A DNA stretch of 64,000 nt from positions 2,411,501 to 2,475,500 of the forward strand of contig CP054838.1 of assembly GCA_028768545.1 (NCBI GenBank). Reading direction: 5' to 3'. This document shows, one piece after another, positions 1-64,000 of the stretch. How positions within the stretch are numbered: position 1 is the first letter of the stretch; each line of letters starts with the position of its first letter. A program made the translations under genes and the position numbers. This stretch comes from Desulfobacter sp. GTDB lineage: Bacteria; Desulfobacterota; Desulfobacteria; Desulfobacterales; Desulfobacteraceae. The notes beneath the pieces are model-generated. The model did no database searches. It was not told where the DNA came from and saw nothing but the letters and a program-made list of their open reading frames with translations.

Positions 1-143
1 ACGCATTTTTTTTCTGCCTTGGCTTTGCCCAAAAGTTCGGGTTTAGGAGCGGCCATGGTCTCGGTGGCCATATTAAACCAGAAGGGGGAGAGGACAGCGA
101 TAACAAAGACCGCAAGCCCGGCAATTATATAATTTTTACTCAT
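1..143 (-). CDS. dsrJ: DsrJ, triheme cytochrome c subunit of DsrMKJOP (N-terminal part only)
   Basis: The frame starts at an ATG at 143 and runs off the left edge. The visible ~47 residues begin MSKNYIIAGLAVFVI, a single hydrophobic signal-anchor segment, followed by a Lys/Glu-rich stretch that reaches a cysteine at the edge. Its start overlaps the dsrK stop by 8 bp, and the order dsrM-dsrK-dsrJ is the standard order of the DsrMKJOP complex. In that family DsrJ is a small membrane-anchored periplasmic cytochrome c that helps pass electrons between the menaquinone pool and cytoplasmic sulfite reduction (DsrC trisulfide). No haem-binding CXXCH motif falls inside the window, so the call rests on context and the N-terminal anchor. 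Confidence 0.8.
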   Translation of the reverse strand, partial: MSKNYIIAGLAVFVIAVLSPFWFNMATETMAAPKPELLGKAKAEKKC

Positions 144-1803
144 CTGATTCCTCCTCCATGCCCGGTAAGGGTTCCATTCTCAGATCCTCGGTTCTGTCCT
201 TTTCACCCGGGAGAATCAAGGCGTTGCCCACCAGTTCATGAACACCGTAAACTTCAGCCTCGGGCACCCAGTATTCGCAGAGAGTGGACAGGGCTGCCCT
301 GTCAATGGCGCAGATGGTGGCCAGGGTGTTGACACCGTATTTTTCATGAACATGCTTGAGGGCATTGGCGCGGGGAAGCGCCCCTGCCATTCTCAGTTCC
401 ATGTTTTCACCGGCATTGAGACCGGCGCCTGAACCGCAGCAAAAGGTCTGCTCACGGATGGTGTTGGGCGGCATTTCATAGAAGTTGTCCACCACATTTT
501 TGATCACGTACCTGGGTTCGTCCAAAAGGCCCATGCCCCGGGCCGGGTTGCAGGAATCGTGAAAGGTGACAATGCGATTTGCATTCCGGCTTTTGTCAAG
601 TTCCAGCTTGCCGTGTTTGATCAAATCGGCGGTGAACTCAGTGATGTGGACCATCTTGGTGGAGGCGGCATTTTCAAATACCGTTCCTGTGATGGGGTTC
701 ACAGGGACCTCCATGAAATCGGCAGGGCCGTTCATGGTATCCATGTATTGGTGAATCACCCGCCACATATGGCCGCATTCCCCGCCAAGGATCCATTTGA
801 CGCCCAGGCGTTTGGCCTCGGCATACATTTTGGCGTTGAGCCGTTTCATGGTCTCATGGGAGGTGAAAAAACCAAAGTTTCCGCCCTCGGATGCATAGGT
901 GGACCAGGTCACATCCAGTCCGTATTTGTCTTTGAGGTATTTGAACAGGATGAGATACCCTTGACAGGTGTAAGTGCCCGGATCGGCAAATACATCACCA
1001 GAGGGTGTGACAAAAAGGATGTCCGCCCCTTTTTTCTGGTAGGAGGGCTCACAGTTGACCCCTGTGATATCTTCAATATCCTCCACAAAGAAATCCAGCA
1101 TGTCTTTAAAGGCATGGGGCTGAATCCCTAAATGGTTTCCGGTCTGGTAACAGTTGGAAACAGGCGTTGCGATCCAGTCAATGTTCAGGCCGATCAGATT
1201 TAAAAGTTCCCGGCCCATGATGGTGATTTCAGCCGTATCAATGCCGTAGGGGCAGAACACGGAACAGCGGCGGCACTCAGTGCACTGGAAAAAGTAGTAC
1301 CACATCTCTTTGAGCACATCCAAATCCAGGTCACGGGCACCGTTGAGGCGCTGTCCGCCGGGCAGTTTTTTCAGGATCTTGCCGGCGGTGGTAAAATCAT
1401 TCCTGTAGACGGACCTGAGCAGCTCGGCCCTGAGGACCGGCATGTTTTTAGGATCTCCTGTGCCCAAAAAAAAGTGGCATTTGTCAGCGCAGGCGCCGCA
1501 GCGGACACAGACATCCATGAAGATTTTAAAGGTCCGAAATTTCTCCAGCCGTTCCTTGATGCCATTGTGGAGAATTTCTTTCCAGTTTTCAGGAAGCTTC
1601 CAGTCGTCATCCAGGGGGTTCCATTCCCTGGCATTGGGCAGGCCAAGTGTTTCTACACTTTCAGGCTTTGCCGCATAACAGTACATCCCCGGTCTGATCT
1701 GAACGGACTTGGTGGTGTCCAGCCAGTTGGACGGCTCAGATGTGGACTTGGGAGCATAGTCTATTTTGTCTAATGCTTCATCCGGTGTAAGTTCGTCAAC
1801 CAT
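136..1803 (-). CDS. dsrK: DsrK, Fe-S (HdrD-like) subunit of the DsrMKJOP complex
   Basis: 555 aa. Two 4Fe-4S motifs are visible: C99-x2-C102-x2-C105-x3-C109 (CVRCGACADKC) and C174-x2-C177-x2-C180-x3-C184 (CTECRRCSVFC). The C-terminal half contains a heterodisulfide-reductase-type CCG motif (FCCGSGAG) and a second cysteine-rich region (HDSCNPARG). This is the architecture of DsrK, the cytoplasm-facing catalytic subunit thought to reduce the DsrC trisulfide with electrons from menaquinol through DsrM. The gene lies 3 bp downstream of dsrM and overlaps dsrJ by 8 bp, so the genes are cotranscribed. Length and motifs are normal for the family and there is no sign of damage. Confidence 0.96.
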   Translation of the reverse strand: MVDELTPDEALDKIDYAPKSTSEPSNWLDTTKSVQIRPGMYCYAAKPESVETLGLPNAREWNPLDDDWKLPENWKEILHNGIKERLEKFRTFKIFMDVCVRCGACADKCHFFLGTGDPKNMPVLRAELLRSVYRNDFTTAGKILKKLPGGQRLNGARDLDLDVLKEMWYYFFQCTECRRCSVFCPYGIDTAEITIMGRELLNLIGLNIDWIATPVSNCYQTGNHLGIQPHAFKDMLDFFVEDIEDITGVNCEPSYQKKGADILFVTPSGDVFADPGTYTCQGYLILFKYLKDKYGLDVTWSTYASEGGNFGFFTSHETMKRLNAKMYAEAKRLGVKWILGGECGHMWRVIHQYMDTMNGPADFMEVPVNPITGTVFENAASTKMVHITEFTADLIKHGKLELDKSRNANRIVTFHDSCNPARGMGLLDEPRYVIKNVVDNFYEMPPNTIREQTFCCGSGAGLNAGENMELRMAGALPRANALKHVHEKYGVNTLATICAIDRAALSTLCEYWVPEAEVYGVHELVGNALILPGEKDRTEDLRMEPLPGMEEESDE

Positions 1804-1806
1804 CTA

Positions 1807-2814
1807 TTACTCCTTCTTATCCACCGGCAGCCCGGCTTCAATCATTTTTTCTCTGAAGTGATCTTCATACTGTTCATAGGTATGGATGTCCACATCATAG
1901 TTCCAGGGATTTACATGCCGTTTGGCCCGGGTGTTGTTGGCCATGTTTCTGGTGGGGCTCAAGAAGACCCCGCCCATGTGCATGAGCTTGGATGCCGGAA
2001 AATAGGCAAAAAGGACAGAGACCATGAATACATGGGCGTAAAACAGACCGCCCACCCCTTCGGGGATGACAGGGGCAAAGGTGACAAGGCCCATGGTCAG
2101 CTCTTTGATCCCGACGATGTCCACCTTGGTAAAATACCGCATGGAAATCCCGGTGGCAGCAATGCCGATGATCAAAAACAAGGGGAAATAATCCGCTGCC
2201 TGGGAAATATAGTTGACCTTTGCATCAAAGATTCTGCGCCCCAGAAGAAAAAGAGCGGCTGCCAAAAGAACCACACCGGAGATGAAAAGACCGGGAAGGC
2301 CGATTTGAACGATGCCGTCAGCGTACTCCAGCCATTTAAGGCAAGTGGGTACAGGAGATGTGAAAAACCTGAAATGCCTGAGCAGAACCACCAGAAAAGA
2401 ATAATGGAAGGCCAGGGCCCCTAACCATAGGAAAATTTCCCAGGAATAGGAGAGCCTGTTGGATGCATTCCGGTTAAACGCGGCTTTTGTGTTCCGAAAC
2501 AAAGATCTGAAAAGAAAAATTTCCAGAACCATGCGGACAAAAACGCCGGCTGATGTATTTGGATTGTCAATGCAGTTTTGTTTTACCCATGGCAGAGACT
2601 TCTGCTGGCCGCAGGTTGTCGGAATCCTGAACGGCACGGCAGATGATGCCCATCCCATGACTTTGAGAACAAAGCCGACGAGGAATGCAGCAACCGCCAT
2701 GTAGGGAAAAACCACCCCAAAGACCACCTGAAGCCCTGCTCCCTCAACCCCTGTATAGGCCACTAGGAAAAGCAGAAAAACAGCTGTAAGGGGGATCAAG
2801 TACCTTTGATTCAT
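1807..2814 (-). CDS. dsrM: DsrM, cytochrome b (NarI-like) membrane subunit of DsrMKJOP
   Basis: 335 aa. An N-terminal hydrophobic stretch (residues ~5-65) is followed by a loop and about four further membrane segments with several histidines suited to bind haem b. The C-terminus is cytoplasmic and charged. The arrangement fits DsrM, the NarI-like menaquinol-oxidising subunit that passes electrons to DsrK. It is the first core gene of the dsrMKJ order, 3 bp before dsrK. The ATG at 2814 is the first in frame after the gap from the upstream RsbRD_N gene. Confidence 0.94.
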   Translation of the reverse strand: MNQRYLIPLTAVFLLFLVAYTGVEGAGLQVVFGVVFPYMAVAAFLVGFVLKVMGWASSAVPFRIPTTCGQQKSLPWVKQNCIDNPNTSAGVFVRMVLEIFLFRSLFRNTKAAFNRNASNRLSYSWEIFLWLGALAFHYSFLVVLLRHFRFFTSPVPTCLKWLEYADGIVQIGLPGLFISGVVLLAAALFLLGRRIFDAKVNYISQAADYFPLFLIIGIAATGISMRYFTKVDIVGIKELTMGLVTFAPVIPEGVGGLFYAHVFMVSVLFAYFPASKLMHMGGVFLSPTRNMANNTRAKRHVNPWNYDVDIHTYEQYEDHFREKMIEAGLPVDKKE

Positions 2815-2869
2815 GTTATAACCACCTCATTATTGTGTGTATGACCCGCCATTCACCGTATCATACATG

Positions 2870-3394
2870 TTAAGATTTGAAAGAGCCCAAAAGATCCTCT
2901 TCTTTAAGCTCCTTGACTAAACCTGCCCTTTCAAAGGCACTGTGGATGCGTCTCTTGCTTTCAGTGGCCTTTAAAAGGAAAAGATCTTGCTTACATTTTA
3001 ATAGTTTATTGAACCCTGCCAGGGCAATGGCGTCCACCAGCCGGTCAAACTCTTTTGCATGAGACGGATCAATGATGTTTTCACCGATCTCTTTTAAGGC
3101 AAAGATAAAGCTGACCGCATCTGCTGCATCAAAGGACTGGACCGTCCGGATTCGGATCAAAGGATCAAGTGCTTGTTCAAGGCTTTCCCGGTCAAATTTA
3201 CCCGTGATCAGGTTTAAGACATCTTCAAGGCCTTCCCGGGTGACCGCTCCCACAGGGTTGTCAAAGCGGTTGGCGTTTTTTCCCAGAATTTTTGCACTTT
3301 GGGCAGGGTAGGTGTCAATAGTCGCACGGAACCAGCGCTCAAGGATCTGGTCCCGATTCTTTTTAATTGTCTGTTTCAAATTTCTATATCTCAA
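2870..3394 (-). CDS. RsbRD N-terminal-domain protein, probable sensor/regulator in front of dsrMKJ
   Basis: 174 aa, all alpha-helical in appearance. A pattern near the N-terminus (KKNRDQILERWF) is typical of the RsbRD_N domain found at the N-terminus of stressosome-type RsbR proteins; no STAS domain follows. It lies 55 bp upstream of dsrM on the same strand, and a gene of this type is commonly seen ahead of dsrMKJOP in sulfate reducers (my recollection). The start is uncertain: there is no in-frame ATG, and the longest frame opens with TTG at 3394, with a second TTG five codons later and no convincing ribosome-binding site. A role in signalling or assembly of the Dsr complex is inference. Confidence 0.8.
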   Translation of the reverse strand: MRYRNLKQTIKKNRDQILERWFRATIDTYPAQSAKILGKNANRFDNPVGAVTREGLEDVLNLITGKFDRESLEQALDPLIRIRTVQSFDAADAVSFIFALKEIGENIIDPSHAKEFDRLVDAIALAGFNKLLKCKQDLFLLKATESKRRIHSAFERAGLVKELKEEDLLGSFKS

Positions 3395-3436
3395 CTATTA
3401 TATATATCAAAGGGTTGTCGTCTCAATTGTTAGATG

Positions 3437-3465
3437 GATATAAACTTCCTTCTATTTTATGTCAA
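3437..3465 (-). promoter_or_regulatory. Sigma70-type promoter for the RsbRD_N-dsrMKJ transcription unit
   Basis: On the minus strand TTGACA (3460-3465) is separated by 17 bp from TATATC (3437-3442), about 43 bp before the first possible start codon of the RsbRD_N gene. The -35 box is perfect and the -10 matches at four of six positions. This is the only good match I see in the 3395-3688 gap, the rest of which shows no gene. Confidence 0.6.
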
Positions 3466-3709
3466 GGATAAAGACGGTTTAGTTTCCAAATCCAAACCAT
3501 TGGGCCCGATTGGGGTAAGCCTTTGACCCGGGCCGCTTGCCAAGTTCAGCACACCTGGATTCAAGGGGGCTTTTTGCCGGGTTGATCACCCAATGGTTTG
3601 CCCGGCTAAAACCCGTTTATTTTTTTAAGAAATGGTGTATGACCATTGTGAAAATAAAAAAAGATCCCTAGGGTTAGAATTTTAAAAGATGGTATTGGAA
3701 AGGAAAATA

Positions 3710-4234
3710 ATGAAAAAATCGATTTTTGTACTTATCTGTCTGGTCTTTCTCAGCAGCAGTGTTATGGCTCAGGATTCTTCGGGGTTCGGGCTCTCCTTGG
3801 GTTACGGCCAGAGTCAGGACAATGTTGACATCTACCGCATCGGCCTGGTTAAAAAATGGGGGGTTACCTGGCTGAAAAACAGCACCGGATACCTGGACGG
3901 TTATTTTGAGCTTTCCTACAACCACTGGGACGGCGGGGATAAAAACATCAATGCCGTGGCCCTGTCTCCGGTTTTTTTATATGCTTTTAATCCCAATGAC
4001 TCCAATTGGTACCCTTATATAGAGGGCGGCATCGGCATTGCCTATCTTGATGAGTATTTTATTAAGGACAGGAATCTGTCATCCAACCTCCAGTTTGAAG
4101 ACCGGATCGGCCTGGGCCTGCGCTATGACAATTTTGATCTGAGTGCAAGGTATATGCATTATTCCAATGCCTCCTTAAAACAGCCCAACAACGGCATTGA
4201 CATTTTTATCGGATCCCTTGCCTGGTATTTTTAA
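3710..4234 (+). CDS. PagL-like lipid A 3-O-deacylase (acyloxyacyl hydrolase family), outer membrane
   Basis: 174 aa from the ATG at 3710, chosen because it begins a clean signal peptide (MKKSIFVLICLVFLSSSVMA, cleavage after A20) and follows AGGAAA; an ATG seven codons upstream is less likely. The mature part has alternating aromatic/polar beta-strands, ends in phenylalanine as outer-membrane barrels do, and carries HYSNAS near the C-terminus, the His-Ser pair of PagL-type enzymes. PagL removes the 3-O-linked acyl chain of lipid A, altering the outer leaflet. The gene stands alone with its own terminator. Confidence 0.82.
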   Translation: MKKSIFVLICLVFLSSSVMAQDSSGFGLSLGYGQSQDNVDIYRIGLVKKWGVTWLKNSTGYLDGYFELSYNHWDGGDKNINAVALSPVFLYAFNPNDSNWYPYIEGGIGIAYLDEYFIKDRNLSSNLQFEDRIGLGLRYDNFDLSARYMHYSNASLKQPNNGIDIFIGSLAWYF

Positions 4235-4280
4235 ATCCGGGTGATCTAAAACGCGGTTTCTGTGCTGCTTAAAAATTTGA

Positions 4281-4315
4281 AAGGAAGTCCGGGCTTGGCC
4301 CGGGCTTCCTTTTTG
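4281..4315 (+). terminator. Rho-independent terminator after the PagL-like gene
   Basis: A 13-bp inverted repeat (AGGAAGTCCGGGC at 4282-4294; GCCCGGGCTTCCT at 4298-4310, one mismatch) with a 3-nt loop runs into a T-rich tail. It sits 47 bp after the stop codon. Confidence 0.8.
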
Positions 4316-4407
4316 GTTTTAGCCTGGCAGATTGGGTTTGCAGATTTGATAGGGCCGGCCCAAACGCACGGCCTATAAAGAAAAATGCCGGCGCCCGGAT
4401 TCGGGCC

Positions 4408-5061
4408 TCATGCGTTATTTTTTGCGGGATTTATCCGGGGAGTTCGAATAAAATCTTCTCCGTTTTTCAGATTTTCTTGGAAGGCCTGGAGACCGCCAAA
4501 TTCGATGATTTTTTCCAAAGAGGCTCTCTTGTTGTTCACAAAATCATGGTAACTGATTCCAAGAAAAGAAAGCTTATGCTCGATAAGGTCAATAAAGATT
4601 TTGTTATAAATGGATCTGGCGCCGAATGCACCATACAAGGGAGGCCAGTTCCGTCGCCGCCGGCAGGCTTCGATCTGCGTGAAATTTCGATGAACCAGAA
4701 TTATTTTGGTTTTAAATACAGAGCAGATTTGGGGAAGGCAAATAGAGGCCAGGGGCATTTTTAAGGCAATGACTTTTGGGATTTTGTTGTTTTCAGTCCT
4801 GGTTTGCTGCTCAAGTGTTAACCGGTATTTTTTCAATGCAGGGATAAATTTATTTTGATAATTATCCTTGTGCTTTAAGGTTGCCTCATCCACGTAGGCA
4901 TGAATCAGGTTCCGAAATGACATCAGCTCAAAGGTGTTTTTTGTTTTTGGATCCGAAGATTCAAAATAGGGCCCCAAAGTCTGAACCCCCATGCTGTTCA
5001 GTGCGCCGATAACGGCAGTGGTCCCGCTTCCCCACGAACCTGCAATTAGAATTAATTTCAT
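4408..5061 (-). CDS. Sulfotransferase-like P-loop protein
   Basis: 217 aa. The N-terminus MKLILIAGSWGSGTTAV resembles the PAPS-binding loop of sulfotransferases, with GS-GSGTT in place of the commoner GxxRSGTT/GxPKSGTT. A mid-protein strand (TKIILVHRNFTQIEACRRR) matches the 'ILVxRNPxD' 3'-phosphate-binding segment of that superfamily. The protein is shorter than typical carbohydrate sulfotransferases. It has no neighbours on its strand, so substrate and pathway cannot be inferred; a surface-glycan role is only a guess. Confidence 0.6.
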   Translation of the reverse strand: MKLILIAGSWGSGTTAVIGALNSMGVQTLGPYFESSDPKTKNTFELMSFRNLIHAYVDEATLKHKDNYQNKFIPALKKYRLTLEQQTRTENNKIPKVIALKMPLASICLPQICSVFKTKIILVHRNFTQIEACRRRRNWPPLYGAFGARSIYNKIFIDLIEHKLSFLGISYHDFVNNKRASLEKIIEFGGLQAFQENLKNGEDFIRTPRINPAKNNA

Positions 5062-5286
5062 TAAAATTATGTCTCTTGGCTGTCAGATTGGCCTTAATAT
5101 CGGTCGGTATTCGGTTAATTCACTTGGGATATATATCAAAAAGAATCAAAAAAACGGAATTATTTTTTTGATTCTTTGTTGTTTGGGCATGAAAAAAAGG
5201 AAACCGGTGACGGGTTAAAAAAGATTTGATTTCCTTAAAACAAAAAAGGGCATTCAAAGCCAGGCTTTTTATTTCCTTTTCAGTTG

Positions 5287-5300
5287 ATGCTGGCGGAGAA
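5287..5300 (+). repeat. Distal copy of the tRNA-Ser 3' end (att-like direct repeat)
   Basis: ATGCTGGCGGAGAA is identical to 6741-6754, with partial similarity continuing upstream (TCAGTTG versus TCAGGTA). The match stops where an IS end begins (AGAATTTTGAACGCCCTC), so a longer repeat may have been cut off by the IS. Confidence 0.6.
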
Positions 5301-5314
5301 TTTTGAACGCCCTC
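5297..5314 (-). repeat. Isolated 18-bp end of the IS256-family element, inverted relative to the adjoining IS fragment
   Basis: AGAATTTTGAACGCCCTC is identical to the outer end of the intact IS at 63266-63283, which in that element is the end beside the transposase start. Here it faces the opposite way from the transposase fragment it abuts, and TAAAATCC of the internal IS sequence follows at once. The junction is therefore a rearrangement (deletion or inversion involving two IS copies), not a simple 5' truncation. Confidence 0.65.
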
Positions 5315-5778
5315 TAAAATCCTGGCGGAACAACTGGGAACGCCTCAGTCATTTCTTTAAATATCCAGAAGAGATTCGACGGATAATATACACCACAAAT
5401 ACCATTGAGGCTGTGCATCGACAGTTTCGAAAACTGACCAAAACAAAGGGATCATTCCCGAACCAGGACAGCCTGTTAAAGCTACTTTACATGGGGATCC
5501 AGAACGCCAGTAAAAAATGGACAATGCCGATTCAAAATTGGTCACTGACAATTTCCCAGTTGGCAATTTTCTTTGAAGGCCGGCTGGATAAAGAGCTGGG
5601 AATTTGATAGGGATTTATTTACAGATGGAAAAGATGGTTCCAGGAACTCCACTCCAGCAAAAGTCAACTCCTCCGACGTGGCTGATTGAAGGCCCATTCT
5701 CGGACCTGACTTTTACTTCCGCTGGCGCTGAGGCAGATCCGGGAACCGAAACCGTGACACAGAATTCTGAACATTCCC
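5315..5778 (+). mobile_element. IS256-family element, 3' remnant with truncated transposase
   Basis: This matches the last ~460 bp of the intact IS (reverse complement of 61833-62296) almost base for base, including the outer end GAACATTCCC at 5769-5778. Positions 5315-5607 encode transposase residues ~308-403, keeping the third DDE residue (NTIEAVHR) but not the two aspartates, so it is inactive. The few differences include PNQD for PNQN, so the two copies diverged recently. The frame continues upstream into unrelated sequence, which makes the apparent ATG meaningless. No target duplication is recognisable. Confidence 0.9.
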
Positions 5779-5860
5779 TTCGTAAAATTGAATATCAGAG
5801 TCTGAAACCCCCGTCATTAAGTTGTGTCTTATCGAAACCCACAGAAACGATTCGGTCACA

Positions 5861-6268
5861 CTATTCAACATGGTAAGTCTGGTAACCAAAGGATTCCAGC
5901 CAGCTTTTTGCATCGTTAATGGTCTCAAACATCTTTGTGATATGCTTTTGGTGCTCGTTTATCACGTTAGTATTTTGCCACTTTTTAACTTCGGATTGAC
6001 CAACCACAACTGCATGATGGGTAATACCAATTGTAAACTTAGAGACAGCGAAGTCGAGAATTAAACGTTCTGTTGACGGTGTCGCTAAGCCCCATTCTAA
6101 ATTATTCACTAAAAAAGCAAATGATTTGCCTTGATACCTCTTTTTGAATATTCTGATAACATCATCTAAAAAGTCTTTTGTAACCTTGTCATCCCATGCG
6201 AAAAAACATTGAATATAAATTAACCCAGGATAGGTCTTAATATTATAAAAGTTCTTTTTGACTTCCAT
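5861..6268 (-). CDS. Hypothetical protein, possibly SpoIIAA/STAS-like
   Basis: 135 aa starting at ATG 6268. I do not recognise it firmly. Its composition is a normal alpha/beta one. A C-terminal INDAKSWLESFGY resembles the '(E)EAxxWL' helix that closes SpoIIAA-like (STAS/SEC14-type) small proteins, and the length fits that family. It lies inside the relic element between the IS remnant and the Com-like gene, with no operon partner, so it is probably cargo. It is an intact open frame with no internal damage. Confidence 0.5.
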   Translation of the reverse strand: MEVKKNFYNIKTYPGLIYIQCFFAWDDKVTKDFLDDVIRIFKKRYQGKSFAFLVNNLEWGLATPSTERLILDFAVSKFTIGITHHAVVVGQSEVKKWQNTNVINEHQKHITKMFETINDAKSWLESFGYQTYHVE

Positions 6269-6318
6269 ATGACAATTGGTATCATAGCGTATCCGTGCTG
6301 TAAACCCCGGGTCATATT

Positions 6319-6450
6319 ATGAACACCAACGCGGACGAGCCTTTTGCGACTGTATATTGTGTGAATTGCGGTGTTACTTTAGGAGAAAGAATCATTTTAG
6401 GTCTCAAGGTGGTCTGTCCTAAATGTTCAGTTTTTCAACAAGAATTTTGA
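6319..6450 (+). CDS. Com-like zinc-ribbon protein (phage Mu Com family)
   Basis: 43 aa from ATG 6319. Two knuckles are visible, CVNC (residues 14-17) and CPKC (33-36), separated by 15 residues, the spacing and length class of the phage Mu Com protein and its many prophage relatives. Com binds an mRNA stem to allow translation of mom, a DNA-modification gene. No mom-like gene is present here. There is no clear ribosome-binding site, and the 3' end overlaps the integrase fragment on the other strand, so it may be a leftover rather than a working gene. Confidence 0.5.
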   Translation: MNTNADEPFATVYCVNCGVTLGERIILGLKVVCPKCSVFQQEF

Positions 6451-6647
6451 TGGTTGCAGTATTAAGAGTTTTAGTTCGTGCTATGTTAATCAATCCCCTC
6501 AATTTATATGCCAATACGGGCGCAACTGAGTTTTGCGTATTTGTAGTCACTGGTAGCCAAGGATCGCTTGATTTTTCGGCAGCCGAAGACCATACGAACA
6601 TCAGAAGAAATTTTCAACCTAAAACAATAGATGTGATATACATGAAC
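6419..6647 (-). pseudogene. Tyrosine-type phage integrase, N-terminal fragment with a frameshift
   Basis: Minus-strand translation gives YCFRLKISSDVRMVFG then KIKRSLATSDYKYAKLSC. This is the pattern of the N-terminal SAM-like domain of tyrosine integrases ('..YYFRLRIPSDLRxxFGrreIkRSLkTsDyreAk..'). The frame stops after RIGI, but a second frame continues sensibly from about 6517 (VLAYKLRGLINIARTKTL) to a stop at 6419, implying a frameshift. No catalytic domain remains. It lies directly beyond the 3' end of tRNA-Ser(GCU), where integrases of tRNA-integrated elements usually sit. Confidence 0.55.
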
Positions 6648-6701
6648 ACCTCCGCTCCGGTGTATCTGAAAGTGTATCACTTGAGGGTGTATAGACTGTC
6701 T

Positions 6702-6731
6702 TGAAAATAGAAAAGGCCCATGAATAGGGCC
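6702..6731 (-). terminator. Probable terminator downstream of the tRNA-Ser genes
   Basis: On the minus strand GGCCC (6727-6731) pairs with GGGCC (6715-6719) around a 7-nt loop, followed by TTTTCTATTTT. It ends transcription coming from the tRNA genes just before the integrase fragment. Confidence 0.5.
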
Positions 6732-6740
6732 CCTCAGGTA

Positions 6741-6754
6741 ATGCTGGCGGAGAA
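6741..6754 (+). repeat. tRNA-proximal copy of the att-like direct repeat
   Basis: This copy lies in the acceptor stem and CCA of tRNA-Ser(GCU) plus four bases beyond, and matches 5287-5300 exactly. Being inside the intact tRNA, it would be the copy that restores the tRNA end after integration. Confidence 0.6.
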
Positions 6755-6837
6755 GGAGAGATTCGAACTCTCGGTACAAGTTTCCCCATACACTCGCTTA
6801 GCAGGCGAGCACCTTCAGCCAGCTCGGTCACTTCTCC
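6745..6837 (-). tRNA. tRNA-Ser (GCU anticodon)
   Basis: 93 nt. The acceptor stem GGAGAAG/CTTCTCC is complete, the CCA is encoded, the anticodon loop is CTGCTAA (GCT), the T-arm contains GTTCGAATC, and there is a long variable arm as expected for a class II tRNA. It reads AGC/AGU codons. Its 3' end is the attachment-type sequence duplicated at 5287. Confidence 0.97.
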
Positions 6838-6852
6838 GCAAGTTGTTATTTT

Positions 6853-6940
6853 TGGCGGAGGAGGTAGGATTCGAACCCACGAAGCTTTGACGCTTAACGG
6901 TTTTCAAGACCGCCGCCTTCAGCCACTCGGCCACTCCTCC
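6853..6940 (-). tRNA. tRNA-Ser (UGA anticodon)
   Basis: 88 nt. Acceptor GGAGGAG/CTCCTCC with encoded CCA, anticodon loop CTTGAAA (TGA), T-arm GGGTTCGAATCC, long variable arm. It reads UCN codons and lies 15 bp upstream of tRNA-Ser(GCU), probably in one transcript. Confidence 0.97.
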
Positions 6941-7372
6941 CAAAATAACCAGCGCAATATATCATCTTGTTTTGGGTTGGTCAATACAAAACCGTGGAAA
7001 GATCAGGCCAGGGCAAATAAAATTTATAAAATACCCAAGGCCATGATGCGACCCTGTCTTGCCCCCAGGGAAGCACAAAAAAAATGGGATAAAGGATGAA
7101 CGCCTTTGTTAATTTTTTGCCATAGGCAACCCAATACATTTTTCTCAATATTTGGATCCATGGCGGTGTTTAACCTGTCTGCTTTTTTTAAACCCAAGGC
7201 CCTGACCGAATCTTGTGGTGCAGCCTGTCCTGATGTCTTGGCCTTGGCCATGAGTCTGAAACCGTGGCGGTTTTTAAAGGATTCGGGCTGGGATAAGTTT
7301 AAATCATTGACATGGAAAGCAGTTGAGCTATATTAAGAGGTTTTAGGTCAATGAATTTAATAGGAGACAAGA
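6941..7372. other. Intergenic region, no gene seen
   Basis: About 430 bp between the tRNA pair and the argS cluster. Open frames of 70-76 codons on both strands lack ribosome-binding sites and have composition unlike a protein. The only signal I can support is the promoter near its right end. Confidence 0.5.
7307..7334 (+). promoter_or_regulatory. Sigma70-type promoter for the argS cluster
   Basis: TTGACA (7307-7312), a 16-bp spacer and TATATT (7329-7334) lie 39 bp before the start of the acidic-tail protein gene. Confidence 0.6.
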
Positions 7373-7825
7373 ATGAAACAGAAAATCAGGTTTGAAAAGA
7401 ACATCAAGGACGGGATTCTCACGATTCTGGAGTCCAGCGAGGTTGATCCCGGCGTGGTCCAGCCCTTGCTTGAAGAAGAATATGAGCTCGAAGAGATGGT
7501 CCAGGCCTCCAAAGAAGGCGTAGACGCATTTATTGCCAAGCTGCGCCGTAAAAGTTTTTTCCCTGCAAGGGATCTGTCTGAAAAACTTTTTGATGCGACC
7601 AAGGAGTTTTTGACGGACGCTTCCGCTGAAAAGCTGGTGATTGATTATAATGACACCGAAGCCTTTCCCGGAGAAGAGGATTTCCGCCTAGAAGACGATG
7701 ATGTGGAACTGGATGCCATTCTTGATGAAGACGGGGATACCAAGGAAGATGAAATCAAGGAAATTGATTCTGAAGATGATACCCCGAAATTCACTCCTGA
7801 AGATACTTCTGAACACGAGAATTAG
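7373..7825 (+). CDS. Hypothetical protein with acidic C-terminal tail
   Basis: 150 aa from ATG 7373, preceded by AGGAGAC. I do not recognise the family. Residues 1-90 look globular and helical. Residues ~95-150 are dominated by Asp/Glu (EEDFRLEDDDVELDAILDED) and are probably disordered. It is 6 bp upstream of argS on the same strand behind a good promoter, so it is likely cotranscribed with argS. No membrane segments, signal peptide or cysteines are present. Function unknown. Confidence 0.75.
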   Translation: MKQKIRFEKNIKDGILTILESSEVDPGVVQPLLEEEYELEEMVQASKEGVDAFIAKLRRKSFFPARDLSEKLFDATKEFLTDASAEKLVIDYNDTEAFPGEEDFRLEDDDVELDAILDEDGDTKEDEIKEIDSEDDTPKFTPEDTSEHEN

Positions 7826-7831
7826 ACTTTT

Positions 7832-9511
7832 ATGAAAACAAAAATCAGAGAAATGGTGCTTGGCGCGGCCTTGCATGCATTTGAACAGGGACTTTTGCCT
7901 TCGGACCTTGTGCCTGAAATGGAGATCGAAACCCCAAAGCACGAAGGTCAGGGGGATTTTTCAACCAACTTTGCCATGGTCTCTGCCAAGAATCAGAAAA
8001 TGGCGCCCCGAAAAATTGCCCAGGCTGTTGTGGATTCAATGGCCTACAAGGGCGGCATGGACAAGGTCATTGAAAAGGTGGAGATTGCCGGGCTCGGGTT
8101 TATTAATTTCTTTTTGTCTGCCAAGGCATGGCATCCGGTGATTGACCAGGTCCTGAAAGAGGATGAGCGATTTGGCGCCTCGGATATGGGGAAAAAGGAA
8201 AAGGTTCAGGTTGAATTTGTCTCTGCCAATCCTACAGGCCCCCTTCACGTGGGGCATGGCCGTGGTGCTGCCGTGGGAGATTCCGTCGGTAATATCCTTT
8301 CCTTTGCCGGGTTTGATGTTCAAAAAGAGTATTATATCAATGATTCAGGCCGGCAGATCCGTACCCTGGGCACCTCGGTCTGGCTTCGGCTTTTACAGGG
8401 CCAGGGCCGGGAGGTCACATTTCCTGAAGATTGCTACCAGGGCGATTATATAAAGGACCTTGCCCAAAAGGTGTTGGACGAAGAGGGCAGCGCCCTTTTG
8501 GAGATGGAAGAGGCCCAGGGTATTGATGTCTGTGCCAGGTTTGCCGCCCAAAAAATTCTTGGCGGGATCCGGGCGGATCTTGAGGATTTCGGGGTGATAT
8601 TTGACCATTGGTTCAGCGAGCAAAGCCTTTACGATTCCGGCCGGGTGCCCGCTGCCATTGAAAGCTTTAAAGATAAAGACCTGATCTATGAAAAGGACGG
8701 GGCCCTCTGGTTTCGGACCGAAGATTTTGGGGATGAAAAAGACCGGGTGGTGGTGAGAAACAACGGGCTGACCACCTATTTTGCCTCGGACATCGCCTAT
8801 CATGATGAAAAATACGAGCGGGGGTTTGACCGGGTCATTGATGTCTGGGGCGCGGATCATCACGGATATATCAAGCGGATCGATGCCGCCGTTGTGGCCA
8901 CGGGCCGGAAAAGCGAACAATTTGAGGTGATCCTGGTCCAGTTGGTCAACCTGCTTCGAAACGGCAGCCCCGTGCAGATGTCCACCAGGGCCGGGGAATT
9001 TGTCACCCTCAAGGATATTGTGGACGAGGTGGGCAGGGATGCGGCAAGGTTCATGTTTTTAAGCCGGAGCTATGATTCCGGCCTGGATTTTGACCTGGAG
9101 CTGGCCAAGGAGAAAAGCTCGGATAATCCTGTGTACTACGTTCAATACGTTCATGCCCGGATCACGGGAATTCTTGTCAAGGCAAAGCAAGAGGGACTGA
9201 TAGAGGATATTGAGTTTTCTTCGGGCCGGTATTTATCCCGCCTTGTTCAGGATGAAGAGTTGAATCTGATTAAGCAAATGGCCGGGTTTCAAGAACAGGT
9301 GGAAAAAAGTGCTGCCACCCTTCATCCCCATGTGATTTTTACCTATCTTTTGTCTTTGGCATCGGCATTTCATGCCTATTACAACAAGCATAAGGTGATT
9401 ACCGAAGATGTTGAGCTGTCCAATTCAAGGCTCAGCCTTGTTCTGGCCGTGAAAAAAGTCATTCGAAACGGTCTTGCACTTTTGGGCGTATCTGCACCGG
9501 AAAGAATGTAA
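7832..9511 (+). CDS. argS: Arginyl-tRNA synthetase
   Basis: 559 aa, normal for the bacterial enzyme. The class I signature reads HVGHG at residues 139-143 within [15 protein letters not shown], and the second signature is in degenerate form ([10 protein letters not shown]) around residue 375, as usual for ArgRS. The C-terminus carries the DALR anticodon-binding domain (VQYVHARI, then [13 protein letters not shown]). It charges tRNA-Arg with arginine in the cytoplasm. It is followed after 6 bp by the SPOR gene. Confidence 0.97.
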
Positions 9512-9517
9512 CCCATC

Positions 9518-10300
9518 GTGGTCAAAGGCATTATAAAATACGGGCTTTATTTTTTTGCAGGGCTTTGGATCTTTATTCTGGGTGTGATGGTGGGCCGTGG
9601 AAACCCACCGTTCAGTTTTGATACCAGAGGATTTCAGGCTCGACTGGAAACCATTGCCAAGGCGTCTGGAAGTCGAGCGCCTGCCGGTGAAAAAATGGAT
9701 CTTAAATTTTATGATGCCCTGAACAATCCGGTCCGCCACGAGGTGAAGGGGCGGCCTGAAAAATCAGGAGAAATTATTCCCTCCACTGAAAAGCCGATGC
9801 CTGTCCGGCCCAGGGCGGCTGACCAGGCGATTCTTGTCAAGCTGAGCCGAAAAAAAGCCACCCTGAATCGGGGGGCCGGATCAGGGCAGGCCTTTCAAGA
9901 ACAAATTAAATCAAAAAAAACGCCTGTTAAAACCGGAATTAAACCCGTAAAAAAACCTATTGTTTCAAAAAAGAGTCCTTTGCCTGAAAAATCATCACAA
10001 CCTTTAAAAACAGCCCAAAAAGAAGATCCCCGGGCGGTTGAAGCCCGAAAAACCCAATCTAAGGGAGGGTACACCATCCAGGTGGCGGCTTATAAGGCCT
10101 TTAAAGATGCGGTCACCCACATGGCAGCCCTGGAAAAAAAAGGGGTGGCCTCCTATCGGGTCCGGGGCAAAAAGGACGGGAAAACCTGGTACCGGGTGAG
10201 GACCGGGGCCTTTGCCGATTATGATACGGCAGCCGCCCGGCTTAAAGAGTTAAAACAGGCAAAGATAGACGGCATGATCATTAAAAAGGAAGAAAGATGA
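9518..10300 (+). CDS. SPOR-domain protein, membrane anchored, peptidoglycan binding
   Basis: 260 aa starting at GTG 9518. One membrane segment (residues ~8-28, GLYFFAGLWIFILGVMVGRG) is followed by a long Lys/Pro-rich linker (~60-175) and a C-terminal SPOR domain (~184-258, YTIQVAAYKAFKDA ... WYRVRTGAFADYDTA). SPOR domains bind septal, denuded peptidoglycan, and proteins of this layout often help cell division. The stop overlaps gatC by 4 bp, so it is translationally coupled with the argS-gatC genes, a positional link rather than a functional one. Confidence 0.88.
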   Translation: MVKGIIKYGLYFFAGLWIFILGVMVGRGNPPFSFDTRGFQARLETIAKASGSRAPAGEKMDLKFYDALNNPVRHEVKGRPEKSGEIIPSTEKPMPVRPRAADQAILVKLSRKKATLNRGAGSGQAFQEQIKSKKTPVKTGIKPVKKPIVSKKSPLPEKSSQPLKTAQKEDPRAVEARKTQSKGGYTIQVAAYKAFKDAVTHMAALEKKGVASYRVRGKKDGKTWYRVRTGAFADYDTAAARLKELKQAKIDGMIIKKEER

Positions 10301-10584
10301 AGATATCAAAGGATGAAATTGAGAAGATTGCCCTTCTGGCCCGTCTGGACATTGACGAAGATCTCAAGGAGACCTTGTCCGGCCAGTTGAGCCATATCCT
10401 GGATTATATTGATACCCTGCAGTCTGTGGATGTTGACGGGGTGACCCCGGTCTCTGGTGCGGCCTTTATGAACAATGTGCTCAGGGAGGATGAGGTCGTG
10501 CCTTCTCCAGGCCCTGATGTCACCCTGGCCAATGCCCCGGAACGGGATGATGATTTTTATGTGGTGCCCAGGGTGGTAAAATAA
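10297..10584 (+). CDS. gatC: Asp/Glu-tRNA amidotransferase subunit C
   Basis: 95 aa, full length for GatC. It shows the family pattern KISKDEIEKIALLARLDI at the start and VTPVSGAAFMNNVLREDEV in the middle. GatC stabilises the GatA-GatB complex that amidates Glu-tRNA(Gln) and/or Asp-tRNA(Asn). It overlaps the SPOR gene by 4 bp and precedes gatA by 54 bp. The partner gatB lies 10 kb away on the other strand. Confidence 0.95.
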   Translation: MKISKDEIEKIALLARLDIDEDLKETLSGQLSHILDYIDTLQSVDVDGVTPVSGAAFMNNVLREDEVVPSPGPDVTLANAPERDDDFYVVPRVVK

Positions 10585-10638
10585 AGGATCGGGCAGACTG
10601 TTGTTTTTTGTTCAAAGATTATAATTTAAGGATAGACC

Positions 10639-12114
10639 ATGGATTTACATACACTGACCATTGCCCAGGCCCAAAAACTTTTGTCTGACAAGGCAATCTC
10701 CTCGGTTGAGCTGACAGCCGCCCTTTTAGAGCGGATCAATGCCCATGACAAACGCATTGGCGCTTTTATCACCGTGGACCCGGAATCTGCCCTGGCCCAG
10801 GCCAGGGCGGCAGATGAGCAAATTGCCAAACAGGATCAAAAAACCTTTACAGGGATTCCTTTGGCCTTAAAAGACCTGCTGTGTACCCAGGGGGTGAAAA
10901 CCACCTGCGGATCCAAAATCCTGAAAGACTTTGTGCCCGAGTACAATGCCACGGTGGTGGAAAAGATCAACCGTGAAAACGGGGTGATCCTGGGCAAGAC
11001 CAATCTGGATGAATTTGCCATGGGCTCTTCCACTGAAAATTCCGCGTTCAAGCTTACCCGGAATCCCTGGAACCTGGACCATGTGCCAGGGGGGTCTTCT
11101 GGCGGTTCTGCCGCGGCTGTGGCTGCCCAGTTCTGCTCTGCCTCTCTGGGCACGGACACGGGCGGTTCCATCCGCCAGCCCGCCTCCCATTGCGGGGTGG
11201 TGGGGCTTAAACCCACCTATGGGCGGGTTTCCAGGTTCGGCCTTGTCTCCTATGCCTCTTCCCTGGACCAGATCGGCCCCATTACAAGGGATGTAAAAGA
11301 CAGCGCCTTGATGATGAATTTGATCTGCGGCCATGATCCCAAGGATTCCACTTCCGCGCCCAGGGATGTTCCGGATTTTACAAAGGGTATTGAAGATTTT
11401 AAACGCAAGGGGTTAAAGGGAATGACCGCAGGGATCCCCAAAGAATTTTCAAGCCTTGAGGGCATTGATCCCGAAGTCATGGCAGCCTTTGAATCTGCCA
11501 AAGAGGTGTTGGCCGATCTGGGGGTGAAGATCAAGGAGGTCTCCCTTGCCCATACCGATTATGTGGTGGCCGCCTATTATATTATTGCCCCCTGTGAAGC
11601 CAGCGCCAATCTGGCACGGTTTGACGGGGTGAGATACGGATTCAGGGACAAATCCCAGGATGATCTTATTGAAATGTACAAGAAAACCAAATCCCAGGGG
11701 TTCGGCCTTGAGGTCCAGCGCAGGATTATCATCGGCACCTATGCCCTGTCTGCCGGATATTATGATGCCTATTACGGACGGGCCTCCCAGGTCAGGGCCT
11801 TGATCATGGATGATTTTGCCCGGGCCTTTGAAAGTTGCGACATTATTCTTTCGCCTGTGGCGCCCACCCCGGCCTTTAAGATTGGAGAGAATACTGAAGA
11901 TCCTCTGACCATGTATTTGAGTGATATCTTTACCCTGTCTGCCAATATGGCCGGAGTTCCCGGGATTTCCGTTCCCGGGGGGATTTCAGCCAAAGGCCTG
12001 CCCATGGGCATTCAGATGATGGCCAGGCATTTTGACGAGCTTTCCTTGATCCGGGCGGGGTTTGGGTTTGAACAGGCCATGGGCCTTGATCGCACCCTGC
12101 CTGAATTGGGATAG
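10639..12114 (+). CDS. gatA: Asp/Glu-tRNA amidotransferase subunit A (amidase)
   Basis: 491 aa. The amidase signature GGSSGGSAAAVA is at ~151-162, and the catalytic triad is visible as Lys78 (PLALKDL), Ser153 and Ser177 (GTDTGGSIRQ). GatA hydrolyses glutamine and passes ammonia to GatB. It follows gatC. Start ATG 10639 has AAGGATAG upstream. Confidence 0.97.
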   Translation: MDLHTLTIAQAQKLLSDKAISSVELTAALLERINAHDKRIGAFITVDPESALAQARAADEQIAKQDQKTFTGIPLALKDLLCTQGVKTTCGSKILKDFVPEYNATVVEKINRENGVILGKTNLDEFAMGSSTENSAFKLTRNPWNLDHVPGGSSGGSAAAVAAQFCSASLGTDTGGSIRQPASHCGVVGLKPTYGRVSRFGLVSYASSLDQIGPITRDVKDSALMMNLICGHDPKDSTSAPRDVPDFTKGIEDFKRKGLKGMTAGIPKEFSSLEGIDPEVMAAFESAKEVLADLGVKIKEVSLAHTDYVVAAYYIIAPCEASANLARFDGVRYGFRDKSQDDLIEMYKKTKSQGFGLEVQRRIIIGTYALSAGYYDAYYGRASQVRALIMDDFARAFESCDIILSPVAPTPAFKIGENTEDPLTMYLSDIFTLSANMAGVPGISVPGGISAKGLPMGIQMMARHFDELSLIRAGFGFEQAMGLDRTLPELG

Positions 12115-12123
12115 CCCGCTTTA

Positions 12124-12169
12124 GCGCCTTGCAGCTAAAGCAAGTAGAACCGTGAAATATGCGGGATAG
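12124..12169 (+). repeat. Dispersed intergenic repeat, copy 1
   Basis: GCGCCTTGCAGCTAAAGCAA at 12124-12143, then after 11 nt AAATATGCGGG at 12155-12165 followed by ATAG. The same two blocks occur at 54601-54642. In this copy the first block lies in a hairpin, GCTTTAGC (12118-12125) pairing with GCTAAAGC (12134-12141). It lies just after the gatA stop. Nature unknown. Confidence 0.6.
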
Positions 12170-12190
12170 ACAACCCTTTAAGGAGAAATT

Positions 12191-12370
12191 ATGAGTACCC
12201 AGCCCCAGGGGGATGCATTAAAAAAAGCCATTCAATGGATTTCAGAACAGAGAAAAGAGGATCCTTTAAAAACGCCGGCGGCCCTGGCGGATCAGGCAGG
12301 GTTCAAGTTTGATTTGAGCCCCAAGGACAGTGAGTTTCTGCTCCGTTTTGTTCGTGAAGACAAGGCTTAA
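12191..12370 (+). CDS. Small hypothetical protein between gatA and mutL
   Basis: 59 aa, MSTQPQGDALKKAIQWISEQ at the start and FLLRFVRED near the end. It has a strong ribosome-binding site (AAGGAGAAATT before ATG 12191), normal codon use and no stop until 12368-12370. The protein is helical and soluble, with no cysteines or membrane segment. I do not recognise a family. Position suggests cotranscription with gatA or mutL. Confidence 0.7.
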   Translation: MSTQPQGDALKKAIQWISEQRKEDPLKTPAALADQAGFKFDLSPKDSEFLLRFVREDKA

Positions 12371-12468
12371 TAACCGGAAAACCATTTTTAAAAGGGCGTT
12401 TGCTGGCCTTTTTATGCCCTAAGCCCGGGCAAAAATAATATCGGCTTGCCTTTAAGGATACCCCTTGC

Positions 12469-14490
12469 ATGAGAAAGATTCGAATTCTTCCCGAGATCCT
12501 TTCCAACCAGATTGCCGCAGGAGAAGTGGTCCAGCGGCCGGTTTCCGTGGTCAAAGAGTTGGTTGAAAACAGCATGGACGCAGGCGCGGACAGGATTACC
12601 GTGGAAATTGAAAACGGGGGTAAATCCTTGATCCGGGTCTCTGACAACGGTGCAGGCCTTGACCGGGACCAGGCCATGCTGGCCATTGAGCGGTATGCCA
12701 CCTCCAAGATCTATGAAAAAGAGGATTTGTTCTCCATTTCAAGTTTCGGGTTCAGGGGGGAGGCTTTGCCCTCCATTGCCTCTGTGTCCAGGTTTACCCT
12801 GGTTTCAAGGCCGAAAGACCTTGATGCGGGCACCCGGATTGATATCAACGGGGGCCGCCTTGCCAAGGTTGCCGATACCGGGGCTCCTCCCGGCACCATG
12901 GTCGAGGTCAGGCAATTGTTTTTCAACACCCCGGTCAGGAGAAAATTTTTAAAGGCCCAGTCCACGGAAAACAGCCATGTTTCAGATGCTGTATCAGGCC
13001 TTGCTTTAGGTAATCCTGACATTGGATTTCGCTTGTTTCTCAATAAAAAACTGGTGAAAAACTTTCCCCCGTCACAGGATTTGATCACCCGGGCCGGCAT
13101 GGTCCTGGGCCGGGATGCCGCAGGCCACCTTTACCCTTTGGACGGCCGGGAAGATCAGATCCGGATTTCAGGAGTCTGTGCCAATCCCCAGGTCACCCGG
13201 AGCACGGCCAATCGAATCTATTTGTTTGTCAACAACCGCCTGGTCCATGACAGGGGCATTGTTGCCGCAATTTTCAGGGGATTTCGGGGCCGGATCATGA
13301 AGGGCCGTTTTCCTTTGGCCGTGGTCTGCGTGAGTCTGCCCTATGACCAGGTGGATGTGAATGTTCACCCGTCCAAGCGGGAGATTAAATTTTTAAACCC
13401 CCAGCCTGTGTATGATACTCTTGCCCGCACCGTCTCTTGTGCCCTCTCAGATGCCCAGACCGATCCTCTGGCATATTCTGCCTCCGCATCCTTTGCCCCG
13501 ACGTTTTTGCAAAAAAAATATCAGCAAGAGGGCCAACAGGGATATCAAAAAGAGAATCAACCGGAGGAAAAAGAGAATTGTTTTTCCACGAGCACTGATC
13601 CTGGAAGCAAGTCAAATCCAGGCAGAGAGGCGCAGTTTCCGGAATCCGTTGGTAAGCCCTCTTTTTCTGTGGCCCAGGACAAAATGGGATGGGACCAAGC
13701 GCCAGGACAACAAGCGCCAGGACAAAAAGAAGCAACTCAAAAAGAGACAGGGCAAAATTCAGCCTACCCAGGAGAGATGACAGCCTCTGAACGGCCTCCG
13801 GTTTTGGGGAACAAAGAGGTTGAATCTTACCATGGAACACCTTTTCGGGAAATGGGGCCAAGCCCTGCGAAACCTCAAGTGCCCTGTGATGCCTTGATCT
13901 CTCCGGGCCGGGATGAATTTAAGGTGCTGGGCCAGGTTCTCAACACCTATATTGTGGTGGAAAAGGAGAATCATCTGGTCCTGGTGGACCAGCATGCCGC
14001 CCATGAGCGCATTGTTTACGAAGCCCTTAAAAAACGGCATAAAACCATACGGGTTCAAAGCCAGACCCTGATGGTACCTGAAATTATCGATCTCACCCAC
14101 AAAGAGGCAGACATTTTGGACCACGCCCTGGAAACCTTTGCCGGCCTTGGGCTTGAAATTGCCCGGTTTGGAGGGGAAAGTTTTGTGATCAAGGCGGTGC
14201 CTGTGCTGGTGGAAGAAAAAGCGGTCAAAGAGATGGTTTTGGAGATGGTCGAGCAGATCAGCGCTGCCAAGGGTGGCGGCGGGGAAGAAAACTGGCTGGA
14301 TCACTGTCTTGTCACCATGGCCTGCCACAGGGCGGTTCGGGCAAACCAGGCAATGAATCCGGCAGAAATGAAAACCCTGATTGCAGATCTCATGGATTGT
14401 GAAAATCCCATGCATTGTCCCCATGGTCGGCCCATCCTGGTTTCCTTTGATCAGCGGCAACTGGAAAAGCTGTTCAAAAGACTTGTGTGA
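12469..14490 (+). CDS. mutL: DNA mismatch repair protein MutL (endonuclease type)
   Basis: 673 aa. The N-terminal GHKL ATPase is clear: IAAGEVVQRP, KELVENSMDAGAD (~29-41), DNGAGL and GFRGEALPS. A low-complexity Gln/Pro-rich linker (~350-470, with QAPGQQAPGQ) precedes the C-terminal domain, which carries DQHAAHERIVYE from D507, the metal-binding nuclease motif DQHA(x)2E(x)4E, plus ACHRAVRA and CPHGRP (~650). MutL of this type nicks DNA during mismatch repair in organisms lacking MutH. The first in-frame ATG is used. Confidence 0.96.
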   Translation: MRKIRILPEILSNQIAAGEVVQRPVSVVKELVENSMDAGADRITVEIENGGKSLIRVSDNGAGLDRDQAMLAIERYATSKIYEKEDLFSISSFGFRGEALPSIASVSRFTLVSRPKDLDAGTRIDINGGRLAKVADTGAPPGTMVEVRQLFFNTPVRRKFLKAQSTENSHVSDAVSGLALGNPDIGFRLFLNKKLVKNFPPSQDLITRAGMVLGRDAAGHLYPLDGREDQIRISGVCANPQVTRSTANRIYLFVNNRLVHDRGIVAAIFRGFRGRIMKGRFPLAVVCVSLPYDQVDVNVHPSKREIKFLNPQPVYDTLARTVSCALSDAQTDPLAYSASASFAPTFLQKKYQQEGQQGYQKENQPEEKENCFSTSTDPGSKSNPGREAQFPESVGKPSFSVAQDKMGWDQAPGQQAPGQKEATQKETGQNSAYPGEMTASERPPVLGNKEVESYHGTPFREMGPSPAKPQVPCDALISPGRDEFKVLGQVLNTYIVVEKENHLVLVDQHAAHERIVYEALKKRHKTIRVQSQTLMVPEIIDLTHKEADILDHALETFAGLGLEIARFGGESFVIKAVPVLVEEKAVKEMVLEMVEQISAAKGGGGEENWLDHCLVTMACHRAVRANQAMNPAEMKTLIADLMDCENPMHCPHGRPILVSFDQRQLEKLFKRLV

Positions 14491-14640
14491 TCCAGGGGAA
14501 TAAGATATATAATCCGTTACATTTTTTAACGATTTCATGCTTGCGTGGAATGAATATTATCAATAGAAATGCACGACAGGGCAGGGGAGTGACTCCGCTT
14601 ATCCTGTGATTTTTATGACCTTTAGGTGTAAGGAAAATTT

Positions 14641-16284
14641 ATGTTTAGATCCAGGCAGACAACATCTGTAAACAGGCTGGTCATTGCGGCTCTGATCCTT
14701 TTTGTTACGCTGGCAAATGCCGGAATCGGGATGTGTGCCCCCCCTAAAACCGTGGCGGTCTTCCCCTTTGAGATGAATTCCCCCCAGGGTCTTGGATTCC
14801 TGCAGAACGGGCTGTTTTCAATGCTCTCTTCACGCCTGTCAGATGCCGGCAAGGTGGATGTCCTTGACCGGGAAACCGTGGATCAGGCCCTGGCAAAGGC
14901 CCAGACCTCAGAGGCCACCAAGGGAAATCTCAACGAGACCAAGGCCAGGCTGATCGGTGCCCAGATGGGGGTTGATTTTGTGCTCTTCGGCAGCCTGACC
15001 AATTTTGGTGAGAGCGTGAGCCTGGATGCCTCCATGGTGGATGTGACCGGAGAAAAAGAGACCCTTGCCTTTTTTGAGCAGAGCAATGCAATGGGAGACG
15101 TTATTCCCCTGGTCAACACCTTTGCAGGGGATATCAACCAAAAGGTCTTTAACCGCAGGATCAACAATGAGCTTTATGTTCAGCCCGGACCCGAGCAAGC
15201 ACCTGCCCCGGGTGGGTTCCAATATGCCGGCGGTGCCGGAGTCTACGGCGGCGGGATGATGGCAATGCAGGGAAGCCAGGGGTTTGCCACCCATTTGAAG
15301 TATGATGGAATCATTACCGCCATGGCCATTGGCGACCTGAACAAAGACGGGGTTCAGCAGGTCGTGGCTGCCACGGATTTTAAGCTGCTGATTTACACCC
15401 TTAAAAATGCCATTTTAACCCTTGACCAGACCTTGGAATATAAATCCTATATCCGCATTGTCAGCCTGGATATTGCCGATATCAACGGCAATGGATATCC
15501 TGAAATTTTTGTTTCCGCCACAACCGTTCACCGGGAAAATCTGGCCTCGTTTATTGTGGAGTACAACGGCAGTGCCTACACCACCCTGGTTGAAGATGAG
15601 TCTGAGTACTACCGGGTGATGCCTACCCCTGAAAAAACCCAGGTGCTCATGTCCCAGGACAAGGGGCGCGATCCTTTCAACGGGCGGATCCACATCATGA
15701 CGGCCAACGGGGATACCTATTCAAAGGAAAAACGGATCAGAATGCCCAGGGGGGCCTCTGTCCTTTCCATGACCCGGGGACCTGCCACGGATGAAGACAA
15801 CTTTCAATATGTCTATATCAATGAAAACAACCGGCTGATCGTGGCCAGTGACTCAGGCTCCCTGGTCTGGGAAAGCACCAAAAAATACGGGCTGACCAAT
15901 AACGTATGGCTCATGCCTACCGGCGGCGCAGGCCAGACCTATAGAGAGAGAAAGTATTATCACCCCAGAACCCTGTTTTATGATGTGGGCGCAGACAAGA
16001 CAAATGAAGTTGTTGTGGTCAAAAACCAAGAAGCCGGCGGCGGTAATTTTGGCCAGTATAAGCGCTTTACCGAAGGCCATATCGAGGTGATGAAATGGAA
16101 TGGGATGGCCCTGGCCCCGGTATTTCAAACCATGCCCGTTCAGGGCTGGATTTCGGATTTTGCCTTTGCCGATCTTGACGGGGACGGTGAAGAGGAAATG
16201 GTGGTCTCTGTGGTGAGCCGGAGCAAACTGGCTATTTTAGCCAAAGACAAGTCATCAAATATCATTTCCTATAAATTAAAATAG
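14641..16284 (+). CDS. Periplasmic TolB-like protein with FG-GAP/VCBS-like repeats
   Basis: 547 aa. The N-terminal hydrophobic stretch ending NAGIGMCA looks like a signal peptide. Residues ~35-180 (KTVAVFPFEMNSPQ ... GAQMGVDFVLFGSLTN) form a TolB/CsgG-like N-terminal domain. Downstream, repeats of the FG-GAP calcium-binding type are visible (IGDLNKDGVQQV, IADINGNGYPEI, FADLDGDGEEEM), consistent with a beta-propeller. The N-terminal domain is paralogous to the protein at 19704-20336, and both flank the porin pair, suggesting a shared envelope role. Specific function unknown. Confidence 0.75.
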   Translation: MFRSRQTTSVNRLVIAALILFVTLANAGIGMCAPPKTVAVFPFEMNSPQGLGFLQNGLFSMLSSRLSDAGKVDVLDRETVDQALAKAQTSEATKGNLNETKARLIGAQMGVDFVLFGSLTNFGESVSLDASMVDVTGEKETLAFFEQSNAMGDVIPLVNTFAGDINQKVFNRRINNELYVQPGPEQAPAPGGFQYAGGAGVYGGGMMAMQGSQGFATHLKYDGIITAMAIGDLNKDGVQQVVAATDFKLLIYTLKNAILTLDQTLEYKSYIRIVSLDIADINGNGYPEIFVSATTVHRENLASFIVEYNGSAYTTLVEDESEYYRVMPTPEKTQVLMSQDKGRDPFNGRIHIMTANGDTYSKEKRIRMPRGASVLSMTRGPATDEDNFQYVYINENNRLIVASDSGSLVWESTKKYGLTNNVWLMPTGGAGQTYRERKYYHPRTLFYDVGADKTNEVVVVKNQEAGGGNFGQYKRFTEGHIEVMKWNGMALAPVFQTMPVQGWISDFAFADLDGDGEEEMVVSVVSRSKLAILAKDKSSNIISYKLK

Positions 16285-16306
16285 CAGTTGCAAGTTTAAA
16301 AATAAG

Positions 16307-16335
16307 TTGACAAAGTATGGAAAATAGCTTTTAAC
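16307..16335 (+). promoter_or_regulatory. Promoter upstream of the first porin
   Basis: TTGACA (16307-16312), a 17-bp spacer and TTTAAC (16330-16335). The -35 is perfect, the -10 weak. An 85-nt leader with AAGGAG just before the start follows. Confidence 0.5.
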
Positions 16336-16419
16336 TTGTGTTTAATTATGGTGGAGTCCCTTTAAAAGGAGGGGGTTTCACATGTTTCAGGCAGTAAGAT
16401 AACCTTTAAGGAGAAAAAG

Positions 16420-17484
16420 ATGAAAAAATTAATGATTGCCGTTGCAGCTATTGCAATGTTTGCCAGCTCTGCCTATGCAGCAGACTGGAACTTCTATGGA
16501 AACGCTCGTTTCTATACATTTTATGAAAGTGTTGATCACAACACTCCTGGTACTGATGATACTGACAACACAGTATGGGCAACTTCCCCCAACTCTCGTA
16601 TCGGTGCCAATGTTAAAGTATCTGACGAACTGTCCGGTCGTTTTGAATGGGACATCGCTTCTGACATCAGAATCCGTCTTCTTTATGGAGAGTGGAACTT
16701 TGGTGCTGGCTCTCTCTTAGTTGGTCAGGACTGGACCCCCACCAATATCTTTGGTTCCAACCAGGTTGGTGCCACTGAACTGGGTCTTGGCGGACTTGGT
16801 GAAATGGGCGGCGGCCGTACTGGTCAGCTTAAATTGAAAATGGGCGGTTTCCGTCTTGCTCTTGCTACTCCTGATGTTAATGCCATGGACGATACTACTG
16901 GTGTTACTCTTAAAGATGATGATTATGCTGGCGTTGCTTATGACACAGAAGTTAAAATTCCCCAGATTCTTGCCAGCTACAGATTTGCCGGTGACAACTG
17001 GTCCGTAAAGGGTGTTGCAGGTTACCAGAAATTTGATCTTGAGAACCAGAGCGTATCTTCCTACATCGTAGGTATCGGTGGTGATGTTGCCTTTGGTGCT
17101 GCAACTCTGTATGCCTCTATCCATAGCGGCGAAAACATCGGCAACCTTCAGAATGGCGCTGCTACCGGCGGAGCCCTGACTGACGGTTCTTACGCAGTAG
17201 TTGACGGTACTACCGTTATTGACAATGAAAACCTGAGCTGCAGATTTATTGTTAACTATGTTTTCAATGACATGATTTCTGCTGAAATCGGTTATGGTTA
17301 TACTGAGAACGAACTTGACACACCTGGTGCGGTTTCTGACGAAGCACAGTCTTACTACATCAACCTGCCCATCAACCTGGCTCCCGGCGTCATCCTGACT
17401 CCTGAAATCGGTGTTGTTGATGAAAAAGAAGACGGACAGGACAAAACCACTTATTATGGTGCCCATTGGAGAATCAACTTCTAA
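16420..17484 (+). CDS. Outer-membrane porin (Desulfobacter-type), copy 1
   Basis: 354 aa. Signal peptide MKKLMIAVAAIAMFASSAYA, then WNFYGNARFYTFYE, alternating beta-strands throughout and a C-terminal WRINF, the aromatic end recognised by the BAM complex. Codon use shifts towards a restricted set typical of highly expressed genes. It is a paralogue of the next gene, with which it shares the N-terminal strand pattern, the IRxLxGEWNFGAGSL block and the C-terminal AxGVxxTPE strand. It has its own promoter and strong terminator, so the two are separately transcribed. Substrate selectivity cannot be read from sequence. Confidence 0.85.
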   Translation: MKKLMIAVAAIAMFASSAYAADWNFYGNARFYTFYESVDHNTPGTDDTDNTVWATSPNSRIGANVKVSDELSGRFEWDIASDIRIRLLYGEWNFGAGSLLVGQDWTPTNIFGSNQVGATELGLGGLGEMGGGRTGQLKLKMGGFRLALATPDVNAMDDTTGVTLKDDDYAGVAYDTEVKIPQILASYRFAGDNWSVKGVAGYQKFDLENQSVSSYIVGIGGDVAFGAATLYASIHSGENIGNLQNGAATGGALTDGSYAVVDGTTVIDNENLSCRFIVNYVFNDMISAEIGYGYTENELDTPGAVSDEAQSYYINLPINLAPGVILTPEIGVVDEKEDGQDKTTYYGAHWRINF

Positions 17485-17524
17485 TTTAGAAGTTATCCCA
17501 GTATAAAACTGCCTGAATGATTAA

Positions 17525-17561
17525 CGGGCTGGTGATGCAGATCACCAGCCCGTTTTTTTTT
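17525..17561 (+). terminator. Strong rho-independent terminator after porin 1
   Basis: A perfect 12-bp stem (CGGGCTGGTGAT / ATCACCAGCCCG) with loop GCAG is followed by nine T residues. Confidence 0.92.
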
Positions 17562-17674
17562 GTTTTTTAACGCCTGTCTTTTTTTAATTTAATGGTTTTC
17601 TCTGTACTAATTTCGCATTGTTGAGGAAAATTGTTCATTTGTTGTTTAATTGTAAAAAAATGTTGTGAAAGATG

Positions 17675-17703
17675 TTGACAATGGGTGGTGGTATCTGATT
17701 AAT
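17675..17703 (+). promoter_or_regulatory. Promoter upstream of the second porin
   Basis: TTGACA (17675-17680), a 17-bp spacer and ATTAAT (17698-17703), leaving a leader of about 120 nt before the AAAGGAG of porin 2. Confidence 0.5.
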
Positions 17704-17833
17704 TGATTCGTGAACAATGTTTATCAAAGAAACGCGCGGTCTTTCCCTATAAAAAAACAGGTGTTTAAAAGGAGCACCTGGTTTTGACCCAGGCGGGGAA
17801 GCGGGTGTTCAACCCTCAACAAAAGGAGAAAAG

Positions 17834-19015
17834 ATGAAAAAATTAATGGTAATTGCTGCTCTGCTTGTCTACATGACCGGTTCTGCATGGGCTGCTGCTG
17901 AGTGGAATTTTTACGGTTCTGCCCGTGTCAGCACCTTTTATTCGGAATATAAAAATAATCCGTTTATCGCAGGCACTCCGGACACGGATAATTTTGAGAT
18001 GGACAATAATGGTAATGCCCGTATCGGCGCCAATATTAAAGTCAGTGATACGCTTACCGCGCGTTTTGAGCATGGGGCCAAATCAGGGTCTGCCAATATT
18101 CGTATCCTCTGGGGCGAATGGAATTTCGGCGCAGGCTCCCTGGGGATTGGTAAAAATTATACCCCCCTGCTCATGCCCTATTCCAACCAGGTTTATAATA
18201 TCTTTTACAAGGAAGACGGCGACACCAATATGAGCCTTTTCGGCATGCTTTACGGCAAGCGCGAAGCTCAGGTCCGTCTTAAATTCGGTAACTTCCAGGT
18301 TGCCCTTGTTCAGCCGAGAACACGTGTTTATTGTGCTCCTACCGGGCTTGGTTCGGGTGCTCCTTATTATTTGATGTTAGATCAGTCTAGTACCGAAGTT
18401 AAATTGCCCAATATCCAGGCCAAGTATAAGTTTGAATTTGACATGGGCCATGTCAACCTGGCTGCAGGTTACCAGACCTACGATCTTCTTGACGCTGGTG
18501 AATCCTATGATGTGACCTCCTGGGTCCTGGCTCTTGGCGGCCGTTTAAACGTGGGCAAAGCCTATTTTAAAGGGAATGTCTGGGGCGGTACCAATGTGGG
18601 CAACCTGGCTGATATCCTTGTTTCCGGCAGTATCACATCCACTGTGGCCTCTGTCTCGTCTGGTGATAATCTTGACGGTGCAGGCCTGGGCTTTGCCAGA
18701 TGGAGTGATGGTACCATGGTTGGCTTTGGTCAACCTGCAAGGGGTTTGACAGACAACGATGCCCTGGCCGGTTTGATCGTGGCCGGTTATGAGATCAGAA
18801 AAGGGTTGTACGTTGAAGCAGGTTACGGCTATACCCGGACCGAGCTTGACGTTGTCGGATCTGAAAAAGATGATGCAGCCACCTGGTATGTCCAGTCAAC
18901 CATCTTTCTGGCTCCCGGTGTTTTTATCACACCTGAAGTGGGTGGCTTAGACGGCAAGCAGACCGGCGATCCTGAGATCTTTTATGCAGGTATAAAATGG
19001 CAGATCAATTTCTAA
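17834..19015 (+). CDS. Outer-membrane porin (Desulfobacter-type), copy 2
   Basis: 393 aa. Signal peptide MKKLMVIAALLVYMTGSAWA, mature start EWNFYGSARVSTFYS, beta-barrel pattern, C-terminal WQINF. It is 39 residues longer than copy 1, mostly through loop insertions around residues 150-170 and 255-300. The tandem arrangement with separate promoters suggests gene duplication followed by divergence of loops, and possibly different expression conditions. Confidence 0.85.
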   Translation: MKKLMVIAALLVYMTGSAWAAAEWNFYGSARVSTFYSEYKNNPFIAGTPDTDNFEMDNNGNARIGANIKVSDTLTARFEHGAKSGSANIRILWGEWNFGAGSLGIGKNYTPLLMPYSNQVYNIFYKEDGDTNMSLFGMLYGKREAQVRLKFGNFQVALVQPRTRVYCAPTGLGSGAPYYLMLDQSSTEVKLPNIQAKYKFEFDMGHVNLAAGYQTYDLLDAGESYDVTSWVLALGGRLNVGKAYFKGNVWGGTNVGNLADILVSGSITSTVASVSSGDNLDGAGLGFARWSDGTMVGFGQPARGLTDNDALAGLIVAGYEIRKGLYVEAGYGYTRTELDVVGSEKDDAATWYVQSTIFLAPGVFITPEVGGLDGKQTGDPEIFYAGIKWQINF

Positions 19016-19051
19016 TTTAGACTAATCTTTGCACAACCCGCCTGGGAATTT

Positions 19052-19090
19052 AAAAGGCCCGGTGAGAAATCATTCTCACCGGGCCTTTTG
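19052..19090 (+). terminator. Rho-independent terminator after porin 2
   Basis: A 15-bp stem (AAAAGGCCCGGTGAG at 19052-19066 with CTCACCGGGCCTTTT at 19075-19089) around an 8-nt loop. The A/T arms supply the T-tract. Confidence 0.88.
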
Positions 19091-19640
19091 TACGTTTGAC
19101 GGTCTGGGAATAAAATAACCTGGGGATAGACAAAAGCGGTGCTTGTCTTTTTATTCTGGAACATACCAGTGATCAGGGCATTCTTTGTGATCGCGGTGGG
19201 CTTGCCCAGTCTTTCATACCCCTTGGATCAGGCACTATAGAAACGAATCATTTGGAATATATAAATATAAGCCCCTGAATTCAAAAACGGTCATGTGGCA
19301 ATAAATCACCGGCCAGGATTTGACCATGGGAGGGGATTATATATTTGTTTTTTAATCTTTAAATCTTTGTCCTGGGAAATTTAAAAGGTCGTCATCTCTT
19401 GCATGATAAGACTTGGCCGTAAAACCATCGTTTTTGTCCCTGGCTGTTTTGTAAATTAAAGCTCGTTTGAATTTTGCAGGCTTGGATTTTATTTGACCCT
19501 CTCTTGTCTGGTCATGCCGGGGCAGTGGGGGGATGCTTTTTTGGGGGAATGCCTGAACTGGCCTGGACCCTTTGTTGTGAAGATCATTTCAAGGGCATGA
19601 GCAGGACATTACCATGGGGTTGCCCTGGTCTTAATAAAAC
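19091..19640. other. Intergenic region, no gene seen
   Basis: About 550 bp between convergent transcription units. The single 61-codon frame (19474-19659) has no ribosome-binding site and overlaps the terminator of the opposite strand. I see no repeat, RNA or regulatory motif. Confidence 0.5.
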
Positions 19641-19680
19641 AACGCCCTGTCAAAGTTAGGTGGGTTCTGACAGGGCGTTA
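19641..19680 (-). terminator. Terminator of the gatB-TolB-like unit
   Basis: AACGCCCTGTCA (19641-19652) and TGACAGGGCGTT (19668-19679) pair perfectly over 12 bp. Read on the minus strand a T-rich GTTTTATTAA follows. It lies 24 bp past the stop of the 19704-20336 gene. Confidence 0.8.
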
Positions 19681-19703
19681 ACTTGATCTTATCAAATAAG
19701 ATT

Positions 19704-20336
19704 TTAAAACAGATACTTCCAGACCTTCCAGCCGATCTCTTCTTTGGGCTGCCAGCCTGCAGGCACCTGCATGAGGTGTTCAGGGTTTTTGCGTTTCAGG
19801 TCGTTGATATAATCTTGTTTTTCCTGTTCCATCTGTTCCCAGGTGGCGGTATTTCTTTCAAAGACCCGCTGGTTGATGGTGGCAGCGATTTCATCCACTT
19901 TTTTGATCAGCTCATCCTGGTTTTTGGATTGTTTGAAAAAGGCCATATAGCGTTTGTTTTCCATGTCAAATACCCGGGCATCAATGGAAAAGGCCCCTGC
20001 AAGCTGGGTAACCGAACCTGCCAAAACAAATTGGCTCTGGGTCTTTTGGGCGGTTTTTTTAACGGCATCGTTGGTTGGAAGGCCCTTGAGATCCGTATAC
20101 AGGGAATCCATTTTTTCAGGGGCGATAACCCTTACCTTTCCAGGCCAGGAGATCCTTGAATAGAGCATGCGGCTGATCCCTTTTTTTACAAAATCCAAAT
20201 CGTTCTGGGCATGGATGGTAAAGGGAAGGACTGCAAATTTCTGTTCGGCATGGGCCTTGGGTGCCGGCAGGATCTGGATCACCGCAAAGGTGACCAAAAG
20301 GATAAACAAAGATGAAAGAAGATGCAAAGGTTTCAC
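19704..20336 (-). CDS. Periplasmic TolB-like protein, paralogue of the 14.6-kb N-terminal domain
   Basis: 210 aa. Signal peptide (LLSSLFILLVTFAVIQILPAPKAHA), then KFAVLPFTIHAQNDLDFVKKGISRMLYSR, matching the pattern VAVFPFEMNSPQGLGFLQNG of the protein at 14641. A shared GSxTxxAGAFSIDARVFDxE block and QRVFER motif extend the similarity. It stops where the FG-GAP repeats would begin, so it is the TolB/CsgG-like domain alone plus a short charged C-terminal tail. It lies 12 bp downstream of gatB and ends at a terminator. Function unknown. Confidence 0.7.
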   Translation of the reverse strand: MKPLHLLSSLFILLVTFAVIQILPAPKAHAEQKFAVLPFTIHAQNDLDFVKKGISRMLYSRISWPGKVRVIAPEKMDSLYTDLKGLPTNDAVKKTAQKTQSQFVLAGSVTQLAGAFSIDARVFDMENKRYMAFFKQSKNQDELIKKVDEIAATINQRVFERNTATWEQMEQEKQDYINDLKRKNPEHLMQVPAGWQPKEEIGWKVWKYLF

Positions 20337-20348
20337 GATAGGTTTCCT

Positions 20349-21773
20349 TTATAATTTGGATTTAATCAAAGGGGTGACGATTTTAGGATCGGCTTTTCCC
20401 TTGGTTTTTTTCATGATCTGGCCCATAAAAAAGCTGAATAATTTGGTTTTGCCCGCTTTATAGGCTGCTGCCTCTTCGGGGTTTTCTGAAATCACCGTGT
20501 CCACCATGCGTTCAAGCTCATTCTCGTCAGAGACCTGCTCAAGGCCTTTTTTCCGGACAATGACTGAAGGGGCCTTGCCGGTCTCGGCCATCTGCTCAAA
20601 TACGGTTTTTGCGGCATTGGCATTGATGCTCCCCTTTTCAAGGAGGAGCAGTAAGTCTGAAAAGGCCGGGGCCGTGATTGGGGACTGGCTGATGTCCAAT
20701 CCCTTTGCATTGAGCAGGCCCATGAGCGTGGTCATGGTCCAGTTTGCCGCCTGTTTGATATTTTTCAGGGGTTTGATGGTCTCTTCAAAAAAGTCGGCCA
20801 TATCAATGCTTGCACAAAGCACGGAGGCATCATATTCAGAAAGGCTGAATTCTTTGACAAACCGCTGTTTTTTCTGGTCCGGCAGTTCGGGCATGGTCTG
20901 TTCCACCGCCTGGATCCAGGTATCGTCAACAATCAGGGGAACCAGGTCAGGATCGGGAAAATACCGGTAATCATGGGCCTCTTCCTTGCCCCTCATGGTG
21001 GCGGTACAATTTTTATTGGGGTCCCAGAGCCGGGTTTCCTGGACCACCGGGTTACCCTCTTCCAATACATAGGTCTGGCGTTGGATTTCATAGACGATGG
21101 CTTTTTCCACGTTTTTAAAGGAGTTGAGGTTTTTAAGCTCGGTCCTGGTGCCGAATTCTTTTTGGCCTGGGGGCCGGAGGGAAATATTGGCATCACAGCG
21201 AAAAGAGCCCTGCTCCATGTTGCCGTCACAGACATCAATGTATTTTAGAATGGCATGGAGTTTTCTTAAATAGGCCCCTGCCTCGGCTGCAGTTCTAAGG
21301 TCGGGTTCGCTCACAATTTCAATGAGGGGAATGCCGGTGCGGTTCAAATCGACCATACTCCTGGCCCGGTTGGGATCATGGATGAGCTTTCCGGCATCCT
21401 CTTCCATGTGAATCCGGGTGATGCCGATCCTTTTTTTTCCTTGCTCTAAATCAATGTCCAAGTGGCCGTGTTCTGCAATGGGGGCGGCAAACTGGGTGAT
21501 CTGATAGCCCTTGGGCAGGTCCGGGTAAAAATAGTTTTTCCGGTCAAACCGGCTTTCTCTGGCAATGGTGCAATGGGTGGCCAGACCTGCTTTAATGGCA
21601 AAGGTAACCGCCTTTTTGTTGAGAACAGGCAATACCCCGGGCATACCCGTGCATACAGGACAGGTATTGGCATTGGGGGGGCTGCCGAACTGGGTGGAGC
21701 AGGAACAGAAGATTTTTGTCCGGGTCTTGAGCTGGGCATGGACCTCAAGCCCGATCACAGGTTCAAATGCCAT
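20349..21773 (-). CDS. gatB: Asp/Glu-tRNA amidotransferase subunit B
   Basis: 474 aa. It starts [23 protein letters not shown], the GatB signature, and carries the zinc cysteines FCSCSTQFG ... CPVCTGMPG, the block [17 protein letters not shown], and a C-terminal YqeY-like tail domain. GatB binds the misacylated tRNA and activates the carboxylate. It is unlinked to gatCA (10.3-12.1 kb, opposite strand). No clear promoter could be assigned. Confidence 0.96.
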
Positions 21774-21968
21774 AAATTCGTTTATTCCTTTTATTTTCCT
21801 TAACTTGTATTAATAACAGCCTTCCTTTATAACCTTGATATTTTGAATAATCAATATAATTTATTGGAATTTGTATTGGAAAAGTTATTGCAAAACCAGG
21901 CCCAAAACTATAAAACAAGGACCTGCGGATTTTATAAATACAGGAAATAACTTGGGAAATAAGCTTTG

Positions 21969-22157
21969 ATGAAATTTTTTCTTTGCGTGATGGGTATGGT
22001 CATGATGGTGGAAGGCCTGCCCTATTTTGCCTTTCCGGGCAAAATGAGACAGATGGTCTCTGTGATACTCGGGCTTGACGACGCCACATTGCGGCGGTTC
22101 GGTTTTTTTATGATGCTGGCAGGGCTGGGGATTGTCTATTTGGCCATGGGAGAGTGA
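21969..22157 (+). CDS. DUF2065 family small membrane protein
   Basis: 62 aa from ATG 21969 (a TTG one codon upstream is possible). Two membrane helices (residues ~3-20 and ~43-60) flank KMRQMVSVILGLDDATLRRFG, which matches the DUF2065 (YjeT-like) pattern 'EGLxYF..P..MR..v..l..lpd..LRxxG'. Function in the family is unknown. The stop is 3 bp before queA, so it is cotranscribed with it. Confidence 0.75.
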   Translation: MKFFLCVMGMVMMVEGLPYFAFPGKMRQMVSVILGLDDATLRRFGFFMMLAGLGIVYLAMGE

Positions 22158-22160
22158 TAG

Positions 22161-23225
22161 ATGTATCAATTGTCCGACTATGATTATGATCTGCTAGAAG
22201 AATTGATTGCCCAGACCCCGGCCCAGGAGAGAACCCGGTCCAGGCTGCTGGGGATTCACAGACAAAAAAATACCCTTTCCCACCAGCATTTTTCCGACAT
22301 TGAAGGTCTTTTGCGTCCCAATGATCTGCTGGTGGTCAACAATACCCGGGTGATCCCGGCACGGCTGATGGGAAAAAAAGAGACCGGCGGCCAGGTGGAG
22401 ATCCTGATCATTGACTATGCCCAGGGCCTGGTTCATCTGGAAAAAACCGGTGTTTTTCAGTGCGAATGCCTGATCCGGGCCTCCAGGCGGCCCAGGCCCG
22501 GGGCAAGGCTTTTCATGGACGGCCAGATTCTTGCCCGGGTGGTGGGTCACAAGGACCGGATCTCCATCGTGGCCTTTGACGGGGGAGATGCCTTTTTAGG
22601 GCAGCTTAAGGCCGCAGGCCAGATCCCGCTTCCCCCCTATATCAAACGGTCGGGGGACACGGATCTTGCCCAGCGGGACAAGCAAGACTACCAGACGGTC
22701 TATGCCCAGAAAGACGGGGCTGTGGCCGCACCCACGGCAGGGCTTCATTTTACAGACCCTTTGATTGAAAGACTGGCGGCCAAGGGGGTAAAGATGGTGG
22801 ATATCACCCTCCATGTGGGATACGGCACCTTTGTGCCGGTGCAGGTGGATGATATCCGGGATCATCAGATCCATTCCGAGTCTTTTACCGTCTCGCCTGG
22901 GGCGGCAGAAAAGATCAACCAGGCAAAGAAAGATAAACACCGGGTGATTGCCGTGGGGACCACATCGGTTAGGACCTTGGAGTATATTGCAGATGACCAA
23001 GGGTTTGTCACTGCGGGTTCAGGGCTTTGTGATCTCTTTATTTATCCAGGGTACAAGTTTAAATGCGTGGATGCCATGTTCACCAATTTTCATCTTCCCA
23101 AATCCACCCTGCTCATGCTGATTTCAGCCTTTTATTCCAGGGAAAAAATTTTAGATGCATACAGGACTGCCGTGGCTGAAAAATACCGGTTTTTCAGCTA
23201 TGGGGATGCCATGTTTATTCAATAA
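22161..23225 (+). CDS. queA: S-adenosylmethionine:tRNA ribosyltransferase-isomerase
   Basis: 354 aa, starting MYQLSDYDYDLLEELIAQTP and showing family blocks NNTRVIPARL, AAPTAGLHFT and LHVGYGTFVPV. QueA converts preQ1-tRNA to epoxyqueuosine-tRNA. It is followed by tgt, the enzyme acting one step earlier, the usual que pairing. Length is normal. Confidence 0.96.
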   Translation: MYQLSDYDYDLLEELIAQTPAQERTRSRLLGIHRQKNTLSHQHFSDIEGLLRPNDLLVVNNTRVIPARLMGKKETGGQVEILIIDYAQGLVHLEKTGVFQCECLIRASRRPRPGARLFMDGQILARVVGHKDRISIVAFDGGDAFLGQLKAAGQIPLPPYIKRSGDTDLAQRDKQDYQTVYAQKDGAVAAPTAGLHFTDPLIERLAAKGVKMVDITLHVGYGTFVPVQVDDIRDHQIHSESFTVSPGAAEKINQAKKDKHRVIAVGTTSVRTLEYIADDQGFVTAGSGLCDLFIYPGYKFKCVDAMFTNFHLPKSTLLMLISAFYSREKILDAYRTAVAEKYRFFSYGDAMFIQ

Positions 23226-23261
23226 CCCCATGATCGGCCGCCTGTCCATAACAGAGGATGA

Positions 23262-25675
<2,414 letters not shown>

Positions 25676-25738
25676 ACTGCCTTGGACGGCGGCCTGAATA
25701 TACAAGGATGAAATTTATCCTGTCAGGAGAAAGAAATC

Positions 25739-26089
25739 ATGCATGAAATGGGTGTTGCCGAACAATTGGTCAAAATTGCCCTGGACGCCATACCTGAAGA
25801 TATTGAAAATCCAAAGGTGGAAACCCTGAACTTGAGGATCGGCAAACTTGCGGCTGTAGTAGAACACAGCCTGACCTTCTGTATCGAAATCATCACCAAA
25901 GATACCCCTTTGGAGAATGTGGCCCTGTCCATAGAAAATGTGCCCGTCAGAATCCGGTGCAAATCCTGCAGCCGGGAGTGGGAGGCGGACTCCCCTGAGT
26001 TTTCCTGTCCCCATTGCAAGGATGCCCAGGTGGAAATGCTTTCGGGCAGGGAGATTGAAATTACATCCATGGAACTTGCCGATGATTGA
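25739..26089 (+). CDS. hypA: Hydrogenase nickel-insertion protein HypA
   Basis: 116 aa. It starts MHEMGVAEQLV with His2, the nickel ligand, and has a zinc ribbon CKSC ... CPHC at ~78-99. HypA works with HypB to deliver Ni(II) to the [NiFe]-hydrogenase large subunit. AGGAGA precedes the ATG. hypB follows after 58 bp; the remaining hyp genes and hydrogenase structural genes are not in the window. Confidence 0.95.
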   Translation: MHEMGVAEQLVKIALDAIPEDIENPKVETLNLRIGKLAAVVEHSLTFCIEIITKDTPLENVALSIENVPVRIRCKSCSREWEADSPEFSCPHCKDAQVEMLSGREIEITSMELADD

Positions 26090-26147
26090 TCTCAGGGCTA
26101 TTTTAGTGTAAATCAGAAATAAGTATAAAAAATAAAGGATAATCCCA

Positions 26148-26813
26148 ATGGAAATAAATATTCAAAAGCGGGTGCTTGAGCAGAATAAAACAGAGGCAGA
26201 CGTTAACCGGCTGTTTTTTAATGAGAAAAAGGTTTTTGTCCTGAACATGATGTCCTCTCCGGGCTCGGGCAAGACCGAAACCCTGTGTAAAACCTTGGGG
26301 GCGCTCATGCCCGGGATCAGGGTAGGGGTGATTGTGGGAGATGTCTGCACCACCAACGATGCCGACCGCCTGGAGGTTACCGGGGCCAAGGTCACCCAGA
26401 TCAATACGGACCAGTTCGGGGGGGACTGCCATCTGGCGGCCCATCTTATTGATGCCTCTGCACGGGCCCTTGGCTGCGATGACCTGGATCTGCTCATTGT
26501 GGAAAATATCGGAAACCTGGTATGCCCTGCGGAATTTGATATTGGAGAGGATGCCAGGGCCGTGGTCCTGAGCGTGACCGAAGGGGAAGACAAACCCTTG
26601 AAATACCCCCTGATGTTCCAGGTGGCGGATGTTGCCATTTTAAACAAGGTGGATCTGCTCCCCTATCTGGATTTTGATGCGCCCTTGGCCGTTGAAAATA
26701 TGAAAAAGGTCCACCCGGGCATGCCGGTATTTGAGATTTCCGCCAAAACCCAGGAGGGATTTGAACCCTGGCTTGAATGGCTGAAAACCAAGGTCAAGGA
26801 AAAACTGGGGTAA
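26148..26813 (+). CDS. hypB: Hydrogenase nickel-incorporation GTPase HypB
   Basis: 221 aa. The P-loop is SSPGSGKTET (~38-47), followed by GDVCTTNDADR and the G4 motif NKVDLLPY. The His-rich N-terminal nickel-storage stretch of some HypB proteins is absent, so this is the short form. It drives nickel delivery with HypA. Confidence 0.95.
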   Translation: MEINIQKRVLEQNKTEADVNRLFFNEKKVFVLNMMSSPGSGKTETLCKTLGALMPGIRVGVIVGDVCTTNDADRLEVTGAKVTQINTDQFGGDCHLAAHLIDASARALGCDDLDLLIVENIGNLVCPAEFDIGEDARAVVLSVTEGEDKPLKYPLMFQVADVAILNKVDLLPYLDFDAPLAVENMKKVHPGMPVFEISAKTQEGFEPWLEWLKTKVKEKLG

Positions 26814-26820
26814 ACCAGGC

Positions 26821-26862
26821 CCTCATTTTTGAGTACACGACTGTACTCTGATCAAAAAGAGG
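26821..26862 (+). promoter_or_regulatory. 42-bp imperfect palindrome overlapping the start region of the MEMO gene
   Basis: Nested arms CCTC/GAGG, TTTTT/AAAAA and GAGTACA/TGTACTC surround the loop CGAC, with small bulges. The 3' arm contains AGAGG, the likely ribosome-binding site of the next gene, 2 bp before its ATG. It has no T-tract, so it is not a standard terminator. It could be a protein-binding site or a translation-masking hairpin (inference). Confidence 0.4.
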
Positions 26863-26863
26863 C

Positions 26864-27769
26864 ATGATGGATAAAAAAGAAAATGCCCCGGGCTCCGGGG
26901 CCATTAAACGCCCAGCCTTTGCCGGGTCCTGGTATCCGTCCGGGGCCCGGGCCTGTGAAAATGCCATCCAAACCTTTTTAAAGGGGGGTAGGTCTGATCC
27001 CTGTTTTTCGGGCAAGGGCCTGGGCGGGATTGTTCCCCATGCCGGGTGGGCATATTCAGGCAGGATTGCCTGCCGGGTATTTGATATTCTGGCCCGGCAC
27101 CATCCTGGGCCGGATACCATTATTCTGTTCGGGGCCCACATGCATTCGTCTTCTCCCGGGTTTACCATGGACCCGGGGGGCGTTGAAACCCCCTTTGGGA
27201 ATCTTGAGGTGGACACAAGTTTTTTAAAGGCTCTGGTTTCCAGGTTGTCTTGGGCAAAGGATCGTATCAAACGGCTTTCCCCAAAGGCCTTTCCCGATGA
27301 AAACACCATCGAGCTTCAATTTCCCTTTATCCGGTATTTTTTTCCCAACTCAAGGATAATTGTCTGGGGGGTGCCGCCCACAGATCTCAGCGTGCACATC
27401 GGGCAGGCATGCGCCCAAACCGCCCGGGACCTGGGCAGATCCATCCTGGTCGTTGGATCAACAGACATGACCCATTACGGCCCGAATTTTGCCTTTGAAC
27501 CGGCTGGAAAGGGGAAAAAAGCCCTGGAATGGGTGGTGTCCGAAAATGATGCCCAGGCCATCCGGGCCATGGAAAAAATGGATTCCCAGGGGATACTTGA
27601 CCAGGGACTGGCCCATCAGAATCTCTGCTGCCCCGGGGCGGTTGCGGCGGCCGCCGCTGCCTGTAAAAAAATGGGCGCGGCCAAGGGCATCTGCCTTGAC
27701 CACGCCACAAGTTTTGACATCGCGCCTGCCACAAGTTTTGTGGGATACTGCGGGATGATCTATGTCTGA
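26864..27769 (+). CDS. MEMO-family protein (AmmeMemoRadiSam system protein B)
   Basis: 301 aa. Family blocks are KRPAFAGSWYPSG near the start, GIVPHAGWAYSG, ILFGAHMHSS, DENTIELQFPF and STDMTHYGP, giving the histidines and aspartate that place it with the MEMO1/LigB-like fold. Its usual partners, a radical SAM protein and an AMMECR1-domain protein, are not within the window. Biochemical role is not established to my knowledge. Two tandem ATGs at 26864 and 26867 make the exact start ambiguous by one codon. Confidence 0.85.
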   Translation: MMDKKENAPGSGAIKRPAFAGSWYPSGARACENAIQTFLKGGRSDPCFSGKGLGGIVPHAGWAYSGRIACRVFDILARHHPGPDTIILFGAHMHSSSPGFTMDPGGVETPFGNLEVDTSFLKALVSRLSWAKDRIKRLSPKAFPDENTIELQFPFIRYFFPNSRIIVWGVPPTDLSVHIGQACAQTARDLGRSILVVGSTDMTHYGPNFAFEPAGKGKKALEWVVSENDAQAIRAMEKMDSQGILDQGLAHQNLCCPGAVAAAAAACKKMGAAKGICLDHATSFDIAPATSFVGYCGMIYV

Positions 27770-27849
27770 ACCCGGAGATGTGATGACAATTTGGAGACCA
27801 TAGGGTGTCATCTCTCCGGATGCTTTGATCTATTTCTCAGCTTTGGTTT

Positions 27850-29265
27850 TCAGCTTTGGTCTTCGGTTTTGGACAGGCAAAATTGGGCGGCCTTTCGGAT
27901 GCGCGCAATTGTTTTTTCCTTGCCAAGGGCCATGAGCATTTCAAAAATTCCAGGACTGACGGTGGTGCCGGTCACAGCCACCCTGAGGGGCTGGGCAATC
28001 TTGCCGAATCCAAGTCCAGTCTCTTCCATGATTTTTTTAAACACCTCTTCCTGATCCTTTTGGGCAAATGTCTCCAGGCCTTCAAGCGCATCTGCGCATT
28101 GGGTCAAAAGAGAGGCTGTCTCGGGCTTTAAAAACTTTTTGGCTGCCTTTTGTTCAAACTCGACGTCATCCATGTAGTAAAAGAGTGCGGCCTGGGCCAT
28201 TTCAACCAGGGTTTTGCTTCTGGGCTGAAGGGTTTCAATCACGGCGCAGGTGAAGTCGTTGTTCTCAGCCTTTACCCCGAGTTCTGCCAAAAAGGGCAGT
28301 AGCGGTTCTGCAAGTTCTGCCGGACTTTTTTTCTGGATATGCTTGGCATTTAAGGAGATCAGCTTGTCCGTATCAAACATGGATGCAGACCGGCCCAGGT
28401 GCTTTAAATCAAATTTTTCAATGAGATCGTCCCGTTCAAAAAATTCCTGGTCTCCATGGGACCAGCCTAACCGGACCAGGTAATTGATCACGGCATCGGG
28501 CAAAAATCCCATTTTTTTGTACTCTCCAACGGACATGGCGCCGTGGCGTTTGCTCAACCGTGATTTGTCAGCGCCCAGCACCATGGGCACATGGCCGAAT
28601 ACGGGAAGTTCTGCGCCCAGGGCCTGGTAGATGAGCATCTGCTTGGGGGTGTTGATCAGATGGTCATCCCCCCGGATAATGGTGTTGATATTCATGGTGA
28701 TATCATCAATCACCACAGCCAGATTGTACATGGCCACCCCGGAGCTGCGCTGGATGATGAAATCGTCAATTTCAGCATTCTGAAAGGCTGTGCTGCCCTT
28801 GACTACATCATCCACAATGGTCACCCCGGTATCAGGGGTTCTGAGCCTGACCACGGTGTTGTCTCCTTTTTTCAGGTGCCGGTCCCGGCATTTGGCGTTG
28901 TACATGGGTTTTTGCCCCTTGGCTTTTGCCTGTTCGCGCATGGCATCCACCTCTGCGGGGGTGCAGTCACAATAATAGGCATGACCGGATTCGACCAGGC
29001 GGTCAATATATTCACTGTAAATATCATGGCGCTGGGTCTGGAAAAAAGGGCCCTGGTCCCAGTCAATGCCCAGCCATTCCATGGCTTCTAGGATGGCATC
29101 CACGGATTCCTTGGTGGACCGGATTTTATCGGTATCTTCGATGCGTAATACAAAGGTGCCTTTGGTTTTTCTGGCGTAGAGCCAGTTAAACAATGCGGTC
29201 CTGGCACCGCCGATATGAAGGTATCCTGTGGGCGAAGGGGGAAAGCGGGTAACAATGGGTTTCAT
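27850..29265 (-). CDS. gltX: Glutamyl-tRNA synthetase
   Basis: 471 aa from ATG 29265, chosen because it opens with MKPIVTRFPPSPTGYLHIGG and is preceded by GGAG; the frame extends 22 codons further upstream into sequence without family similarity. The HIGH motif is YLHIGG, the KMSKS-like motif is SRLSKRHG, and the C-terminal anticodon-binding helices are complete. Given gatCAB in the same genome, it may also charge tRNA-Gln with glutamate. Confidence 0.96.
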   Translation of the reverse strand: MKPIVTRFPPSPTGYLHIGGARTALFNWLYARKTKGTFVLRIEDTDKIRSTKESVDAILEAMEWLGIDWDQGPFFQTQRHDIYSEYIDRLVESGHAYYCDCTPAEVDAMREQAKAKGQKPMYNAKCRDRHLKKGDNTVVRLRTPDTGVTIVDDVVKGSTAFQNAEIDDFIIQRSSGVAMYNLAVVIDDITMNINTIIRGDDHLINTPKQMLIYQALGAELPVFGHVPMVLGADKSRLSKRHGAMSVGEYKKMGFLPDAVINYLVRLGWSHGDQEFFERDDLIEKFDLKHLGRSASMFDTDKLISLNAKHIQKKSPAELAEPLLPFLAELGVKAENNDFTCAVIETLQPRSKTLVEMAQAALFYYMDDVEFEQKAAKKFLKPETASLLTQCADALEGLETFAQKDQEEVFKKIMEETGLGFGKIAQPLRVAVTGTTVSPGIFEMLMALGKEKTIARIRKAAQFCLSKTEDQS

Positions 29266-29401
29266 ATAATCTCCAAATGGAATTGATTTATTTAAAATAA
29301 TCGATTGTAAAATCGAGCCCTTATCTATCATAAATTAAGGGCGTAAAGCAATATATGGTGAAATTTTCTTTAATGCTTTAATCGAGGGGTTTGTATTATT
29401 C

Positions 29402-29430
29402 TTGACAGGTTTTAAAAATTGAGGTAAATA
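29402..29430 (+). promoter_or_regulatory. Promoter of the rpmF-to-pabBC run
   Basis: TTGACA (29402-29407), a 17-bp spacer and TAAATA (29425-29430), about 70 bp before rpmF. The -35 is perfect, the -10 weak. Confidence 0.5.
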
Positions 29431-29498
29431 TGTTTGTTTTAGTATGTCGGTAGAAAACGAGTGAATTGTAAGTAAAATAATATAGTTAGGAGAAACCC

Positions 29499-29687
29499 AT
29501 GGCAGTACCTAAGCAAAGAAGCTCCAAGGCAAGAGGCAGGAAAAGACGGACCCACTACAAAACCAGCGCTCCCACCGTATCTGTATGCCCGGAGTGCCAG
29601 GAACCCAAACTTCCCCACACAGCATGCCCTGAATGCGGTGCCTACAAAGGCCGGAACGTAAATGCTGCCCAGGAAGACGACGAATAA
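29499..29687 (+). CDS. rpmF: Ribosomal protein L32
   Basis: 62 aa, MAVPKQRSSKARGRKRRTHY with two CxxC pairs (CPEC ... CPEC), the zinc-binding form. TTAGGAG is placed well before the ATG. It heads a cluster with acpP, a common pairing, but none of the fatty-acid genes that often sit between them are present. Confidence 0.96.
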   Translation: MAVPKQRSSKARGRKRRTHYKTSAPTVSVCPECQEPKLPHTACPECGAYKGRNVNAAQEDDE

Positions 29688-29709
29688 ATTAGAGGAAGGA
29701 ATCCGTGTC

Positions 29710-29943
29710 ATGACCGTTGAAACCAAAGTGAAAAAAGTGATTGCCGAAAAAATTCCTGATATTGATATTGATGATGTGGTCCCCGAAGCCTCGCTCATTG
29801 AAGATCTTGGGGCAGATTCTTTGACCATTGTCGAGCTTGTCATGTCCATGGAAGAAGTCTTTGAAATTGAAATTGATGATGATGCGGCAGAAGGGCTTGT
29901 AACGGTTCAGGATGCCATTGATTTTATCAAGGCAAAATCTTAA
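29710..29943 (+). CDS. acpP: Acyl carrier protein
   Basis: 77 aa from ATG 29710, 22 bp after rpmF with AGAGGAAGGAA upstream. The phosphopantetheine site is the Ser in DLGADSLTIVEL, and the protein is strongly acidic as ACPs are. It carries acyl chains in fatty-acid synthesis. An upstream in-frame ATG at 29662 lies inside rpmF and is rejected. Confidence 0.95.
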   Translation: MTVETKVKKVIAEKIPDIDIDDVVPEASLIEDLGADSLTIVELVMSMEEVFEIEIDDDAAEGLVTVQDAIDFIKAKS

Positions 29944-29964
29944 CCTTTAAGGATCTTAAGGTAA

Positions 29965-30405
29965 ATGGACAGGGATAAAACAATTATTATCGGCAGTGAC
30001 CATGCCGCTTTCGGATTAAAGGAAAAGATCAAGGATCTTTTGTTTAATCTCGGATACGGGGTGGAAGATGCCGGAACATTCAGTGAAGAATCTGTGAACT
30101 ATGCGGATTTCGGCAAAAAAGTTGCCCGTTCGGTTTCCACAGGCGAGTTTGCCAGGGGCATTCTGCTCTGCGGTACAGGCTTGGGCATGTCGATCCAGGC
30201 CAATCGGTTTAAAGGTGTGAGGGCTGCCCTTTGTTCGGATATTTTTTCCGCCCGGATGAGCAGGCTTCACAATGATTCCAATATCCTGGTCATGGGCGGA
30301 CGCGTGGTCGGGGATATCCTTGCCTTTGAACTGGTGAAAGAATGGCTGTCCACTGAATTTGAAGGCGGACGGCATCTGGACCGGATCCTTTCCATGGATG
30401 CCTAA
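29965..30405 (+). CDS. rpiB: Ribose 5-phosphate isomerase B
   Basis: 146 aa. IIGSDHAAFGLKEKIKDLL at the start and GILLCGTGLGMSIQANRFKGVRAALC in the middle match RpiB, including the active-site cysteine in LLCGTG. It interconverts ribose 5-phosphate and ribulose 5-phosphate, the latter being a riboflavin precursor used by ribBA downstream. Confidence 0.95.
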   Translation: MDRDKTIIIGSDHAAFGLKEKIKDLLFNLGYGVEDAGTFSEESVNYADFGKKVARSVSTGEFARGILLCGTGLGMSIQANRFKGVRAALCSDIFSARMSRLHNDSNILVMGGRVVGDILAFELVKEWLSTEFEGGRHLDRILSMDA

Positions 30406-30458
30406 AGGAATCTGTAACCCAAGCGGGGAACGCAAATTAGATCACCGTGAGGAGGGGT

Positions 30459-31700
30459 ATGCGCTATATTGAAGAAAATGATCCCGAAATTGCCCGGGTT
30501 GTTGAAAGAGAATCGGCACGCCAGAACGAGGGGTTAAACCTTATTGCCTCTGAAAACACGGTGAGCCGCGCCGTGATGGAAGCCCAGGGCTCCATCATGA
30601 CCAATAAGTATGCCGAAGGGTATCCGGCCAAACGGTATTACGGCGGGTGTGAATTTGTAGACCAGGCAGAAGAACTGGCCATTGACCGGGTGAAAAAGCT
30701 TTTTGGGGTGGAATATGCCAATGTTCAGCCCCATTCAGGATCCGGGGCAAACATGGCCGCCTATTTTTCAATTTTAAATCCCGGAGACCGGATTCTGGCC
30801 ATGGATCTTTCCCATGGGGGGCATCTGACCCATGGGGCAAAAGTCAGTTTTTCAGGCCGGCTCTTTAAGTTTTCCCATTACGGGCTTAATCCGGATACGG
30901 AAATGATCGACTTAAACCAGGTGGAAGATCTTGCCAAATCTGTCAAACCCAAGCTGATTGTGGCCGGGGCCTCAGCCTATCCCAGGATTATTGATTTTAA
31001 AGGATTTGCCCAGATTGCAAAGCGTGTCGACGCCTTGTTTATGGTGGATATGGCCCATATTGCAGGGCTTGTGGCAGCCAATGTCCATCCCTCGCCCGTG
31101 GGATTTGCAGATTTGATCACCTCTACCACCCACAAGACCCTCAGGGGCCCCAGAGGCGGTTTGATCCTATCGTCTGATAAATTTGCCAAAGCCATTAACT
31201 CCCAGATTTTTCCCGGGATCCAGGGCGGGCCGCTCATGCACGTGATCACGGCCAAGGCCATTGCCTTTAAAGAGGCGCTTTCTCCTGAATTTGCAGATTA
31301 CCAGAAACAGGTGGTTAAAAATGCCTTTGTTCTGGCTTCCGTACTCATGGACAGGGGATATAAACTGGTCTCCAACGGCACGGACAACCACATGGTGCTT
31401 GTGGATTTTTCAGGCCGGGATATCACAGGCAAAGAGGCTGAAGAACGTTTGGGAAAGGCCGGCATCACCGTGAATAAAAATACGGTGCCCAATGAAAAAA
31501 GAAGCCCCTTTGTGACCTCGGGCATCCGTATCGGGGTTCCCCTGATCACCTCCCGGGGAATGAAAGAGGATGCGGTTTCGGCCATTTCAGGATTTATTTG
31601 CGATGTTTTAGATGACGGGGCAAATATTACCCGGGCCGCAGGCCAGGTCAAAGAGATTTGCAGTCAATACCCTTTATACGAGAAGAATCTTTCCCAATGA
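30459..31700 (+). CDS. glyA: Serine hydroxymethyltransferase
   Basis: 413 aa from ATG 30459; a GTG four codons earlier is part of the GTGAGGAGGGG ribosome-binding site. It shows [25 protein letters not shown] and the PLP-lysine block [14 protein letters not shown]. It makes glycine and methylene-THF from serine. Its stop overlaps the next start (ATGA). Confidence 0.97.
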
Positions 31701-32203
31701 GTTTAATTCCGCCTGAACCCAACCCGGCCCATACTGATTTAAACTCGACTTTTCAGGGAGAACGGCCCTCATGGGATGAGTATTTCATGGGGATCACCGA
31801 CCTTGTGGCAAGCCGTTCCACCTGTTTGAGACGAAAGGTGGGTGCGGTGCTGGTCAAGGAGAAAAGAATTCTGTGTTCCGGGTACAACGGGGCGCCGTCT
31901 TCTGTTCCCCACTGCCGGGAAACCGGCTGTCTTCGGGAACAGCTCAAGGTGCCGTCCGGTGAAAAACATGAACTTTGCCGGGGGGTCCATGCCGAGCAGA
32001 ATGCCATTATCCAGGCGGCCTATCACGGGATTGCGGTCAGCGGCGCAGTTCTTTACTGCACCACCCAGCCCTGTTCCATCTGTGCCAAAATGATCATCAA
32101 TGCCGGTATAAAAAAGGTGTATTACAAAGAGGGCTATGATGATCCTCTCTCTTTGGAAATGTTTGACCAGGCCCATGTGGCCCTGGTAAAGCTTAATCTC
32201 TAA
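31697..32203 (+). CDS. dCMP/cytidine-type deaminase
   Basis: 168 aa from ATG 31697, which overlaps the glyA stop in ATGA. The zinc-deaminase motifs are HAEQNAII and [12 protein letters not shown], with a further cysteine-rich segment ([12 protein letters not shown]) typical of dCMP deaminases. It probably converts dCMP to dUMP for thymidylate synthesis, linking it to the methylene-THF made by GlyA. A tRNA deaminase is a less likely alternative. Confidence 0.88.
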
Positions 32204-32222
32204 TTTCAATTAAGAGGCTGAC

Positions 32223-32726
32223 ATGAAATGCCCATATTGCGGAAAACTAAACACCAGGGTGGTTGATTCGCGTCCGGGCAAAATTGAGTTTGAAGTCCGG
32301 CGCAGAAGAGAATGCCAGGACTGCAACCAGCGGTTTACCACCTACGAGAGAGTTGAACAGGTCCCTGTAATGATCGTTAAAAAGGACAGCCGCAGGGAAG
32401 AGTTTGACCGGGAAAAGATCTTAAAGGGCATTCAGAAGGCCTGTGAAAAAAGGGTCATCAGTGTTGACCAGATCGAAGAAATGGTGGACACCATTGAACG
32501 GGAATTGCGGGACAGCAATGAGCGGGAGGTGGCCTCCAAGGTGGTGGGCGAAAAGATTATCACAGCCCTCAAAGCGGTTGATGATGTGGCCTATGTGAGG
32601 TTTGCCTCTGTGTACCGGGAATTCAAGGATGTTGCGGATTTTATCCAGGAGTTAAAAGGGCTGGTGCCCCAGTGTCAATCTGTTGATCTCGGGCCTTTGA
32701 GCCTTGCGGGCACCCAGGATGACTGA
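32223..32726 (+). CDS. nrdR: Ribonucleotide reductase repressor NrdR
   Basis: 167 aa. N-terminal zinc ribbon CPYCG ... CQDCNQRFTTYE, then an ATP-cone domain (PVMIVKKDSRREEFDREKIL). NrdR senses dATP/ATP and represses ribonucleotide reductase operons. It overlaps ribD by 8 bp, a widespread arrangement. Confidence 0.97.
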   Translation: MKCPYCGKLNTRVVDSRPGKIEFEVRRRRECQDCNQRFTTYERVEQVPVMIVKKDSRREEFDREKILKGIQKACEKRVISVDQIEEMVDTIERELRDSNEREVASKVVGEKIITALKAVDDVAYVRFASVYREFKDVADFIQELKGLVPQCQSVDLGPLSLAGTQDD

Positions 32727-33855
32727 TACCCGATATATGAAAAAGGCCCTAGAACTTGGGGCCCGTGGCAAGGGGTTTACCTCGCCCAACCCCTGTGTGG
32801 GGGCGGTGGTGGTAAAAGACGGCCGGATTATCGGCCAAGGGTTTCACCCCAAGGCCGGCGGCCCCCATGCCGAAGTCGTGGCCATTGACAATGCCCTTGA
32901 CCATGCCCCGGACCTTGTACCCGGATCCACCATCTATGTCACCCTTGAACCTTGCAATCATTTTGGGAAAACCCCGCCATGCACCCGAAAAATCCTGGAT
33001 GCCAAAATTTCCCGGGTGGTGGTGGGGTGTAAAGATCCCAATCCCCATGTCAGAGGGGGAGGGATTGCATTTTTAAGAGAAAACGGGGTGGCTGTGGAAA
33101 CCGGCGTTCTTGAATCCAGCGCCCAGACCCTGATCGAGGATTTTATCTGGTACAGCCAAAATGATAAGGATCCTTTTGTCATTTTAAAGTGTGCGGCTAC
33201 CCTGGATGGGTATATTGCCACGAGGACAAAGGATTCCAAGTGGATTACCAACGATCTTTCAAGAGGTTACGGACATCAGCTGCGTCATGAAGTTGATGCC
33301 ATTCTCATCGGTTCGGGCACCCTTCATGCCGATGACCCTTCGCTTACGGCCCGGATCAAGGGTAAAACAACGGTTGATCCTGACCGGATTATTTTAGATA
33401 CACGGCTGACCATCCCGGAAGATGCAAGGGTCATTACCCAGAAATCCTCTGCTCGCACCATTATTGTGACAGGCCCCTGCGTGCCTGAAGATAAGAAAAA
33501 CAGGCTCTTGGAAAAGGGGATAAAGATCATAAGTGTAGATCTTATAGACCAGAGACTTGATTTCAATGAACTCATGATTAAGTTAGGTCACATGTCTGTG
33601 TCAAGCATCCTCATAGAAGGCGGTGGCCGGGTGGCCTCTTCAGCCTTAAAGGCCAAGATTGTCAACAAGGTCTGCTATTTTCTGGCCCCTAAATTTTTAG
33701 GGGGCAATGACGGGATTCCCGTATTCGGGGGAGCTGGCCCTGAACGGATCAAGGATGCCTTTGAACTGACCCGTGTGAGCACGCGCGCCTTTGGATCGGA
33801 TCTTTTGGTGACAGGCTACCTTGACAAGGGATCATCCGCTGGGAACAAGGCATAG
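32719..33855 (+). CDS. ribD: Bifunctional riboflavin deaminase/reductase RibD
   Basis: 378 aa from ATG 32719, inside the nrdR stop region. The deaminase domain (~1-145) has HAEVVAIDNA and TLEPCNHFGKTPPCT; the reductase domain follows (ATLDGYIATRTKDSKWI, SILIEGGGRVASS). It carries out the second and third steps of riboflavin synthesis. Confidence 0.96.
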   Translation: MTDTRYMKKALELGARGKGFTSPNPCVGAVVVKDGRIIGQGFHPKAGGPHAEVVAIDNALDHAPDLVPGSTIYVTLEPCNHFGKTPPCTRKILDAKISRVVVGCKDPNPHVRGGGIAFLRENGVAVETGVLESSAQTLIEDFIWYSQNDKDPFVILKCAATLDGYIATRTKDSKWITNDLSRGYGHQLRHEVDAILIGSGTLHADDPSLTARIKGKTTVDPDRIILDTRLTIPEDARVITQKSSARTIIVTGPCVPEDKKNRLLEKGIKIISVDLIDQRLDFNELMIKLGHMSVSSILIEGGGRVASSALKAKIVNKVCYFLAPKFLGGNDGIPVFGGAGPERIKDAFELTRVSTRAFGSDLLVTGYLDKGSSAGNKA

Positions 33856-33865
33856 GAGGCAGGAG

Positions 33866-34531
33866 GTGTTTACAGGTATCATAGAAAGTTTTGGAACCAT
33901 TCAGCGCATTGAGTCAAACGGAGAGGGCCGGGTGCTTTCCATTGGGTGTGACCTGGATTTGTCCCAAAGTAAAATCGGAGACTCCATTGCCGTGAACGGG
34001 GCCTGTTTAACGGCCATCCACCTTGGCGACCACGAATTTAGGGTGGATATGGCGCCTGAAACCGTTTCCAGGACAACATTCAAGCAAATGGGTCCGGGGT
34101 CTCGGGTAAATATAGAACGGGCATTGAGACTTTCTGATCGGATTGACGGGCATCTGGTCTCTGGCCATATTGACGGCACCGGCATTGTTCAATCCATTCA
34201 GAAAAAAAGCAATGCCGTGATTCTGGATGTGGGGGTCTCTGAATCTTTGGCCGCAGACATGATCGAAAAAGGATCTGTTGCCATTGAGGGAATCAGCCTG
34301 ACCATCAACCGGTGCTGGGATAAGGGATTTTCAGTCAGTATCATTCCCCATACCGCAAAAATAACCACCATCGGGTTAAAGCGGGTGGGGGACAAGGTCA
34401 ACATTGAAACAGATATGTTGGGAAAATATGTAAAAAAGTTTTTAACCAAAGGGAGGATGGGAGCCGATGACAACAAATCTTCGGAATCGGATATCAGTCT
34501 TTCTCTTCTTGCCAGAAACGGATTTTTATAA
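33866..34531 (+). CDS. ribE: Riboflavin synthase
   Basis: 221 aa from GTG 33866, chosen because it opens with VFTGIIESFG, the conserved N-terminus, and AGGAGGCAGGAG lies just upstream; the longer frame runs inside ribD. Two tandem lumazine-binding domains are present, with the repeated pattern SVAVNGACLTAI-like in the first and SVAIEGISLTIN-like in the second. It forms riboflavin from two lumazines. An Asp-rich C-terminal tail follows. Confidence 0.95.
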   Translation: MFTGIIESFGTIQRIESNGEGRVLSIGCDLDLSQSKIGDSIAVNGACLTAIHLGDHEFRVDMAPETVSRTTFKQMGPGSRVNIERALRLSDRIDGHLVSGHIDGTGIVQSIQKKSNAVILDVGVSESLAADMIEKGSVAIEGISLTINRCWDKGFSVSIIPHTAKITTIGLKRVGDKVNIETDMLGKYVKKFLTKGRMGADDNKSSESDISLSLLARNGFL

Positions 34532-34573
34532 GCCGTTTATAATTTGTATTCTTAACGGATTTTAGGGGAAAAC

Positions 34574-35776
34574 ATGCCGCATTTAACCATTGAACAGGCA
34601 ATTGAAGATATCAAGAATGGCAAAATGGTCATTCTTGTGGATGATGAGGACCGGGAGAACGAAGGCGATCTGACCATGGCAGCAGAGGCGGTTACGCCTG
34701 AAGCCATCAATTTCATGGCCACCTACGGCCGGGGGCTGATCTGTCTCTCTTTGGATTCAACCATTGCAGACCGTCTGGATCTGCCCATGATGGTGGATCA
34801 TAATACCTCCCAGTTTGAAACCGGTTTTACCGTGTCCATAGAGGCCAAAAAGGGCGTGACTACGGGTATCTCCGCAGCAGACCGGGCCACCACTATTCTC
34901 ACGGCAGTGGCAGATGAAACCACCCCTGCCGACATTGCAAGGCCGGGACATATTTTTCCCTTGCGGGCCCGTGACGGCGGTGTGATGGTCAGAATCGGAC
35001 AGACAGAAGGCTCTGTGGACCTGGCCCGTCTGGCCGGACTCAAACCTGCCGGCGTCATCTGCGAGATCATGGATGAAGACGGGACCATGGCCAGAATGCC
35101 TTCCCTTGAAAAGTTTGCAAAAAAACATGGGATCGGCATCTGCACGGTTGCTGATCTGGTAGAATACCGGCTTAAAACCGAAACCTTTGTCAAACGGGCC
35201 GCAGAAACCGTGATTCCCACAAAAGTCGGAGGAGAGTTCAAGATCATTGCCTATGAAAATGACATGGACAGCCTCACCCATATTGCCCTGGTAAAAGGGG
35301 AGATTGATTCTGAAAAGGAAATTCTGGTCCGGGTGCATTCAGAATGCATGACCGGGGATATTTTTTCTTCCTTAAGATGCGACTGCCAGGATCAGCTGCA
35401 CAGGGCCATGGCCATGATGGAGGAGGAGGGGTGCGGTGTCCTGCTCTACCTGCGCCAGGAGGGCCGGGGGATCGGGCTTGTGAACAAGCTCAAGGCATAC
35501 GAATACCAGCGCCAGGGTCTGGATACGGTGGAGGCAAACGAAAAGCTCGGGTTTAAGGCGGACATGAGAGATTATGGTATTGGTGCCCAGATGCTGGTGG
35601 ACATCGGTGTTAGAAAGATGCGTCTGCTGACCAATAATCCTAAAAAAATGATCGGCCTTGAAGGATACGGCCTTTCCGTTGTGGAACAGGTTCCCATTGA
35701 GGTGGAAGCCAATTGCTTTAACCAGGGGTATTTAAAGTGCAAACAGGCCAAAATGGGCCATCTGCTACATATGTAA
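34574..35776 (+). CDS. ribBA: Bifunctional DHBP synthase / GTP cyclohydrolase II
   Basis: 400 aa. N-terminal RibB ([16 protein letters not shown], then [18 protein letters not shown]) is fused to C-terminal RibA with the zinc site [11 protein letters not shown] and [10 protein letters not shown]. It supplies both precursors of riboflavin, from ribulose 5-phosphate and GTP. Confidence 0.97.
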
Positions 35777-35845
35777 AAAATTTGCAGACCAGCCTTGGGG
35801 CTGGGGTGTAATTTGCCATGGAAATATTTGATAAAGGACAAAACA

Positions 35846-36316
35846 ATGCCACAGATGATTGAAGCCAATCTGGATGCCAAGGGGAAAAAATTCGGGATCA
35901 TTGCCTCAAGGTTTAATGATTTTATTGTTGGAAAACTGGTGGATGGGGCCGTGGATGCCTTGGTCAGAAGCGGGGCAGCTGACAAGGATATCACCGTGAT
36001 CAAAGTGCCCGGTGCCTTTGAAATTCCTTTGGTGGCCAAAAAAATGGTTGCCCAGAAAAAATATGATGCCGTTATCTGTCTGGGGGCTGTCATCCGCGGA
36101 GCCACCACCCATTATGACTATGTCTGCGCTGAAGTCTCCAAGGGCATTGCCCAGGTGAGTATGGAGGCCAATTTGCCGGTAATGTTCGGTATTCTCACCA
36201 CAGAGACCATTGAACAGGCCATTGAACGTGCCGGTACAAAGGCTGGCAATAAAGGCTTTGACGTCGGCCTGGGTGCCGTTGAAATGGCTAATCTCTGCCA
36301 GAATATGGATACATAA
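35846..36316 (+). CDS. ribH: 6,7-dimethyl-8-ribityllumazine synthase
   Basis: 156 aa from ATG 35846, with AAAGGAC upstream. Family blocks are [23 protein letters not shown] and [16 protein letters not shown]. RibH makes the lumazine substrate of RibE, so the cluster encodes the whole pathway from GTP. It ends 3 bp before nusB. Confidence 0.96.
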
Positions 36317-36319
36317 TCC

Positions 36320-36736
36320 ATGGGCGAGAGACGAAAGGCAAGAGAGCTTGTTCTGCAGGCTCTGTTTTTTCTGGATGTAAATGAGACTGATCCGGAACAG
36401 GGGATCCAGGAATTCTGCATCCAGAATGAAGACGCCTTCACCCCTGAGATCACCTCTTTTTTCCATGAACTGGTGAACGGGGTATTGGAGGAAAAAAAAA
36501 AGATCGATCTGCTTCTGGACAAATGGGCCAAACATTGGAAAATTTCCAGGATGCCGGTGGTGGACCGGAATATCATGCGCATTGCCGTATTTGAACTGAT
36601 CCGGCGGCCGGATATCCCGGCAACGGTATCCATTAACGAGGCGGTTGAAATCGGCAAGAAATTCGGCACACGGGATTCAGGCCCCTTTATCAATGGTGTA
36701 CTGGACCGGATCCGAGTCCAGGAAAATCTTGAATAA
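36320..36736 (+). CDS. nusB: Transcription antitermination factor NusB
   Basis: 138 aa, RRKARELVLQALFFLD at the start and PATVSINEAVEIGKKFGTRDSGPFINGVLD at the C-terminus, the typical NusB layout. It binds boxA RNA with S10 in rRNA antitermination. The ribH-nusB order is common. Confidence 0.95.
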   Translation: MGERRKARELVLQALFFLDVNETDPEQGIQEFCIQNEDAFTPEITSFFHELVNGVLEEKKKIDLLLDKWAKHWKISRMPVVDRNIMRIAVFELIRRPDIPATVSINEAVEIGKKFGTRDSGPFINGVLDRIRVQENLE

Positions 36737-36784
36737 CCGGCATAAACCTTTTCTTCCCGGCGGAACGATTCACAGGAGGTTGTT

Positions 36785-37405
36785 TTGATCATCAAAAAAC
36801 TTGAAGTCGGCCCCATTATGGCCAATTGTTTTATTTTGGGTTGCGAAAGTACAAAAGAGGCTGTGATAATCGATCCAGGGGATGATGCCGATCAGATTCT
36901 CATGGCCCTTGCAAAGGCGGAGTTAAAGGTAAAATATTTGATTAATACCCATGGGCATTTTGATCATGTGGGGGCAAACAAACGGATGAAAGAGGTCACT
37001 GGCGCCCAGATTGCCATCCATCCTTTGGACGAACCCATGCTCACAGACCTGACACGGTCTGCTGCCATGTTCGGACTTTCTGCTGAAAATTCTCCTCCGG
37101 CAGATATTCTGCTTCAAGAGGGGGACGAGATCTGTTTTGGTGAGATCACCCTCAAGGTCATTCATACCCCGGGCCATTCTCCGGGCGGGGTTTGTATTTT
37201 TACCCCGGGTCACCTCTTTGCCGGAGATACGCTTTTTATGGGATCCATCGGCCGTACCGACCTGCCCGGCGGGGATTATGACACCTTGATTTCAAGCATA
37301 AAAACAAAGCTGTTTGATCTGGCAGATGAGACCCTTGTCTATACAGGACATGGTCCTGAAACCAGTATCGGCAATGAAAAACGGGTGAATCCCTTTCTCA
37401 GATAA
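36785..37405 (+). CDS. Metallo-beta-lactamase-fold hydrolase (glyoxalase II-like)
   Basis: 206 aa from a TTG at 36785, preceded by CACAGGAGG; no in-frame ATG lies near. The metal motif is THGHFDHVGAN, with HTPGHSPGG, AGDTLF and YTGHGPET supplying further ligands. It is probably a thioester hydrolase of the hydroxyacylglutathione-hydrolase type, with substrate unknown. The stop overlaps the next ATG (TAATG). Confidence 0.85.
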   Translation: MIIKKLEVGPIMANCFILGCESTKEAVIIDPGDDADQILMALAKAELKVKYLINTHGHFDHVGANKRMKEVTGAQIAIHPLDEPMLTDLTRSAAMFGLSAENSPPADILLQEGDEICFGEITLKVIHTPGHSPGGVCIFTPGHLFAGDTLFMGSIGRTDLPGGDYDTLISSIKTKLFDLADETLVYTGHGPETSIGNEKRVNPFLR

Positions 37406-39660
37406 TGGGTTTTTTACCGCCCCTGCCGAGAATAAAAACGCTTCTTATCCAGGAGATCCGCCTGGATCTTTCCTTTGAACAGGCCGCTGCAAGGTTTGCA
37501 GATATCCCGGGCACTGTCCTGCTCTTGTCCGGCTCTGATTTGGATTGTGCAAGGTATAATTGTCTGGCCCTTTATCCCTGGCTCTCTTTGGAAGGATCCG
37601 GTCGGAAACAGACCTTGAAGATAGAACAAAGGGACGGCCAATCCATTTCCCATACCTTTGACTGTGAACCCTTTGACCTGCTTCAAGCGCTTCTGGCAAG
37701 GTTTTCTCTTGGAGATATCGATTCAAACCTGCCCGTGGCTGCCGGGCTGTTCGGGTATTTTGCCTATGATTTAAAGGACGAGATCGAAAATCTTCCAAGA
37801 ACCTGTGTGGATACGTTTTTACCCGAGCTTTCTCTTTTTGCCCCTTCTGTTCTTCTGGTTGAAGACAGGACCCGAGGTAAAACCTATCTCTCCTCTCCTT
37901 TGCTTGACTGTGCCCATGGCCAACGCTGGGTACAGGAAAGAAAAGAAATGTTTTTTGTCCAATTGAAACAGCCTTGGAAATCAAAGGCCTTTTCAATTGA
38001 TCCCCAAGGCTTGATCTCTTCTTTTACCAAAGACGAATACATCAAGGCTGTCTCCCGGATCATCGAGTACCTTGAAGCCGGTGACATCTACCAGGCCAAT
38101 CTTTCCCAGCGGTTTGAGACCAAATTTACAGGGGACGTATATAGCCTTTTTCTGGAATTATTCAATAAAAATCCAGCCTCTTTTTTTAGTTTTATTCACT
38201 GCAAAGACCATGATGTGGTGTCCACCTCTCCTGAACGCTTTATTCAGCTCAGGGGAAAAAAGGTGGAAACCCGGCCCATCAAGGGGACCATTGCCAGGGG
38301 GACCACCCGTAAAGCAGACCGGGAAAACAGCAGAGCCCTAAGTGAGAGCTCCAAGGATGATGCTGAGCTGACCATGATTGTGGATCTCATGCGCAACGAT
38401 ATTTCCCGGGTAACCCTTGCAGGATCTGTGGATGTGACCCAGCACAAACGTCTTGAACCCTATGAAAATGTATTTCATCTGGTGTCTGTGGTCACTGGGA
38501 CCCTTGAACCGGATAAAACAGCTGTTGATCTGCTCCATGCCACTTTTCCGGGCGGATCCATTACTGGCTGTCCCAAGATCAGGGCCATGGAAATTATTGA
38601 TGAGCTGGAACCGGTCAAGCGCCACGTTTATACCGGGTCCATCGGCTATATCAGTTTTCACAATACCATGGACCTTTCCATTGCCATCCGTACGGCCACC
38701 ATCCATGAAAACCAGCTGGTTTTTTCAGTGGGCGGGGGGATTGTGGCTGATTCTGATCCTGAAAAGGAATACCAGGAAACCCTGGACAAGGGTAAAACCC
38801 TGATGGATACCCTTCTCAATGCCTCTTTTGACCCGGGCACCCGTCATTTGACCACCTGGGTGAACGGTAAGATTTTAAACCAAACCCGTGCCCGGGTGCC
38901 GGCTGCAAGCAAAGCCTTTCAATACGGGGCCGGACTCTTTGAAACCATCCGGGTGGAAAATGGAACACCCCTGCGGCTCAACGCCCATGTCAAACGGATG
39001 GAAAATGCATGGAAAAATTTGTTTGATATTCCGGTTCCCAATATCACCTGGGACAAGGTGATCACCCTTTTGGTCCGTGACAATAATCTTGAAGATCAGG
39101 TCTGTGCCGTCAAGCTTGTGATTGCAGAAGACGGGCGGCCCGGCCATCCTGTGTTCACTGCCGCCTTTATCAGACCCTATGTTCACAGGCTTGCACTGCT
39201 CAATAAAAAGGGGCTGGATCTTAAGGTTTTTCCAAATTCCCGCAAGACCTTTCTGGCAGATCACAAGACCTTAAATTATTTTTATTATGAGCGGGCCGGC
39301 AAATATGCCCGGGCCCAAGGCTGTGACGAGGCGTTGATTTTGAATTCGGATATGAGTGTATCTGAAACCAACACCTGTAATATTTTTGCCATCCAGGGTT
39401 CAACCCTTGTCTGCCCTGAGTCCTGTCATGTCCTGCCCGGGGTGACCTTTGGGGCCGTGTCCCAGGCCTGGCTTGCCAGAGGGTATAAGATCAGATATGA
39501 AAAAATGACTCCCGAACAATTGGCGGCCTATCCGAACGTCATGGTGGCCAATGCGCTCATGGGAGTTGTCCGGGTCGATCATATCAACGGGACCCGGATT
39601 GCCCAGGACCCGGGTCTTTGCAAAATGCTCAATGCGTTTCTAACCAATCAATCATCCTAG
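37405..39660 (+). CDS. pabB: Fused aminodeoxychorismate synthase component I and class IV aminotransferase/lyase
   Basis: 751 aa. Residues ~1-470 are a chorismate-binding PabB (AGDIYQANLSQRF, RPIKGTIARG, LMRNDISRV, PGGSITGCPKIRAMEII). From ~475 a fold-type IV PLP domain follows (WVNGKI, FQYGAGLFETIRVENG, LNYFYYERA, ALILNSDMSVSETNTCNIF), matching 4-amino-4-deoxychorismate lyase (PabC). The fusion would make p-aminobenzoate for folate from chorismate, if a glutaminase (PabA) is supplied elsewhere. It starts inside the stop codon of the preceding gene. Confidence 0.93.
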   Translation: MGFLPPLPRIKTLLIQEIRLDLSFEQAAARFADIPGTVLLLSGSDLDCARYNCLALYPWLSLEGSGRKQTLKIEQRDGQSISHTFDCEPFDLLQALLARFSLGDIDSNLPVAAGLFGYFAYDLKDEIENLPRTCVDTFLPELSLFAPSVLLVEDRTRGKTYLSSPLLDCAHGQRWVQERKEMFFVQLKQPWKSKAFSIDPQGLISSFTKDEYIKAVSRIIEYLEAGDIYQANLSQRFETKFTGDVYSLFLELFNKNPASFFSFIHCKDHDVVSTSPERFIQLRGKKVETRPIKGTIARGTTRKADRENSRALSESSKDDAELTMIVDLMRNDISRVTLAGSVDVTQHKRLEPYENVFHLVSVVTGTLEPDKTAVDLLHATFPGGSITGCPKIRAMEIIDELEPVKRHVYTGSIGYISFHNTMDLSIAIRTATIHENQLVFSVGGGIVADSDPEKEYQETLDKGKTLMDTLLNASFDPGTRHLTTWVNGKILNQTRARVPAASKAFQYGAGLFETIRVENGTPLRLNAHVKRMENAWKNLFDIPVPNITWDKVITLLVRDNNLEDQVCAVKLVIAEDGRPGHPVFTAAFIRPYVHRLALLNKKGLDLKVFPNSRKTFLADHKTLNYFYYERAGKYARAQGCDEALILNSDMSVSETNTCNIFAIQGSTLVCPESCHVLPGVTFGAVSQAWLARGYKIRYEKMTPEQLAAYPNVMVANALMGVVRVDHINGTRIAQDPGLCKMLNAFLTNQSS

Positions 39661-39725
39661 GGCACTTGTATAAAAGTTCTGAATAGGATAAATTTTAGGG
39701 AAATAATATCAGGAACGGATAGGAT

Positions 39726-40430
39726 ATGATGAAAAAGAGTCTTTTAATTTTTATGGTGGCAGCCGTGTTCACGCTTTGCACCACCATGGGGTATGCAAAG
39801 CCAAAAGCGGTGTTTGTGAACCCGACCTTTGAATTTTCCCCCCTGGCTGAAGGCCAGGGCATCACCCACGAGTTTGTCGTGAAAAACTTGGGAGATACCC
39901 CTTTAAATATTCTCAGTGTTATTCCGCCCTGAGGCTGCGATAAGCATGCCTATGACCGGCAGATTCCCCCGGGCGGGGAAGGTAAAATCAAGATAGGGGT
40001 TAAAACCGGCGGGTACGGCGGCAGCCGGATGAATAAAAAGATTCTGATCAAAACCGATGATCCGGAGTATAAAAAGTTTTATCTGACCATCACAGGAAAA
40101 GTGAACCAGATCTTTAAGATGACACCTAAAATCGTGAGCCTGAGCGGTGTTCCGGGCCAGGAGCTTGAGGCGGTTGTGACCATTACCCCGGCCTTGGATT
40201 ATGATTTTGAAATTTTAAGCTTGATTCAGAAATTCAACACCCAGATCAAGGCCGAGCTTATCCGGCCTGAAAAGGGACAAAGAGACTGGCTTGTCAAAAT
40301 AAAATCCAAGTCTGACAAGCCGGATGATCTTTATGATGTCATTACCCTTAAGACAAACAGCCCGTACAAGAAGAGTTTAAAGATCAGGGTCTATGCAATT
40401 TATTTTGAAGAGATTCAACAAAAATCATAG
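39726..40430 (+). CDS. DUF1573 periplasmic protein with in-frame TGA: candidate selenoprotein
   Basis: Reading through the TGA at 39930-39932 gives 234 residues in one frame. A signal peptide (MMKKSLLIFMVAAVFTLCTTMGYA) precedes a DUF1573 Ig-like domain: FEFSPLAEGQGITHEFVVKN, then NILSVIPP-[TGA]-GCDKHA, IPPGGEGKIKIGV and ILIKTDDPEYKKF. Family members have a CGC motif where this protein has TGA-Gly-Cys, so TGA replaces the first cysteine (residue 69). A second domain (~125-234) follows. The coding pattern is intact on both sides. Selenocysteine insertion is inferred; a nonsense mutation is the alternative. It lies 65 bp after pabBC and is followed by a HAD phosphatase. Confidence 0.7.
39933..39980 (+). 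promoter_or_regulatory. Possible bacterial SECIS hairpin after the in-frame TGA
   Basis: TTCCCC (39964-39969) and GGGGAA (39975-39980) form a perfect 6-bp stem around the loop CGGGC, which has G at its second position. The loop starts 37 nt past the TGA, at the far limit of the spacing I recall for bacterial SECIS models (16-37 nt). A weaker bulged stem, GGCTGC/GCATGCC, lies directly after the TGA (39933-39950). Confidence 0.4.
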
Positions 40431-40463
40431 GATCGGTTTGTCCGAATAAAAGAGGCCGTTTAA

Positions 40464-41096
40464 ATGGATGTTTCAACAATTAAGGCAGTGGTGTTTGACT
40501 GCGACGGGGTGCTGTTTGACACGGCCCTGGCCAATCGAAAATTTTACGATGAACTGCTTTTGGCCTTTGGTAAAAAAAGGCTGAATCAAGAACAATTTGT
40601 CAATGTTCATATGATGACGGTAAAGGCGGCCATTGAGTATCTTTTTTCTGAGCTTGAGGACCATACCCCTGTTTACGAGAAGATGAAATCCGTGGGCTAT
40701 GCTAAATTTATTCCCTATATGGAAATGGAAGACGGATTAAGGACGCTTTTGGGTGATTTGAAAGACCAGGGGCTGATCCGGGCCATTGCCACCAACAGAT
40801 CCAATACCATGGATTCTGTTTTATTGGATAATGATCTGGCAAACGAGTTTGAGATGGTGGTCACCTCGGCTGATGTGGATCATCCAAAACCTGCGCCGGA
40901 TCAATTGAATAAAATCATGGCAGCCTATGGGCTTTTGCCCGAAGAAATAATTTTTATCGGTGATTCTGAATATGATCAGAAAGCGGCTCAAAAGGCCGGT
41001 ACCTGGTTTGCTGCATTCAAACAGCCGGGACTGACGGCCCATGTCCATGTCCGGTCAATGAAGGAGATTGCCCCTCTTTTACGGTTAAACAAATAA
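40464..41096 (+). CDS. HAD-superfamily phosphatase (phosphoglycolate phosphatase-like)
   Basis: 210 aa. Motif I is FDCDGVLFDT, motif II lies in IATNRSNT, the lysine in HPKPAPDQ, and motif IV is IFIGDSEYDQKAA. The helical cap (~20-85) is of the C1 type seen in Gph-like enzymes. The exact substrate is unknown. It lies between the DUF1573 gene and sat on the same strand, but sat has its own promoter. Confidence 0.85.
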   Translation: MDVSTIKAVVFDCDGVLFDTALANRKFYDELLLAFGKKRLNQEQFVNVHMMTVKAAIEYLFSELEDHTPVYEKMKSVGYAKFIPYMEMEDGLRTLLGDLKDQGLIRAIATNRSNTMDSVLLDNDLANEFEMVVTSADVDHPKPAPDQLNKIMAAYGLLPEEIIFIGDSEYDQKAAQKAGTWFAAFKQPGLTAHVHVRSMKEIAPLLRLNK

Positions 41097-41101
41097 AATT
41101 C

Positions 41102-41130
41102 TTGACAAATTTTGCAATCATCATTAAATC
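41102..41130 (+). promoter_or_regulatory. Promoter of sat
   Basis: TTGACA (41102-41107) with a 16- to 17-bp spacer to TTAAAT/TAAATC (41124-41130), leaving a leader of about 95 nt before the sat start, which has AAGGAG upstream. Confidence 0.5.
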
Positions 41131-41227
41131 TTACAAGATTTTTAAATAAAATTGAAGTCAGATGCCGTGTATGCATTTGACGCCCATAAATTGGTAATTA
41201 AACCATTAATTAAGGAGATTGAAGTAT

Positions 41228-42505
41228 ATGTCTAAATTAGTTGCACCCCATGGTGGAAAAGGACTGGTAATTTGTAAGCTCGAAGGCGCTGAACTTGAAG
41301 CAGAAGTTAAAAAAGCAGCTGGCCTGAAACAGATTGAGATTTCTTCCCAGGTCAAAGGTGACCTGATCATGCTCGGTATCGGTGGATTTTCTCCCCTGAA
41401 CGGTTTCATGACCAAGGCTGACTGGAAAGGTGTTTGCGCTGATTTCCTTCTGGCTGACGGTACCTTCTGGCCTGTTCCCGTAATGCTTGATGCAGCGGCT
41501 TCTGATGCTGCCGACGTTAATGTCGGTGACGAGATTGCCCTGGTCAGAGGCGGTGAAACCTATGCCACCATGAAAGTCGAAGAAAAATTCGAAATGACCG
41601 AAGACGAGAAAAAATGGGAATGCGAGAAAGTCTATAAGGGTCATGGCGAAGAGTCTGCTGACGCTGACTTCTGGAAAATTGCCATGGAAGATCATCCCGG
41701 TGTTCAGGCGGTTATGGCCAGAAAAGAATTCTGCTTTTCAGGTCCTGTAAAAGTCCTTTCCGAAGGCGAGTTCCCTGAAAAATTCAAAGGTGTTTACCTG
41801 ACACCCACCGAGACTCGTGCCATCTTTGATGAAAGAGGCTGGGCAAACGTTGCTTCCATGCAGCTGAGAAACCCCATGCATCGTTCCCATGAGCATCTGT
41901 GCAAGATCGCCCTTGACGTATGTGACGGCGTTCTGATCCATTCTCTGATCGGTAACCTCAAACCCGGTGATATCCCTGCAGACGTTCGCATCGAATGCAT
42001 TGACACCCTGATCAAGGGTTACTTTGTTCCCGAGCATGTTGTCAATGGCGGATATCCCCTTGACATGAGATATGCCGGTCCCCGTGAAGGCCTGCTGCAC
42101 GCCACTTTCCGTCAGAACTACGGTGTCAACAGAATGATCATCGGTCGTGACCATGCCGGCGTTGGTGATTTTTACACACTTTTCGAAGCTCAGGAAATCT
42201 TTGACACTATTCCCCAGCCCGAAGGCGAAGGAAAAGCACTGCTTTGCGAACCTTTGAAAATTGACTGGACATTCTACTGCCACAAATGTGACGGCATGGC
42301 TTCCATGAGAACCTGCCCCCACGGCAAAGATGACCGCGTTATTCTTTCCGGTACCAAACTGCGTCACGCCCTGTCCAACAACGAAGAAGTTGTTGACCAT
42401 TTTGGCCGTGAAGAAGTTCTGGTTATCCTGAGAAAGTACTATGCCTCTTTGACTGAAAAAGTTGAAGTAAAACTGCAGAGCCATGCAGAAGGAAGCAAGA
42501 TGTAA
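41228..42505 (+). CDS. sat: Sulfate adenylyltransferase (dissimilatory ATP sulfurylase)
   Basis: 425 aa from ATG 41228 (a TTG three codons upstream lies nearer the AAGGAG and is less likely). Active-site blocks are [33 protein letters not shown] and SGTKLRHAL; a CHKC ... C pattern near the C-terminus fits the zinc site of this Sat group. It activates sulfate to APS, the first step of sulfate respiration. Codon use is markedly restricted, as in highly expressed genes. It is a single-gene unit between its own promoter and terminator; aprBA and pyrophosphatase genes are not in the window. Confidence 0.97.
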
Positions 42506-42547
42506 TTGAATCTTTAACTATATTTAATTGATTGGTATAGTTTGATG

Positions 42548-42584
42548 AAAACGGCCTTTCCCTGCTGGGAAAGGCCGTTTTTTA
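42548..42584 (+). terminator. Rho-independent terminator after sat
   Basis: AAAACGGCCTTTCCC pairs with GGGAAAGGCCGTTTT over 15 bp with loop TGCT and runs into a T-tract. Confidence 0.92.
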
Positions 42585-42626
42585 TTGGGGTGGCATGGTA
42601 TAGACCGCCTGCCTATAAGGGTGAAT

Positions 42627-42948
42627 ATGGATCTGAAACGCAGAATGGTTTTTTCCCATATTTTCCTTCTGCCTTGTTATTTTGGCCCTAAGCGGGTTTG
42701 GCGGCAGTATCGGGTATGATTTCCTGTTCAATGATAAGGCCGGGTTTATGGGGAATTTTATCACCCGCCTGGACTTGAGAAAACAATTCAGCCTTCTTTT
42801 ACTGGGCATCAAGGCCCATGGATCAGATGTCGAGTTTGACCCGGATCCGGATACAAAAATCACAGGGCCCTGTGATCTTATTGTCATGGGCCAAACAGAC
42901 CCTGTCCAGGCTTCATCTCAATGGCCGGCCTTCAAAACCAGCCGTTAA
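42627..42948 (+). pseudogene. Short exported or membrane-anchored protein of unknown family, frameshifted at a T-run
   Basis: ATG 42627 opens MDLKRRMVF, and a different frame from the T6 run at 42649-42654 continues PIFSFCLVILALSGFGGS and then about 80 residues (DFLFNDKAGFMGNFITR, FDPDPDTKITGPCDLIVMG) to a stop at 42946-42948. Removing one T from the run joins the two into a protein with a normal signal or anchor segment. I do not recognise the family. Either a real frameshift, a sequencing error or a chance open frame is possible. Confidence 0.4.
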
Positions 42949-43027
42949 AAAAAATTGGGATTCCAATATCAAAATATAAAGGAGGTGGCCAAGACCTGTC
43001 CCCTTGTTTATGGGTGCTGTTTTTATT

Positions 43028-45289
43028 CTAGTTGCAGGCTTTTTTAGGGTCATCCAAGGGAAAGGCCTCATTAAAGATTTCCAGAAGCTTAACCGTTTGT
43101 TTGGCCATCATCACACAATTGCCTGAAATGGCATAGAACATGATACTCAGCCGTGTTTTGGAAGATTCATCCCGGATTCTTTCGATCTGGTTGGTGTTAT
43201 AATCATCCACCAATTCCCTGAGATAATGAAATTGGGCCCCGATATGGTTGCAATCCACAATATCTTTCTGGCCGAATGCATTTTCAACCTGTTCTAGGAT
43301 ATAGAGAATCACTTTTTTAATGGCTTTGAGTTCTTCAATCTGTGCCGGGAGAAGTCCCTTATGGCGGTTGGCTACATGCATGGTGGACCGGATCACCGTA
43401 TCCCTGTGGCCATCGGAAAGTTTTTGAAGCCGTCTGATGATCTGGTAATAGTTGTAGGATATCTTGTCATCTTCCCGCTGAAGCAGCCGCAGCACCTTAA
43501 AGATATTGGCAATGATGATATTGGTGCCCAGCTGGAATTGTTTGACTTGTTTTCTTTCCCTGCGAAGGGTTTCAAGATCTTCTTCAAACAGGGCATCAAA
43601 GGTCTTGTCCAAAGATTGCCTTATTCCCCTAAGCTGGTGGGTCAGATGGTCAAAGGTATCAGAGACCGAAGAGGAAAAATCCTCGACTTTTTCAAGGTGG
43701 AAAATGGTAATTTCTTCCTTGGACTTTTCCTTGCTTTCATGCTGTTTTTTATTTTTCCAGATCATGAGGCCCACAAAGAGCATCAGGCCGATAATCCCCG
43801 CGATATTAAAGTAAAAGATGATGTTTGCGGCAATAAAGGCCGCCACAAAGGCGATAAATGCGGTCATGAACCAGCCGCCGACGACGGTAAGGACCCCTGT
43901 GACCCGGTAAACCGCGCTTTCCCGTCCCCAGGCCTGGTCTGAAAAGGAAGAGCCCATGGCAACCATAAAGGTGACATAGGTGGTGGACAAGGGCAGCTTC
44001 AGGGAGGTGGCAAAGGAGACCACGGCAGAGGCCACCATAAGGTTGACGGATGCACGAACCAGGTCAAAGGAGGGCTTTTCCTTTTGGGAAACATGGCCGG
44101 TTTCGGCCATGGGCGTAAGCCGCCCGGCCACAGCCGTTCTGATCCCTAAGGGGGTGATATTTTTGACGGAGTGAAACAGGCTGTCAAAGAGGTTGACAAT
44201 TCTTCTGGAGAGCCAGACCGATTCAAACCGTTCCATGCCTTCGTCCTGCTGACCTAAACTAATCTCGGTTTCAGTGACGGTTCTGGCCTTTTTGGAAATC
44301 CATAGGGTAAAGACCATGATGGCGCCTGCAATTAGCATGATAAAGGTCTGGGACTGGACTTTTTTGCTCAATGCCTCCATGGTGGCATTCATGGGGTCTG
44401 CCGAGGCCAGTGCACTTTGAAAGGCATTAAGACCGGCCAGGGGCACACCGATAAAATTGACCAGGTCATTGGCGGCAAAGGCCATGGCCAGGGCAAAGGT
44501 CCCCACAAGTACAATGGGTTTCAGGACGTTGATTCTAAAAATCATGATCAGGATCTGGAAGATCAGGGCGGATACGGTAAAAATACCGGCCATGATGATC
44601 AGTGAGTTTCCCTTGATCCAGGCCACGGTCTGGGCATCCATGAAGGTGGCGCCTTTGGAGCCCTTGACCAGGATGAAAAAAGTGATGGCGGTCATGGCCA
44701 TACCGCCCCACAAGGCCCCGTAGCGCCTGAGCCTTTTTTTGTAGTCAAAGGTGAAGATCAAACGTGAGAACAGTTGCATCACCGCCCCTGAGGCAAAGGC
44801 CACCACAATGGACAATAAAATTCCTCCGACAATGGCCAGGGCCTTGGCTGTATTGATATAAGACCAGATATCCATCCCGTTATTGGCATGGGTGATGATT
44901 TTGATCAGGGAAAGGGCCACGGCCGCACCTAAAAGTTCAAACACAATGGACACGGTGGTTGAGGTGGGCAGGCCATGGGTGTTGAACAGATCCAAAAGGA
45001 GGATGTCCGTGATCATCACAGCCAGAAAAATGGTGAGAAGTTCGGGCATGGTGAAAAATTCCGGATGGAAAATACCTTTTCTGGCCACCTCCATCATACC
45101 GCCGGAAAAGGTGACACCTGCAAGGATTCCTAAGCTTGCAATGATCATAATGACGAAAAAAGGGGCGGCTTTGGACCCAATGGATGAATTTAAGAAATTC
45201 ACCGCATCATTGGTGACGCCCACCACCAGGTCAAAAACGGCAAACAGGATTAACATACCTACTATGACATAGTATATTTCAATGCCCAT
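43028..45289 (-). CDS. pit: PiT-family inorganic phosphate transporter with PhoU-like C-terminal domain
   Basis: 753 aa, long for the family. The membrane part (~1-525) has the PiT signature near both ends (FDLVVGVTNDAVNFLNSSIGSK; AANDLVNFIGVPLAG) and LPLSTTYVTFMVAMG. The last ~215 residues are soluble and helical, resembling PhoU/DUF47. It imports phosphate with a cation. The tail suggests built-in regulation, which otherwise uses a separate DUF47 gene. The 328-bp region upstream shows no clear promoter or Pho box. Confidence 0.88.
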   Translation of the reverse strand: MGIEIYYVIVGMLILFAVFDLVVGVTNDAVNFLNSSIGSKAAPFFVIMIIASLGILAGVTFSGGMMEVARKGIFHPEFFTMPELLTIFLAVMITDILLLDLFNTHGLPTSTTVSIVFELLGAAVALSLIKIITHANNGMDIWSYINTAKALAIVGGILLSIVVAFASGAVMQLFSRLIFTFDYKKRLRRYGALWGGMAMTAITFFILVKGSKGATFMDAQTVAWIKGNSLIIMAGIFTVSALIFQILIMIFRINVLKPIVLVGTFALAMAFAANDLVNFIGVPLAGLNAFQSALASADPMNATMEALSKKVQSQTFIMLIAGAIMVFTLWISKKARTVTETEISLGQQDEGMERFESVWLSRRIVNLFDSLFHSVKNITPLGIRTAVAGRLTPMAETGHVSQKEKPSFDLVRASVNLMVASAVVSFATSLKLPLSTTYVTFMVAMGSSFSDQAWGRESAVYRVTGVLTVVGGWFMTAFIAFVAAFIAANIIFYFNIAGIIGLMLFVGLMIWKNKKQHESKEKSKEEITIFHLEKVEDFSSSVSDTFDHLTHQLRGIRQSLDKTFDALFEEDLETLRRERKQVKQFQLGTNIIIANIFKVLRLLQREDDKISYNYYQIIRRLQKLSDGHRDTVIRSTMHVANRHKGLLPAQIEELKAIKKVILYILEQVENAFGQKDIVDCNHIGAQFHYLRELVDDYNTNQIERIRDESSKTRLSIMFYAISGNCVMMAKQTVKLLEIFNEAFPLDDPKKACN

Positions 45290-45617
45290 GGCGTTATTTT
45301 AGTCCTTTTATTGGGAGAAAATAGTCAGGCCATCCTGGGTATGAATGGCTGTAAATATTGGTCTATTCAATTTTTATCTTGCCTGGGTGCTGAAAATGAG
45401 CCAACACCTTTGTGGCAACCTCTCGTGTTAAGCTGACAAATTGATACGGTTTTTAGGCTTTTTAATCTAAAAATTCAAGAGTTTGAACTATATTCTAACA
45501 CAATACTAATATTTGTAAAATAATTCGTACATGGGCCAATTCATGAATGATCTATGATTGCTAAGGGGATTGTTATGGAAGGGTTTTTATCCAACCTTAA
45601 ATATGAAAGCCTGGGAT
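45290..45617. other. Intergenic region, no gene seen
   Basis: AT-rich stretch of 328 bp between pit (start) and rsmI (stop), both on the minus strand. It must hold the pit promoter, but I cannot pick a convincing -35/-10 pair. Confidence 0.4.
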
Positions 45618-46481
45618 CTAACCCTTGGGGGATTTTAAGGAGAGGATGGTGTCATAAACATTTTTTTTGGAGAGGTTGAAGGTTTGGGAGATTTCCCTGG
45701 CAAGGTCCTGGGTTTTGGGCTTGTCTTTTAACCGTTCTAAAATCAGGGCTTTAAGATCCTCTTGGCCAAGGGTGATCTTTTTTCCAGGATTTCCCTGGAT
45801 AAGGAGGACGCATTCTCCTTTGATCTGGTCCCGGTTTTCAAGTTCCGCCAGAATTTTTGACAGGCTTCCCCGTACAAATTCTTCATGTCGCTTGGTCTGT
45901 TCCCTTGCAAGGCAGGCATTGCGGTCGCCCAAGACTTGGTGGGCCTTTTTAATGAGGGATTTAATCCGTTTTGGGGATTCATAAAAGATCAACGTGGCGG
46001 TCTGGTCTTTTAATTTGTCCAAGGCCTGGGTGAGCTTGTTGGTTTTTTTGGGGAGAAATCCGCAAAACAAAAACTCGTCTGTGGGCAGGCCTGCCGCGCT
46101 GAGTCCGGCAACAGCCGCATTGCAGCCGGGCACCGGCACCACAGGGATCTTATGTTCACAGGCCAGAGTCACCAACCGGTATCCGGGATCTGAAATCAAA
46201 GGGGTGCCTGCGTCTGAAATCAGGGCAATGGTCTGGTTGCTGAGCAGTTTTGATACCAGGTCAAAAGAGCGCTGGGACTCGTTGTGTTCGTGGCAGGATA
46301 TCATGGGGGTGGTGATCCCGTAATGGGAGAGAAGGCGTCGGGAATGCCGGGTATCTTCGGCAGCAATGAGATCGGCCTCTTTTAAGATGCGCACGGCCCT
46401 GAAGGTGATGTCTTCCAGGTTGCCCATGGGGGTGGCCACAATATAAAGGGTGGCTGTTATCTCATCCCCCTGAAAATGCAT
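45618..46481 (-). CDS. rsmI: 16S rRNA C1402 2'-O-methyltransferase
   Basis: 287 aa. Tetrapyrrole-methylase fold with LYIVATPMGNLEDITFRAV, AEDTRHSRRLLSHYGI, ISDAGTPLISDPGY and PGCNAAVAGLSAAGLP. It methylates the ribose of C1402 in the ribosomal P site. It overlaps yraN by 20 bp, and the pairing is common. Confidence 0.95.
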   Translation of the reverse strand: MHFQGDEITATLYIVATPMGNLEDITFRAVRILKEADLIAAEDTRHSRRLLSHYGITTPMISCHEHNESQRSFDLVSKLLSNQTIALISDAGTPLISDPGYRLVTLACEHKIPVVPVPGCNAAVAGLSAAGLPTDEFLFCGFLPKKTNKLTQALDKLKDQTATLIFYESPKRIKSLIKKAHQVLGDRNACLAREQTKRHEEFVRGSLSKILAELENRDQIKGECVLLIQGNPGKKITLGQEDLKALILERLKDKPKTQDLAREISQTFNLSKKNVYDTILSLKSPKG

Positions 46482-46836
46482 TTCGGATCAGGTTAATTTG
46501 CGGGGCATCAGGATCATCCTTGGCGTAAAAGACTTCCACCACATCAAACCGGACCCCTTGGCGGGTTAATTTATTTGCCTTGAGGTAATAGGATGCGCCC
46601 ATGATGATTTTGAGCTGTTTGGCATGGCCCACAGATTCCCTGGGCAATCCTTTTTTGAGGCTGGTTCTGGTTTTGACTTCCACAAAGCAGAGGGTATCAT
46701 TTTCTTTTGCAATGATATCAATTTCAAAGCGCTGGGTACGATAGTTTTTTTCAAGAATGGTCAGGCCTGAAGACTCAAGGAATTTGCAGGCCGCAGCTTC
46801 GCCTCTATGTCCGAGTTCTTGGGTTCCAGGGCCCAT
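46462..46836 (-). CDS. UPF0102 (YraN) nuclease-fold protein
   Basis: 124 aa with the family pattern LGHRGEAAACKFLESSGLTILEKNYR, then EIDIIAKENDTLCFVEVKTR, where E-D-E-K residues make a PD-(D/E)XK-like site. Function not established. Its start directly abuts the rnhB stop. Confidence 0.92.
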   Translation of the reverse strand: MGPGTQELGHRGEAAACKFLESSGLTILEKNYRTQRFEIDIIAKENDTLCFVEVKTRTSLKKGLPRESVGHAKQLKIIMGASYYLKANKLTRQGVRFDVVEVFYAKDDPDAPQINLIRNAFSGG

Positions 46837-47460
46837 TTATATCCCCTTTACCCCGCGAAAGGTTTTCCTGTGAACAGGACATGGCCCGTGGGCCAGGATG
46901 GCAGCCTTGTGAGCTTTTGTGGGATATCCCTTGTGCCTGTGAAATTCATATTCAGGAAAGGTTAAAGAGAGGTCTTTCATGATCCTGTCCCGGGTCACCT
47001 TGGCAATGATGGAGGCGGCTGCAATGGAAATGGACTTAGAATCCCCTTTGACAATGGCTTCCTGGTCAAGGGGGCTGTCAATGGTGAATTTTCCGTCGAT
47101 GAGCAAATAATCCGGGGAAAGGGCAAGATCTTCAACCGCCCGTTTCATGGAGAGCAAAGAGGCGGCAAGAATGTTGATTCGGTCTATCTCTTTGTGGTCG
47201 GCCATGCCGATCCCCACAGCCAGGGCATTTTCCTGGATCACCGGGAAAAGTGCGGCCCGTTTTTTTTCACTGATCTTTTTTGAGTCTGTGATGCCGGGAT
47301 ATTCAAAATCCTGGGGCAGAATCACGGCTGCAGATACAACAGGACCGGCAAGGGGTCCCCTGCCGGCCTCGTCAATACCTGCAACATGTGTATACCCGTT
47401 TTTTTGGGCCCTGTGTTCAAAGGTCCACATCGGGTTGGAAAAATCTTTGGGTTTATGCAA
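46837..47460 (-). CDS. rnhB: Ribonuclease HII
   Basis: 207 aa. Catalytic blocks are [20 protein letters not shown] (Asp, Glu), the Asp in YLLIDGKF, and [23 protein letters not shown] lies near the end. It removes ribonucleotides from DNA. It overlaps rplS by 8 bp. Confidence 0.96.
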
Positions 47461-47803
47461 ACCGTTTTTCTTTGATCCTGGCAGCCTTGCCCCGAAGATT
47501 TCTCAAGTAGTAGAGTTTGGATCTTCTGACCCGGCCTCTTGTCACCACTTCGATTTTATCAATGGCAGGGGAGTAAAGGGGGAAAATTCTTTCCACGCCA
47601 ATGCCGCCGGAGATTTTTCTTACGGTAAACCTGGCGCTGGACAGCCCTTTGGTTTTTTTGATAACCACACCCTGGAATACCTGGATACGTTCTTTTTCGC
47701 CTTCCCTGATTTTTACATGGACTTTTACGGTATCTCCGGAGTCAAACTCGGGGATATCAAGGCGCATCTGTTCTCTTTCAAGTTTTTCAATTACGTTTGT
47801 CAT
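47453..47803 (-). CDS. rplS: Ribosomal protein L19
   Basis: 116 aa. The pattern [28 protein letters not shown] and [18 protein letters not shown] is standard for L19, at the 30S-50S interface. It lies between the SPOUT methylase and rnhB. Confidence 0.96.
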
Positions 47804-47830
47804 GTCGTTTCCTTCCCTTTTGGCTGGGCT

Positions 47831-48418
47831 TCAGCCATTTATAAGTCGGTCTAAATATATTGATGCAGCAGACCGGACAGAGAGGTGATTGTAAGATCCT
47901 GCACCCTGAATGGGTTCAAGCGTATAATCACATTGGTCAACCACTTCATCTGCCAGCCCCCATGCCGTGCCAAACACAAGGACATGGGATGCATTGCGCG
48001 TTAAATCCTGTCTTAACCTGCCGCAGCTCACGGCATTGTCCGCAGCCTTTGCACTGGTGGCCACGCAGACCACAGGCCTTTGGTCTTGTTCTTCAATTTC
48101 CCGGCGGACCTGGCCAAAGGTTTTTGCCACCCTGACCCGTTCCAGGGCCTCTTTTCTGGAGGGGTTAACCTTTCCACCCGCTCCTTTGGTCCAATGGTCC
48201 ATGATCTGTCCGGCCAGAACTGCCTGGTCTTCATAGGGGGTGACCACGTAGTAGCCCCGTACCCCGAATGTCCGGCATGCCCTTGCAATATCATGGAGAT
48301 CCATGTTGGTCAGGGCGGATCCAATGATCATCCCTTTTTTATTGATCACGGGATAGTGGATCAGGGCAAGATAAAAATTATCTTTTTCTTTTGGCAAGGA
48401 TATTTTATCTTCTCCCAT
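47831..48418 (-). CDS. SPOUT-type RNA methyltransferase
   Basis: 195 aa from ATG 48418, chosen because GAGGAAGG precedes it; the frame is open a further 7 codons. A strand/loop pattern near the C-terminus (HVLVFGTAWGLADEV, GAGSYNHLSVRSAASIYLDR) is the knotted SAM-binding end of TrmH-like SPOUT enzymes. It overlaps trmD by 14 bp. Similar proteins follow trmD in many relatives. The modified nucleotide is unknown. Confidence 0.85.
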   Translation of the reverse strand: MGEDKISLPKEKDNFYLALIHYPVINKKGMIIGSALTNMDLHDIARACRTFGVRGYYVVTPYEDQAVLAGQIMDHWTKGAGGKVNPSRKEALERVRVAKTFGQVRREIEEQDQRPVVCVATSAKAADNAVSCGRLRQDLTRNASHVLVFGTAWGLADEVVDQCDYTLEPIQGAGSYNHLSVRSAASIYLDRLING

Positions 48419-49178
48419 TGCACCCTTCCTCGTTGACAATGGCGGTTAATTCCCTGCACCATTGTCTGAGAATCTCTTTTTCTTCTGCATCCGGGGCTTG
48501 ATCTGCAAACAAGTCCGGACGCTTCATAAAGGTTCTTTCCAGGGCCGAGCGTTTCCGCCATTGCCTGATCTTTTCATGATCTCCTGAAAGGAGTACCCCG
48601 GGCACGCTCATGCCTTTGTATGTTTCAGGTCTTGTATACTGGGCATGTTCAAGCCTTTGGTCAATAAAAGAGTCTGACTGGGATGAATTTTCACTTCCCA
48701 ATACCCCGGGTATCATCCGTGCAACCGAATCAATGACGGCCATGGCAGCCACTTCTCCGCCGGTCATGACAAAGTCACCCATGGATATCTCTTCATCCAC
48801 CCACCTTGAATAGACCCGCTCGTCAATCCCCTCATACCTGCCACAGACAAAAATAAGGTCTGCGCCCTGATCTGCAAGCCTGCAGGCCGTTTCCTGGGTA
48901 AAGGGTTGGCCCTGGGGACTCATGCAGATCACTTTTGCCTCTGACGCCCCTTGTTTTGCCGATTCAACAGCTGCCTCCAGAGGGCCGGGGGTCATGACCA
49001 TGCCGCTTCCCCCGCCATAGGGTCTGTCATCCACGCTATGGTGCTTGTCCGTGGAAAAGTCCCGGATATTGACTGCCCTGCCAAGGATGATTTCTTTTTC
49101 AATGGCCCTGGCAATCATCCCGTTTTGGAAAAAGGCGTCTAAAAATTCCGGGAACAGGGTCAGTACGGTGAACTCCAT
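48405..49178 (-). CDS. trmD: tRNA (guanine-37-N1)-methyltransferase
   Basis: 257 aa. Blocks are MEFTVLTLFPEFLDAF, DDRPYGGGSGMVM, CGRYEGIDERV and DFVMTGGEVAAM, the trefoil-knot SAM site. It makes m1G37, which prevents +1 frameshifting. It lies 9 bp after rimM. Confidence 0.97.
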   Translation of the reverse strand: MEFTVLTLFPEFLDAFFQNGMIARAIEKEIILGRAVNIRDFSTDKHHSVDDRPYGGGSGMVMTPGPLEAAVESAKQGASEAKVICMSPQGQPFTQETACRLADQGADLIFVCGRYEGIDERVYSRWVDEEISMGDFVMTGGEVAAMAVIDSVARMIPGVLGSENSSQSDSFIDQRLEHAQYTRPETYKGMSVPGVLLSGDHEKIRQWRKRSALERTFMKRPDLFADQAPDAEEKEILRQWCRELTAIVNEEGCNGRR

Positions 49179-49187
49179 GGAATCAGC

Positions 49188-49715
49188 CTATTCTAAAATA
49201 AATCCAGGGGGCAGGTCCGTGGTCACCTGTCCTGTTTCAATGTCTACATCCGTCACAAAATGCCGGTTCATGGGAATCAATATTTCCGTTTTTGTGTTTT
49301 TGTCCGTCACCACCAGGATATCATCTGCGCCTGTGGGGAAAATTCTTTCAATGGTGCCTAATTTCCCCAGGGTTTGGTCCTCGACCCTAAGACCCTGTAA
49401 ATCTTTCCAATACCAGGTGTCTTGTTCGAGGGCGGGAAGCAGGTCCTTGTCCACAATGATCTCTTTGCCCACAAGATCCTCTGCCTGCTCCCTTGTTTTT
49501 ACCTCTTTTAAAAAGAGCAGTATCCCTTTTTTCCGGTCAGAGGCCCTGTCAATGACATGGGGAGTCACTGTTTTGCCGTTCTCGTTCCGGAGGTTGACTG
49601 TGATGCCCTTTTCAAAGGTCTCCAAAGATTGGGCAAATGACCAAACCTTGAGGCCGCCTGCCAATCCGTGAACCCCTGTAATTTTACCGATGGTAAGCCA
49701 GGTCTGATCTTTCAT
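49188..49715 (-). CDS. rimM: Ribosome maturation factor RimM
   Basis: 175 aa. N-terminal barrel (GKITGVHGLAGGLKVWSF) and C-terminal PRC barrel (WYWKDLQGLRVEDQ, ILIPMNRHFVTDVDIETGQV). It assists 30S assembly at the S19 region. Three bp separate it from the KH gene. Confidence 0.95.
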   Translation of the reverse strand: MKDQTWLTIGKITGVHGLAGGLKVWSFAQSLETFEKGITVNLRNENGKTVTPHVIDRASDRKKGILLFLKEVKTREQAEDLVGKEIIVDKDLLPALEQDTWYWKDLQGLRVEDQTLGKLGTIERIFPTGADDILVVTDKNTKTEILIPMNRHFVTDVDIETGQVTTDLPPGFILE

Positions 49716-49718
49716 GAA

Positions 49719-49949
49719 CTACTCAATGATCTCCAGGACCGTCCTTTTGTTTAACTTGGTGGACGCTGCACTTAAAATGGTTCTCATTGCCCTGGCGGAC
49801 CGTCCCTGCTTGCCGATTACCTTTCCCAGATCCTCTTTGGCCACCTTGAGTTCCAGTACAGAAGTCTGATCACCCGTAACTTCAGATACCTGAACATCTT
49901 CAGGGTTGTCTACCAATGCTTTTGCAATATACTCTACCAGCTCTTTCAT
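49719..49949 (-). CDS. khpA: KH-domain RNA-binding protein
   Basis: 76 aa. A single KH domain with the [14 protein letters not shown] loop. KhpA proteins bind RNA broadly and usually sit between rpsP and rimM, as here. Confidence 0.94.
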
Positions 49950-50004
49950 AAAAACATCTCCTTATCAATGGTATAGAGGTGTCAAGGGAATTCCAGGACC
50001 GGTC

Positions 50005-50259
50005 TTAAGCAGAAGCGCCAATCACACCCTGTTTTTTCAAGATGCTCTTTACCGTGGTAGAGGGTTTTGCACCTTCACCCAGCCAGTACTTGACCCGTTC
50101 TTCTTTCAGGGTAACCACTGCGGGTTCCTGCATGGGATCGTAGGTTCCCAGGGCTTCCAGAAATCTGCCGTCCCTGGGGAATTCAATATCAGCAGCAACG
50201 ATTCTGTAAAAGGGTTTTTTCTTGGTGCCTTTACGGGTGAGTCTTAATTTTACGGACAT
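50005..50259 (-). CDS. rpsP: Ribosomal protein S16
   Basis: 84 aa, [20 protein letters not shown] with [11 protein letters not shown] in the middle, standard for S16. AAGGAGAG precedes the ATG. It follows ffh by 14 bp. Confidence 0.96.
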
Positions 50260-50273
50260 TGTTTGTTCTCTCC

Positions 50274-51599
50274 TTAAAATGGAAGCATGCCTTTTAATGA
50301 GCGCATACCGCCTTTATTAAACTTCTTTATCATTTTCATTGACTGGGTATAGCTTTTGAGCAGTTTGTTTACATCCTGAACCGTGGTCCCGGACCCGAGG
50401 GCAATCCTTTTCTTCCGTGAACTTTTGATGATGGCATGTTTTGCCCGTTCATCAGGGGTCATGGAATTGATGATGGCCTCTATTCTGACAAACTCCCGGT
50501 CACTGATATTCAAATCCTTGAGCATCTTTTTGTTCACGCCCGGCAACATGCCGAGCAAATCCTTGATGGAACCCATTTTCCGTACGGATTTCATCTGGTT
50601 TTTAAAATCCTCAAGGGTAAATGCATTCTTTCTCAGTTTTTGTTCAAGGGCCTTGGCCTCTTTCTGGTCAACGGCGGTCTGGGCCTTTTCAATAAAGGAA
50701 AGGGTATCTCCCATTCCCAGTATCCTTGAAGCCATCCGGTCTGGATGAAACGGTTCAAGGGCGGTTGATTTCTCCCCTACACCGATAAACTTCAAGGGCT
50801 TGCCGGTTACTGCCTTGATGGACAGGGCCGCACCGCCCCTTGCATCACCATCCATTTTGGTCAGGATAAATCCGTTGAGATCCAGGCGCTTGTCAAACTC
50901 GCCTGCAATGTTCACCGCATCCTGACCGGTCATGGCGTCGGCCACAAGCAGTATCTCAGACGGGTTGAGCCCTTTTTTAATCTCTTCAAGCTCAGCCATG
51001 AGTTCATCATCCAGGTGCAACCGGCCGGCCGTGTCAAGCAGCAGGGTGTCGCATCCCTCCTGTCTTGCGGCCAATTGAGCCTCCTGGCAGATTTTCAACG
51101 GCTTCATCTGAGGTGTGGACGCAAATACCGGCACATCCATTTGTTTTCCAAGCTTTGTGAGCTGGTCAATGGCTGCCGGACGGTATACATCCACAGGTAC
51201 AAGATAGGGCTTTTTTCCCATCTTGCGCAGGTAAAACGCAAGCTTGCCTGCGGTTGTGGTCTTACCTGAACCCTGAAGCCCCACCAGCATGATGGACCCT
51301 GTGGCAGTTTTGCCAAGGTCCAGTTCCTGGTGGGAGGAGCCCATCATTTTTGTAAATTCTTCATTTACAATTTTGATGACCTGCTGGCCCGGGGTAAGAC
51401 TTTTCATTACCTCCTGACCAAGGGCACGGGTCTTTATATCTGAAATGACATTTTTTGCAACCTTATAATTGACATCGGCTTCGAGAAGTGCCATCCTGAC
51501 TTGCTTTAAGCCTTCCTCGATGTTCTTCTCGTTAAGGGTGCCGTGACCTTTTAATTTTTTAAATACCGAATCCAGTCTGTCGCTCAGATTGTCAAACAT
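50274..51599 (-). CDS. ffh: Signal recognition particle GTPase Ffh
   Basis: 441 aa. N domain, then G domain with P-loop [15 protein letters not shown] (~108), [18 protein letters not shown] and [10 protein letters not shown], and a C-terminal M domain. The M domain is shorter in methionine-rich sequence than in E. coli. It targets membrane proteins with 4.5S RNA. It is the first gene of the minus-strand translation block. Confidence 0.97.
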
Positions 51600-51694
51600 A
51601 AAAACAACACCTTTAATATCAAATCAAATCATTGATTTTAAACTACAATCCGTGTAATGTCAAGAAAATAATAAAAAAGTGCAGGAAATTTAAG

Positions 51695-52735
51695 ATGGAA
51701 AACATATTGGATCTCACCCGGGAAGAACTGAGTGAATGGCTTGATAGCAAGGGAATACGCCCATATCGGGCCAATCAGATTTTTAAATGGCTTTACCTGA
51801 AACTGGCCCAGGACTTTGACCAGATGACCGATCTTGGCAAGGAACTGCGCCAGACTTTGAAAGATCATTTTACCATTGGAAATATGATCCTGGAACAAAG
51901 AGAGGTCTCAGCCGATACCACTGAAAAATTTTTATTCAGGCTTGGGGACGGGACCTATATGGAAACCGTGCTGATCCCGGAAAAGGATCATTTTACCCTT
52001 TGTGTCTCTTCCCAGGTGGGCTGCGCCATGGCCTGCAAGTTTTGCCTTACGGCCAGAAACGGATTCACAAGAAATTTGACCATGGGCGAGATCGTAGGGC
52101 AGGTCAGGGAGGCCCGGGCTCAGGTCCAGAACATGGGGTATGACCCCCTAAGGCTGTCCAATATTGTGTTCATGGGCATGGGAGAGCCTTTGGCCAACTA
52201 TGACAATGTTCTGCGGTCCCTTGCCGTGATTCTGGATACGGATTTCGGGATGAAATTTGCCACCCGCAGGGTCACCATATCCACCTCGGGGCTGGTGCCC
52301 AAGATTATTCAACTGGGACAGGATACGGATGTGAATCTGGCCGTCTCCTTAAATGCCACGGACAACAAGACCCGGTCCCGGCTCATGCCCATAAACGATA
52401 CATATCCCATTGAGGACCTGCTGGGGGCCTGTAAAAAATTTGCCATGAAGCCCAGAAACAAGATCACCTTTGAATATATCCTCATGGCAGGGATCAATGA
52501 TTCATTCGCCCATGCAAGGCAGCTGGCAGATCTTTTGATGCCCCTCCGGGCCAAGGTCAACCTGATTCCCTTTAACGAACATGAGGCAGCCCCGTTCAAG
52601 CGTCCGTCAAGGGAAAAGATCAATGGATTTTTACAGGTGCTCCTGGACCGGAATATGACGGCCATTGTCCGCAAGAGCAAAGGGGATGATATCTCTGCGG
52701 CCTGCGGTCAGCTCAAGGCAAAGTACCAGGCCTGA
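51695..52735 (+). CDS. rlmN: 23S rRNA/tRNA adenine-2-methyltransferase (radical SAM)
   Basis: 346 aa from ATG 51695, the first Met before the conserved NILDLTREELSEWL; the frame opens 21 codons earlier in poor sequence. The radical SAM motif is CAMACKFC, followed by RNGFTRNLTMGEIVGQV and GMGEPLANYDNV. A catalytic cysteine near the end (ISAACGQL) is present. It methylates A2503 and tRNA A37. Confidence 0.95.
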   Translation: MENILDLTREELSEWLDSKGIRPYRANQIFKWLYLKLAQDFDQMTDLGKELRQTLKDHFTIGNMILEQREVSADTTEKFLFRLGDGTYMETVLIPEKDHFTLCVSSQVGCAMACKFCLTARNGFTRNLTMGEIVGQVREARAQVQNMGYDPLRLSNIVFMGMGEPLANYDNVLRSLAVILDTDFGMKFATRRVTISTSGLVPKIIQLGQDTDVNLAVSLNATDNKTRSRLMPINDTYPIEDLLGACKKFAMKPRNKITFEYILMAGINDSFAHARQLADLLMPLRAKVNLIPFNEHEAAPFKRPSREKINGFLQVLLDRNMTAIVRKSKGDDISAACGQLKAKYQA

Positions 52736-52841
52736 ACCTTACCTTCTGCCGCTTGGGGCCTTTAGGCTTCCAGCCACCCGCCTTGAATATGATTAAAAAT
52801 CTTAAGCCATATTTTGGACGGTTTTAATTCGACCATGAGCC

Positions 52842-53846
52842 TTAGTGAATGAGCAGGTCCTGAAATTTTCCTGGTGCCGGGGTGGCAACCGAGACTTTTC
52901 TTGTGTCCTGGCCTTGGAAGATTTTGACCTGTGTGACTATTCCTGGCTCGGCCTTGGTATACCCGGCCAGGATTTTAGCCCCTGTCAGGATCTGTTCTTC
53001 AGTCATATCTCCGAACATCAGGGCATCGGGTCCGGCCAGGTCTGCATGGCGGAGCCGAATATGGTCTTGGGCATTGTACAAGGCCATGATTTTTTTGTTG
53101 TCCCTTTGGTTCCTGCCCACCACAAGTTTGGTTTTTTCACCTATTCTGAAATGGCGGCCATGTTTTAAAAGGTGCAATTGCCCCGGATATTCGGTCTTCT
53201 GGACATAGAGAAGGTCTCGAAGCCGCTGGGAAAATCCCTTGTCCGTGAGCAGGCATCCTCCGGCAGGGGAGGGGAAATCCTTGATTTTGAACTCTTGGGC
53301 CAGGGCCATCTGCCTTTTTCTTCCCCTGCCGGAGATATCCAAAAGCTGCTCTCTGTCCACAAGCCCCTCTTGTTCCGCAAGGGTTTCGGGCAGCAGTTTT
53401 GCGCTCAAGGGCCTGAGAATATATCCGTCAAATCCAGAATGCTTTTCCACATACCTGAGGGCGTTTTTGGTCTGGGACTTGGGCCGCTGGCCTGCAACTT
53501 CACCTGAAAACAGAAAATCAAACCCCTTTTCTTTCATCAAAGCGCCGGCCAGGGAAAACATCAGGGTGTGGCAGTCCATGCAGGGGTTCATGTTTTTTCC
53601 GAATCCGGTTTTGGGCGAACGCATCATTTCCATGTAAACGTCGGTGATCTCTTTTACAATCAAGGGGATGTTGAAGTTTTTAGCGGCTTTTTTGGCGGCC
53701 AGGGCATCAAAAAACGGGGTTTCAAAGCTGATCCAGGTCACCTCAAGCCCCTGCTTTTTTAAAACAAGGGCGGACAGGATGCTGTCCAGTCCCCCGGAGC
53801 AAAGGCCCAAGGCTTTGGTCTGTGTTGTGGTTTTGTTTTGATTCAT
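52842..53846 (-). CDS. PP-loop ATPase fused to an NFACT-R-like domain, probable RNA thiolation enzyme
   Basis: 334 aa. The PP-loop motif is LCSGGLDSILS (~16-26), resembling ThiI/MnmA. Cysteines NPCMDCHTLMF (~88-98) and FSGEVAGQRPKSQ follow. From ~225 the sequence (LLKHGRHFRIGEKTKLVVGRN, KIFQGQDTRKVSV) resembles the NFACT-R/DUF814 RNA-binding domain, which is known in combination with ThiI-like modules. It probably acts on tRNA sulfur modification; the exact base is unknown. It diverges from nth with only 14 bp between the start codons. Confidence 0.72.
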   Translation of the reverse strand: MNQNKTTTQTKALGLCSGGLDSILSALVLKKQGLEVTWISFETPFFDALAAKKAAKNFNIPLIVKEITDVYMEMMRSPKTGFGKNMNPCMDCHTLMFSLAGALMKEKGFDFLFSGEVAGQRPKSQTKNALRYVEKHSGFDGYILRPLSAKLLPETLAEQEGLVDREQLLDISGRGRKRQMALAQEFKIKDFPSPAGGCLLTDKGFSQRLRDLLYVQKTEYPGQLHLLKHGRHFRIGEKTKLVVGRNQRDNKKIMALYNAQDHIRLRHADLAGPDALMFGDMTEEQILTGAKILAGYTKAEPGIVTQVKIFQGQDTRKVSVATPAPGKFQDLLIH

Positions 53847-53860
53847 ATATAAGGTGCTTT

Positions 53861-54496
53861 GTGGGTTCTGATTTTAAAAAAATTGCCGTTATTATCAAAA
53901 GATTAAGGTCGCGGTATCCTGTTGTCAATACCCAGCTTGACCACAAGACACCGTTTCAGCTACTTATTGCCACCATCATGTCGGCCCAGTGCACAGACCG
54001 TCAGGTCAACCAGGTCACAAGGGTATTGTTCTTTCATTATCCTGATCCTTTATCCCTTGCCAATGCTCCTTTGGAGGATATCAAGCGGATCATTTATTCC
54101 ACAGGGTTTTACAACAACAAGGCCAAAAATATCAAGGTCTGTGCCCAAAAATTACTCGAGGATTTCAACGGAAAGGTGCCTGAAAAGATTGATCTTTTGA
54201 CCACCCTTCCCGGTGTGGGGCGAAAGACCGCCAATCTGGTCAGGTCGGTGAGTTTCAAGATTCCGACCATTGTGGTGGATACCCATGTCAAACGGCTGGC
54301 CTTCCGCCTTGGCCTCAGTGATCAGACCGATCCGGAAAAGGTGGAGTTTGAGCTCATGGACATTATCCCCGAGTCATCCTGGAATGATCTTTGTCTGCAG
54401 TTGATCTATCTGGGCAGGGAAATTTGTGATGCCAGACATCCCTTGTGCCCGGATTGTTTTCTCAATGATATCTGTCCCGCCCATGGGATTGGATAA
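53861..54496 (+). CDS. nth: Endonuclease III
   Basis: 211 aa from GTG 53861, chosen over a longer frame because AAGG lies 6 bp before it and the conserved region begins soon after. The helix-hairpin-helix LPGVGRKTANLV carries the catalytic Lys, the catalytic Asp is in VDTHVKRLAFRL, and the 4Fe-4S site is C-x6-C-x2-C-x5-C (CDARHPLCPDCFLNDIC). It removes oxidised pyrimidines from DNA. Confidence 0.95.
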   Translation: MGSDFKKIAVIIKRLRSRYPVVNTQLDHKTPFQLLIATIMSAQCTDRQVNQVTRVLFFHYPDPLSLANAPLEDIKRIIYSTGFYNNKAKNIKVCAQKLLEDFNGKVPEKIDLLTTLPGVGRKTANLVRSVSFKIPTIVVDTHVKRLAFRLGLSDQTDPEKVEFELMDIIPESSWNDLCLQLIYLGREICDARHPLCPDCFLNDICPAHGIG

Positions 54497-54600
54497 GTTT
54501 TTCCAAGGCTACAAATTGTCACCCTTCGGGCGAACCGATTTTACCTCATCTGTGTCGTTGCAGACCGTTCGCAGTAGATTCACTAAGGTTTTACAGCCTG

Positions 54601-54642
54601 GCGCCTTGCAGCTAAAGCAAAATCGATAAATATGCGGGGTAG
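54601..54642 (+). repeat. Dispersed intergenic repeat, copy 2
   Basis: It has the same 20-bp block as 12124-12143, then after 7 nt AAATATGCGGG and GTAG. Here the wider region may fold: GAACCG and CGATTTT near 54532-54542 can pair with AAAATCG and CGGTTC near 54619-54650. It lies in the nth-cyuA gap (both 3' ends), which holds no gene. Confidence 0.6.
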
Positions 54643-54707
54643 CCGGTTCTGGCGGCCAAAGGCAAAGATCGGGCCTGTTTAAGGGGGGGGACTGGAATCT
54701 GTCTGGT

Positions 54708-55988
54708 CTATTCCCCGGTCATGATGCGGATGATCTCTTTGTCGGTTTCCCTCATCCCGTCCCTGCCTAATCTGCCGATATTGGCAATGGTATTTTCTAC
54801 CCCTTTGGTAACAATCCCGTCTCCCCCGTAAAACTGCTGCCCTTTTTCATACATGTAAAACCCTAAAATTCCAGCCTCGACAGCCAGGGCGATTTTCCCG
54901 GCACAGGAGGGCTTTGCCCCGTCGCAGATAATTCCTGAGGCAATGGCCAGGGCATTGACAATGGTATGGGCAATCTCCTTATACCTGCCCCCGTGGAGCC
55001 AGGCAATGCCTGCGCCTGCACCGACGCCTGCGCTGATGGCTCCGCAATAGGCTGACAGCCTGCCGATTCCTGTTTTCTGGTGGATGGAGACCAGGTTGGA
55101 GACCACCAGGGCCCTGAACAGGCTCTCTTGGTCCGCCCCAAGTTCCCGTGCATATTCGATCACCGGAACAGAGGCGGTAATTCCCTGGTTCCCGCTGCCA
55201 GACACAATGACCACGGGCAGCTCGCATCCGCTCATCCTGGCGTCGGACCCTGCCGCTGCCATGGCCTTGGCCCGGATTTTTATCTCATCTCCCCAGGTCT
55301 CTAAAAGCACGGAGCCGACATTGGCGCCCCAGTCCCCTTTAATGCCCTGCTCGGCAATCTTTGTATTATAATCCACCTGTTGCTGGATCATATCTTTTAC
55401 CTCGGACAGGGCAACTGAATCTGCAAACTCGAGAATATCTCTGACATTTAAAATTGACCGGTCGGTAAGGTTTGAGGTTTCGATCTTGTCGCAGGCCGAG
55501 TCCTGGAAAATAAGTGTTTCATCTTTGGTGATTTTGACAATATTGGTATGAAAGTTTGAGATTTGGACCGTGGCCTTTGACTCTCCTTGAAATACCCTGA
55601 CAATGAGGTCAAAAATTAAATCGGTTTTTAATTTAGCAACCGTAACCTCTTTGGTCTCCAAAAAGGTTCTGATCTCTTTTTTCTGGGCATCGCTGACACT
55701 TGAGATGACTTCTAAGATTTTGTCAGGATCGCCTGCCACCACCCCTGCTACGGCCGAGGCGTCTATGCCTCGAAGGTTTCCCGTATTGGGAACCACCACG
55801 CTTTTTACATTTTTAATAATGTTCTCACTGGCTTCAACCACCACCCGGTCGGGCATCTGGCCCAGAACCGTCCTGGCCTAGGCTGCGGCATAGGCAATGG
55901 CTATGGGTTCGGTACAGCCCATTGCCGGTACCAGTTCTTCTTTGAGCGTATCAATATATGCCTTGTATCGTTTGTCTGTGGGTTCCAT
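54708..55988 (-). pseudogene. cyuA: L-cysteine desulfidase-family protein (UPF0597/CyuA-like), interrupted by TAG
   Basis: ATG 55988 opens MEPTDKRYKAYIDTLKEELV, then PAMGCTEPIAIAYAAA, and meets TAG at codon 37 (55878-55880); the frame continues ARTVLGQMPDRV for the remaining ~390 residues. GCTEP holds the essential cysteine, and relatives have Lys/Arg at the stop position, so AAG to TAG is a plausible single change. C-terminal motifs (GSGNQGITASVP, SAYCGAISAGVGAG, CDGAKPSCAGKIALA) are intact. Restart at M45 would lose the cysteine. The enzyme would release sulfide from cysteine. Nonsense mutation, sequencing error or amber readthrough remain open. Confidence 0.75.
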
Positions 55989-56259
55989 TTTAGGCCCTCA
56001 AATAAGGTCACAGGTTAGAGAGAACAGCAGTGTATCCCAATTGAAAATATACTGTTTATTTATTACCACACCCTATAATGGATTACCATAGACAAGAGAT
56101 GGCTTGCCCGCATGGCAAGAGGGGGGCTTTAAATTTTTGGCTTTTGGCGTAATCTTTTTTGATCTATGCTCGAAATATTCAATATAGTTTTTGGGATAAA
56201 AATCTGCCCGGGCCTTGAACTCAAACCAAAATGTTATGATTATAGGTCCTTTTAGTCGT

Positions 56260-56925
56260 TTATGTGTTGCCCTCTTTTTTCTTGGAATACACGAACAGGT
56301 AGACCTTGTGCATCATATAGGCTTCCACCGGACTGATTTTTTTGGCTCCGCCCAGAAAAGAAGCTTCTATAAAGGCTTTGCAGGCCTTTTCAAGAACCAG
56401 GGCCGCGATCACGGCTTCTTCCAGGTTCCTTCCCAGGGTGACGGCCCCATGGTTGGCCATGAGGGCAGCATAGCGTCCCTTGAGTGCCTTTACGGTCGTG
56501 GTGACCAGTTTTTTTGTGTTGGGCAGGGCATAATCGGCACAACGGACACTGGGGCCTAAAATCTGGGCCTGGTCATCCAGAATAGGGGGCAGCTCCTGGC
56601 GGGCCGCTGCCACGGTGGAGGCATTGGGCTGGTGGGTATGGATAACCCCATTGATTTTTTTCCGGGTCTGGTAAATCCGGGCATGGAGTTTTTTTTCAGA
56701 AGAGGGCTTGATATTGCCGAATACCTCAAGGCTGTGATAGTCCATGATCACAATATCATCTGCGGTCATGTCCTCGTACCGCCGACCGCTGGGGGTAATG
56801 GCCATGAGCCGGTCATTGATCCTCAGGCTGCAATTTCCCCAGGTGCCTTCCACAAGACCCTTTTCCATGAGCTGCCGCCCTGATTGACATACCGCTTCTT
56901 TTTCTTTTTCATAGGATCTCATCAT
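56260..56925 (-). CDS. Class II aldolase/adducin-family protein
   Basis: 221 aa. Blocks GTWGNCSLRIND, ITPSGRRYEDM, HARIYQTRKKINGVIHTHQPNAST (metal histidines) and ANHGAVTLGR match L-fuculose-phosphate-aldolase-like enzymes. The start overlaps the aminotransferase stop by 4 bp (a second ATG is 3 bp on), so the two were coupled. It probably cleaves or epimerises a phosphorylated sugar, perhaps the product of the divergent FGGY kinase (inference). Confidence 0.85.
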   Translation of the reverse strand: MMRSYEKEKEAVCQSGRQLMEKGLVEGTWGNCSLRINDRLMAITPSGRRYEDMTADDIVIMDYHSLEVFGNIKPSSEKKLHARIYQTRKKINGVIHTHQPNASTVAAARQELPPILDDQAQILGPSVRCADYALPNTKKLVTTTVKALKGRYAALMANHGAVTLGRNLEEAVIAALVLEKACKAFIEASFLGGAKKISPVEAYMMHKVYLFVYSKKKEGNT

Positions 56926-58337
56926 ACCCCCTCAATATTTTTAAACACCCGTTCAAACCGGACAAGGGCATCATCAATGATTTCGTCGGTGTCTGCGGCA
57001 GAGGTATAGAGTATAGAGCCTGCCAGCGAGACAATGCCCTCTGCCATATAGGCGGCCCCCATCTCTTCCATGACCTCTTTTCTGGCATGGATCTGTTTAA
57101 TGGTGCCGGGAATTTTCCAGGGCCGGTTCCAGGGAATATGAAAGAGCATGGTGCCCACGGTTTCAAGGTGACAGATAGAGCCCTGGTTAAAGGCCACAAA
57201 CGGGAGATTATACTTTTTAATGAGCCGGTCAAGCCCCTGGGTCAGGCGGTCTCCTGCCCGGCCTGCAACCACAGCCGCATTGGTGCGTTCAATTTCGCAC
57301 AAGGTCAGATAGCCTGCGGCTGCGCTCAAGGGGTTGGCTGCCATGGTGCCGCCGACCAGGGCTTTTTGGGACCGGCTCTGGATACCGGCGGCCAGGTAGG
57401 CCATGTATTTTTCTTTTCCCCCAAGCCCGCCTGCAGACGGATAGCCCCCGGCAATGATTTTGCCGAATACCGTGAGATCCGGGGTGACATTGAAATATCC
57501 CTGGGCACCGCCCATCCCCAGACGAAAGGCCGTGACCACCTCGTCAAAGATCAGCAGGGCCCCGTATTTGTCGCAAAGGGCTCTGACCTTTTGGTTAAAG
57601 TCTTTGTCCAGGGGGCGGGTTCCGCTTTCAGGGCCGATGGGTTCCATGATCACGGCGGCGGTGCCGCCTTTAAATTTATTGCGCCACAGTTTTTTTTCAA
57701 GGTCTTTGATCTGGTTGGGGAAAAATTCCTGGGTGTATTTAAAGCAGTTTTTCGGTACCCCGTGGGCTTCCAAATGCTTGATGCTGGGCAGGCGGATGCC
57801 ATAGGCCAGCTGGTCGCTCCACCCGTGGTAGGCCCCTCCCATTTTCAAAATGTATTTTTTCTTTGTGGCCAGCCGGGCAATGCGGATGGCGGCCATGTCC
57901 GCTTCCGTGCCAGACCCTAACATGCGGAACATGTCCACCCCCTGCATGTGCTGGGCCACCTTTTGGGCCAGTTTGAGTTCATATTCATGGAAAAGCCCTG
58001 TAACAGGGCCGCAGGAGTTGAGCAGGTCAATGATTTTTTCCCGGATCTCAATGGGATTGCTGCCCAAAAGCGTGGGCCCGCCTGCCTGGAGAAAATCAAT
58101 ATATTGGTTGTTGTCCAGATCGTGGAGAAAGGCGCCTTGTGCCCGGGTAAAGACCAGGGGGAAAGGATAGTTAAAGGCCAGGTTGTGCTGGACGCCTCCG
58201 GGGATAAATTTTTTAGCCTTTTGAATCTGGCGTTTGGACTGGCTGCAATGGGTTTCAAACCAGGCGTTTTAATCCTCAAACGCCTTTTTTTTCAGCCTTT
58301 GGATGGGTTGGGAGATCAGAGCGTTTAATTGTGTCAT
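56922..58337 (-). pseudogene. Class III aminotransferase (glutamate-1-semialdehyde aminotransferase-like), interrupted by TAA
   Basis: ATG 58337 begins MTQLNALISQPIQRL and reaches TAA at codon 23 (58269-58271). The same frame continues QIQKAKKFIPGGVQHNL, then AQGAFLHDLDNNQYIDFL, the expected N-terminal domain, to residue 471. Between the TAA and codon 91 there is no ATG, GTG or TTG, so no restart keeps the domain whole. The PLP lysine (VFGKIIAGGYP) and FDEVVTAFRLG are intact. The gene fits fold-type I class III transaminases. Either a nonsense mutation or a sequence error is likely. Confidence 0.75.
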
Positions 58338-58499
58338 TACCCTCTGGGTATCGTGGTATTCTTGAATGGCAAACGAGGCCTTTTGGGGAGTCAAGGATAT
58401 GTTTTGGGAGTCTGGATTCATAAGCCCGCCTTTTTTAGGGTTTCAGTGTCTGTGGGGCTGTCATTTTCCCATGCCCCGGACTGGGATGAAATGTTTTGT

Positions 58500-58513
58500 A
58501 CTGACCAGTCGGT
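58500..58513 (+). promoter_or_regulatory. Palindromic TetR-type operator, copy 1
   Basis: ACTGACCAGTCGGT, one mismatch from the palindrome ACTGAC-CA-GTCAGT. It lies in the 339-bp region between the divergent aminotransferase and kinase starts. Confidence 0.6.
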
Positions 58514-58616
58514 TTATAAGAAATCAAATTCCCGGGATTTTGTCAAGAAAAAAAGAATGGGAAGTGCGGGTATGAAGGTGGGTGTCAGGCCCTTGCAAAA
58601 GAAAAATCTTGACCGA

Positions 58617-58630
58617 ACTGACCAGTCAGT
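58617..58630 (+). promoter_or_regulatory. Palindromic TetR-type operator, copy 2, within the kinase promoter
   Basis: ACTGACCAGTCAGT is a perfect 6-2-6 palindrome. It sits between TTGACC (58609-58614) and TATTCA (58632-58637), which have 17-bp spacing, so binding would block the kinase promoter. Confidence 0.7.
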
Positions 58631-58676
58631 ATATTCAATTAAAGTGTTTGATAATTTTTATAAAAAAGGAGTTGCC

Positions 58677-60236
58677 ATGACCCGCCCCATCCATGTCGTG
58701 ACCTATGATATTGGAACCACAGGTGCTAAAACCTGCCTTTTTCGCCTGGATAAAGAGTTGACCCTGGACGGGGGCTCTGAACAGCGGGTAGATGATTGGT
58801 GGCAGGCCATGTGTGAGGGGACCTGCGCTGTTTTGTCCCGGGCCGGGTCTGCCGGCATTCAGGTGGAGGCCATTTCATTTTGCTGCCAGATGCAGGCCCT
58901 GATTTTAGTGGATGAAAACGGCAAGGCCGTGCGTAACCCCATGGGATATATGGATACAAGGGCAACCCCCCTGTTTGAACAAAAATTTGCCTCAGGGTTT
59001 CCCAGAATTGAAAATCTAAATGCCCGCAAGCTGTTAACTGCGCTTTATATATCAGGCGGGGCTGCTGCCACGGCAAAGGATCCTTTGTGGAAATATCACT
59101 GGGTCAGGGAGAATGAACCCCAGGTCTTTGCCCGAGCGTATAAATGGCTGGATGTCAGGGATTACCTGGCCCTGAGGTGTACAGGCAATTTTGCCATGAC
59201 CCGGGATTCAGCCCATTTGACGTTTTTGTACAATACCCGGCCCGGACATGAAGGCTGGTCCAGGCAATTGTGCCGGATTTTTGAGGTGGACATGGACCAT
59301 CTGCCCCGGGTCGAAACAGCAGTGGACAGGGCCGGCAAGCTGACCCAAAAGGCGGCCCGGGCCCTTGGCCTTGCCCAGGGAATCCCTGTTTTTGCAGGCG
59401 GCGGGGATATCACCCTGATTCCCCTGGGCTCAGGATGCATGGATCTTTATGACACCCATGCCTATGTTGGCACTTCGGGCTGGGTGGTCTCCAATGTGGA
59501 CAAACGCATGGTGGATGTTAAAAATTTTATTGCCTCCATTTCAGGGGCCATGCCGGGTCAGTATAATTATGTAGCTGAACAGGAAACCTCAGGCCTATGC
59601 CTTCAGTGGGTCAGGGACCATTTGGCGCTGGACGAGATCGGCGTTTATATGAACGGGGCTGAAAAGCGCCTGGATCCCCTTGAAAGCAACCGCTTGTATG
59701 AGTTGATGAACCAGACCATTGACCGGGTTGATCCCGGGTCAGGCGGGGTGATTTTTACCCCCTGGCTCCACGGCAACAGATCGCCCAGGGAAGATGCCCA
59801 TGCCAGGGGGATGTTTTTTAATATCGGCCTTAATACGGGGAAAAAAGCCATGATCCGGGCAGTGGTCGAGGGGATTGCCTTTCATAAAAGATGGATGCTT
59901 GAGGCCATTGAACGAAAGGTGCCTCCCCAGAACACCCTGCGCCTGGTCGGGGGCGGCGCCAGATCAAAAATGCTTTGCCAGATTATGGCAGATGTTACAA
60001 AACACCAAATAAAGGTGCCTGAAGATCCTCAAAATGCAGGGGCGGCTGGGGCGGCCATTGTCTGTGCCATGGGGCTGAACGCCATCGGCTCTGTCGATCA
60101 GGCCAAACAGCTGATTCGGATCCAGTCTTCCCATTTGCCAAACCCTTCAGCCTCAAAGGTCTACGACCATATGTTTCCTGTGTTTAAAAAGCTTTACCAG
60201 AAAAATAAATCCTTGTTCCGGACACTTAACGCCTGA
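58677..60236 (+). CDS. FGGY-family carbohydrate kinase
   Basis: 519 aa from ATG 58677, preceded by AAAAAGGAG; a longer in-frame opening from 58329 crosses the operator region and is rejected. The N-terminal ATP-binding motif is VVTYDIGTTGAKTCLF, the substrate loop reads GYMDTRATPLF, and the C-terminal domain has RLVGGGARSKMLCQIMAD. The closest resemblance is to xylulokinase-like members, but the sugar cannot be assigned. It phosphorylates a sugar or polyol, probably feeding the divergent aldolase. Confidence 0.88.
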   Translation: MTRPIHVVTYDIGTTGAKTCLFRLDKELTLDGGSEQRVDDWWQAMCEGTCAVLSRAGSAGIQVEAISFCCQMQALILVDENGKAVRNPMGYMDTRATPLFEQKFASGFPRIENLNARKLLTALYISGGAAATAKDPLWKYHWVRENEPQVFARAYKWLDVRDYLALRCTGNFAMTRDSAHLTFLYNTRPGHEGWSRQLCRIFEVDMDHLPRVETAVDRAGKLTQKAARALGLAQGIPVFAGGGDITLIPLGSGCMDLYDTHAYVGTSGWVVSNVDKRMVDVKNFIASISGAMPGQYNYVAEQETSGLCLQWVRDHLALDEIGVYMNGAEKRLDPLESNRLYELMNQTIDRVDPGSGGVIFTPWLHGNRSPREDAHARGMFFNIGLNTGKKAMIRAVVEGIAFHKRWMLEAIERKVPPQNTLRLVGGGARSKMLCQIMADVTKHQIKVPEDPQNAGAAGAAIVCAMGLNAIGSVDQAKQLIRIQSSHLPNPSASKVYDHMFPVFKKLYQKNKSLFRTLNA

Positions 60237-60239
60237 GTC

Positions 60240-60836
60240 CTATGGGGTTTTGGGGGAGACCAGGCCTGCGGAAAGGATGGTAAAAACAGTTTCAATGATC
60301 TTGTCCATTGAGTCCTGATCCGGGTTTTCCAGGTAATGGCTGCACAAAGAATCAATGATGCCGATGATGGCCATGGCAGAGAGATGCGGGGGCAGGGGGC
60401 CTAAATACCCTTTTTCCTGGCCCTCCTTGAGCAGGGTTTCAATAAAGGTGTTAAACTGGTGACGCACCCCTTTGATCTCAACCCTGACCTGGTCGTCAAT
60501 GCCCGAAGACATTTCATTGGCATAGATTTGGGTGACTTCGCCATTGGCAATGTAAAGGCGGATCATGGTGGAAACAATGGATTTAAAATGGAGCAAAAAG
60601 GGCAGGTCTGATTCAAGCTCTTTTTCAATGGTGGTCATGATCTGGTTCAGACCCTGGGTGACTGTGGCGCCAAAGAGTTTGGACTTGCTTGAATAATTAT
60701 AGTAAAGGGTGCCCTTGGCCACCTGTGCCAATTGGGCAATTTCATCCATCTTGGCCTGGTGAAAGCCTTTTTTGGAAAAGACAATGCCTGCGGCATGTAT
60801 GATTTTTTCTTTTTTTTGCTCGTGGTTTAATGCCAT
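60240..60836 (-). CDS. TetR-family transcriptional regulator
   Basis: 198 aa. The helix-turn-helix domain is at ~8-55 (KIIHAAGIVFSKKGFHQAKM, then AQVAKGTLYYNYSSKSKLF). The helical ligand domain follows. Its start is 84 bp from the divergent HAD-IB gene, and the stop is 3 bp from the kinase stop (convergent). The three palindromes in this region match the usual size and symmetry of TetR operators, so it probably controls the kinase, the aminotransferase-aldolase pair, the HAD gene and itself. The inducer is unknown. Confidence 0.92.
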   Translation of the reverse strand: MALNHEQKKEKIIHAAGIVFSKKGFHQAKMDEIAQLAQVAKGTLYYNYSSKSKLFGATVTQGLNQIMTTIEKELESDLPFLLHFKSIVSTMIRLYIANGEVTQIYANEMSSGIDDQVRVEIKGVRHQFNTFIETLLKEGQEKGYLGPLPPHLSAMAIIGIIDSLCSHYLENPDQDSMDKIIETVFTILSAGLVSPKTP

Positions 60837-60920
60837 TTTTATTTTAAATACCTTGATTTTAGGGTGGATTTACCTGATTAATTGCAAGGATAATTATATT
60901 CGACAGGGGATTTTCTGTCA

Positions 60921-61658
60921 ATGCAAAAACTGACCAGTCAATACAAAAATAAAAATCAGAAAATTCTCAAAACCCCTGACAATAAAGGCGTGTCAGCCGC
61001 TTTTTTTGATGTGGACAATACCCTGATTCAGGGGGATACCCAGGCCATGGAAGCCTGGTTTGTGTTGAAGCAAAAAAAATTTGCCATAAAGCCTGTCCTA
61101 TGTTTTTTCCCTGTACTGGCCGCCTCTGTTTTGGCAAGGGCAGGGAGGTGTTCCCTGTGCCGCCAGAATGAAATTTATTTAAAAACCTATACCGGCAGGA
61201 CCCGAAAATCCCTTGCTGCCCAGGGCCGAAATTTGTTTGATCAGGTGGTGAGCCAGCGCTTTTTTAATCATATGCTTGCCCGAATCCAAGCCCACAAACA
61301 AAGAGGAGATGTCATTGTATTGGTCTCCGCTGCCACCAGACATCTTTTAACCCCTTTGGCCGCGGTTATTCATCCGGATGATATTTTTTGTACGGAACTT
61401 GAATTTGACCCCCAGGGCAGATGCCTGGGGCAGGCCCTGGGAAAAATCTGCATCCAGGAGAGGAAAAAAGAGATTGCCCTTTTTGTTGCCAGGGAGAAAA
61501 CGCTTGATCTCAGTGCCTCTTATGCTTACTCAGACCATCATTCAGATATTCCCTTGCTGGCCTGTGTGGGCCATCCCCATGCCGTAAATCCCACCCCAAA
61601 GCTCAAATCCCATGCCCTGAAAAACAATTGGCCTGTGCTTGAAAAAAAGGATCTTTAA
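60921..61658 (+). CDS. HAD-IB family phosphatase
   Basis: 245 aa. Motif I is FFDVDNTLIQGDT (~30-42), motif II SAATRH, motif IV YSDHHSDIPLL, with the capping segment typical of HAD-IB (SerB-like) enzymes. It resembles phosphoserine-phosphatase-like and 1-acyl-glycerol-phosphate-linked HADs. The first 25 residues are polar and may not be translated. It is divergent from tetR with a palindrome at its start, so it is probably in the same regulon. Confidence 0.8.
   Translation: MQKLTSQYKNKNQKILKTPDNKGVSAAFFDVDNTLIQGDTQAMEAWFVLKQKKFAIKPVLCFFPVLAASVLARAGRCSLCRQNEIYLKTYTGRTRKSLAAQGRNLFDQVVSQRFFNHMLARIQAHKQRGDVIVLVSAATRHLLTPLAAVIHPDDIFCTELEFDPQGRCLGQALGKICIQERKKEIALFVAREKTLDLSASYAYSDHHSDIPLLACVGHPHAVNPTPKLKSHALKNNWPVLEKKDL
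60929..60942 (+). promoter_or_regulatory. Palindromic TetR-type operator, copy 3
   Basis: ACTGACCAGTCAAT, one mismatch from the palindrome, 93 bp from the tetR start on the other strand. It lies within the first codons of the HAD-IB frame, so it may mark the shared control region or indicate a later HAD start. Confidence 0.6.
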
Positions 61659-61824
61659 AGGGGGTAATCCGGCTTAATAAATATATTGATGATATCAAAA
61701 TGGTTTTGACTTTTAAGTGTAGTTTACCGATATTCATGTTCGAAAAGATTTATATTATTCTCTGGGTTTTTGGGTTTGCAAGGAATCAGGGATTTAATGT
61801 ATATTGTTTCCTTTTCCAAATGCA

Positions 61825-61832
61825 GATACCAA
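61825..61832 (+). repeat. Target-site duplication, left copy
   Basis: GATACCAA directly left of the IS256-family element, identical to 63284-63291. An 8-bp duplication is usual for the family. Confidence 0.9.
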
Positions 61833-63283
61833 GGGAATGTTCAGAATTCTGTGTCACGGTTTCGGTTCCCGGATCTGCCTCAGCGCCAGCGGAAGTAAAA
61901 GTCAGGTCCGAGAATGGGCCTTCAATCAGCCACGTCGGAGGAGTTGACTTTTGCTGGAGTGGAGTTCCTGGAACCATCTTTTCCATCTGTAAATAAATCC
62001 CTATCAAATTCCCAGCTCTTTATCCAGCCGGCCTTCAAAGAAAATTGCCAACTGGGAAATTGTCAGTGACCAATTTTGAATCGGCATTGTCCATTTTTTA
62101 CTGGCGTTCTGGATCCCCATGTAAAGCAGCTTTAACAGGCTGTTCTGGTTCGGGAATGATCCCTTTGTTTTGGTCAGTTTTCGAAACTGTCGATGCACAG
62201 CCTCAATGGTATTTGTGGTGTATATTATCCGTCGAATCTCTTCTGGATATTTAAAGAAATGACTGAGGCGTTCCCAGTTGTTCCGCCAGGATTTTATCAC
62301 AATCGGGTATTTGTCATTCCATTTATTTTCCAAGATATCCAGTTCTTCTTCGACCAGATCCTTATTGACCGCTTTATAAACACGTTTTAGATCTGCCATA
62401 AATTCCTTTTTATTTTTGGAACCAACGTATTTCAATGAATTTCGGATCTGGTGGACTACGCAGAGTTGAACTTCTGTGTCCGGGAATATGGTCTCAATGG
62501 CCTCGGGTAAACCTTTTAGACCATCAACACAGGCAATCAGGATATCTTTTACCCCTCGGTTTGAAAGGTCTGTTAACACCTGCAGCCAGAAGTTCGCACC
62601 CTCATTCTCGGATATGTACAGCCCAAGAATCTCTTTGCGGCCCTCGATATTCACCCCAAGAATTGTGTAAACGGCTTTGCTGCCGACCTTTCCGTTTTCT
62701 CGTACTTTATAATGTATGGCATCAAGCCATACGATTGGGTACACATTTTCCAACGGCCTGGCCTGCCATTCTTTGACGGTATGGATGATTTTATCGGTAA
62801 TGGTGCTCAGAGTGGCATTTGAAATCTCAAGTCCATAGATTTCCTGTAAATGGGAAGCCATATCATTATAACTCATGCCCAGGCCGTAAAGGGCTATTAT
62901 CTTTCTTTCAATTTCATCGCTGAGCGTTGTCTGATGTTTTTTGACGATCTGTGGAGAGAAGGTTCCGGCCCTGTCACGCGGGGTTTCCAGCTCAAATTTA
63001 CCATCCAGGGATTTAATGGTCTTTTTGCTTTTTCCATTACGGCGGTTGGCAGAAACTTCCTGCCCGAGATGGGACTCCAACTCTCCTTCAAGAGCAGCTT
63101 CAGCAAGATTTTTGATTAATGATGTAAGGACGCCGCCCTTACCTGTGAAGGGTTTACCTTCCTGGATGCCTTTAAGGGCTTTTTGAAAATCAAATTCGGT
63201 GTTTTCTTCGGTCATGTCAGTTCTCCTTATTTAGCTGAGTATATCAGCTTTCATTCAACTGACACAGAATTTTGAACGCCCTC
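61833..63283 (-). mobile_element. Intact IS256-family insertion sequence (1451 bp)
   Basis: The ends form imperfect 23-bp inverted repeats (18 matches; shared core AATTCTGTGTC), and GATACCAA is duplicated on both sides. One complete transposase lies inside, on the minus strand. The identical target duplications mean this copy moved in as a unit and has not rearranged since. A remnant of the same element lies at 5315-5778 in the opposite orientation. Confidence 0.95.
62004..63215 (-). CDS. IS256-family transposase
   Basis: 403 aa. The DDE triad is visible: D165 (VWLDAIHYK), D231 (ACVDGLKG) and E338 (NTIEAVHRQF), with the mutator-type C-motif around C252-H255 (LCVVHQIRNS). It is full length with no damage, so probably active. 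AAGGAG precedes the ATG. Confidence 0.96.
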   Translation of the reverse strand: MTEENTEFDFQKALKGIQEGKPFTGKGGVLTSLIKNLAEAALEGELESHLGQEVSANRRNGKSKKTIKSLDGKFELETPRDRAGTFSPQIVKKHQTTLSDEIERKIIALYGLGMSYNDMASHLQEIYGLEISNATLSTITDKIIHTVKEWQARPLENVYPIVWLDAIHYKVRENGKVGSKAVYTILGVNIEGRKEILGLYISENEGANFWLQVLTDLSNRGVKDILIACVDGLKGLPEAIETIFPDTEVQLCVVHQIRNSLKYVGSKNKKEFMADLKRVYKAVNKDLVEEELDILENKWNDKYPIVIKSWRNNWERLSHFFKYPEEIRRIIYTTNTIEAVHRQFRKLTKTKGSFPNQNSLLKLLYMGIQNASKKWTMPIQNWSLTISQLAIFFEGRLDKELGI

Positions 63284-63291
63284 GATACCAA
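63284..63291 (+). repeat. Target-site duplication, right copy
   Basis: GATACCAA directly right of the IS, identical to 61825-61832. Confidence 0.9.
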
Positions 63292-63329
63292 CACTATTAA
63301 CTGTGGTTCCAGTACCTTTATATGCTTAG

Positions 63330-63470
63330 CTGAAAGAGCAGTTGAAGACAGACCCGGACTTTGTAAAGGGGATCTTGGGGCCGAAGTGGTTTGAATTGTT
63401 TTCCAAGGGGAAATTAACCTTGCAGAAGATGACCACGGACGGCCGGATTAAAAAGTTATCTGAATTATAA
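63330..63470 (+). pseudogene. C-terminal gene fragment of unknown family
   Basis: After a TAG, the frame reads DPDFVKGILGPKWFELFS and KLTLQKMTTDGRIKKLSEL to a TAA at 63468-63470, a convincing protein C-terminus with no start codon of its own. The frame is also open upstream of the TAG (VVPVPLYA), as far as the IS and beyond it. It is probably the tail of a phage-type gene. I do not recognise the family with confidence. Confidence 0.4.
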
Positions 63471-63662
63471 ATCCGTTCTCATCCTTTCATCAAGATGGGT
63501 TATTCCAAGCTCCCAACCTTCATGAGCTGATTTTTCATCAGCATAAATTGGACCACGGGCACCACAGTTATCACATTGCGCCTGAAACCCTTCCTCTGGT
63601 GATGCTTTAATTAACTGAATAACTTTATCTCTACAAAAAGGACACCCGTTTTTAGATTTCAT
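63465..63662 (-). CDS. Lar-family restriction-alleviation-like protein
   Basis: 65 aa. The pattern CPFCRDKVIQLI ... QAQCDNCGARGPIYADEKSAHEGW matches the Lar family (CPFC/CxxCGARGP with a Trp-containing helix), small zinc proteins common in phages and prophages; the founding Lar protein of Rac alleviates EcoKI restriction. Its 3' end overlaps the gene fragment from the other strand by 6 bp. It indicates prophage DNA at the right edge. Confidence 0.75.
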   Translation of the reverse strand: MKSKNGCPFCRDKVIQLIKASPEEGFQAQCDNCGARGPIYADEKSAHEGWELGITHLDERMRTDL

Positions 63663-63936
63663 ATTTGCCCCCCACTATAATATTTTTTAATTGACATGTT
63701 TCCCGATCTTAACGACACTTTTTAAGAAGGCCTTACATTTATTTTTATTTTCCAACGCGTCTGCAATTTCTGATGAGTACTGTTTTTTGGTTCATCAGAA
63801 AATCGCGTACCTGGACTGAGAAACATCACTGGGAAGGCAATAACACAGTAAGGATTTTTATGCTTGAAATGATGGTGTGAACATGATCATGTTCTAATTT
63901 TTTTGTGTTATTCGCACAAAATCGGAGAATGAATTA
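63663..63936. other. Intergenic region, no gene seen
   Basis: 274 bp between lar-like and the transposase start. AT-rich, with no terminal repeat that I can pair because the right end of the next element is outside the window. Confidence 0.4.
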
Positions 63937-64000
63937 ATGTCCACAAGCTTCATATACCATGCCTTTGGCCTTCGTGACTACTTTTATAAAACAACGCGTT
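63937..64000 (+). CDS. ISL3-family-like transposase, first 21 codons
   Basis: MSTSFIYHAFGLRDYFYKTT resembles the opening of ISL3-family transposases of the 'MSTSxLYHAFGxRGYxY' type. CGGAG precedes the ATG. The gene runs off the right edge; the identity rests on this short stretch. Confidence 0.55.
   Translation, partial: MSTSFIYHAFGLRDYFYKTTR

Follow-up and report, generated by a model that had tools for sequence, protein, structure and literature searches.

A probable OS_HP2/DUF1573 selenoprotein gene of Desulfobacter sp., its HAD hydrolase neighbour and its variant branches

We analysed a stretch of Desulfobacter sp. DNA (64,000 nucleotides of contig CP054838.1; hereafter the window) and found that one gene, whose reading frame is crossed by a TGA, very probably encodes a selenoprotein of an already listed family, which settles the question raised by a preliminary description made from the letters of this DNA. 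As a whole explanation, we propose, with a probability of roughly 0.85, that the gene makes an OS_HP2/DUF1573 selenoprotein in which UGA is read as Sec and Sec69 and Cys71 would serve as the redox pair. New here are the linkage to a HAD hydrolase gene and the side branches that keep the TGA while moving or losing the partner Cys. The HAD neighbour, kept even where Sec became Cys, offers a handle on this family of unknown function, and the natural variants offer a second one. The features are as follows.

39726..40430, + strand: probable OS_HP2/DUF1573 selenoprotein gene, 234 residues with TGA as Sec (reading frame, PF07610 and NF041425 matches)
39726..39797, + strand: likely signal peptide, residues 1-24 (by eye; helix at residues 4-20 of the predicted structure)
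39813..40103, + strand: first Ig-like domain, which is the DUF1573 match, residues 30-126 (Pfam match, predicted structure)
39930..39938, + strand: TGA GGC TGC, Sec69-Gly70-Cys71 (translation, column in relatives)
39947..39961, + strand: near hairpin, 4 bp, -4.5 kcal/mol, weak in the window and strong in most relatives outside the window's own family
39964..39980, + strand: far hairpin, 6 bp, loop CGGGC with G second, spacing 37 nt, -8.1 kcal/mol
40113..40403, + strand: second Ig-like domain, residues 130-226 (predicted structure, mean pLDDT 94.6)
40464..41096, + strand: HAD hydrolase gene (HAD_2, 106.7 bits), 33 bases 3' of the selenoprotein stop

The frame runs from ATG at 39726 to TAG at 40428-40430 and holds a single in-frame TGA (39930-39932, codon 69) within the motif PP-U-G-C-D. 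The Pfam model DUF1573 (PF07610) matched residues 30-126 with 57.6 bits (cut-off 26.1, E 1.3e-15), so that the domain runs across the TGA, and the interrupted DUF1573 frame described earlier was thus confirmed. This is the one DUF1573 gene in the window's genome, and a protein search of a plasmid collection gave no match. Furthermore, the protein scored 121.7 bits with the NCBIfam model NF041425, 'OS_HP2 family (seleno)protein' (cut-off 100). OS_HP2 stands in a selenoprotein table of 2008 with pfam07610 and the motif UxC (PMC2398784), and DUF1573 with UGC stands in tables of 2022 (PMC9312934) and 2026 (PMC13188914), the latter entry citing a 2007 Olavius algarvensis paper; in these three tables, the motifs given for DUF1573 are UGC or UxC alone. 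The model match and the tables together indicate that the family is known and that the gene is one more member. Hence the preliminary description went too far in calling it a candidate new selenoprotein with new chemistry for its family, since the tables and the NCBI family model already cover DUF1573 with UGC.

We then investigated the codon at the Sec column in relatives. Among 121 distinct sequences, retained from 127 rows, with a spurious minus-strand match in L038 also left aside, the column held 82 TGA, 33 TGC and 6 TGT codons and no other residue; rows that cover a later domain alone have no residue there. Since the relatives were collected by likeness to a U-G-C protein, U-G-C-like forms are favoured in this sample. 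The order-wide search gave matches in 258 of 291 genomes, and among the 150 matches listed for the window's order, 139 had exactly one TGA and 11 had none; the phylum-wide search gave matches in 152 of 395 genomes. The U-G-C motif was found in all 34 loci L016-L049, including the window's own L020, and two TGA rows differed two places downstream (L121, U-G-S; L134, U-G-V). A tree of 120 rows, each of at least 190 residues, needed 12 changes between Sec and Cys, nine of them forced by well-supported branches. The restriction of the column to Sec and Cys codons (82 TGA, 39 Cys) is what the earlier proposal of Sec at the first Cys of a CGC motif would lead one to expect.

The coding character of both flanks, also claimed earlier, was borne out by low dN relative to dS against five relatives (L016, L017, L018, L022 and L024). 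Downstream of the TGA, dN was 0.22-0.31 and dS 1.4-3.1; upstream (42 codons), dN was 0.17-0.39, with dS saturated in three of the five. The changes fell mostly at third positions on either side of codon 69, and in these sequence comparisons purifying selection is seen to act on both sides of the TGA.

To assess the RNA signal, we used the published bacterial SECIS model (PMC13188914), which allows a loop of 3-9 nt, a stem of 4-16 bp, a G at loop position 1 or 2 and a spacing of 16-37 nt, together with an energy threshold of at most -7.5 kcal/mol. The far hairpin of the window lies within all four published constraints (loop 5, stem 6, G second, spacing 37) and below the energy threshold, with its spacing at the limit. 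The GC-rich SECIS hairpin of the preliminary description therefore stands as a fit to the model at the outer spacing limit, but in most relatives outside the window's own family a nearer hairpin gives the stronger signal. The near hairpin of relatives lies 17-19 nt from the UGA and the far one at about 37 nt. At two pairs of the near hairpin (n = 62), C-G and T-A were both common, numbering 31 versus 18 and 37 versus 9.

As a null for folding, synonymous codons were shuffled between the sequences column by column; this alters no protein and keeps the columns, though not the kinship of the sequences. The sets were reduced at 90% identity (TGA, 81 to 72; Cys, 39 to 36), and L134 was excluded because of an insertion. 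The 72 TGA genes folded far more stably than their permuted copies (z -15.8 at +10..+34 and -11.7 at +30..+54), whereas the 36 Cys genes, a set half as large, gave z -1.7 and -1.0. Likewise, the strict SECIS model fitted 22 of the 72 TGA sequences (8.25 expected from permutation) and 3 of 36 Cys sequences (2.15 expected). Thus, genes that code for Sec retain the downstream RNA folding, and those that code for Cys do not. For the 10 sequences of the window's own family, z was -3.4 for the far hairpin, with values at least as low in 5 of 200 permutations, and -1.9 for the near one (2 of 200). Against synonymous recodings, the window's hairpin taken alone gave P 0.11 and the whole stretch +3..+54 gave P 0.04; the support from RNA comes from the set of relatives, not from the window's hairpins alone. 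An Rfam search of 39600-40600 gave two matches, both far under their gathering scores.

The window's genome encodes selA, selB, selD and tRNA-Sec, all over their cut-offs, and this machinery, the homologue column and the SECIS model together support Sec at codon 69, which we regard as nearly certain. The selD of this genome (L141, outside the window) has one in-frame TGA itself, and its product is therefore probably also a selenoprotein. In G003, a genome with a TGA copy, no tRNA-Sec passed the cut-off of 47 bits; the best score was 45.9, at contig ends. Of the 33 genomes of the order with no match, 20 were checked, and 13 had tRNA-Sec over the cut-off (more than 70 bits in 10), so that lost Sec machinery does not explain the missing genes.

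The product would be a secreted, probably periplasmic protein of two Ig-like domains. SelB, guided by a hairpin just downstream, would bring Sec-tRNA to the UGA, and codon 69 would thereby become selenocysteine. In the structure predicted with Cys substituted for Sec (mean pLDDT 94.6), residues 69-71 lie between strands 60-66 and 71-76 of the first domain or at the start of the latter. Sec69 and Cys71, placed at this turn, may form a selenenylsulfide and alternate between oxidised and reduced states, so that the protein would act as a periplasmic redox protein. We consider this role somewhat more probable than its competitors together; the argument comes from the motif, the fold matches giving no function. 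The nearest solved folds were Ig-like domains of the HYDIN/ASH type and 2qsv. Ig-like repeats from cilia and adhesion proteins were frequent in the fold search; among the matches listed we recognised no redox protein, a result that excludes nothing. A sequence search of solved structures with alignment A1 (55 sequences chosen by hand from about 120) gave nine matches, of which only 2qsv was plausible (E 0.0004); seven troponin matches and one Nif11 match were taken as chance.

The main rival to the redox role is that the protein is indeed a selenoprotein whose Sec-Gly-Cys, instead of carrying out redox exchange, serves to bind a metal or a compound of selenium or sulfur. A two-residue Sec/Cys motif at a turn that looks exposed in the predicted structure would suit such binding, as would the existence of variants with a vicinal Cys-Sec or with no second Cys. 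However, most selenoproteins of unknown function are expected to be oxidoreductases, according to PMC9312934, and we therefore hold binding to be the less likely assignment, though one to be taken seriously.

These variants fall into two layouts. In the C-U-G branch (loci L198-L221, L183-L190 and L192), the TGA gene was present in all 24 genomes searched, which belong to one Desulfobacterota family, and the motif in 25 sequences was C-U-G-V (17), C-U-G-A (6) or T-U-G-V (2). Twenty of the 25 fitted the bSECIS model, with the loop 19-22 nt from the UGA (19-20 nt in 24). In the permutation test, the outcome was weaker than for U-G-C: 16 of 21 non-redundant sequences fitted, with 10.0 expected from permutation (z -3.1 for folding), and GGG codons come with the protein motif itself. 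CGC was the motif in all six relatives retrieved for the sister family. The C-U-G family also held four strong stop-free rows (G625:C56, G705:C246, G625:C37 and G708:C135), and the single one that was read, G625:C37 (L191), gave C-G-C-G-G-V. The C-U-G genes have conserved neighbours, for example one that is MurJ-like by eye, all from one family, and this conservation may be plain synteny. The U-G-S forms have one domain, in which the second Cys is replaced by Ser, and occur in two genomes of one family (L121/L194 and L164/L195), with both hairpins predicted. With NF041425, four C-U-G and two U-G-S proteins scored 63-82 bits, below the cut-off of 100, suggesting that annotation may miss such forms; a Cys-coding relative, L104, was also below it (85 bits). 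We thus find it reasonably probable that the DUF1573 Ig-like fold is a general scaffold for Sec with several layouts (U-G-C, C-U-G-V/A and U-G-S), of which the U-G-C form would work with a dedicated HAD hydrolase in the window's order. Through the variants with a moved or lost partner Cys, it becomes possible to test what the Sec-Cys pair does.

We also examined the gene neighbourhood. A HAD gene lay downstream in all 34 loci L016-L049, which are the best-scoring loci and not a random draw; in five of these (L035, L039, L042, L046 and L047), one extra gene, OmpA-like by eye, stands before it. Of 15 further TGA loci in the order, 10 likewise had the HAD gene downstream, and L071, one of the five without it, is truncated by a contig end; beyond the order, 1 of 10 TGA loci had it. 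L079, whose site sequence is the same as that of L078, was absent from the first neighbour count and present in the second. The HAD proteins of relatives shared 35-74% identity with that of the window, and genes farther out varied. Among Cys-coding copies with flanks, 4 of 13 in the order had the HAD neighbour (L148, L151, L152 and L155) and nine did not; outside the order, none of four did. Three of the genomes with the four HAD-linked copies were examined for tRNA-Sec and all have it; the remaining one, G045, carries a TGA copy at another locus. These four HAD-linked copies resemble orthologues that have exchanged Sec for Cys. The linkage suggests that the selenoprotein and the HAD hydrolase share a pathway or their control, and we found no mention of the pairing in the accessible parts of the literature naming DUF1573.

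Tandem DUF1573 copies followed by the HAD gene were seen in two genomes, one with two TGA copies (L085/L103) and one with a TGA copy and a Cys-coding copy, the latter lying between the TGA gene and the HAD gene (L090/L102). In the window (41219-42505) and its close relatives (cluster c4, 17 loci, the window counted twice), sat, encoding sulfate adenylyltransferase, comes next after the HAD gene.

The pairing also bears on the idea that the UGA is mainly a selenium-dependent switch, by which low selenium would cause a stop at codon 69 and less expression of the downstream HAD gene. The 33-base distance, the widespread pairing and a scan of the region, which gave no more promoter- or terminator-like sites than shuffles, would agree with such a switch, but the four HAD-linked copies with Cys codons keep the pairing all the same, and we judge it very improbable. 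The suggestion that the TGA is a true stop, in a pseudogene or through a sequencing error, leaving a remnant or a separate 133-residue ORF that starts at 40029, can practically be dismissed, since 82 distinct sequences share the TGA at this column, both sides are under purifying selection and the DUF1573 domain spans the codon.

Finally, we compared the OS_HP2/DUF1573 selenoprotein of the window with known systems. The uncharacterised protein 2qsv from Porphyromonas gingivalis is related in sequence and likewise has two Ig-like domains (structural alignment Z 10.1, rmsd 12.4 over 184 residues, identity 12%), but is without selenocysteine, unlike the window's protein. The UGC-containing Prx-like (TlpA family) selenoprotein shares the UGC tripeptide and is listed in the tables of 2022 and 2026 as pfam00578/cd02966, presumably a thioredoxin-like fold, whereas the window's protein is predicted to be Ig-like. 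With the OS_HP2/DUF1573 selenoproteins (NF041425; pfam07610, UGC or UxC), the HAD pair and the two-hairpin signal are points that we did not find in the accessible parts of published descriptions; the motif, the place of the TGA and the kind of organism are alike, the family model scores above its cut-off, and nothing essential differs.
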